A DNA stretch of 34,758 nt from Calditrichota bacterium (GTDB lineage Bacteria > Zhuqueibacterota > Zhuqueibacteria > Thermofontimicrobiales > Thermofontimicrobiaceae), in the NCBI GenBank assembly GCA_013152715.1, contig JAADFU010000020.1:1-34758 (forward strand), in the 5' to 3' direction. Shown here piece after piece: positions 1 to 34,758 of this stretch (its first letter is position 1; every line of letters starts with the position of its first letter). Below the pieces are notes generated by a model. It was not told the DNA's origin, made no database searches, and saw only the letters and a list, made by a program, of their open reading frames with translations. The position numbers and the translations under genes are program-made.

Positions 1-1
1 A

Positions 2-223
2 CACGAAATAGATTGTGTCATTGAATCAGGCCAGAGTGTGACAGCGGTAGAAATCAAATCGAGCACCACAATAAACCCGGAATTCTTCAAAGGGCTCAAC
101 TATTGGCAGAAATTAGCAAATTGTTCCACAGATCAATTAGCCCTAATTTATGGCGGCGACCAAAATCAACAATGGCCAAAAGGGCGTGTATTTCGCTGGA
201 GAGATTTTGGCTCTTTGTTTTAA
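2..223 (+). CDS. C-terminal end of an ATP-binding protein with a DUF4143 domain (partial)
   Basis: The frame is open from the left edge to the TAA at 221-223, so only the last 73 residues of a longer protein are present. They carry an E-I-D...V-E-I-K-S pattern followed by F-K-G-L-N-Y-W and a closing W-R-D segment. This is the usual end of DUF4143 proteins, which have an AAA+ ATPase in front and a degenerate PD-(D/E)XK nuclease-like fold behind. An internal GTG at 38 could be taken for a start, but the homologous pattern runs upstream of it, so a start there is unlikely. Family members are often stand-alone accessory ATPases of unknown substrate. The gene converges on the TonB receptor that ends at 289. 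Confidence 0.75.
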   Translation, partial: HEIDCVIESGQSVTAVEIKSSTTINPEFFKGLNYWQKLANCSTDQLALIYGGDQNQQWPKGRVFRWRDFGSLF

Positions 224-288
224 TTTTTTCGGAACATGCCGCAACCCTTCAAAGGAGCAATCAATTTGAAGATTGCAACCTCACGCAA

Positions 289-2556
289 TCAACTCGCATC
301 TCGCAACTGCCAGCTCAATTGCAGCCGCACATTTCGAATGTCGCCCATGTTGCCCGGAGAAACCAAATAATAATATTGAAACAAATTATTTACAATCAAA
401 TCCACAGCATAATTTGATCTTCGATAACGCAACTGAACATCGGCGACATAAGTTGGCACCTGACGCGTGATGTCAGGAATATTGGTCACATAATCGACAC
501 GTTTCGCTTTGCTCAAATAACGGAAATCGACACCAAGCTCGAACGGGTGCCAGGATAAGGTGAGCCGGCTGGTGAAAGAATGATTGGGACGATATTTGAG
601 ATCTTTTCCGTAATTCGGATTGGGAACGCCGTGGACAAATTTTGACAAATCTTGGGTGTGCAAGTAAACATACCCCAGAGACAATTGCGCGCGCTGTCTC
701 CAGAAACTAAAATCGTGATGCAACTCGACACCCTGAATTATCGCACGCGCCACATTTTCGAATTTCACTGCCAACTCGCCGGACTGAAGCGTGGGATCAA
801 TCAGATTCTCGTAATCGTTGTAAAAATAACCCACGTCAAATTGCCACCAATCAGTGAGATTTGACAGAAAACCGACTTCGGCAGAGACATTGCTTTCCGG
901 TTTCAAATCCGGATTGGGCAAAACCTTTATTTGATTTTCGTAAGTGGAGACAAACCGCTCCCCGATGGACGGCGCCCGAAAGCCGCGGCCTACCGCAAAA
1001 CGGAGATGGCTGCGTTTGCTCAGACTGAAATTGACGCCCAATTTCGGATTGACCTGCGAAGACGTCGGCACATTGGCAATTCGCTCCACATCCCAGCGAA
1101 CGCCAAGATCCGCCTTCACCGCATTGGTCATCCAACTGCTCAACTGACCGTAAATGGAAGCATCCGTAGCCTCTCTTTTGCCGTACTGGATCGCGTCCAC
1201 TTTTTTCCAGTCCGCATTCCAACCAAAAACGGCATTGTATCTGGCATTCCACTGATAGGTAAATTGCATTTCGTGACCATAAGTTTCGCCCTCTGTGCGA
1301 CGAAAAAGTCCGACGGTTTCAGGGTTTTTCCCCGGCAGCGGGTTGGCAATTTCCTTCAAAATATTTTGCCGATAATTAAATCGAAGTTGGTAGTAGAATT
1401 TGCTGCTCACCGTCTGCGTCATTAGCGTGTGCACGTAAAGGATGTCCGTTTTTGAGCGGGTAAAACTGTCTTTGGGTTCATTGCCGGGTTCCAGCGCATG
1501 ATCCCGGTCCTTCCAAAAAAGAAATCCGCCGGCTTCACGTTGCAGCATTCCTGCCGTTACCTGCCAGTGATTGTTGGGGTTGACGTCGAAATAAAATTTT
1601 CCGAAAAAATTGATATTACGGTAATCGGCGTCGCGTTTGAAATTGGAATTCTGATTGTAATTGAAAGTGAGGCTGCTTTGCACGCCCCAGAAATTGTTGC
1701 GATAGGTCAAATTTGTGCCCCGAAATGAGCGGTAGTTTTCGTTCCAGCGCCACTGTTTGTAAGATGGTTTGTCGTAAACGCCGGAATAGAGCGACAGTTG
1801 AATATTCGCCGAATCTGTCGCCGGTTTTTCCGTGATGATGTTGATCACGCCTGCCATAGCGCTGGAACCGTACAACGCAGAGCCCGGTCCCTTCATCACT
1901 TCAACCTGTTTGATCTCGGAAACCGGCACTGCCTCAAAAAAGACTTTATTCTCATCGCCGGAAACAAACGGAACGCCGTCGAGCAGCACGAGCGTTCGCG
2001 TGCCCAGGCCGTAACTAAACCAGTTGGAGCCGCGAATGGAAATGTTATTTCCTGCCACCTGCACGCCGGGCAAATATTTCAGCCCTTCGCTGAGCGTGGT
2101 CGCGTTTCGCGAAGACAATTCTTCCGGCGTTACCAAATCCATGCGCACCGAAACATCTTCCACAGATTTTTGAAATTTGCTGGCAGTAACAACCAGACGG
2201 CTCATGGGAACTGGCGTGGGATGCATGCGAAACGTTAATTTCAAAGTATCATTCGACGTAATTTTAATGGTACGAGTTTGCCGACGAAATCCGATGGCAG
2301 AACAAACGAGGTGATAATTTCCCGGCTGGACGTGAGCGATGACGAAACGTCCGTCTCGGTCCGTCGCCGCTCCGAGCACGGTACCTTCGAGATAAACATT
2401 CGCCAGCGGCAGCGGCTCGCCAGTTTCCTGACGAACGACAACGCCGGTAATCACGCCCTCTTTTTTAGCAGCGGGGAATGTCTTTCGCGCCGCGCCTGCC
2501 ATAGAGAGAGCGATGATGAATAAAATTAACAAAAATCTTTTTCCCAACTGTATCAT
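289..2556 (-). CDS. TonB-dependent outer-membrane receptor with N-terminal regulatory-like domain
   Basis: This protein of about 755 residues has a signal peptide (hydrophobic stretch then A-G-A-A), a carboxypeptidase-regulatory-like beta-sandwich at roughly residues 35-110 (T-G-V-V-V-R...P-L-A-N-V-Y-L-E-G-T), a plug domain at about 120-235 (L-L-D-G-V-P, G-P-G-S-A-L-Y-G-S, G-V-I-N-I-I-T) and a long C-terminal region of alternating beta strands. Receptors of this kind import a ligand across the outer membrane using TonB energy; the ligand cannot be read from the sequence. The start is uncertain: a GTG at 2565 lies nine bases upstream in frame, and the AAGG elements fit neither start perfectly. 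A small exported-protein gene lies just upstream, the same order as at the right end of the window. Confidence 0.9.
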   Translation of the reverse strand: MIQLGKRFLLILFIIALSMAGAARKTFPAAKKEGVITGVVVRQETGEPLPLANVYLEGTVLGAATDRDGRFVIAHVQPGNYHLVCSAIGFRRQTRTIKITSNDTLKLTFRMHPTPVPMSRLVVTASKFQKSVEDVSVRMDLVTPEELSSRNATTLSEGLKYLPGVQVAGNNISIRGSNWFSYGLGTRTLVLLDGVPFVSGDENKVFFEAVPVSEIKQVEVMKGPGSALYGSSAMAGVINIITEKPATDSANIQLSLYSGVYDKPSYKQWRWNENYRSFRGTNLTYRNNFWGVQSSLTFNYNQNSNFKRDADYRNINFFGKFYFDVNPNNHWQVTAGMLQREAGGFLFWKDRDHALEPGNEPKDSFTRSKTDILYVHTLMTQTVSSKFYYQLRFNYRQNILKEIANPLPGKNPETVGLFRRTEGETYGHEMQFTYQWNARYNAVFGWNADWKKVDAIQYGKREATDASIYGQLSSWMTNAVKADLGVRWDVERIANVPTSSQVNPKLGVNFSLSKRSHLRFAVGRGFRAPSIGERFVSTYENQIKVLPNPDLKPESNVSAEVGFLSNLTDWWQFDVGYFYNDYENLIDPTLQSGELAVKFENVARAIIQGVELHHDFSFWRQRAQLSLGYVYLHTQDLSKFVHGVPNPNYGKDLKYRPNHSFTSRLTLSWHPFELGVDFRYLSKAKRVDYVTNIPDITRQVPTYVADVQLRYRRSNYAVDLIVNNLFQYYYLVSPGNMGDIRNVRLQLSWQLRDAS

Positions 2557-2649
2557 AACCTTCACCGACCTTTCTGATGATTGTCGATTTGCAAATTAAT
2601 CATACGAAAAATACAGATTTTTTTGTGCTTTGGAAAATAATATTTCATC

Positions 2650-2730
2650 CTCACACAAAGCCGCGGAGCCACAAAGCCACCGCCACTCTTTTCTTTTAAT
2701 TAACTTTGTGGCTTGGCGCCTCTGTGTGAG
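2650..2730. repeat. Imperfect inverted repeat in the spacer before the TonB receptor
   Basis: Two 27-base arms at 2650-2676 and 2704-2730 pair with 23 of 27 matches around a 27-base loop. The arms have the CACAAAG/GCCACAAAG flavour of the dispersed intergenic repeats seen in many environmental bacterial genomes. No T-tract follows on either strand, so a simple terminator is unlikely. It sits between the small exported protein and the receptor and could fold in their shared transcript. Confidence 0.6.
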
Positions 2731-2751
2731 ATATTTCCTTCCTCACTGAAA

Positions 2752-3309
2752 TTATTCTTTCACAAAACGAAACAACAAATAATACTCAGCAAATTCAAAT
2801 CCCGGGAACCCCACGGGCTTGGTGACCAGCGTCAATGAGTCGCCAGTCGCCGAATAGCCCAGCGTATCAATTTTCAAAAATGTAGTTTTGATGGGAACGA
2901 CGACAACGTTGGACCAGGGCTGTTGGTAAGTAATCGTTGTGTCCACGAATTCAATGAACGGGCTGACCGGAATTTTCATTCCGCCGAAATAGACATCCGG
3001 GTAAATTTGAATCAACAGCGAATCAAAAACCATCTCCATTTCCGGTTCTACAGTCAAACTGCCGCTCAAACGGCTATGCAAAATGAGACTGTCCACCATC
3101 CCCGTTAGCGCCTCGGGATTGACGAGCGCCGCTTCCAATGGATTTTCGCTGGCGGGAATCCAATGGCCGGTCATTTCGCCGCCGGAAACTTCAACGGGAA
3201 ACGGCAAATCTGACTGCGGCAACGGCTCGGTTCCGGTCGGCGTCAAGCCCCGGTTGCAGAAAACAATTCCTGCGACCATAAACACAAGCAAAATGTCCAG
3301 CTTTTTCAT
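2752..3309 (-). CDS. Small exported protein of unknown function
   Basis: This 185-residue protein starts at an ATG with a good GAGGAGA ribosome binding site nine bases upstream. It opens with M-K-K and a hydrophobic segment ending I-V-F-C-N. The Cys suggests a lipoprotein, but Phe at -1 is not a normal lipobox, so lipidation is uncertain. The mature part is rich in Pro, Val and Thr and looks all-beta; I recognise no domain. It lies 21 bases after the PlsY-kinase fusion gene and about 195 bases before the TonB receptor, all on the minus strand. A role as a surface or periplasmic partner of the receptor is a guess based on position only. Confidence 0.7.
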   Translation of the reverse strand: MKKLDILLVFMVAGIVFCNRGLTPTGTEPLPQSDLPFPVEVSGGEMTGHWIPASENPLEAALVNPEALTGMVDSLILHSRLSGSLTVEPEMEMVFDSLLIQIYPDVYFGGMKIPVSPFIEFVDTTITYQQPWSNVVVVPIKTTFLKIDTLGYSATGDSLTLVTKPVGFPGFEFAEYYLLFRFVKE

Positions 3310-3330
3310 ATTTCAAGTTCTCCTCAATTT

Positions 3331-4530
3331 TCAAAAATTCAAAAAACTGATTCCTGCCGCATGCGCCAACACCATCGCAATGCTGCTCACGATTGGCACG
3401 CTCAAATTGTCGCTGATTTTTCGGCTCATCGCTTCAGTGACTGTTGCTGCGACAACGCCAATGAGCAACAAAATAAAATTCCAATTGAATAGTAAAGTGA
3501 GCACGTAACTACAAATCAATCCGCAGCCAAAGAACGCTAGACTTCCCTCCAGAGATTTATTGAAAAAACGATGACGATGAAACGCCATTCCGAAAATTTT
3601 CCCAAACATATCGCCGAAAATCAATAGCAAGATTGACGTAAAAGCAATGAGTTTCGGGAAAAGCCACAGCACCAGGGCGAAGGAGAAAAGAAACAACGTG
3701 ATTGAAGACAATTGGCGCTTTTCATTGGGCTTGCTAAAAGTAAAATCTTTGAAAAAGATTCGCGACAGAAAATTTTTTCCGCTGATGCGGTCCATGTCCA
3801 ACACAAGACTCACCAGCAAAAGCGCGCCGATTAAAATGAGCGCCTGATTTTTTCCGTAAATCAAATAAATAAAAATGAGCAACAACGCAAAAGGCCGCAA
3901 AAAAATCCGCCAGCGGAAACGAGCAAATTCCTCGTCGGGAATGGTCATCAGCTGCCGCGCAATGATATTGTGCATCCCGACAGCCATAATGTAAATGGCA
4001 ATCATGGCGAAAAAAACGTTTCTCGGATCATCAGGGGCGTTGTGAATCGACGTCAGAACCAGTAGCGGGAGAATAATTTGACTAATGATTTCTCCCTCGC
4101 GCGCCACGTAAGCAAAAATTACAACAACGACGGCGAAATACAACAACGCTGTGATCGGAATGCCCCCGGAAAGGAGAAAATGAATGAGATAATAGAGCAA
4201 AATTCCCGTTGCGCAAGCAACACCCTGTCCGCCGCGGAAATTCAAATAGAACGGCAACACGTGTCCGGCAACGGCGGCGATTCCGCTCCACTGGGCGAGA
4301 CGAAAATCAGCTCCGAGAGCGAGCGCAATTTGAATGGCAAAAACGCCCTTGAGCAAATCGACGAGCCCGGTGAGTAGCGCAAACTTCAAACCCAACACAT
4401 GATAGACATTTATCGTACCGGCATATTCCGCGCCCTCATTGCGAATGTCAATCCCCTTCAGCCTGCCGAAATAGTAAGCCGGTAAAATGTTACCCATCAA
4501 ATAGCCGGAAATTATCACGAGCACAGCCAT
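3331..4530 (-). CDS. Fusion of a PlsY-like acyltransferase and a dolichol/phytol-kinase-like domain
   Basis: This is a 399-residue polytopic membrane protein. Residues 1-195 follow the layout of PlsY (acyl-phosphate:glycerol-3-phosphate acyltransferase): a G-x-I-L-P-A-Y start, then A-G-T-I-N-V near 37-42, F-R-G-G-Q-G-V-A at 98-105, and H-N-I-I at 187-190. Residues 235-399 match the dolichol/phytol kinase (SEC59-like) family: F-G-D at 305-307, K-S-L-E-G-S at 325-330, E366, and D-N-L-S-V-P-I at 374-380. PlsY makes lysophosphatidate at the inner membrane; SEC59-like enzymes phosphorylate prenols or diacylglycerol with CTP. The usual PlsY motif SGNxGATN is altered and the usual Lys of GGKGVA is Gln here, so the acyltransferase activity may be lost or changed, while the kinase motifs look intact. 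An AGGTGA site lies six bases before the ATG. Confidence 0.8.
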   Translation of the reverse strand: MAVLVIISGYLMGNILPAYYFGRLKGIDIRNEGAEYAGTINVYHVLGLKFALLTGLVDLLKGVFAIQIALALGADFRLAQWSGIAAVAGHVLPFYLNFRGGQGVACATGILLYYLIHFLLSGGIPITALLYFAVVVVIFAYVAREGEIISQIILPLLVLTSIHNAPDDPRNVFFAMIAIYIMAVGMHNIIARQLMTIPDEEFARFRWRIFLRPFALLLIFIYLIYGKNQALILIGALLLVSLVLDMDRISGKNFLSRIFFKDFTFSKPNEKRQLSSITLFLFSFALVLWLFPKLIAFTSILLLIFGDMFGKIFGMAFHRHRFFNKSLEGSLAFFGCGLICSYVLTLLFNWNFILLLIGVVAATVTEAMSRKISDNLSVPIVSSIAMVLAHAAGISFLNF

Positions 4531-4941
4531 GACGATTCACCTGATTGATTTGTCAAATTTGATGATTCAATCGAATCTTTGCCTCTGGCAAATAGCTCAC
4601 TCTTTCATCATTTTTTCTCAAAGAAAATCAAAAAACAGGCATAATGTTCAATATTTCACCATGAGCTCAAACAGCCGATTTTCTTACGATACTGATAAAA
4701 TTATTTATTTTCCGTAACATTTCTTCGCTTAATTATATCAAACCATTTGGAAAAAGTCAAGTATTTCTTTCAAATTTTCTGAATAGTTGTTTTGGGCGAG
4801 TTCTACTTAAAAAGGCAGGGCAAATTTGCCGGTATTTTTTGCAGTAAAAGAGCGGTCTGCATTTCGGGCGAGAAGCCTACTTTCCACGAACATTTTCAGG
4901 TGTGCTCCATCTCCGAGATGGAGCACACCTTTTGCGATCAT
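4531..4941. other. Intergenic spacer between the RND operon and the PlsY-kinase gene
   Basis: These 411 bases hold no convincing gene. The part next to the PlsY-kinase start is AT-rich and probably contains its promoter. The other end holds a perfect hairpin, listed separately. Short open frames here lack ribosome binding sites and recognisable protein sequence. Confidence 0.5.
4898..4930. terminator. Perfect 15-bp hairpin beyond the RND operon
   Basis: The arms AGGTGTGCTCCATCT and AGATGGAGCACACCT are perfectly complementary around a CCG loop. It begins 12 bases past the RND stop codon. Read in the operon's direction it is followed by GAAAATG rather than a T-run; only the plus strand has TTTT after it, and no plus-strand gene ends here. 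It may be an RNA-stabilising 3' structure or a REP-like element rather than a classic terminator. Confidence 0.5.
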
Positions 4942-7794
4942 TTATTTGGATTGTTTTTTATTCGAAATCCAGCCGATCACGCCGGATAAAATAATAACGG
5001 TCGTCAAAAAGCAGGCGCCGACGCCGACGAAGAGCGAAGCGCCAAGTTGGCCAAAGCCGCGCCAGATGGCAAAAATGAGCGACCCAAATGCGAGCATCGT
5101 CGTGAGCGATGTCAGCAAAATTGCCTTGCCCGTGCTGGCGAAAACGAGGCGTAAATTTGTTTTTTTCTCGGAGCGCCAGCGGTGAATAATGTGAACGCCG
5201 TCGTCAATGCCAATTCCCAAAATCAACGGCAAGCCCATGACGTTCATCACTGTCAACTGCTGTCCTGTCAAGTGCATCAACCCGACCATCCACAGAATTC
5301 CCGCCCCCAATGGAATCATAGCGATGAACGCATCTCCCACATGTTTGAAATCGAGCCACAGCAGGAAGAAAATAATGATCAGTGTCAAAACCATCGCGAT
5401 CTGTCCGTCCCGGCTGATGATTTCCACCAGCGCTCGGAAAACAGGTCCCATGCCAGTTGCGCGGGGAGTGACCGTTTCCAAATCATCGACAAATCTTTTC
5501 AGAAATTCCGAATCTTGCCACAACGAGCCTTGCGGGTAAATCGTCGTCAAAAATTGAGTGCGCGTTTTATTCGCATATCTGTCCAGAATGGATTCCGGCA
5601 AGTCAGCCATTGTCAGCGGAGAAGAATTGCACATTTGCAGAATGCTTTGCTTGTAGTAAGGTGCAAAAATATTCTGCATTGCGCTCAGTCGGCGACGATT
5701 TTCAGCCGGATGTTGTTTCAGTTTTTTCACTAATTCCAGAATGATGTCCCGGCTGTTGGGATCGTCCGGATTGCCGACTATTTTCTGGCATTTATTGTCA
5801 ACTTTGTCCTGCCCGCCCAAATATGCCATATCCTGCAATTCTTTGACATTCATGTCCAGGCGCTGCAATTCACGGACGATTTTTTCAAATGCCCGCGGAG
5901 TAATTTTTCTGGCAACAGTGGCCCGGGACATTGCATTTTTAACTTCTGCAATGTGCGCCCTTCGTCGCTGCTGTTTTTCTTTTGAAGGCAAATACAGAGA
6001 AATATCTTCCACCATCGCCACAGAACCCAGATCACGAAATTTTTCCGCCAATTGCCGCGATTCCTCAACGTTGTCGGTCAAAACCATCGAGTAATCCATA
6101 CTCATATCAAATTTGTCCAGCACCGTATCCTGCAAAGCAATGGAAGTTAAGCCTTCGGCCTCAATATTCATGTAATTCGTGTCAAAAGTAATTTTCGATG
6201 CCTGCCAGACGAGGAAAATCGTGACAATGACCATGCTGACGAGAGAAAAAATGTAATGTCTTCCGAGCCAGTCAGCTATAATCCCCAAAGATTTCAGAGA
6301 AATATCTCGCTGTAAAATCTCCGCTCTTTTCTCCGTCCTTCTCAATTTTCTATCCACGACGCGCTCCCGCAAAACAAGCATAATCGGCAAAATGAGAAAT
6401 GTCGCCACCAAAATTGCCAGCAGCCCAAACCCGGTCACGAGTCCCATCTCTTTCATGCCACGGGAACTGGAAACAACCAGCGTCAAAAAAGCCGCCGCTG
6501 TCGTGAGCCCGCCGGTAATGACGCCGCCGCCGCTTTTGAGAAACGTTTCTTCCATCGCCTCTGCAATCGTTGCACCGGCAGCGCGTTTTTCGCTGAAAAA
6601 TGAAATTAGATGAATGGAAAAATCTATTCCCAGACCTAACAAAATGACGGACATCATTTGCGTCATGATATTCAATTGGCCGACCAAAATTACCGCCACT
6701 CCAATCGCCCAGACAATGCCGATGATCAAATTGATCATGGCAAAGAGCGGCGCAAGCCACATGCGGAAAGAAATGATGAGCAAAATAAGAATGGCAATGA
6801 TGGCGATAAGTGAGGTGTAGCCCAGACTTTTTTGCGAATAATACATTTCATCTCGACCGACAGGAATGAATCCGGTCAAACCTGCCCGAATGCCGGGATA
6901 ATTTTCAAGCTGCTGATCGACAATTTTTTGAATCACGTCGGTGCCCTTGACCATCAGCTCCGTGTCCAGCATGGTAAAATTGGGAATCGCGTTCAAAACC
7001 AGCGTGCTTTTGTCGTAAGACAGCATGTAGGGTTCGCCGATAAGAATTTTGTCTGTGAGTTCTTTCACTTCCTCATCGGAAATATTTTCACCGTCCGCGT
7101 AGCGATTCAGCAGACGAACAAACCCTTCAATGCCGTCCAGAAACATGAACGCGCCATCCTCTTTTTCGCGCGTGGACATGGATTCGGAATCCTGAATGTA
7201 CTCCGCTTCCATGGAATTATTGACATGAAAAACAAAATCCTCCAGATTGGGACTGGAGAAAACTTCTTTCAAATTTTTCAGATCCTTTTCTTTGATCAAA
7301 AGCAATCCGTGCTGCTTCAAAAAATCAACTTCGTTTTTGTAATCTACCCGCTGAATAAGTTTTTTGTTGATGCGATCCTGCAATTCCGCTATTTTCGACT
7401 CGATGCGTTTTATTTTTTTCTCATCTCCGGAAGACTTCAATGAAGCCAATTTCTTTTCCAGCACTGAAATTTTCTTCCGACACTCGCTATTTTTGCTGGT
7501 GTCAACAGCCGCCAACAGCTTCGGCACCAACTCCTCGGCGAATTTTTTCATTTGTTTCTCTTCACCCTGCACGACAACGATAATGCTGGTCGAAGTGACG
7601 AAATCGTCAATTATTTTATTGAATTCAATCGTTCGCGGGTCATTTGTCGGCAGCAAATCTGACCAGCGCATGGTGAGTTGCAGATGTTCGGACAGAGCGC
7701 CGAAAATAAGCGTCAGAATCAACACAAGAATAATCATGCGGTAAGGATGATGAACGTGCCACCTGGCTAAAGTCTTCAACATTTTCTCTTTCAT
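4942..7794 (-). CDS. RND-superfamily (MMPL/hydrophobe-type) transporter
   Basis: This 950-residue protein has the two-fold RND layout: one transmembrane helix near residues 18-36, a large periplasmic loop, a block of five helices around 325-475, then the same arrangement repeated, ending in helices around 800-945. The first helix block has G-L-G-I-D-F-S-I-H-L with Asp391, and the second has G-I-G-I-D-D-G-V-H with Asp864/865, the expected proton-relay positions. Homologues in the MMPL/HpnN group move lipids or other hydrophobic molecules out of the inner membrane. The first periplasmic loop contains a charged coiled-coil segment (about 100-150). The ATG has an AGGAGG site nine bases upstream. 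It is the last gene of the TetR-led set, with a LolA-like protein and a barrel upstream, which suggests a trans-envelope lipid pathway. Confidence 0.92.
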   Translation of the reverse strand: MKEKMLKTLARWHVHHPYRMIILVLILTLIFGALSEHLQLTMRWSDLLPTNDPRTIEFNKIIDDFVTSTSIIVVVQGEEKQMKKFAEELVPKLLAAVDTSKNSECRKKISVLEKKLASLKSSGDEKKIKRIESKIAELQDRINKKLIQRVDYKNEVDFLKQHGLLLIKEKDLKNLKEVFSSPNLEDFVFHVNNSMEAEYIQDSESMSTREKEDGAFMFLDGIEGFVRLLNRYADGENISDEEVKELTDKILIGEPYMLSYDKSTLVLNAIPNFTMLDTELMVKGTDVIQKIVDQQLENYPGIRAGLTGFIPVGRDEMYYSQKSLGYTSLIAIIAILILLIISFRMWLAPLFAMINLIIGIVWAIGVAVILVGQLNIMTQMMSVILLGLGIDFSIHLISFFSEKRAAGATIAEAMEETFLKSGGGVITGGLTTAAAFLTLVVSSSRGMKEMGLVTGFGLLAILVATFLILPIMLVLRERVVDRKLRRTEKRAEILQRDISLKSLGIIADWLGRHYIFSLVSMVIVTIFLVWQASKITFDTNYMNIEAEGLTSIALQDTVLDKFDMSMDYSMVLTDNVEESRQLAEKFRDLGSVAMVEDISLYLPSKEKQQRRRAHIAEVKNAMSRATVARKITPRAFEKIVRELQRLDMNVKELQDMAYLGGQDKVDNKCQKIVGNPDDPNSRDIILELVKKLKQHPAENRRRLSAMQNIFAPYYKQSILQMCNSSPLTMADLPESILDRYANKTRTQFLTTIYPQGSLWQDSEFLKRFVDDLETVTPRATGMGPVFRALVEIISRDGQIAMVLTLIIIFFLLWLDFKHVGDAFIAMIPLGAGILWMVGLMHLTGQQLTVMNVMGLPLILGIGIDDGVHIIHRWRSEKKTNLRLVFASTGKAILLTSLTTMLAFGSLIFAIWRGFGQLGASLFVGVGACFLTTVIILSGVIGWISNKKQSK

Positions 7795-7838
7795 TAACTT
7801 TCTCCTCCTTGGATTCGAGTCGGTGCAAACCGTGCAAA

Positions 7839-8963
7839 TTATTCTGAAAAATTTTTACTTATTTTTATTCCCAAATTGGATAGATCCGCAAAAAAACTTT
7901 TCGGTTCAACGATCAAGCCTTGAAAATGTAACCCCGGCTGTGAAATTTTCCCGTTCAAAAATTGTAAAATGCAGGCAACGACAGGAGCAGCGGTTAAAAA
8001 ATAGCCATCTTCGTGAGAAACTTCCAGCGACATGGATGCTGACTTCCCGTTTTGCAAGCCTTCCGCTTTTAGCTTCAAAAATGTGAGGAACGGGGGAGCA
8101 GAAAATTTTTTCAAACTCCAAACAAAAAGATTCTTCAAAAAACCGATTTTTTGACGGGGCAAAATTTTCGTGCCTATTATGAGTAACGGTAAAACAAAAT
8201 TGTCAGTGAACCAGTTGAAACCAGAAACGTAAAATCCTATTTTTGTGAGTGTCGGGATGGTCTCTGATATTTTTTTCAGTTCATGCAAAAACATGGGAGA
8301 ACATCTAACCTGTCCGAAGCCTCCGCTGAAATCAGCGCGCCGGTTGAAAGCCCAGCCGACATTTTTCCACTCGCCATTTTCAAAAACAACAGGTTTAAAA
8401 TGTTCAAACTCATCGATCATTTCCTCAATCGTTGACTCTGAAAATTGCAAATTTCGCCAGTTGAAACGCAACAGGCTATAAATTTGAGCAGCGTGCAATT
8501 CGTCAAAATACTCACTTGCGTATCTTGCCATCGCTGCCGGTAGGCCGGGATGGAAGCCGGCATCAGTAACAAAGATAATCTTCTGTTTTTTCATTTCCGG
8601 CTCAAGCGCTGCCAAATCTTTTAACTTTTTTTCGGAGGAAAGCAGTGTGTCAATACAATGCACTTTGGCTTCTATTGCCGCACGGGCGACTTTGCCGATG
8701 TTGTCGATAACACTTGCTGCTACGATAACCAAATCGACCTGTCGCATCGTCTGGAACAATTGGTCGAAATTTTCAGCATCCACCAATGCTGCCGTTACTC
8801 TCCGAGAGCCGTATCTTTGATTAAGTTGCGCTGCTAACTTTTCAGCTTTAATTTTATTTCGCCCGGCTAAAATCAATTTTACCCGCGAATGGCGTAGCAA
8901 CTGAGCGGCAATCTTTGCCCCTGTATTCCCATAGCCGCCTAAAATGAGCATTTTATTAATCAT
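7839..8963 (-). CDS. Saccharopine-dehydrogenase-like NAD(P)-binding protein
   Basis: This 374-residue protein begins with a Rossmann fold: G-G-Y-G-N-T-G-A near residues 9-16, then L-A-G-R-N-K, D-A-E-N and V-I-V-A-A-S in the expected order. It contains the H-P-G-L-P-A segment typical of saccharopine-dehydrogenase-like proteins. Members of this broad group include lysine-pathway enzymes and membrane-associated oxidoreductases, and the true substrate is not clear here. The ATG has AAAGGA four to five bases upstream. It follows the barrel gene by 14 bases and precedes the RND gene by 44 bases, so all are probably co-transcribed. In that setting it may modify or scavenge the lipid-like substrate of the transporter; this is inference. 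Confidence 0.8.
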   Translation of the reverse strand: MINKMLILGGYGNTGAKIAAQLLRHSRVKLILAGRNKIKAEKLAAQLNQRYGSRRVTAALVDAENFDQLFQTMRQVDLVIVAASVIDNIGKVARAAIEAKVHCIDTLLSSEKKLKDLAALEPEMKKQKIIFVTDAGFHPGLPAAMARYASEYFDELHAAQIYSLLRFNWRNLQFSESTIEEMIDEFEHFKPVVFENGEWKNVGWAFNRRADFSGGFGQVRCSPMFLHELKKISETIPTLTKIGFYVSGFNWFTDNFVLPLLIIGTKILPRQKIGFLKNLFVWSLKKFSAPPFLTFLKLKAEGLQNGKSASMSLEVSHEDGYFLTAAPVVACILQFLNGKISQPGLHFQGLIVEPKSFFADLSNLGIKISKNFSE

Positions 8964-8977
8964 TGTTCCTTTTCTCG

Positions 8978-10261
8978 CTAAAAATAAACTTTGGCCCGCG
9001 CCATGAAACCATTGCCCAAATTTTTTGCGTACGCCGTTCCGTCCTTGCCAAAATAAAAATTACCAATGAGCGTCAAATCCACATCTTCGAAAATATTGTA
9101 AACGAGCATGGGAAAGACTGCCGAACTCTCATCAGAGAAACTGTAAATTCCGGAGATCGAAGCCGTCAGCAAATCTGTCACCGGATGCTGAATCATGGCA
9201 TAGACCTGATCACGGGTAATCGTTTTTGTCTCCGCCAGAAAATATTGCATCCAATCATTGAAACGATAAGTCTCGTAATCCTCTTTGGCAAAATTATTCT
9301 GATAAAATTCCGCCATCACATAAGTTTGCGAATCAAAAGTATAATCCGTGCCGAGCACCCACTCCCAGTAATTTCTCTCCAGCGACATTGGCAAACTCGG
9401 ATTTCCATAGCCGAGACTTATCCCTGCTAATTGCTTTTTATACTCCAGCCAATCATCATTTTCGATTAGCAGCCGATTATGCGCTGCCTCGCCCCAAATT
9501 CCCAGGCCTAATAACTCACCGGCAAAATCAAATCCCAGAATGTGGCGTTTAGTCGGAAGTTGGTAAAATTTCTGGTTAATAAAATCCACAATTCTGGCGT
9601 CGGTAAACTTCCATTGTTTTTGAATACCAAGAACTGAAAAATCAAAATGTCCCAGACTTCCCTTTAATTTCAGCAAAAAATCGTTCGCTTTCCAGTCGTC
9701 TGTTGGCGCGTAAATAGAAGTCACGCTCCACTTGCTGCCCAACGGAATGTCCAGGCGAAAGGCGTTATGCCCCGGCTGCTCATAAGTGGGATCGACGATG
9801 TCCTTACGATTAAAAACATCCGTCGGATTCCAGACATAGCCAGTGCCCAGGGAAATCTGCTGTTTTCCCACCGTCAAATCGAACTTTGAAAAACTGAGCT
9901 TCACAAAAGCATTGTCCAAAAAATTCCGATCAGAAAACTCCCAGCGATAGGGATTGAATGAATATCCGAACATCTCTATGTTTGAAACTTCACTGGCAAC
10001 ATTTTCCGGCATAAACAATTTCAAATCCCAATCCGTCTTGCCGTGATAAGTAATGTAATCGAAATTTGCTCCAAACGAAAAACGCTCGCTGGCTTTGAGC
10101 TGCAAATCCACGCGCAATTTATTCGACGACAATTGATAAAACTCATCGCTGATTTTTGCGCCCATCAACTGCGGCTCGAAATAGCCAAAAATTTCAACTT
10201 GCTGCGCCAGCGCTGGCAGTGTCCAGAGTAAAAAAGCGAATAAAAAATAACGCACTTTCAT
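8978..10261 (-). CDS. Outer-membrane beta-barrel protein of the RND operon
   Basis: This 427-residue protein has a clear signal peptide (M-K-V-R-Y-F-L...A-L-A, cut before Q-Q-V), alternating amphipathic strands throughout and a terminal aromatic (Y-F), the usual signal for insertion by the BAM complex. A G-K-Q-Q-I-S-L-G-T-G-Y segment followed by N-P-T-D-V-F-N resembles large barrels found beside MMPL transporters and LolA-like proteins (DUF1302-like in other phyla); the family assignment is tentative. The start codon overlaps the previous gene's stop in ATGA, which implies translational coupling, and AGGAG lies nine bases before the start. It probably forms the outer-membrane end of the same system. 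Confidence 0.85.
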   Translation of the reverse strand: MKVRYFLFAFLLWTLPALAQQVEIFGYFEPQLMGAKISDEFYQLSSNKLRVDLQLKASERFSFGANFDYITYHGKTDWDLKLFMPENVASEVSNIEMFGYSFNPYRWEFSDRNFLDNAFVKLSFSKFDLTVGKQQISLGTGYVWNPTDVFNRKDIVDPTYEQPGHNAFRLDIPLGSKWSVTSIYAPTDDWKANDFLLKLKGSLGHFDFSVLGIQKQWKFTDARIVDFINQKFYQLPTKRHILGFDFAGELLGLGIWGEAAHNRLLIENDDWLEYKKQLAGISLGYGNPSLPMSLERNYWEWVLGTDYTFDSQTYVMAEFYQNNFAKEDYETYRFNDWMQYFLAETKTITRDQVYAMIQHPVTDLLTASISGIYSFSDESSAVFPMLVYNIFEDVDLTLIGNFYFGKDGTAYAKNLGNGFMARAKVYF

Positions 10262-11019
10262 TTTGCAAGGCTCCTTTCTGAAAACATGTCATCAGAAAGC
10301 GGAAAATTGTATTTGACTTCGAGAATTTCCATTTCGGTCTGGGTATCATCTTTTTTGTTGTACATGATAATTTTCATGCCAGTAGGGATGCCGTCGATAT
10401 TACGAATATCTTTTTGTACCATGCGTTTTTCCCATAAATTAGGATTTTTTTCATTGTAGTAATCAATTACCACCGGGAAAAAATTGTCTTTTATCACCCA
10501 ACAGACCAATCGCGAATAGTGGCTATCGGCATCTTTTTTGCGCGTCAGTTCTATTTTGTAGCAATTGAATCCTTCCATTTTCTCATCTTTCAGCTTTTTA
10601 GCGGTAAAATCATTCACAAAGGCATCGCCGGAGCCCAGGTCTTCGTAGCTGAAATCGCTGCCCTGCATTTTTTGTTTTTTCGCGTGCGACGCCAATTTTC
10701 TCACGCGACGCGTACGCGGAAAATATGCCCAGATGTCGTCGGCATTGTTTAACATCAAAATCGCCTGACCTTTCACGCGATGCGGTGCTGTGTAACGAAT
10801 CAAATTTTTTTCGCCCGCATCTTTGCTCCATGACTCGTATTCGAACGTCCTCTTCTTTCCGGACGTAGTCACAATCGTGATCCGCGCTTTGGCGTAAATC
10901 GATTTTTGATTCATCAGCGCATTCACTTTTTGAATGATCTCATCTGCTGTGGGGCTCTGCGCCAACAGCGCAGAAAAAGCAAACACAGAAACGATCAGCC
11001 CCAAAACAATCTTTTTCAT
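10258..11019 (-). CDS. LolA-like outer membrane lipoprotein-sorting family protein
   Basis: This 253-residue exported protein has a signal peptide (M-K-K-I-V-L-G...A-L-L-A, cut before Q-S-P). It contains the hallmark region of the LolA_like (COG2834) family: W-A-Y-F-P-R-T-R-R-V-R-K, then Q-G-S-D-F-S-Y-E-D-L. The fold is a half-barrel with a hydrophobic cavity that carries lipid or lipoprotein chains across the periplasm. I place the start at 11019, not 11034: GAGGAG precedes this ATG by about seven bases, a good signal peptide begins there, and the inferred transcription start (about 11037) would leave almost no leader for the earlier ATG. It is the first structural gene behind an operator-bearing promoter. 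Confidence 0.9.
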   Translation of the reverse strand: MKKIVLGLIVSVFAFSALLAQSPTADEIIQKVNALMNQKSIYAKARITIVTTSGKKRTFEYESWSKDAGEKNLIRYTAPHRVKGQAILMLNNADDIWAYFPRTRRVRKLASHAKKQKMQGSDFSYEDLGSGDAFVNDFTAKKLKDEKMEGFNCYKIELTRKKDADSHYSRLVCWVIKDNFFPVVIDYYNEKNPNLWEKRMVQKDIRNIDGIPTGMKIIMYNKKDDTQTEMEILEVKYNFPLSDDMFSERSLAK

Positions 11020-11043
11020 CTCAAGTCTCCTCATCGATTTTCA

Positions 11044-11072
11044 AAATTAATTTTGACCGACCTATCGGTCAA
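11044..11072 (-). promoter_or_regulatory. Promoter and TetR operator before the LolA-like gene
   Basis: The palindrome TTGACCGACCTATCGGTCAA (11053-11072) matches the site before tetR at 17 of 20 positions. On the minus strand it contains TTGACC as a -35 box, then 17 bases, then TAATTT as a -10 box (11049-11044). A repressor bound here would cover the -35 and most of the spacer. This is the basis for calling it an operator; binding itself is inferred. Confidence 0.75.
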
Positions 11073-11092
11073 ATCTCTTTCCTAAAAATTTT

Positions 11093-11704
11093 TTAAATTG
11101 CATAAATTCCGGATAAAATTTCTTCTGCCAGACAGCGATAGCCTTCTTTGATATCGATTAAATCTTTGTCCATGATCCACTGCAGCATGAGCCCGTCAGT
11201 CATTCCGATAAGCAGCGACGCCACCATGAAAGTGTTCATGGGCTTAAATTTGCCGATACGAATTCCCTCCTGCAGCACAGCAATGATAATTTGACGAAAA
11301 TCCTGATAAATTTTTTCCAGATTAATCACCCGCAGCCGCTGCTCATCTTTTTGCCGAATCGCCTCTGCCCAGAAATCCAGCATTACATCGATGATCTCGC
11401 TATGTTCGCCCTCAAAAAAATCCAGGAAAGAATAAAAAATAGCTTTGAGCTTTTCTTCAGGATCGGTGATTTTGAAAATCTTCTTCGCAACCGTGGTCTC
11501 CCACTGCTCCGTTAGCGACACAAATCCGTGTTCAAAAATGTCACTTTTGTCTTTAAAATATTCATAAATCGTGCCCTTGCCAATTTTCGCAGCTTTCGCG
11601 ATATCGGACATTTTGGTATTGGCAAATCCTTTTTGGGCAAACACTTTCATTGCGGCATTCACAATTTCGTTTTTTTTGGCTTCTTTGTCAACGACTTTCG
11701 GCAT
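11093..11704 (-). CDS. TetR/AcrR-family transcriptional regulator
   Basis: This 203-residue protein has the TetR helix-turn-helix at about residues 11-57: A-A-M-K-V-F-A-Q-K-G-F, then M-S-D-I-A-K-A-A-K-I-G-K-G-T-I-Y-E-Y-F-K-D-K. The helical C-terminal part should bind the inducer and make the dimer contact. Family members mostly repress and are released by a small hydrophobic ligand. Palindromes of the same sequence lie before its own start and before the next gene, so it very likely represses itself and the LolA-like/barrel/oxidoreductase/RND genes. The ATG is preceded by AGGA, but the inferred -10 box ends about nine bases before it, so the transcript may be almost leaderless. Confidence 0.93.
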   Translation of the reverse strand: MPKVVDKEAKKNEIVNAAMKVFAQKGFANTKMSDIAKAAKIGKGTIYEYFKDKSDIFEHGFVSLTEQWETTVAKKIFKITDPEEKLKAIFYSFLDFFEGEHSEIIDVMLDFWAEAIRQKDEQRLRVINLEKIYQDFRQIIIAVLQEGIRIGKFKPMNTFMVASLLIGMTDGLMLQWIMDKDLIDIKEGYRCLAEEILSGIYAI

Positions 11705-11713
11705 TGTTTTCCT

Positions 11714-11742
11714 GTTTTAATGTTGACTGACTTGTCGGTCAA
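11714..11742 (-). promoter_or_regulatory. Promoter and TetR operator before tetR
   Basis: The palindrome TTGACTGACTTGTCGGTCAA (11723-11742) overlaps a minus-strand TTGACC -35 box. A 17-base spacer and TAAAAC -10 box (11719-11714) follow, the same geometry as the other copy. Autoregulation of the TetR gene is the natural reading. Confidence 0.72.
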
Positions 11743-11796
11743 TTTAGATAAATATAAAATATTTGTTCCCCAAAAGCAAGGAAAAAATAACTTCAA

Positions 11797-12831
11797 TCAT
11801 TCGATTATTTTATTAATTTCTTTAGCAAGACATTTTGTAAAAATTTCGGCGCCCCGATTGTTGTAATGTCCAATATCGAAGCAGTTCTTCGCAAGATAAA
11901 GTTCAGGAAATTTGCGCGGATCGGATAAATCTACCCAATATGTGTGATCTAATTGCTGCATGAAAGGTATAAGGTCCTTATACTCATAGGATTCCATGCG
12001 AGGGGCAAGAAAAAATATCAAATGAATTCCTTTAGATTCTGATAATTTTATCAGCTCTTTCAGTTTCTTTAACTGTATCGGATTATAATAATCAGGAATG
12101 TGAGAATGATAAAATTTAGCAGCGTATGATCTCTTATTGCTTATTGTTGTATCATTATGGAATTTATTAAAATATTCAACCAATCGCTTTGTTTTCAATT
12201 CAATCATCTCACTTTTGCAGGGATAGAAACCTTCTCTCATTCCTTTTATTGTAGCAGATTCCTCTTTGCCCTGGTCTATTATAGACAAAAACATTTGGTG
12301 AAGAAGATCAATTTTAAACAATTTCTCAAAAAAAGATATAAAAATATTCCTGACAATTCTGACTTTTTGGCGCCTCGAAATATTGTGCTGATACTTAAAA
12401 TAGTTTATCGTTAAAAACAAATAGTTCAAATCATAATAATACTTTGACCGGATGGTGTGTAAATGTCTGTCTGAAACATCTTTGATTATTGAGAGTTCCA
12501 TAATTGCATACTTAATTTTATGACTATCATTTTTTATCAAATTTTCATAAAGAAAATATAATTCTGGGGGAAAAGTTGCGGGACTCCCCAAATTGTACGA
12601 TTTCACATCTGCGACGCAGAGACTATCAAAAAGCAACGGATTGATGTGCCTGTACGTTCTACTTGATCCGATGAACACCATATTATATTTTTTGGCATGC
12701 TGCTTCAAAAAATTCATTTTCGCTGCAAAAACACCATTGCCATAATAATAAGGCGTAATGAATTCAAAAGAATTCAGCAAAATGACCAGAAGAAATATAA
12801 AAACAAGCACTTTAAAAATGAAAATCTTCAT
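11797..12831 (-). CDS. SGNH/DltD-like membrane-anchored protein, partner of the MBOAT enzyme
   Basis: The chosen start gives 344 residues: an N-terminal membrane anchor (about residues 3-20) and an extracytoplasmic domain. G-S-S-R at 55-58 supplies the likely nucleophilic Ser (56 or 57), S-Y-N-L-G-S-P follows, and D319-x-x-H322 near the end completes an SGNH-type triad. Such proteins work with MBOAT acyltransferases, as DltD does with DltB or AlgJ/AlgX with AlgI, passing acyl groups to cell-surface polymers. The frame is open 288 bases further upstream, but that part overlaps the MBOAT gene, whereas AGG seven bases before 12831 and the signal anchor fix the start. The gene begins nine bases after the MBOAT stop. 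Confidence 0.8.
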   Translation of the reverse strand: MKIFIFKVLVFIFLLVILLNSFEFITPYYYGNGVFAAKMNFLKQHAKKYNMVFIGSSRTYRHINPLLFDSLCVADVKSYNLGSPATFPPELYFLYENLIKNDSHKIKYAIMELSIIKDVSDRHLHTIRSKYYYDLNYLFLTINYFKYQHNISRRQKVRIVRNIFISFFEKLFKIDLLHQMFLSIIDQGKEESATIKGMREGFYPCKSEMIELKTKRLVEYFNKFHNDTTISNKRSYAAKFYHSHIPDYYNPIQLKKLKELIKLSESKGIHLIFFLAPRMESYEYKDLIPFMQQLDHTYWVDLSDPRKFPELYLAKNCFDIGHYNNRGAEIFTKCLAKEINKIIE

Positions 12832-12839
12832 TTTGAAAC

Positions 12840-14270
12840 CTAAAATTGGAAATAAATAAATTCTTTTCCTTTGGTAAAAAATAATATAATCAAAAGCCAC
12901 AAAATTAAATAAATTAGCCACCTGATAACAATTGGCAAATTTTCTATTTTTAATTGATGTTCTTTTTCTCGTTGAATCCATTCGATTCCGACAAAAACAA
13001 AAACGATAATCAGATGTTTGAGTCTGGTTACTTCCGGGATAGAGAAAAAACTTGCCGAGAAAATGACACCAATGTAACTGATTGCGTGCGACATACTTTC
13101 GGCTCGGAAAAATATCCACGCAAAAAGCGTCATAACAAAAGTGAGCATCATAGCGCCAAACTCATTGAACGACGGCAGCAGTCTTCCCTTGGCGACGATA
13201 TCTGTGTATCGCTTTTGTTTGTTGAACAACATCAGTGGAATGTAATAAATGCCATTCAAAAATCCCCAGAAAATAAACTTCCAGTCAGCGCCGTGCCAGA
13301 AACCGCTCACGGTGAAAGTGATAATGATATTTTTGATTCGTTTTAATTTGCTTCCGTAGCTGCCGCCGAGCGGAATGTACAAATAATCCCGAAACCAGGT
13401 CGAAAGAGAAATGTGCCATCTTCGCCAGAATTCGGCAATATCCCTGGAAAAATATGGCAGCGCAAAATTCCGCATGAGATTGAAGCCGAACAATCTTGCG
13501 GTTCCAATGGCGATATCAGAATAGCCGGAAAAATCACCGTAAATCTGAAACGCGAAATAAATCACGCCCAATAAGAGCGTACTGCCGCCCAATGAATCCG
13601 AATTTCCAAAAATATAATTAACTTGATTGGCACAAGTATCAGCGACAACTATTTTTTTGATCAACCCCCACAAAATTTGTCTCATACCATCTCTGGCTTT
13701 GTCGTAATCAAACTTTCGTGGCTGCAAAAACTGTGGGAGCAATGACGCCGCTCTTTCGATAGGACCGGCAACAAGTTGCGGAAAGAAACTCACAAATGCA
13801 AAAAATGCTATCACATCATTTGTCGGTTTGATCTTGCGCCGATAAATATCAATAGTGTAACTCAATGTCTGAAATGTGTAAAAACTGATGCCGACAGGAA
13901 GAATGATTTGCAGAGATCGCGCGTGCAGATGAATGCCAAATTTTGCAAACAAATCAATAAAGCTATCAACGAAAAAGTTGAAGTATTTGAAAAAGCCCAG
14001 AATCCCGAGATTTACCAACAAACTGCCCGTCAGCAGCAGTTTCCTTTTTTTTGCATCATCGACATTGTCTAAATTTTTACCAATTAAATAATCGCAAAGT
14101 GAACTCACAAAGATTAATGATAGGAATCTCCAGTCCCAACTGCCGTAGAAAAAATAGCTCGCTGCGAGCAAAAAGAAATTTTGCATTTTTATCGATTTGT
14201 TGAAAACAAACCAATAGAGCAAAAAAGTAATCGGCAAAAAAAAGGCGAATTGAATGGAGTTAAATAGCAT
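12840..14270 (-). CDS. MBOAT-family O-acyltransferase (AlgI/DltB-like)
   Basis: This 476-residue polytopic protein carries the defining motifs of the membrane-bound O-acyltransferase family: F-F-P-Q-L-V-A-G-P-I-E-R, F-W-R-R-W-H-I-S-L-S-T-W-F-R-D-Y, and S-G-F-W-H-G-A-D-W with the catalytic His326. AlgI-type members move acetyl or other acyl groups across the inner membrane to exopolysaccharide or wall polymers. The ATG at 14270 starts a typical M-L-F-N-S opening; the frame continues upstream, but that stretch is unlike the family and rich in Cys, His and Tyr. The ribosome binding site is weak. The SGNH partner follows directly. The acceptor polymer cannot be told from this window. Confidence 0.92.
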   Translation of the reverse strand: MLFNSIQFAFFLPITFLLYWFVFNKSIKMQNFFLLAASYFFYGSWDWRFLSLIFVSSLCDYLIGKNLDNVDDAKKRKLLLTGSLLVNLGILGFFKYFNFFVDSFIDLFAKFGIHLHARSLQIILPVGISFYTFQTLSYTIDIYRRKIKPTNDVIAFFAFVSFFPQLVAGPIERAASLLPQFLQPRKFDYDKARDGMRQILWGLIKKIVVADTCANQVNYIFGNSDSLGGSTLLLGVIYFAFQIYGDFSGYSDIAIGTARLFGFNLMRNFALPYFSRDIAEFWRRWHISLSTWFRDYLYIPLGGSYGSKLKRIKNIIITFTVSGFWHGADWKFIFWGFLNGIYYIPLMLFNKQKRYTDIVAKGRLLPSFNEFGAMMLTFVMTLFAWIFFRAESMSHAISYIGVIFSASFFSIPEVTRLKHLIIVFVFVGIEWIQREKEHQLKIENLPIVIRWLIYLILWLLIILFFTKGKEFIYFQF

Positions 14271-14709
14271 AATATCAACATCTTTTAAAGGTGGAATCAG
14301 GACATTCTCGAAAAGATGGAATTTATAGTAATAATATACGACATTTGAAAGGAAATGCGTAAAATCGCAACAATTGTGCTTAAGAAAAGTCAACAAATTT
14401 CTGCAGCAACCACAATGCCGGATGAATTCAGTCGGCTTATCAGCGACATCATTCAAATTGACGTTACTGCCGCTCTTTTCAAAGTAAATTGTTTTTGGTA
14501 ATCATGCATATTTTGTGCCTAATATTTGCACCGATCATTTTAGTATTTGGATTTACATAATTTTGAATTCACCAATGAAGACAAAAGTTAATTGTAATGG
14601 AAAATTCCCTTGATTATTTCAAAATTAAATTGTATTTTATCGCAGTTTCCCACAAGATATTTTGTCAAATAATAAACATTTTAAATGATTATTTCACTGG
14701 AGCTTACCA
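14271..14709. other. Divergent promoter region between the MBOAT gene and gcvPB
   Basis: These 439 very AT-rich bases separate two divergent transcription units. I find no gene, tRNA or recognisable riboswitch in them. A plausible promoter for gcvPB is TTGATT (14610-14615), 17 bases, TATTTT (14633-14638), giving a leader of about 65 bases. The match is ordinary for AT-rich DNA and therefore weak. Confidence 0.4.
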
Positions 14710-16161
14710 ATGGCTAAGTTGATTTTTGAAATTAGTTCAGAAGGACGAAAAGGATATACCCTGCCGAAACCATTTGTTCCGAGAAAAAAACTTGATGAAA
14801 TGATCCCGAAAAAGTTTTTGCGTAAAAAAACGGCTCGTTTGCCGGAAGTGAGCGAAGTCGATGTCGTGCGCCATTTTGTTGAACTTTCGCAATTGAATTA
14901 TCACATCGACAAAGGATTTTACCCACTCGGCTCCTGCACCATGAAATACAATCCCAAAATAAACGAAGATGTTGCCAAAAGTTCTTGTTTTACAGATCTT
15001 CACCCGCTGCAGGACGCGGAACGCTCACAGGGAACATTAGCGCTAATGGACGAGCTTTCGCAATTTTTGTGCGAAATTGCCGGAATGAAGGCTGTCACTC
15101 TGCAGCCCGCAGCCGGCGCGCACGGTGAACTGACAGGACTGATGCTGATCCGCGCCTACCACGAAGACAAAGGAAATCCGCGAGAGACCGTACTCATTCC
15201 GGACTCTGCACACGGTACGAATCCCGCCAGTGCCACGATTTCGGGATACAAAGCCGTGCAAATAAAATCCAACGAAAATGGTCTGGTGGATCTGGAAAGC
15301 CTCAAAGCGAATTTGAATGAAAATACGGCGGCGCTCATGTTGACAAATCCCAACACGTTGGGTCTTTTTGAGTCTCAACTCAAAGAGATAAAAAAATTGC
15401 TCGATGAAGTGGGCGCGCTGCTGTACATGGACGGCGCCAACTTAAACGCACTGCTCGGCATCGTCCGTCCCGGCGATGTGGGCGTTGATGTGCTGCATTT
15501 CAATTTGCACAAAACTTTTTCCACACCGCACGGCGGCGGCGGCCCCGGTTCCGGCCCCGTTGGTGTTTCGGAGCGGCTGGTCGATTTTTTACCAGTGCCG
15601 AGAATTGTGAACAAAAACGGACAATTAGAACTTGATGAAAATTTCCCGAAATCCATCGGCAAAATTCACTCTTTTTATGGCAATTTTGGCGTGATGGCGA
15701 GAGCTTATGTTTACATTCGCATGTTGGGAAATCGAGGCTTGAAACGAGTCAGTGAAAATGCAATTGTCAACGCCAATTATCTAAAATCGCGGCTGAAGGA
15801 TTATTTCGACATGCCTTTTCCTGGTCCGGCGATGCACGAATTTGTTTTGTCCGGAAACAGTCAGAAGAAAAAAGGCGCGTCTACACTGGACATGGCAAAG
15901 CGCTTGCTGGATTATGGCATGCACGCGCCAACGATTTATTTTCCGCTCATTGTTCCGGAAGCATTGATGATCGAGCCGACGGAAACGGAATCGATTGAGA
16001 CGCTCGATGCATTTGCCGATGCGCTCATCCGGATCGCGAAAGAAATCGACGAAAATCCGGAACTTGTCAAACATGCGCCTCACACAACTCCGGTCAGCCG
16101 CCTGGACGAGGTAAAAGCCATTAAATCGCCTGATGTGCGATTTAATTTTGATGCGCAGTAA
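14710..16161 (+). CDS. gcvPB: Glycine dehydrogenase (decarboxylating) subunit 2, P-protein beta chain
   Basis: This 483-residue protein has the normal length for the C-terminal half of split P-protein. It shows [12 protein letters not shown] near residues 71-82, A-H-G-T-N-P-A-S, and [16 protein letters not shown], in which Lys268 should form the Schiff base with PLP. With GcvPA it decarboxylates glycine and loads the aminomethyl group on lipoyl-GcvH. GGAG lies about seven bases before the ATG. The usual companions gcvPA, gcvH and gcvT are absent on both sides, so they must be elsewhere if the cleavage system is complete. Confidence 0.97.
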
Positions 16162-16245
16162 TCCCTGGCAAAAAATTTGCTGTTCATTTTCATATTTTTC
16201 ATTCGCCCTTGCCAAACAACATGAACCGCAACAATCGGGAGAGAA

Positions 16246-17202
16246 ATGAACATGTTAAACGAGGCGGTAAAACAATCGACGGTGCTGGTCGTCGATGATT
16301 TGCCTTTGAACAGAAAGCTAGAGCGGCTATTTCTGGCGGAAGGTGGTTATCAGGTTATCTTTGCCGAAGATGGGATAGAGGCGCTGCAAAAAGTAAAGCG
16401 ACATTCCCCGGATTTAATCCTGTTAGACGTGATGATGCCGCGGATGGATGGCTTTCAGGTCTGCCGGCACATTAAAAATAATTTGCAGACAAGATTTATT
16501 CCCATCATTCTGGTGACTGCGCTCAATGAAATTGATTCTAAAATCAAAGGTATCGAAGCCGGGGCGGATGATTTTATTTCCAAGCCGTTCAATAAATTAG
16601 AATTGCTGGCGCGCGTCAAGTCGTTACTGCGGATCAAACATCTCAACCGGGAGCTGCAACAAAAAATCCGCCAGTTGGAAGAAGCGCAAATCAAGCTAAA
16701 GAAATTAGCCATCACTGACGGTTTGACAGGCGCTTACAACTACCGTTTTTTCAAAGAGCAACTGGAAAAAGAGCTCATTCGCGCCAGACGCCATAAAAAC
16801 CATGTCTCCATCGTCATGATGGATATTGATTTTTTTAAACAGTACAATGACACGCACGGTCATCCGGCGGGAGATTATGTACTGAGAACCATTGCGCAAA
16901 TTTTGAGAAATAATATTCGCAACATCGATATCGCCGCCAGATACGGCGGAGAGGAATTTACGCTCATCTTGATTGAGACGGACCACGGCGCAGCGGCTAT
17001 CGTCGCCGAAAAAATCAGAGGACTCATCGAAAAACATAATTTCAAATTTGAAAATTCGCAGCCTTCGGGAAAAATCACCGTCAGTATGGGGGTTTCGACA
17101 TTTCCCGAAGATGGAAAAACTTTCGAAGAATTGATCGATGCCGCTGATAAACGGCTGTATCAGGCGAAAGAGTTGGGAAGGAATCGCGTTGTAATAAAAT
17201 AA
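16246..17202 (+). CDS. Response regulator with diguanylate cyclase (REC-GGDEF)
   Basis: This 318-residue protein has a receiver domain at about 12-130 (D17-D18, phospho-acceptor D61 in L-L-D-V-M-M-P, and K in S-K-P-F), a short coiled coil, and a GGDEF domain at about 158-318. The active site reads G-G-E-E-F at 234-238, and R225-N-I-D228 upstream forms a product-inhibition I-site. It should make cyclic di-GMP when phosphorylated, with feedback control. An ATG six bases downstream is an equally possible start; GGGAGA lies just before both. The sensor kinase begins 27 bases downstream and is the likely phosphate donor. Confidence 0.95.
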   Translation: MNMLNEAVKQSTVLVVDDLPLNRKLERLFLAEGGYQVIFAEDGIEALQKVKRHSPDLILLDVMMPRMDGFQVCRHIKNNLQTRFIPIILVTALNEIDSKIKGIEAGADDFISKPFNKLELLARVKSLLRIKHLNRELQQKIRQLEEAQIKLKKLAITDGLTGAYNYRFFKEQLEKELIRARRHKNHVSIVMMDIDFFKQYNDTHGHPAGDYVLRTIAQILRNNIRNIDIAARYGGEEFTLILIETDHGAAAIVAEKIRGLIEKHNFKFENSQPSGKITVSMGVSTFPEDGKTFEELIDAADKRLYQAKELGRNRVVIK

Positions 17203-17228
17203 AGCTCATCTGATTGGGACAAAGTATT

Positions 17229-18680
17229 ATGGAGATTAAAGGCAAGTTTTCGCTAAAAATATTTTTATCGTTATTTGTTGTTATTTTCATCCCTGTCGCC
17301 ATTGTTTTTCTCAATTTGGCGCGTTTGCAATCTGATTCCGCTGCCGTCTCGCCGGAAGAAAATTTTTGGTTTTTCCTTATTGTATTGGCTGTCGCTATTG
17401 CCCTGGCAGCGCTGGCGACGCGCGCGCTGTGCAATTCATTGTACGAACGTATGCACAATTACAATAAAATCGCGCGCAAGATCGCCGGCGGACAATTCGA
17501 GCTTCGCATTCCAGTGGATGCGGACGACGAACTGGGAAAATTCGGCAGATTTTTTAACATGCTCACCAAAGAACACCATGAGATCAAAAAGAAAAACGTG
17601 GGCGAAAAATTGTTTGAGTGGGAAAAAATTCAAGCAATTTTGAAAAACATCGGCGATGGCGTCATCGTGATTGACAATTTCAACCGCATCGAATTGATGA
17701 ATGCTGTGTCTGAAAATTGGTTCAACGTGACTAAACAGGACTATCAGTCAATGGAGTTGGGCAAACTGATAACAGACGAAAAACTGCTCGGTCTCATCGA
17801 GAAAGTCAAAAACGGAACAAACACCAGCGAGGAAAAAGTTGAAATTGAAATTGTGCCGGAAAATCAGCGCCGCCCCATTATTTTACAAGCCATCGCAACG
17901 AAAGTGATTGGCGACAACCGCAAGCTTTTCGGGCTGGCGATTGCCCTGCGCGATCTCACGCGGGAGAAAGAAATTGATCGCAAAAAATCCGAAGTCGTGT
18001 CCATGGTTTCTCACGAACTCAGATCGCCGCTGACTTCGATCACTGGCTTCAGCGAGCTTCTTTTGGACGAAGGCGTCTCCCGGGAACAATCTCGCGAATA
18101 CACCGCCATCATCCTCAAAGAATCGCGCCGTTTGAGCGAGTTGATCAATAAATATCTGGACATTTCGCGCATCGAATCGGGCAAGTCCGAAATACACAAA
18201 ACGCCAGTGACCATGGACGACGTGATTCAAAGCGTCGTCAGCATGAACGCCTTCCTTTCTGATTCCAAAAATATTCAAACAAAAATTCGCTTTCCGGAGA
18301 AAGTTTCTCAGGTCAATGCCGATCGGCAAATGATGGGGGAAGTTATTTTGAATCTGTTTTCCAATGCGGTCAAGTACAGCCCACCGGACACGACGATCAC
18401 TATTTCCATTGAAGAAACCGGAAATGAACAAATCATTAGCGTCGCGGACCAAGGCTATGGCATATCGGAACAAGATTTGGACCGTATTTTTGATAAATTC
18501 TATCGCGCCACCGGATCGGCAGAAGTTCAGGAAGAAAAAGGAAGCGGACTGGGACTGGCGTTAGTGAAAGAAATCATTCACAGGCACAACGGTAGAGTCT
18601 GGGCGGAAAGCAGACCCAAACAAGGCTCCACTTTTTTCATCGCGCTGCCGATTATGGAAAAGGATGCGATATTATCTTAA
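17229..18680 (+). CDS. Membrane sensor histidine kinase (HAMP-PAS-HisKA-HATPase)
   Basis: This 483-residue kinase has two membrane helices close together (about 9-30 and 45-66) with only a tiny external loop, so it probably senses membrane or internal signals. A HAMP domain (about 68-118), a PAS domain (about 130-240) and HisKA with V-S-H-E-L-R-S-P-L follow; the phosphorylated residue is His262. The ATPase domain has an N-box N-L-F-S-N-A and G-S-G-L-G-L-A. A TTG at 17214 is also in frame; ATG at 17229 is preferred because it begins just before the first membrane helix. It probably forms an operon with the diguanylate cyclase. Confidence 0.93.
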   Translation: MEIKGKFSLKIFLSLFVVIFIPVAIVFLNLARLQSDSAAVSPEENFWFFLIVLAVAIALAALATRALCNSLYERMHNYNKIARKIAGGQFELRIPVDADDELGKFGRFFNMLTKEHHEIKKKNVGEKLFEWEKIQAILKNIGDGVIVIDNFNRIELMNAVSENWFNVTKQDYQSMELGKLITDEKLLGLIEKVKNGTNTSEEKVEIEIVPENQRRPIILQAIATKVIGDNRKLFGLAIALRDLTREKEIDRKKSEVVSMVSHELRSPLTSITGFSELLLDEGVSREQSREYTAIILKESRRLSELINKYLDISRIESGKSEIHKTPVTMDDVIQSVVSMNAFLSDSKNIQTKIRFPEKVSQVNADRQMMGEVILNLFSNAVKYSPPDTTITISIEETGNEQIISVADQGYGISEQDLDRIFDKFYRATGSAEVQEEKGSGLGLALVKEIIHRHNGRVWAESRPKQGSTFFIALPIMEKDAILS

Positions 18681-19168
18681 AAAAAGCTTGCGGATAAGTA
18701 TCTTTTTGGCCGTAGTGATGCGCGGGTTAGCTTGCTAAAAAGTTTTGTTACCGCAAAAACGCGAAGAACGCAAAGCAAAATAATCAGTTTTTTTCTTGGC
18801 GAACCGTGCGCGTTTACCGGGGAATTATGCAACTTGTTGCGTTGGGTTTTGATTTTGAAAAACAACGATTTTCAGGCTTCTTTCTGAGACGAATCAATTT
18901 TACATCCTACTGAAGTTATCTGACAAATCTTCTCCATAAATGTTTCATATTTCCAAGAATTAGCGCCAAGGCGGTGTTTGGATGATGCAAATATTTATTC
19001 CGAACGAAAATCAAAGCAGAATAAATTCGATTTACTGAACGGCTCTTCTAATTCAGTAATTTTGACGGGGATCACTGTCACAAAAACGAAACTTTTTTAT
19101 TTTGAATAAGTTAACTAATGATTAGAGAATAACGAACAAACCATTTAATTGACTTTCCGCGCAGAATT
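18681..19168. other. Intergenic spacer with a decayed inverted repeat
   Basis: No gene is supported in these 488 bases. At 18750-18776 lies a CCGCAAAAACGC...AACGCAAAG element of the dispersed intergenic repeat type. A degraded reverse copy follows at about 18792-18820, sharing the AAACGCG and CGCCAAG blocks. The rest is AT-rich and should hold the promoter of the following kinase. TTGACT and TATTAT 18 bases apart occur at 19149-19178, but transcription from there would begin inside the gene. Confidence 0.4.
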
Positions 19169-21202
19169 ATGGTATTATCGCCAAAAAATAAAAAAAATTT
19201 TTCATTGCGCCATCGCGATGGGATTGATGATTTAGAAAATTTCATTAATGATCATATTTACAAAAGCAGCCGCTCTGCCGTTCCGTTCAAAGTTTCCGAC
19301 GAGGCGAATGAAAAAAAGACAATCCTTCTCATTGACGACGATGCGGATATGATCGACATTGGCAGAAAGATTATCGTCTCAGCCGGATACAACTTCATTT
19401 CCGCCAGGGACGGACAAGAAGGGCTGGATTATGTCTTAAAATACAAACCGGATCTGATTCTGCTCGATTATGTGATGCCGGGGATGAATGGCGCCGAAGT
19501 TTTCCAACGACTTGTCACTGGCCAACGCTTTCGCCATCTTGGCCGGACGCCGGTCATCATGTTGACTGCCAAAAGCGAGTACGACCTCAATCGCACGGCC
19601 TTGTTCGAGATGGGGCTTTCTGCGTTTTTAGTGAAGCCCTTTGGACATCGCGAACTCATTAATGTCATCGACAATGTTTTCATTTTAAATCAAGTCCGTC
19701 AAAAAAACAAAGAACTCGAACAAAAAGTCAAACGCAGTGAATACAAATATCAGGATTTGATCGAAAACGCTAATGATTTGATTTATACGCTGAATCTGAA
19801 GGGCGATTTTATTTTCATCAATAGACGGTTGAGCACTTTGACCGGATTTTCTCGCGAGGATTGGTTTGGCCGCAGTTTTTTTGACCTCGTGGCGCCCGAG
19901 GATCGCATCGAAGCACGCAACAACTTCAATCAAACGTTGCGCGGTAAGGCAAGAATTTTTGAAATTCGACTGATCTGCAAAACCGGCAGTCCTCTTTTTC
20001 TTTCCATGAACATCAATCCGATTTACGAAAAAGGCGAAGTCATCGGAGCCATTGGCATCAGCCGCGACATTACCCAACGGAAACAATTGGAAGAAGAAAT
20101 TACTGAATTGAAAAATTTTAACGAAAGTATCATTCAAAGCATTGGCTCGGGTCTGATCACTCTGAATCTGAACAATCGAATTACATCGTTCAATAACAGC
20201 GCCGAGGAAATTTTGGGCTACAAGAGCGAAGAAATCGTCGGCAGATCCATCTACGATATTTTCCCGCGAGAAGAGTGCGAGCGGCTTGTCGCGCCCACGA
20301 ACAGCAATTATCGCTTTCCGCTCAATCGCGAAATGGAATTGACGCGAAGTGACGGCTCTCGCGTATTCATTGGCTACAGCGTCTTTTCTCGCATCGACAA
20401 TCACAATCTCCGCGTAGGTTCAATCATCTCTTTTCGCGACATTTCTCAGATTAAACAGATGCAAATGGAAGTCGTTCGCATGGACAGATTGGCGTCCATG
20501 GGCGTATTGGCGTCGGGTATCGCCCACGAAGTCCGAAATCCTCTGGCAGGCATCAAAACGATGGCGCAGACATTGGAAGAAGAAATGACGCCTCATGATT
20601 CGCGACGAGAATATCTGACGCGAATTATCAATCAGGTCAATCGTCTGGATGAGTTGCTGAAATCTTTGTTCAGTTTCGCCAAACCGCAGCAGCCCGATCG
20701 CAAGCTGCAGCGGCTGCCGGAAATTATCAGAGAAGTGGACATCCTTTTCGAGGAACGATTTAAGAAGAAAAACATTAAATACATAAAAAAATTGGACGCG
20801 AGTCTGCCAAAAATTTTTGTCGATTTTCATCAAATCCAGCAAGTATTCATCAATCTGTATCTGAATTCGCTGGATGCCATGCCCAAAGGCGGCGAATTTG
20901 AGATTTCCGCCGAACCCATTCGGACGATCATCTTTCCGCGCGACCGGCGAAAAAAGTTTTTTTTGGGCGAAAATAAGGAATCTTTGTACGTAGAAGTCAA
21001 AGTCCGCGATACCGGCGTGGGCATTAAGCCAGATGAAAAGAAAGTCATCTTCGACCCATTTTTCACCACAAAACCGCAGGGAACAGGCCTCGGGCTTTCA
21101 ATCGTCTATCGCATTGTTGAAGAGCACAGAGGCGAAATTTCCGTTGACAGCGAAACAGGAATAGGAACCACATTTACAATTTTATTACCGACCGAGGAGT
21201 AG
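19169..21202 (+). CDS. Hybrid kinase REC-PAS-PAS-HisKA-HATPase (NtrB-like)
   Basis: This 677-residue protein has no membrane helix. A charged 48-residue leader is followed by a receiver domain (about 50-168, D100 in L-L-D-Y-V-M-P, V-K-P-F), two PAS domains (about 188-305 and 311-430), HisKA with I-A-H-E-V-R-N-P-L-A-G-I (His453) and an ATPase domain ending G-T-G-L-G-L-S. The receiver at the N-terminus suggests that the kinase is itself an output of another kinase, perhaps the one upstream. The H-E-V-R-N-P-L motif is typical of NtrB/AtoS kinases that pair with sigma-54 activators, and such an activator begins seven bases after its stop. The ATG lacks a clear ribosome binding site, so the start is provisional. 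Confidence 0.93.
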   Translation: MVLSPKNKKNFSLRHRDGIDDLENFINDHIYKSSRSAVPFKVSDEANEKKTILLIDDDADMIDIGRKIIVSAGYNFISARDGQEGLDYVLKYKPDLILLDYVMPGMNGAEVFQRLVTGQRFRHLGRTPVIMLTAKSEYDLNRTALFEMGLSAFLVKPFGHRELINVIDNVFILNQVRQKNKELEQKVKRSEYKYQDLIENANDLIYTLNLKGDFIFINRRLSTLTGFSREDWFGRSFFDLVAPEDRIEARNNFNQTLRGKARIFEIRLICKTGSPLFLSMNINPIYEKGEVIGAIGISRDITQRKQLEEEITELKNFNESIIQSIGSGLITLNLNNRITSFNNSAEEILGYKSEEIVGRSIYDIFPREECERLVAPTNSNYRFPLNREMELTRSDGSRVFIGYSVFSRIDNHNLRVGSIISFRDISQIKQMQMEVVRMDRLASMGVLASGIAHEVRNPLAGIKTMAQTLEEEMTPHDSRREYLTRIINQVNRLDELLKSLFSFAKPQQPDRKLQRLPEIIREVDILFEERFKKKNIKYIKKLDASLPKIFVDFHQIQQVFINLYLNSLDAMPKGGEFEISAEPIRTIIFPRDRRKKFFLGENKESLYVEVKVRDTGVGIKPDEKKVIFDPFFTTKPQGTGLGLSIVYRIVEEHRGEISVDSETGIGTTFTILLPTEE

Positions 21203-21209
21203 AGATTAG

Positions 21210-22604
21210 ATGAAGGAACGAATTTTAATTGTTGACGATGAAGAAGATTTGACGTTAGGCTATTCCAAATGCCTCAGCAAAGTGGGCTATGAAGTATCGA
21301 GCGCCAGCTCGGGAGAACAGGCGTTAGATTTACTTCGCGAAGAAATTTTTGACCTTGTTTTTCTTGATATACGCCTTCCGAAATTAGACGGAATGGAAGT
21401 GTTGAAAAAAGCGCTGGAGATCGACCCGGACCTGATCGTGGTCATGATGACAGCGCACGGCAGCGTGGAGTCCGCGGTAGAAGCCATGCGCATGGGGGCG
21501 CATCATTATTTGATGAAAGGATTTGATCACGAAGAATTGCGCATGGTGGCGAAAAAGGCGCTGGAATTCGGTAATTTGCGCCGCGAAATTTCTCACTTGA
21601 AATTGCAGGATCGGCGACGCTACCCGGACACAGCAATTTTTGGCAACAGCCCAAAAATGCGAAAAATAAAAGATCTGATTAAAGTAGTCGCCAGAACTCC
21701 CAAGACGTCGGTGCTGATTCAGGGCGAAAGCGGGACGGGGAAAGAGCTTGTCGCCTGGGCGGTCCACAATTGGAGCGCACGGCGCGATAAGCCCATGATC
21801 CCGATCAATTGCAGCGCCATTCCGGAAACGCTGATGGAAAGCGAGCTTTTTGGTTTTGAGAAAGGCGCGTTTACCGACGCCAAAAGCATGAAAAAAGGCG
21901 TATTTGAATTGGCGCACGGCGGCACTATTTTTCTGGACGAAATTTCCAGCATGAATCCGACGCTGCAACCCAAATTGCTGCGCGTGATCGAAAGCCAGAG
22001 CTTCCGCCGCATCGGAGGCACATCTGACATTAAAATCAGCGTCCGCATCATCGCCGCCAGCAATCGCGATTTGTTTGAATGCGTCAAAGACGGCTCTTTC
22101 CGCGAAGACCTCTACTATCGCCTCAAGGTGATGGAAATTAACCTACCGCCGCTGAAGGAACGGTTGGAAGATATTATTCCCATGGCGAAACTTTTCATTG
22201 AGCAAAACAATAAAGAATTTTCTAAAAAAATCAGAGGCATCACCGAGCGCGCGCAGCAGCTTTTGATCAGCTACGACTGGCCCGGCAATGTGCGGGAACT
22301 CAAAAACATCATCGAGCGCGCAGCGATTTTATGCCAGGGAGACATAATTGATGTGGAGCATCTGGCGATTGAAATACAAAACGCGCCTCGAAAAGAGAAT
22401 ATTACAGTGCCTGAGATATCGATCCCCGACATTGAACCTGAACCGGCAAAACCGAAAGAACCGCTAACATTGCAGGAAGTGGAGAGAGAACACATCATTA
22501 AAACGCTGAACGAATTTAACGGCAACAAATCCAAAGCAGCCAGAGCCCTGCAAATCTCTCGATCTACGTTGCGGGAAAAGCTCAAACAATACGGCATCGA
22601 TTGA
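21210..22604 (+). CDS. NtrC-family sigma-54-dependent response regulator
   Basis: This 464-residue protein has a receiver (4-118; D9, D10, phospho-acceptor D53), a sigma-54 AAA+ domain (about 142-365; Walker A G-E-S-G-T-G-K-E at 172-179) and a Fis-type helix-turn-helix (about 420-464; N-K-S-K-A-A-R-A-L-Q-I-S-R-S-T-L-R). The sigma-54 contact loop reads G-A-F-T-D-A (219-224) instead of G-A-F-T-G-A, and the receiver's usual K-P pair is K-G. Activators of this class drive sigma-54 promoters in response to phosphorylation. The kinase directly upstream is its likely partner. A strong terminator follows. Confidence 0.95.
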   Translation: MKERILIVDDEEDLTLGYSKCLSKVGYEVSSASSGEQALDLLREEIFDLVFLDIRLPKLDGMEVLKKALEIDPDLIVVMMTAHGSVESAVEAMRMGAHHYLMKGFDHEELRMVAKKALEFGNLRREISHLKLQDRRRYPDTAIFGNSPKMRKIKDLIKVVARTPKTSVLIQGESGTGKELVAWAVHNWSARRDKPMIPINCSAIPETLMESELFGFEKGAFTDAKSMKKGVFELAHGGTIFLDEISSMNPTLQPKLLRVIESQSFRRIGGTSDIKISVRIIAASNRDLFECVKDGSFREDLYYRLKVMEINLPPLKERLEDIIPMAKLFIEQNNKEFSKKIRGITERAQQLLISYDWPGNVRELKNIIERAAILCQGDIIDVEHLAIEIQNAPRKENITVPEISIPDIEPEPAKPKEPLTLQEVEREHIIKTLNEFNGNKSKAARALQISRSTLREKLKQYGID

Positions 22605-22629
22605 CGCGAATAATAAAGTTTCAGCTTTC

Positions 22630-22666
22630 AAAGAGCGGCCTTTTCCCGAAAGCCGCTCTTTTTCTT
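22630..22666 (+). terminator. Rho-independent terminator after the sigma-54 regulator
   Basis: The arms AAAGAGCGGC (22630-22639) and GCCGCTCTTT (22652-22661) form a perfect 10-bp stem, followed by a T-rich run. It lies 26 bases after the stop codon and should end the kinase/regulator transcript. Confidence 0.85.
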
Positions 22667-22962
22667 TCAGAACTGTAATAAGCTTACAGTTTTGGCATCG
22701 GCTTTTCCTGATTTCCTTCAATTTTCTTCTGAATAGATTTATTTTTACTATTTCCCGCACCCATGAGCAAATTCCGTCCAGCGCGATGGTTCGATTTCCA
22801 AAAGATCATCCCATTTATTTGCGAAAATAGGTTGCTATTTGCAAACTTGCCGCTTCTTTTTGCAACACTGGTAATTTTTACAGTTTTGTAATTGGTAATT
22901 ATTTATTGTTTTTATTAAAATTAATCTACCGAAAATACCTACCTTAATATTTATCAATCAAT

Positions 22963-22978
22963 TGGCATAATATTTGTA
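22963..22978 (+). promoter_or_regulatory. Weak sigma-54-like -24/-12 element
   Basis: TGGCAT, five bases, TTGTA keeps GG and the downstream dinucleotide exactly ten bases apart, as sigma-54 promoters require, but GT replaces the near-invariant GC at -12. It lies about 50 bases before the REC-DUF4388 start and directly downstream of a sigma-54 activator gene. It is a suggestion only. Confidence 0.25.
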
Positions 22979-23027
22979 GAAATTGAAGGCGATGACACCA
23001 TAGAACTGCAACTCAGGGAAAGCAACA

Positions 23028-23705
23028 ATGGATTACGTTTCCAAACGCATTTTGATCGTCGACGACGAAGAAGATCTGACATGGAGCCTGACACGGAACC
23101 TAAGGCGCACATTTGAAAATTTAAAAATCTATTCCACCACTTCCGGAAAAGAAGCCTATCAGATTCTGAAAACGAAAAAATTGGATCTGCTCATTTCCGA
23201 CATTAAGATGCCGGACATGGACGGATTGGCATTGTTGTCGTTCGTCAAAAAAAACAAACCCGACCTGAAAGTCATCCTGATGACTTCCTTCGAAAACCCG
23301 GACTATCGTCGTATCGCAGACGGCGTCCACGTCCATTTTTTTGAAAAACCTTTCGAAATCGAAAATCTGAAAAAACAGATTCAACAAATATTGCGCTTGA
23401 AAAACGGCTTGTCCGCAGAGGCACTTTCCGGACATAATTTGATAGATTTAATCAAAAATCTTTATCATATAAAATATAGCGGTTGTTTACGTGTACAAAA
23501 CGGCTGTTCGACCGGAGAAATCTATTTCAAAGCCGGCGTTATCATTGATGCAATTGCTAACAGATTATCCGGCGAAATGGCGCTCATTCATCTTTTGAGC
23601 TGGGAGCAAGTGGAAAAAGCGGAGAAATTAATCAATCTAAAACCAAAGCAACAAACCGTTTATTACGGTTGGAAAATGTTACAAAAAGAGCTGCTTGCAG
23701 CGTAA
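23028..23705 (+). CDS. Receiver domain fused to a DUF4388 (PATAN-like) domain
   Basis: This 225-residue protein has a receiver at about 6-125 (D12, D13, phospho-acceptor D58 in L-I-S-D-I-K-M-P, and K in F-E-K-P-F). A C-terminal domain at about 137-205 shows the S-G-C-L-R-V...G-E-I-Y-F-K-A-G-V-I-I-D-A pattern of DUF4388. DUF4388 is common in response regulators of delta-proteobacteria and FCB bacteria, often near small GTPases and polarity or motility genes, and is thought to bind partners rather than DNA. CAGGGAAAG lies before the ATG. The ParA gene follows after 29 bases, suggesting that the pair works together in protein positioning. Confidence 0.88.
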   Translation: MDYVSKRILIVDDEEDLTWSLTRNLRRTFENLKIYSTTSGKEAYQILKTKKLDLLISDIKMPDMDGLALLSFVKKNKPDLKVILMTSFENPDYRRIADGVHVHFFEKPFEIENLKKQIQQILRLKNGLSAEALSGHNLIDLIKNLYHIKYSGCLRVQNGCSTGEIYFKAGVIIDAIANRLSGEMALIHLLSWEQVEKAEKLINLKPKQQTVYYGWKMLQKELLAA

Positions 23706-23734
23706 AAAACAGACTTTCTATAGGGGCGAAAAAT

Positions 23735-24553
23735 ATGGGCGAAGTAATTGCCATTGTCAGCCAGAAAGGCGGCGTCGGCAAAACCACCACCGTCATTAAT
23801 TTAGGCGCCAGTCTGGCAGCGAAAGGCAAATCGGTATTGCTGATCGACATGGATCCGCAGCGGCAGGTGGCGGCGAGTTTTCATGTCAGCGACTACGAAT
23901 TGCCGTGGGGGATTTTGGATATTGTTGCCGACAAAAAAACGAGTGCAACGGACGCGGTCTTTCAGACGGCGGCGCCGAATTTGTGCCTCGCCACAATAAC
24001 GTCGGCCCGTTTTGACAAAAAAAAATCAGGTGAAATTTTGACTGAGCGAGAAGACAAATTGAAAGAAACCGTGGCAAAATTTGCCAATCAATACGATTTT
24101 GTATTGCTGGATTGTCCGTCTTCCTCGGGAAGTTTCACATCAGCGGCGTTGAAAATTGCAGACTCGTTGATCGTCCCGGTTCAATGCGAATATTATGCAA
24201 TTCGATCGCTGGGCATGTCGCTCAAATATATTCAGCAGATAAAAATTCGCCACAATCCGAAACTGCGCTATCGCGGAATTCTCATTACCATGGTGGATTT
24301 GCGCAGCCGCCTGGCGAAGATAGTCTGGGAGCGGCTTCAAGTTACTTTGGCCGGCGCGCTTTTCAAGACCTACATCCCGCGAAACATTCGTTTGGCCGAG
24401 GTGCCATTGTATGGCATGCCGGTACAACAAATTGACCGAAACAGTACAGGCGCGCAAAGCTATTTGCATCTGGCAGAGGAAATTTTGCATCAGCGCGGAA
24501 CACATGAATCAACTTCATTCAAAACGCCACTAAAAATGGCAAATAATTATTAA
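23735..24553 (+). CDS. ParA/Soj-family ATPase
   Basis: This 272-residue protein has the deviant Walker A of ParA/MinD ATPases, K11-G-G-V-G-K16-T-T-T, then D-M-D-P-Q and D-C-P-S-S. The signature Lys11 marks the ATP-sandwich dimer that binds DNA or membrane and makes gradients. The length and N-I-R-L-A-E-V-P-L-Y-G near the end match Soj-type ParA rather than MinD, and there is no MinD-type amphipathic tail. ATG at 23735 with AGGGG eight bases upstream is preferred over an earlier in-frame ATG at 23669 that overlaps the previous gene. No ParB gene is adjacent, so it probably positions a protein complex, not the chromosome. Confidence 0.93.
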   Translation: MGEVIAIVSQKGGVGKTTTVINLGASLAAKGKSVLLIDMDPQRQVAASFHVSDYELPWGILDIVADKKTSATDAVFQTAAPNLCLATITSARFDKKKSGEILTEREDKLKETVAKFANQYDFVLLDCPSSSGSFTSAALKIADSLIVPVQCEYYAIRSLGMSLKYIQQIKIRHNPKLRYRGILITMVDLRSRLAKIVWERLQVTLAGALFKTYIPRNIRLAEVPLYGMPVQQIDRNSTGAQSYLHLAEEILHQRGTHESTSFKTPLKMANNY

Positions 24554-24933
24554 TCACAACAAATTGATTTTATTGTAATTACAAGGCTGCTCTTTTAAAT
24601 TATTTATTATCATTGAAGTTATATTAAAACAAGAACATTTAGGCTTGCTTTTTAGAAAATCTCAATTATTTCAAAATCTTAGCCGCGACAATTATTCTTT
24701 ACAGTTGTTTGATTTTACTAAAATTAGACGAAATTGAAAATCGGCGGCTGAAAATTTTTCATAATTTTTTAAGTTTGGCGTTAAATTTGTTACATATAGA
24801 ATCAAAGGATATGGGGCGCTTTATCAGCGGATAGTTAACCGGTTAATTATTAAAATGTTAGCAGTAGCCTAATTCCAGAACCGATTGTTCTGATTTTCAA
24901 ATTTGTATTCTGGATTTTGAGGAGGTTTCGGAG
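24554..24933. other. AT-rich spacer before the lytic transglycosylase
   Basis: No gene is supported in these 380 bases. They contain TGGCGT-N5-TTGTT (24776-24791), with the same GG-N10-GT geometry as the weak element before the REC-DUF4388 gene, and a perfect 12-base palindrome TTAACCGGTTAA (24835-24846) that could be an operator. Confidence 0.35.
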
Positions 24934-25650
24934 ATGATACACTTGATTATGCAAAATTCGTTGACAAAGACCCTGATTGTCGTCACAATTTTGATGTTTG
25001 TTTTTATTACCAGTGTGAGTTTTTCCTATCATTATTATTCAAAAAGCGAAACATCAAAAAAGATGGAAAACCTTGAGCAGACTGCTTCGCAGATTCAGTC
25101 GGTTTTGGATATGAAGAGTAGGGAACAACACAATATCCAAAAGATCATCGCCATCATCAATATCTACAATCAGGATATGTCGTCGGAGCTCAAACATAAA
25201 ATTGCGCGCGAGATCAACAAAATGTGTCTGAAGTACACGAATTTGAACGTGGATTTGATTTGCGCGACGATTACGCACGAGAGCGCGCTAAGCTGGGATC
25301 CCAAAGTGGTCTCTCCGGTCGGCGCAATGGGCTTGATGCAAATCATGCCCGAGACCGGAATCAAATTGGCCGCAGAAGAAGGGACCAAATGGACTTCGGC
25401 GGAAGATATTCTGTTCGATCCGATCATTAATATTCGCCTCGGTTGTCGTTATCTGTCCCAACTGATTCAGGAATATGAAATAGACGGCGGATTGGCAGCG
25501 TACAATGGGGGCGAAAAACGGGCGAAACTCTGGCTCGAGAAACGAAATGACAAGAGCGATTTCACTTTGCTCTGGGAAGAGACGCAATTTTACGTTCCTT
25601 CCATTTTGAAACTTTACGCCCAATTTCAAAATCAAAAGAGCGTCTTTTGA
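24934..25650 (+). CDS. Membrane-anchored lytic transglycosylase (SLT domain)
   Basis: This 238-residue protein has an N-terminal membrane segment (about 12-33), a helical stalk (about 40-75) and a lysozyme-like SLT domain: A-T-I-T-H-E-S-A-L with the catalytic Glu near residue 114, S-P-V-G-A-M-G-L-M-Q-I-M-P-E-T-G, and L-A-A-Y-N-G-G. Such enzymes cut the glycan strand of peptidoglycan from the periplasmic side to make room for growth, division or envelope-spanning machines. The start is firm: GAGGAGG lies eight bases upstream. It sits between the ParA gene and the helical/FtsZ-like pair, which suggests that local wall cutting belongs to the same process. Confidence 0.93.
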   Translation: MIHLIMQNSLTKTLIVVTILMFVFITSVSFSYHYYSKSETSKKMENLEQTASQIQSVLDMKSREQHNIQKIIAIINIYNQDMSSELKHKIAREINKMCLKYTNLNVDLICATITHESALSWDPKVVSPVGAMGLMQIMPETGIKLAAEEGTKWTSAEDILFDPIINIRLGCRYLSQLIQEYEIDGGLAAYNGGEKRAKLWLEKRNDKSDFTLLWEETQFYVPSILKLYAQFQNQKSVF

Positions 25651-25703
25651 ATAATTCGCTGACTTATATTTTCGACAATAGGAAAGAAAAACTTTGGATT
25701 GCC

Positions 25704-25750
25704 AAAAGCAAGGAGAATCTGTTGAAATTTTCAACGATTCTCTGCTTTTT
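25704..25750 (+). terminator. Terminator-like hairpin after the transglycosylase
   Basis: A long imperfect stem pairs AAAAGCA...GAGAATC...GTTGAAA with TTTCAAC...GATTCTC...TGCTTTT and is followed by a T-rich run. It is 54 bases past the stop codon and should end most transcripts from upstream, leaving the next pair of genes on their own promoter. Confidence 0.75.
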
Positions 25751-25829
25751 TCTTTTCAAATTCAACGCAACCATTGCGCTTGTTCTCCATTGACAAATGA
25801 GTGTAAATGACATCCGAGTAGAGGCAACG

Positions 25830-27500
25830 ATGACAACACAAAACAAATCATCTCTGGGGCGCGAATTTGTCGAAGAACTGATCAAGTTGTTCTTCAACCC
25901 AAAAAGCTATTTTTATCACACATTTGAAAAACTGCTCCGTCACAAACCGCTCCCTAAAAAGACCGCTGACGCGCGAGCCATCGAATTGATGGGTAGCTTG
26001 TTATTTTTGTTAAGCCGAGCAAACAACGCCAATGGCGTCCTCAAGGAAGTAAGTCAACTCAAAGGGTTTGAAGATGTTTATTCTTCGCTGGAAAATGAAC
26101 TGATTACGATTCGATTAGAACAATTGGACAAAGAAGACACCAAAAAATTCATTTCAGAATTAGCCGCCAAAACCTTTGCTCAATGGAAGCGCCGGTTATC
26201 TAATCCTTCATTTCATAATTACTTGCGCGCTTATATTAAATTAAAAGAGAGTTTGTTTAATTTGCTGGAAAACACAAACGCTTCGGACACATATCTGGAC
26301 GCAGGAGACATCGACAATCTTCTGCTGGATAAAAATCCCATTTCGCTGTTTGACAATTCAGCGCTAGCGGAAAAGCGCGAAAAGACGCATCAGAAAGAAA
26401 ATAACGCTTTTAGAAAATTTTTCGGAGAAGAGCTGAAAAGTACGCTTGAACCGATAAACACAGATTTTCAAGAAATTCGCGCGAAAGACACGCAAGCTGC
26501 TTATCTGCAATCCGTGCAGGAAATTTTTCAGAAAATTCTTGAACTGGCAAACTTCCACGATTACGTCAATGTCAAACAAATCTGTCAAGAGACATTAGCT
26601 TTTTTGGATAGAGTTTCACAACCGACGCATCTCTTTAGCAAAAATGACTACAATTTATTGCAGGCGGCGCGCGTCCAGATCGTTAACTCCGTCGCTAAAC
26701 CTAACTCCAATGGACTGCATGAATTTCTCGACGCTATCAGGCGCGGCAAATTTGATCCGCCCGTTGAAAAAACGCCGGAAGACAAACCGGACGCAGCCTG
26801 GAAAGATAGCCAGGTCGAATACAACACAATGATTACTCCGCAATCTGAGCCTGAAGCCGAGCCAGAAAATACAGCAGAAAGCAACGAAACAAGCCAGCCT
26901 TCTCTTGACGATGAGGAGGAAATTCATTTTGCGCTGCCCGGCGAAGATAGCGAAGAAGTAATAAACCTGATCAAAGACGTGAGTCTTTCCGTCAATCTTC
27001 CGCAAACGCGTGAACCCGACAAAACGAAACACGACGATTCGGACAAAACACCGACGCCCCCCATCGACTATCAGTCGCTCAAAGGCGCGACAGAGCGGGA
27101 GGCGCATCAGACTTTTGCCCAACAGGCAAAACCAATGGCGAAAATAATTTTTGATTCTTTGAAATTACTCAAAGAAGACTACCATCGGCATGCGCAGCGC
27201 ATCGAAGACATTGAGTTGGCGAGCGCCTCTCTGAAGCATCTTGCCCGAAAGCTCAATTTGCACAAACTCGCCTTCTTCCCAGAATTGGTGGAGTCCATTT
27301 GTATTAATGTGAGCGCGGCTGAATTGAAAATTCCAACTGGATTTTTGGCGTCTATCGCCAAAGGAGTCAAGCATTTAATTTCTTACAATCCGGACGACGA
27401 AAGCCATGAGGCAATACTCATCGACATTCTTTCTGACTTGAAACGATATTACGCGCACACGGTCAAGGTGATCGAACAAACACAATTAGCGTCTTCATAG
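25830..27500 (+). CDS. Unrecognised helical protein with a C-terminal HPt-like region lacking its His
   Basis: This soluble protein of about 556 residues has no signal peptide. It is helical at about 1-150, helical again at about 205-300, acidic and disordered at about 310-420 (many Pro, Glu, Asp), and helical at about 430-550. The last part reads A-S-A-S-L-K-H-L-A-R-K-L and aligns by eye with the HPt/CheA-P1 helix R-A-A-H-S-I-K-G; Ala466 falls where the phospho-accepting His would be. The alignment is weak and needs a profile search. The start at 25830 has GAGG five bases upstream, while the ATG at 25797 has none. It lies 36 bases before the FtsZ-like gene, so the two are very probably co-expressed. 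I do not recognise the family. Confidence 0.8.
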   Translation: MTTQNKSSLGREFVEELIKLFFNPKSYFYHTFEKLLRHKPLPKKTADARAIELMGSLLFLLSRANNANGVLKEVSQLKGFEDVYSSLENELITIRLEQLDKEDTKKFISELAAKTFAQWKRRLSNPSFHNYLRAYIKLKESLFNLLENTNASDTYLDAGDIDNLLLDKNPISLFDNSALAEKREKTHQKENNAFRKFFGEELKSTLEPINTDFQEIRAKDTQAAYLQSVQEIFQKILELANFHDYVNVKQICQETLAFLDRVSQPTHLFSKNDYNLLQAARVQIVNSVAKPNSNGLHEFLDAIRRGKFDPPVEKTPEDKPDAAWKDSQVEYNTMITPQSEPEAEPENTAESNETSQPSLDDEEEIHFALPGEDSEEVINLIKDVSLSVNLPQTREPDKTKHDDSDKTPTPPIDYQSLKGATEREAHQTFAQQAKPMAKIIFDSLKLLKEDYHRHAQRIEDIELASASLKHLARKLNLHKLAFFPELVESICINVSAAELKIPTGFLASIAKGVKHLISYNPDDESHEAILIDILSDLKRYYAHTVKVIEQTQLASS

Positions 27501-27536
27501 CGGTTAGCAAGAGAAAAAATAAACGAGGACAATGGA

Positions 27537-29186
27537 ATGGGCAAAGGCGGCATTTTTAAGGACAGGCAGACAAAACCAAAAACTAACGACGAAGAACTGG
27601 AAAATCTCATTAAAATGCACCAGACCGTCATCAAGGTTGTGGGGACTGGCGGTGCTGGAAATAACACTATCTCCCGATTGAAAGAAATTGACATCCAGGG
27701 GATTGAAACCGTCGCCGTGAACACGGACGCTCAGGATTTGTTGTTCACAAAATCAGAAAATAAATTGCTCATTGGAAAAACTGTCACCCGCGGCTTGGGC
27801 GCCGGAAGTGACCCGCAGATCGGAGAAGAAGCTGCCAGAGAAAACGAGGAAGAAATTAAGGCTTTTCTGAAGGGCGCGGACATTGTTTTTGTCACTTGCG
27901 GCCTCGGCGGCGGAACAGGAACGGGCTCGGCGCCGGTCATTGCAGAAATCGCTCGCAGTCTGGAAACGCTCACCATCGCTGTCGTAACAATGCCTTTCAC
28001 AGACGAAGGCACGCTTAAAAATGACAATGCCAGCGGCGGTTTAGAAAAATTACGCAAAAACGCGGATACTGTCATTGTCATTAAAAATGATCGCTTACTC
28101 GAATTAGTCCCTGATTTGCCGATAAACGCCGCCTTTAAAGTCGCTGACGAAATTCTCGTCAACGCGGTAAAAGGAATCACCGAGTTGATCACCAAAAAAG
28201 GGCTCGTAAATCTGGATTTCGCCGACGTCAAGACAATCATGAAAAACGGCGATACGGCAATGATTGGCATCGGCGAAAGCGACGCGGAAAATAGAGTTGA
28301 AGACTCCGTCAGGCTGGCCATTAGCAATCCCCTTCTCGACATTGACATTACCGGAGCCAAAAGCGCCCTGTTGCACATTGAGGGCGACGACTCTCTGACT
28401 ATCAGCGACGCCAGAAATATCATGGTCGCAATTTCCCGAAAATTGGACCCCAACGCCAAAATTGTCTGGGGCGCCAGCATCAATCCTGATATCAAAAATA
28501 AAATTAAAGTGCTCATTATCGCCACCGGATTAGATCCGTCGGCGCAAAACAAGCGGAAAGCGCAAATTTCCGTTTCAGTCCCTAAAGCCGCCAAAAGTCC
28601 AACCGAGATTCTGAACGCCACCGCCGATACTTCTGCCCAATCCGTGGCAATAAATGGCGCCGAGAAAAAAGAGAAACCGAACAAAAATGTTTTTCACCAA
28701 ATTTTCGAAGACGATATCAAGGGTGATCTGAATATTATGCGCGAGGCGATTGCGATTTTAACGATGAGCCCCAGCGACACTCATGCATTGCGCAACATCA
28801 AAAATGCAGCGAGCGGCATCAAAAGCGCCGCCCAGCTTTACGCCAACAAGCCGGTGGAAGATTTCGCAACGTTCATCGCAGATTTGTTTGACCTGATTGT
28901 TTCGGATCGGCTGGCGTTTCATGCCGGATTTTTAAATTTGATGAAAAAAGTGCCGCTGATCATGGAAGGCATGATTTCCGGCTACACTGTCGCTATCGAT
29001 GACGCGCAGCAAGTCATTGAGCAGATGAGTTTGCTGCTGGATCAGGACGGCGCGAAAAAGAACAAGCCTGCGGCGCCAAAGCCGCCGGAAAAAGATTCCA
29101 ACGGCACACCCGAAGATGACGCGGACGATGATTTTTTAATTGACACTTCGGACTTGGAAGATCATTTGCGAATGGATTTGAATTAG
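27537..29186 (+). CDS. FtsZ-family tubulin-like GTPase fused to an HPt-like domain
   Basis: This is a 549-residue protein. Residues about 27-340 are a full FtsZ core: V-G-T-G-G-A-G-N-N-T, N-T-D-A-Q-D, tubulin signature G-G-G-T-G-T-G at 124-130, and the T7 synergy loop N225-L-D227-F-A-D230 with both catalytic Asp residues. A linker (about 345-390) leads to a helical domain (about 395-505) that aligns by eye with CheA-P1/HPt: N-A-A-S-G-I-K-S-A-A versus R-A-A-H-S-I-K-G-G-A, so Ser426 replaces the phosphorylated His. The usual short FtsA/ZipA-binding tail of FtsZ is not evident; the end is acidic. Several motifs (A-G-N-N-T, G-T-G-S-A-P, L-V-P-D-L-P-I, P-N-A-K-I-V-W-G-A) resemble archaeal FtsZ. 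It should polymerise with GTP, probably as a second FtsZ. GAGGA lies before the ATG. Confidence 0.9.
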   Translation: MGKGGIFKDRQTKPKTNDEELENLIKMHQTVIKVVGTGGAGNNTISRLKEIDIQGIETVAVNTDAQDLLFTKSENKLLIGKTVTRGLGAGSDPQIGEEAARENEEEIKAFLKGADIVFVTCGLGGGTGTGSAPVIAEIARSLETLTIAVVTMPFTDEGTLKNDNASGGLEKLRKNADTVIVIKNDRLLELVPDLPINAAFKVADEILVNAVKGITELITKKGLVNLDFADVKTIMKNGDTAMIGIGESDAENRVEDSVRLAISNPLLDIDITGAKSALLHIEGDDSLTISDARNIMVAISRKLDPNAKIVWGASINPDIKNKIKVLIIATGLDPSAQNKRKAQISVSVPKAAKSPTEILNATADTSAQSVAINGAEKKEKPNKNVFHQIFEDDIKGDLNIMREAIAILTMSPSDTHALRNIKNAASGIKSAAQLYANKPVEDFATFIADLFDLIVSDRLAFHAGFLNLMKKVPLIMEGMISGYTVAIDDAQQVIEQMSLLLDQDGAKKNKPAAPKPPEKDSNGTPEDDADDDFLIDTSDLEDHLRMDLN

Positions 29187-29205
29187 TTTTTCCTTGATTA
29201 GCAAA

Positions 29206-29234
29206 AAACCCGATTTTTCTAAAAAATCGGGTTT
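29206..29234. terminator. Bidirectional terminator between the FtsZ-like and TonB-receptor genes
   Basis: Perfect 13-bp arms AAACCCGATTTTT and AAAAATCGGGTTT enclose a three-base loop between converging genes. Six T residues follow on the minus strand, and a shorter T-rich stretch lies further out on the plus strand. It is about 20-27 bases past both stop codons. Confidence 0.9.
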
Positions 29235-29261
29235 CTGCATTTTTACCGAAAAACTTCCCCG

Positions 29262-31433
29262 TTAAAAATTCCCTTGCACTCCCAAGATGAAAGTTCTTGG
29301 CTGCATCAGATTGCTCTCCATTGGCGCGTAATTGTACTGCAGCAGATTTTTCACGCTCGCTTGTAGCGTAATTTTTCGCGCGTCCAGCGACAAGCGCACA
29401 TCCCAGAATTTCATCGGCACGCGATCATTGATGGGGTAAATTTGCACTTCGGCGATTTTGGAAGCGTAGCGATAATCCACCTGCAATTGCAAACCGCGCC
29501 ACCCGAACGAAGTTTTGATTGTAGCCAATAATTTCGGTCGATACGTGAGGGGCTCGTGCCATTTCAAATCTTCGTGATTCATCGCTGTAATACTGATCTG
29601 GCTATTGAAATCAAATTTTTGTTTGGAAACGGAAAAAGGAAAATTAAAATTAGTAGTCGCCTCGATGCCCTGAATTCTCGCTCGGGTGATGTTGCGAAAT
29701 TGCACCTGCCCGCGAATCAAATCCAGATGTGCTTCGATCATGCGCCAATATTCGTTATCAAAAAATGAGACGTCGATGTTCCAATCTTCTGTGAAATATT
29801 GCCGAAATCCTACATCGAAGGCCCAGGAACTTTCCGCTTTCAAATCCGGATTGGAAATAATTTTGAAATTCATGATGCTCAATTCCAGAAACCGCTCGAC
29901 GATTGTAGCCGCGCGAAATCCGCTGCCGGCAGAAGCACGCAACGTCGTTGTTTCAAACGGTTGCCAGTTAATTCCCAGACGCGGACTAAACAAATCTTCT
30001 TTCAGCCCGCCGATGAGTTGATAGCGGTCGTAGCGCAGGCCGGTTGTCAACCGCAAATTTTTTCTCAATTTCCATTCGTCTTGAATGAACGGGCCTAGAG
30101 AATAACCGCGATGATTGCCAAAATATTTGTTGCTGCCCGCGTCGTGCTGATATTGTACGCCAAAAGTGACCATGTGCCCGTACCGAGGAATCCAATCCGC
30201 CTGGAATTCCAGGCCTTCGCCGTAGGCAGGATTAAATCCGGCGTTTCCGCCGAACTGATTTCCCATCAGCGTGCGCACCATGGACGCGCGAAAATTCAAC
30301 CCAAACCGCGGCGACAGCGGGATCGCTAATTTAGCGTACAAATTGAGTTGGTTTGTCGTCGCGTAATTATCCAGATTGCTTTCGTCCACTTCGTAGGGGT
30401 CGTTTTGTCCCTTCCACTGGACGAAAAATCCGCGGTCGATGTAACTGTACGCCGCGTAACCGGTCCATTTTATTTTGTTAGCAAAAACGTAATCGAATTT
30501 ACCCGTCAAATTATATTTTTCAAAAGCACCCAATTGCTGATAGCCGGTCGAGACAAATCTTCCCGCAGAAACGCGCATACCAAAAGGGCCAAATTTTTTA
30601 CTGTAACTGAGATCAAATCTGGAATAAAAAAGGCGCTCATGATTTGTCCAGTACCATTCTTCGTAATAAGGGTGGTCGTATTTGCCAAAGATGGATGAAA
30701 ACATGAATTTTCCTTCCGGAGACGGCGATTTTGTAATCACATTGACCACGCCGCCGAGAGCCGAAGCGCCCCAGAGCGTGGAACCGGCGCCCTTGAGAAT
30801 TTCGATCTGCTCGATGTCCAGCGGCGGCAACATGTCCCAGTTGAATTCGCCGGTGTCCGCCGCGTAAACCGGCACGCCATCGAGCAACAGCAGCACTTTG
30901 TTTCCGGCGCCGAAAGTGTAACCTGTGGAACCGCGAATATTGATTTGATCGCCGATAAAATTTACGCCGGGTGCCGTTTCCAGCGATTCGATCAAATTCG
31001 TTGCGTTGCGCCGGGCGATATCCTTTGCCGTCACAACAGACAGCGACACCGGCGCCTGGTCGAGACGCTGTTTCACTTTTCCGGCGGAAATCACGATCGG
31101 ATCAAATTCGATGGGCGTCTCTTTCAATTTTACATTCAGTGTCACTTCTTTCCCTGGCCCAGCATAAATATTTTTTTTCGTCTGAGAACGATAGCCGATC
31201 ATGGAAATTCTCAAATCGTAATTGCCCGGCGGAATATTTTCGATGATAAATCTTCCTTCAAGATTCGTGCTGGCGCCGAACAGTGTGCCCAAAATTTGCA
31301 CATTTGCGCCAGGCAGAGGCGTTCCCTTCTGAGCGTCCACAACCGTTCCGCGAATCACGCCTCTGGAAAAAGCGAGCGCCGGAAAGAACAAAATCAGAAT
31401 GACAAAAATTAGCGTTCTTTTCATTTCACTCAT
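29262..31433 (-). CDS. TonB-dependent outer-membrane receptor
   Basis: This protein of about 723 residues has a signal peptide (hydrophobic stretch ending A-L-A-F-S), a carboxypeptidase-regulatory-like domain (I-R-G-T-V-V-D...P-L-P-G-A-N-V), a plug (I-N-I-R-G-S-T-G-Y, L-L-L-L-D-G-V-P, K-G-A-G-S-T-L-W-G-A-S) and a beta-barrel ending in Phe. It shares layout and many plug motifs with the receptor at the left end, so the two are paralogues. The ligand is unknown. The start may be 31433 or 31424; the AGGA element is a little too near one and far from the other. It follows the two-repeat exported protein by about 125 bases and a secreted hydrolase-like gene further upstream, which suggests uptake of a released sugar or glycan product. 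Confidence 0.9.
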   Translation of the reverse strand: MSEMKRTLIFVILILFFPALAFSRGVIRGTVVDAQKGTPLPGANVQILGTLFGASTNLEGRFIIENIPPGNYDLRISMIGYRSQTKKNIYAGPGKEVTLNVKLKETPIEFDPIVISAGKVKQRLDQAPVSLSVVTAKDIARRNATNLIESLETAPGVNFIGDQINIRGSTGYTFGAGNKVLLLLDGVPVYAADTGEFNWDMLPPLDIEQIEILKGAGSTLWGASALGGVVNVITKSPSPEGKFMFSSIFGKYDHPYYEEWYWTNHERLFYSRFDLSYSKKFGPFGMRVSAGRFVSTGYQQLGAFEKYNLTGKFDYVFANKIKWTGYAAYSYIDRGFFVQWKGQNDPYEVDESNLDNYATTNQLNLYAKLAIPLSPRFGLNFRASMVRTLMGNQFGGNAGFNPAYGEGLEFQADWIPRYGHMVTFGVQYQHDAGSNKYFGNHRGYSLGPFIQDEWKLRKNLRLTTGLRYDRYQLIGGLKEDLFSPRLGINWQPFETTTLRASAGSGFRAATIVERFLELSIMNFKIISNPDLKAESSWAFDVGFRQYFTEDWNIDVSFFDNEYWRMIEAHLDLIRGQVQFRNITRARIQGIEATTNFNFPFSVSKQKFDFNSQISITAMNHEDLKWHEPLTYRPKLLATIKTSFGWRGLQLQVDYRYASKIAEVQIYPINDRVPMKFWDVRLSLDARKITLQASVKNLLQYNYAPMESNLMQPRTFILGVQGNF

Positions 31434-31558
31434 TTTCCTGACTAATTCTTTTTTCCATTTTGGTGTATTATTGAATATGAGATTTTCAATTTTTGCTAAA
31501 ATTTGAAAAATTGATACAGAGTCGACAAAGATAACGCTATTCTCACAACTCGTCAAAT

Positions 31559-32368
31559 TTAAGGCTTCGCAGCCGACCAATCAGCGTAAATATCAATTCC
31601 CGAAACAGTCTCGTTGTTTCCGATGGACAATTTTCCCGGCTGATCCGGATTGTCCGGATCGTGATAAAAACCGAGGGTGCGGAAATCGGTCAAATTAGCC
31701 TTTTCCGGCAGCCAAAAAACAGCGATGTAATTTACCGTTCCATGTCGTAGGGGTAGCCGATAATGATAAGGATTGCTATCAATGGAAAAATCAATGGATT
31801 TCAGCCAAACGAGGTAATGGACGTTTTCCTCGGGTTTGTATTTGTAAGCCGCCACCGCCGTTGCCAGGGTGTTGGGAGGAAACGGACCATTAAAATAAAT
31901 AGTACCCTCAATCGCAGCGTCCCGGTCAACACGAGTCCAACTGGCGTAAATTTTAACCGTATCTATGGGATTTTCTTCCGTGATATCGAAAGAAAGCGGC
32001 AAAAAATTATTCCCTGCGTCAAGCGGCAAGGCTAAAATGTCCGCCAAATTAGACTTGGTTTCAGTGCTGTACCACCACAGGCTAACGGCTTCGTAGTGGT
32101 CAAAAGGCAAATCCATTTCCGTAACTACCGTGTCTTTGTCAATGGGCAGACTGTTCGGGCTCATGTAAAGCTCGTTAATTGCATGCGGCGGAAATTTGGG
32201 CATAACAACCAGATAAACACCTTCAGTGTTTTGTGGCGCTTCTCCGCGGAAATAGACCGTTGCCACTAATTTCCCCGGCAGCGGCGCCAGTCCGTGATCT
32301 ACGTCGCAGTAGTAAAAAATCGAAACGGCGACGAGCAAAACGATTCCCAAAATAGTGATAATTTTCAT
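31559..32368 (-). CDS. Exported protein with two related beta domains
   Basis: This 269-residue protein begins with M-K-I-I-T-I-L-G and a hydrophobic segment ending F-Y-Y-C-D; the Cys hints at a lipoprotein, but the lipobox is poor. The mature part seems to be two copies of a domain of about 110 residues: L-V-A-T-V-Y-F-R-G-E-A-P-Q-N-T near the start and I-E-G-T-I-Y-F-N-G-P-F-P-P-N-T later, each ending with a V-x-I-Y-A-x-W strand. I recognise no family. The start has AGGGA four to five bases upstream; the frame extends further without a ribosome binding site. Placed just before a TonB receptor, it may be a surface or periplasmic binding component. Confidence 0.75.
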   Translation of the reverse strand: MKIITILGIVLLVAVSIFYYCDVDHGLAPLPGKLVATVYFRGEAPQNTEGVYLVVMPKFPPHAINELYMSPNSLPIDKDTVVTEMDLPFDHYEAVSLWWYSTETKSNLADILALPLDAGNNFLPLSFDITEENPIDTVKIYASWTRVDRDAAIEGTIYFNGPFPPNTLATAVAAYKYKPEENVHYLVWLKSIDFSIDSNPYHYRLPLRHGTVNYIAVFWLPEKANLTDFRTLGFYHDPDNPDQPGKLSIGNNETVSGIDIYADWSAAKP

Positions 32369-32446
32369 AGTGTCCCTATTTTCTTTAACAAAATTGAGAT
32401 TTTTGTTGTTCAAAAAGTTGAACTATAGTGATTCTATTTTCCAGGC

Positions 32447-34758
32447 CTATTTGATCAATGCGATTTTCTTCACCTGAGAAAAAGACGTTGTTTTCAAAAG
32501 AAGGAAATAAATCCCCGAGTCAGCAGTTCTGCCATTGGAAAAATTGCCATTCCACACAATGCGCTGATTGCCGGCGGCGAATTTTTCGTCAGCGAGAGTT
32601 CGGACTCGCTGTCCCAGCAGATTAAACACCTCAAGTGAAATAACTTCGGACTTTTTCAGCGAGAAATTTATCGCCACCATTGAATTCGCCGGATTGGGGT
32701 GGATTTTCAAACGGTAGTCTTTGGCAACCTCCCTGTTTTTATTCACTCCCGTCTGCTGAAATTGAATGACATAAAAACGATCGGTGTTCCATTTTGGTAT
32801 TCTGACCCAGCCGTCCGACAGATCAATTGTCGGAATTTGGCGAAAATCAGTTTTGTCAAAAACCTGAAAAGAGCCGAATCCGTCCCAGGGTAAGAGTAAC
32901 GGATTAATGTCCACAAAATTCTGGTCTCCGATAAATGCCAAATCCAGAGAATGCTCGTTTTTCCTAATCCAGACAGCACCGCTGGTACGCACGCCATCCA
33001 GCGCAATTTCTTCGCCATAAGGATTGAGAAAAAATCTATTTTTCAAGCGAACGCATGAAATTGTCTTTCCCTGAATTGTTTTCCTGAACACTTCTTCAGT
33101 GCCATTTGTGGCGTAAAAACCTTTCGGGGGAATATCTGTTTCATTGTACGAAAAATCATCATCTCCGAAATTAGCTATGACCTGCCAGCCATTATCGAAA
33201 GCTGTTTTTTGTACTTTCCAGTCGGACGAGAGCATTTCATGATTAGTCATTTTAGCAAATCCTGCGCTGCGAAAAACCGCACTGACGAGATGATAACTGG
33301 TGAGAAATTTTTCTCTGTTTTGCTGCCAGTAGGTAAGGCTGGGCGGCATGAACAGCGGCATGGATGCATACAAAATATTGAACAAATCTTTTTCGTCCCA
33401 GAAATTCGGAACTTTGGAAACGCCATCGCCGGTGTACCAGGTCGCCACATGCACGTCGTGGAAAACAAGCTGGTGCAGCGGAATTCGCACTGCCGGATTC
33501 ATGTTGTAATCGATGAAATAATCTCCGGGCGAATCTGTTGGTGTTGCCCAGTCGTAGCCGGCATTTTCAGCCGGAGTGATGGTCATGGTTCCTTCGCCAA
33601 AATCCACATCGGAAAATGTAAAATCTCGCGCTTCCTCGCTTCCTAATACCAAATGAAAATCGTTTTTAATTTTATCTAAAAGATTAGTTCGGTTAACGGC
33701 ATCATCATGTCGGGTCGCAGGATGAATCGGAGAGTAGCATTCCATTAAAGTAGATGCGGTTTCCACGTCAATGAAACGACAATTGTAATGCTCTGTGGAA
33801 AGCTCCGGCGGAATCCATTGTTCCGCATATTTCAAATGAGTGGATGAACAAGTATAGTATCCCTGAAATGGCGAACCGTCGCTGAGATAGGCAAGCCAGC
33901 CTTCGTGCAGCGAGCCATCAGCATCTACAACGACATCTTCGGGATAACCTTCAGTGCGATACCAGGGATATTCCGGATGAGTCGGAGGCCAGACATCAGT
34001 ATAAATGTCGTAACGGCTGGAAAGAAGTCCGCGCGCGTTAATGCTATCGATGAGTTCGGCGAAAGATTCCGGCTGATACCAGCCGCCGCCTAAAGAAATA
34101 ATCGCCCTGTCCACGCCGTAATTTTTCAGAGAATCAAGAAACATTTCAGTTCTGAACTGCCATTCCAGCGCCCAAAAATCCACTGCGCCTTTTAATTTTT
34201 CCACATCAGGATTTTCTGAGATTTTTTCCGAAAAAGTCTTCACCGGACGCAATTGTTGGACATGCCGGCGGTACCACTGACACATTTCCACGTAGCCGTT
34301 GTCATGCACAAACGTCAAATAAAATTTTCTCGGATAAGCAAATTTCCCCTTGCTCGGCGCATGGTAAAGCTGCAAATTATAATAATTTTGCATTTCATTT
34401 TTAACAAATTCGACACCTGTATCCCATGGATCGTCAGTGGTGATCATGTAGCCGGAAGTTAAATTCGTCACGCCAACAAATGCCATGGTGGATTTATATC
34501 CCCAAAAACGAAAATCCCAGAATGGGTACTGATGAGTTACGGGCAAAATCACTCCCGACGCTCTTGGAACAATGAAAAAATCTCCGGCATTGGAGAGAAT
34601 CGGCGCGGGAAAAAGTATTTCTTCATTTAAATCAGAAAGCGAATCTGCCGAAAGTTGAAAAATGAGCGTGTTGTCTTGAAGCGTCAGGTCAACGGATAAT
34701 TCCAAATCTTCGGGAAGATAAATACAGTGGAAAGAAAGACCGCCCTCAATGGAATCTA
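32447..34758 (-). CDS. Secreted glycoside-hydrolase-like protein with T9SS-type tail (5' end missing)
   Basis: The frame runs from the right edge to the TAG at 32449-32447; a TTG at 34705 is not a credible start because the frame continues with protein-like sequence to the edge. About 770 residues are visible. An all-beta leader is followed by a likely TIM-barrel catalytic region with W-A-L-E-W-Q-F-R, D-R-A-I-I-S-L-G-G-G-W-Y-Q-P and F-I-D-V-E-T-A, similar in style to large alpha-glycan hydrolases (GH101/DUF5696-like); the family call is tentative. The last 80 residues (I-H-P-N-P-A-N-S, F-N-L-L-G-Q-R-V, S-G-I-Y-F-L-L-L-K) form the T9SS type A/FlgD-Ig-like C-terminal domain, pointing to export to the cell surface or medium. 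It heads the group leading to the second TonB receptor. Confidence 0.8.
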   Translation of the reverse strand, partial: DSIEGGLSFHCIYLPEDLELSVDLTLQDNTLIFQLSADSLSDLNEEILFPAPILSNAGDFFIVPRASGVILPVTHQYPFWDFRFWGYKSTMAFVGVTNLTSGYMITTDDPWDTGVEFVKNEMQNYYNLQLYHAPSKGKFAYPRKFYLTFVHDNGYVEMCQWYRRHVQQLRPVKTFSEKISENPDVEKLKGAVDFWALEWQFRTEMFLDSLKNYGVDRAIISLGGGWYQPESFAELIDSINARGLLSSRYDIYTDVWPPTHPEYPWYRTEGYPEDVVVDADGSLHEGWLAYLSDGSPFQGYYTCSSTHLKYAEQWIPPELSTEHYNCRFIDVETASTLMECYSPIHPATRHDDAVNRTNLLDKIKNDFHLVLGSEEARDFTFSDVDFGEGTMTITPAENAGYDWATPTDSPGDYFIDYNMNPAVRIPLHQLVFHDVHVATWYTGDGVSKVPNFWDEKDLFNILYASMPLFMPPSLTYWQQNREKFLTSYHLVSAVFRSAGFAKMTNHEMLSSDWKVQKTAFDNGWQVIANFGDDDFSYNETDIPPKGFYATNGTEEVFRKTIQGKTISCVRLKNRFFLNPYGEEIALDGVRTSGAVWIRKNEHSLDLAFIGDQNFVDINPLLLPWDGFGSFQVFDKTDFRQIPTIDLSDGWVRIPKWNTDRFYVIQFQQTGVNKNREVAKDYRLKIHPNPANSMVAINFSLKKSEVISLEVFNLLGQRVRTLADEKFAAGNQRIVWNGNFSNGRTADSGIYFLLLKTTSFSQVKKIALIK

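Follow-up and report, generated by a model that had tools for sequence, protein, structure and literature searches.

Histidine-less HPt domains shared by MidP, a putative adaptor, and a second FtsZ in KSB1/Calditrichota bacteria

Two adjacent genes from an uncultured Calditrichota bacterium encode a helical protein of 567 residues and an additional FtsZ, which between them almost certainly carry three HPt folds that are dead as phosphotransfer modules. We refer to the 567-residue protein as MidP and to the neighbouring FtsZ paralogue as FtsZ2. Two of the folds lie in MidP and the third forms the tail of FtsZ2. The window is a DNA stretch of 34,758 nucleotides, and the pair sits in it next to a set of two-component signalling genes. 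Our preferred reading, to which we assign a probability of about 0.5, is that receiver domains may dock on these pseudo-HPt domains and so control FtsZ2 and local cutting of the cell wall. The features of the pair are as follows.

25830–27500, forward strand: MidP gene (ORF from 25797; homologue starts; family profile match at 25830–27497, E = 6e-151)
25833–26276, forward strand: N-terminal helical domain of MidP, residues 13–160 (AlphaFold2; conservation)
26358–26744, forward strand: predicted pseudo-HPt 1 of MidP, residues 188–316, with Q245 at the His position (26529–26531) (AlphaFold2; PDB profile search; His column; hhalign)
26934–26987, forward strand: linker motif of MidP, LPGED-x-E-x-x-x-L-I-x-x-h, residues 380–397 (homologue conservation; AlphaFold2)
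27093–27494, forward strand: predicted pseudo-HPt 2 of MidP, residues 433–566, with A477 at the His position (27225–27227) (AlphaFold2; PDB profile search; His column)
27537–29186, forward strand: FtsZ2, complete FtsZ GTPase core followed by a pseudo-HPt at the C-terminus (Pfam Tubulin 3.4e-45, FtsZ_C 5.9e-29)
28689–29060, forward strand: predicted pseudo-HPt of FtsZ2, residues 385–508, with S426 at the His position (AlphaFold2; PDB profile search, E = 1.5e-11; His column)

The MidP reading frame (25797–27500) contains two in-frame start codons, ATG 25797 and ATG 25830. Judging by where homologues start and by the family profile, the second is the likelier, as an earlier note on this DNA had it, and the coordinates agree with the 36-bp gap that it gave between the MidP stop codon and the FtsZ2 start at 27537. 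MidP residue numbers are counted here from ATG 25797. AlphaFold2 models the protein as three helical domains (13–160, 188–316 and 433–566) separated by low-confidence linkers; the second and third are compact blocks with pLDDT values mostly between 80 and 97. The N-terminal domain contains a conserved E-L-I-x-R-F-F-x-x-x-S-Y-F motif and is helical but unassigned to a family. That it might be a third HPt is ruled out by profile-profile comparison with the second HPt (prob 0.2), and a match to the N-terminal domain of TFIIS (E = 4.7e-5) is weak and unproven, because designed helical proteins score equally. The linker around the LPGED motif is acidic, otherwise unalignable and of low confidence (predicted disordered), with a short AlphaFold2 helix at 386–397. 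PG[ED][DENS] is present in 24 of 25 homologues, typically as LPGED-x-E-L-x-x-L-I-x-E-I, and is probably a short docking motif.

Pfam returns nothing credible for the single MidP sequence (a DnaB_C match is spurious), so the HPt domains of MidP are invisible without a family profile. Profiles of the three domains were compared with 177,635 PDB sequences. The C-terminal domain of MidP matches CheA P1 of T. maritima (2ld6, E = 8.9e-9; 1tqg, E = 1.7e-8), the middle domain matches the same chains (E = 1.2e-7 and 2.5e-6), and the FtsZ2 tail matches CheA P1 at E = 1.5e-11, with further CheA P1 chains at 1.8e-9 to 3.2e-8. Thus the three profiles independently find mostly CheA P1, or designs of that type, as their best matches. 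The reversed C-terminal alignment of MidP gave no match at E ≤ 10 in the same database. The pseudo-HPt profiles also match one another in hhalign (A5-A8, E = 2.7e-12; A5-A7, E = 8e-11; A7-A8, E = 3.2e-6), and here too the reversed control found no match (prob 1.2). In the models, MidP shows the up-and-down bundle of four to five helices that characterises HPt domains (PF01627/CheA P1), and the FtsZ2 tail is a helical bundle. With MidP as query against the PDB, Foldseek places CheA P1 or CheA-P1-like bundles on top with a probability of 1.00, among them 1tqg (TMt 0.80, rmsd 2.4 Å).

Could this resemblance be a chance match between helical bundles? Four-helix bundles do give generic matches, the Foldseek E-values are only 0.07–1, and the Pfam Hpt gathering score is reached by neither protein (no match for MidP; 12.6 bits against a cut-off of 24.6 for FtsZ2), with a single hit (E = 0.015) among the 25 MidP homologues. 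Such a coincidence is scarcely credible given that three separate profiles converge on CheA P1 and the reversed control is empty. Furthermore, the whole-MidP profile recognises bona fide CheA proteins of the phylum by their HPt domain, including one in the genome of the window. We conclude that the middle and C-terminal domains of MidP and the tail of FtsZ2 are, by profile homology, CheA-P1-type HPt folds beyond chance. The earlier note had aligned the C-terminus of MidP by eye with the HPt pattern, had suspected a second degenerate copy at about residues 205–300 and had attributed a His-less HPt to the neighbouring FtsZ-like protein. All three proposals are borne out, both MidP regions having an HPt-like fold by AlphaFold2 and by profile.

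None of these domains contains the phosphorylatable histidine of a phosphotransferring HPt. At the corresponding alignment column, His occurs in 0 of 25 homologues of the C-terminal MidP domain (A, A, V, S, S, Y, N, Y and so on; A477 in the window, the Ala466 of the earlier note), in 0 of the same 25 for the middle domain (Q245) and in 0 of 34 for the FtsZ2 tail (S426). The replacing residues vary freely (A, S, Y, N, K, L, E, Q and others), and despite the loss of His the flanking pattern E-D-L-E-L-A-x-x-S-L-K and the fold residues stay conserved. Because His is absent from every homologue and the fold residues are kept, the His-less state must be old and maintained rather than the product of recent decay. 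An HPt fold conserved without its histidine is what defines a pseudo-HPt of the AHP6 type, and the domains of MidP and FtsZ2 match this description. Phosphotransfer through another residue, or through another histidine of the domains, is very improbable: the column three positions after the His site does hold His in 4 of 34 FtsZ2 homologues, but the canonical column holds none in 25, 25 and 34 sequences and its occupant is unconstrained.

The core of FtsZ2 is intact. The GTP-binding glycine motif (G124-G126/T127) and the T7-loop residues N225, D227 and D230 are invariant in 34 homologues, so FtsZ2 is expected to polymerise and to hydrolyse GTP. The protein is about 44% identical to canonical FtsZ. 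In a core tree of 35 FtsZ2 and 18 canonical FtsZ sequences from the phylum, built without the wrong-frame ORF of L154, the two groups form separate clades with 100/100 support. The genome of the window contains two FtsZ genes; the canonical one (L033:5363-6577) follows the order MraY-FtsW-FtsQ-FtsA-FtsZ and its product ends in a canonical-looking C-terminal peptide. The FtsA/ZipA-binding peptide pattern was present in 15 of the 18 canonical FtsZ sampled and in the last 120 residues of none of the FtsZ2 scanned. With a separate clade, a canonical FtsZ elsewhere in the genome and no FtsA peptide, FtsZ2 is an additional FtsZ that is probably not anchored by FtsA. The C-termini of FtsZ2 carry two lineage-specific tail motifs: V-x-x-x-V-x-Y-h-x-x-L-L-type peptides in many (L039, L046, L049, L053, L114), and L-x-x-x-L-x-M-[DE]-L-N in others, including the window. 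In family f13 (L104, L105) FtsZ2 measures about 785 residues and the regulators of the cluster are missing from its surroundings; in L104 it lies among glycosyltransferase, heparinase and AMP-binding genes, and has possibly been repurposed.

The distribution of the two genes was examined in 82 species genomes of KSB1/Calditrichota. A search with the single MidP sequence found matches in 29 of them, and the profile of 25 homologues in 49, many of the latter being FtsZ2 tails, CheA proteins or the product of a third gene described below. Read by eye, the match table places MidP itself in 32 of the 82 genomes (about 40%). When about 85,000 species genomes were searched for MidP peptide motifs by exact pattern, an approach that may miss diverged relatives outside the phylum, 14 loci came up, mostly labelled KSB1 or Calditrichaeota/Calditrichota and in a few cases "bacterium", Bacteroidetes or Deferribacteres. 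We infer that all 14 belong to this phylum and that the Bacteroidetes and Deferribacteres labels are wrong.

FtsZ2 is present in 31 of the 32 MidP genomes, the exception being a 560-contig assembly in which MidP is cut by a contig end. The two genes are adjacent in the sampled loci wherever a contig covers both. Conversely, 19 of the 50 FtsZ2 genomes have no detectable MidP, and 31 genomes have neither gene. Fisher's exact test gives p = 2e-8 for the 82 genomes and p = 1e-6 for those at least 90% complete (counts 21/0/12/20), both values being inflated by shared ancestry. The co-occurrence suggested in the earlier note is hence one-sided: MidP practically needs FtsZ2, and MidP is no general requirement for FtsZ2. 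We consider it very probable that MidP works with FtsZ2. In one genome (G024, locus L121) the signalling genes of the cluster are kept, FtsZ2 is gone and only short MidP remnants are found beside the regulators, as if both had been lost together.

Upstream of MidP, the window contains the following genes.

16246–17202, forward strand: receiver-GGDEF (diguanylate cyclase) response regulator (Pfam; synteny)
17214–18680, forward strand: second histidine kinase (Pfam; synteny)
19169–21202, forward strand: histidine kinase with N-terminal receiver and two PAS domains (Pfam; synteny)
21210–22604, forward strand: NtrC-type sigma-54 activator (Pfam; synteny)
23028–23705, forward strand: receiver-DUF4388 protein (Pfam Response_reg 1e-21, DUF4388 1.7e-7; synteny)
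23735–24553, forward strand: ParA/MinD-type ATPase (Pfam AAA_31 5.4e-41; start codon inferred; synteny)
24934–25650, forward strand: lytic transglycosylase (SLT) with an N-terminal hydrophobic segment (Pfam SLT 2.2e-21; conserved upstream neighbour)

This order, from receiver-GGDEF through both kinases, NtrC, REC-DUF4388, ParA and SLT to MidP and FtsZ2, recurs in loci from about 30 genomes. Several families have a stand-alone receiver between ParA and SLT. The 380-bp gap at this position in the window has none in any forward frame, and the receivers of the window are limited to REC-DUF4388 and those built into the other regulators. Among the receivers of the cluster, including those adjoining FtsZ2, the Asp and the later Lys are kept where the pattern is readable (14 of 16). 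Families f18–f20, f22 and f23 have a reduced cluster without ParA, SLT and MidP, in the order GGDEF-HK-HK-NtrC-FtsZ2, usually with a stand-alone receiver before FtsZ2, so that a receiver becomes the immediate neighbour of a pseudo-HPt. In most of the reduced clusters examined (L107–L113, L120, L122) this receiver lies directly 5' of FtsZ2. Several have a glycine dehydrogenase subunit gene upstream, as does the window (14710–16161), and one (L110) is followed by translation genes (thrS-type synthetase, IF-3, L20, pheS, pheT). A partial cluster in genome G056 (L106) has FtsZ2 directly after SLT, with no MidP between them and no ParA.

The two kinases of the cluster raise the question whether they, rather than receivers, are the partners of the pseudo-HPt domains. 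Since the natural partners of CheA P1 are the CheA kinase core and receivers, the domains might bind the catalytic or dimerisation domain of a histidine kinase as pseudo-substrates, and either inhibit it or tether it to FtsZ2 filaments. The cluster kinases are, however, ordinary HisKA enzymes and not of the CheA type, and we regard this binding mode as improbable.

In many families a third gene follows 3' of FtsZ2 and encodes one or two further His-less HPt-like domains (for example L043:5999-7207, L039:47-1270, L053:11915-12766 and L114:6187-6993, among others). It is missing from the family of the window. All 24 genomes with this gene also carry MidP. The encoded protein contains an F[DE]I[KR]E motif in 13 of 13 cases, and the motif recurs in many FtsZ2 linkers. 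In several families it ends in a basic, amphipathic-looking helix like those of membrane-targeting tails (PFIVRLKKIFGMY, GLFHKISRLFGG), of which the hydrophobic moment is no better than that of shuffled sequences in most members. The recurrent tail pattern is suggestive of a candidate membrane anchor for FtsZ2.

How may these proteins work together? MidP is very probably the partner of an extra FtsZ that is specific to this phylum, and we surmise that it would act as an adaptor, close to the scaffold for receivers or hetero-assemblies that the earlier note had proposed. Receivers encoded in the cluster would, once phosphorylated, dock on the pseudo-HPt domains of MidP and FtsZ2; these cannot accept phosphate and would offer a binding site where a true HPt would pass the phosphate on. 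Such binding would change how FtsZ2 filaments assemble, bundle or localise, ParA would place the complex, and the transglycosylase would cut peptidoglycan there. The outcome would be a signal-controlled site of cytoskeletal activity and wall remodelling, separate from normal division. HPt homology, the conserved pairing, intact receivers in the cluster and an intact FtsZ core support the docking model. The window without a stand-alone receiver, the 19 genomes with FtsZ2 and no MidP, and f13, where FtsZ2 has no regulators beside it, speak against it. For the putative binding of receivers to the pseudo-HPts taken alone, the odds are about even; local wall remodelling as the output falls somewhat short of that.

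The main rival holds that the pseudo-HPt domains are assembly modules only, that MidP and FtsZ2 associate bundle to bundle (hetero-assembly or filament cross-linking) and that the receivers act elsewhere, for example on transcription via NtrC. HPt-type bundles can dimerise. The FtsZ2 tail and both MidP bundles are related to one another, neighbouring genes encode three to five domains of this type, and f13 retains the FtsZ2 bundle without cluster receivers, all of which is consistent with this explanation. By contrast, stand-alone receivers with an intact Asp recur in the cluster, and in reduced clusters they stand beside FtsZ2, which makes a purely structural role unlikely, if still to be reckoned with. 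Returning to receiver docking, its boldest form is a tentative proposal: a tubulin-family filament may be gated directly by response regulators docking on its own pseudo-HPt and on those of a dedicated scaffold. With a ParA and a wall hydrolase to itself, it would form another Z-system, one that responds to signals and dates back to the common ancestor of much of the phylum. If true, kinases and receivers would act directly on a tubulin-family cytoskeleton, and not via transcription or a separate inhibitor. About 40% of the phylum's sampled species genomes encode MidP, and its family, unseen by Pfam, gains a fold and a working hypothesis.

The MidP-FtsZ2 pair, conserved in much of the phylum, has the look of a cytoskeletal system under signal control that has yet to be described. 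In the literature searched, beyond which lie many subscription papers, we found no FtsZ with an HPt-type tail or two-component docking domain, no description of the MidP-FtsZ2 cluster and nothing relevant on FtsZ in KSB1/Calditrichota. Several known systems offer partial parallels. CheA P1 (T. maritima 1tqg/2ld6, Salmonella 1i5n) shares fold and sequence profile with the MidP and FtsZ2 domains, and the Leu-Lys around its active site is partly retained in the second domain of MidP. In contrast to CheA P1, these domains lack the phosphorylatable His and a kinase core, and are housed in a linker-rich adaptor and an FtsZ. FimL is related to the His-less HPt region of PilL/ChpA. The Pseudomonas polar hubs FimL/FimV localise the receiver PilG (PMC12632253); compared by description, they resemble MidP as hubs beside a chemotaxis-like pathway that position a receiver, but their system has no FtsZ, ParA or transglycosylase. 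The plant pseudo-HPt AHP6 retains the HPt fold with its conserved His mutated and intervenes in a phosphorelay without itself accepting phosphate (PMC3572949). Unlike MidP and FtsZ2, it is a free-standing eukaryotic inhibitor of independent lineage with no link to a cytoskeletal GTPase. Second FtsZ paralogues with a distinct tail and role, as here, occur as archaeal FtsZ1/FtsZ2 (PMC8187382) and in Odinarchaeota (PMC12583498); by description, the pseudo-HPt tail and the two-component context set FtsZ2 of this phylum apart from them. FtsZl1 and FtsZl2 are FtsZ-superfamily proteins found beside conventional FtsZ, with a conserved gene context for FtsZl1 (PMC2875224). Their cores are highly diverged and their partners differ (vWA and others), whereas FtsZ2 has a full FtsZ core; the FtsZ_C match at E = 5.9e-29 speaks against its being a protein of this kind, which would lack a recognisable second domain. 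AHP6, FimL/FimV, the second FtsZs and the FtsZl families thus each share one feature with the MidP-FtsZ2 system, and none combines them all.
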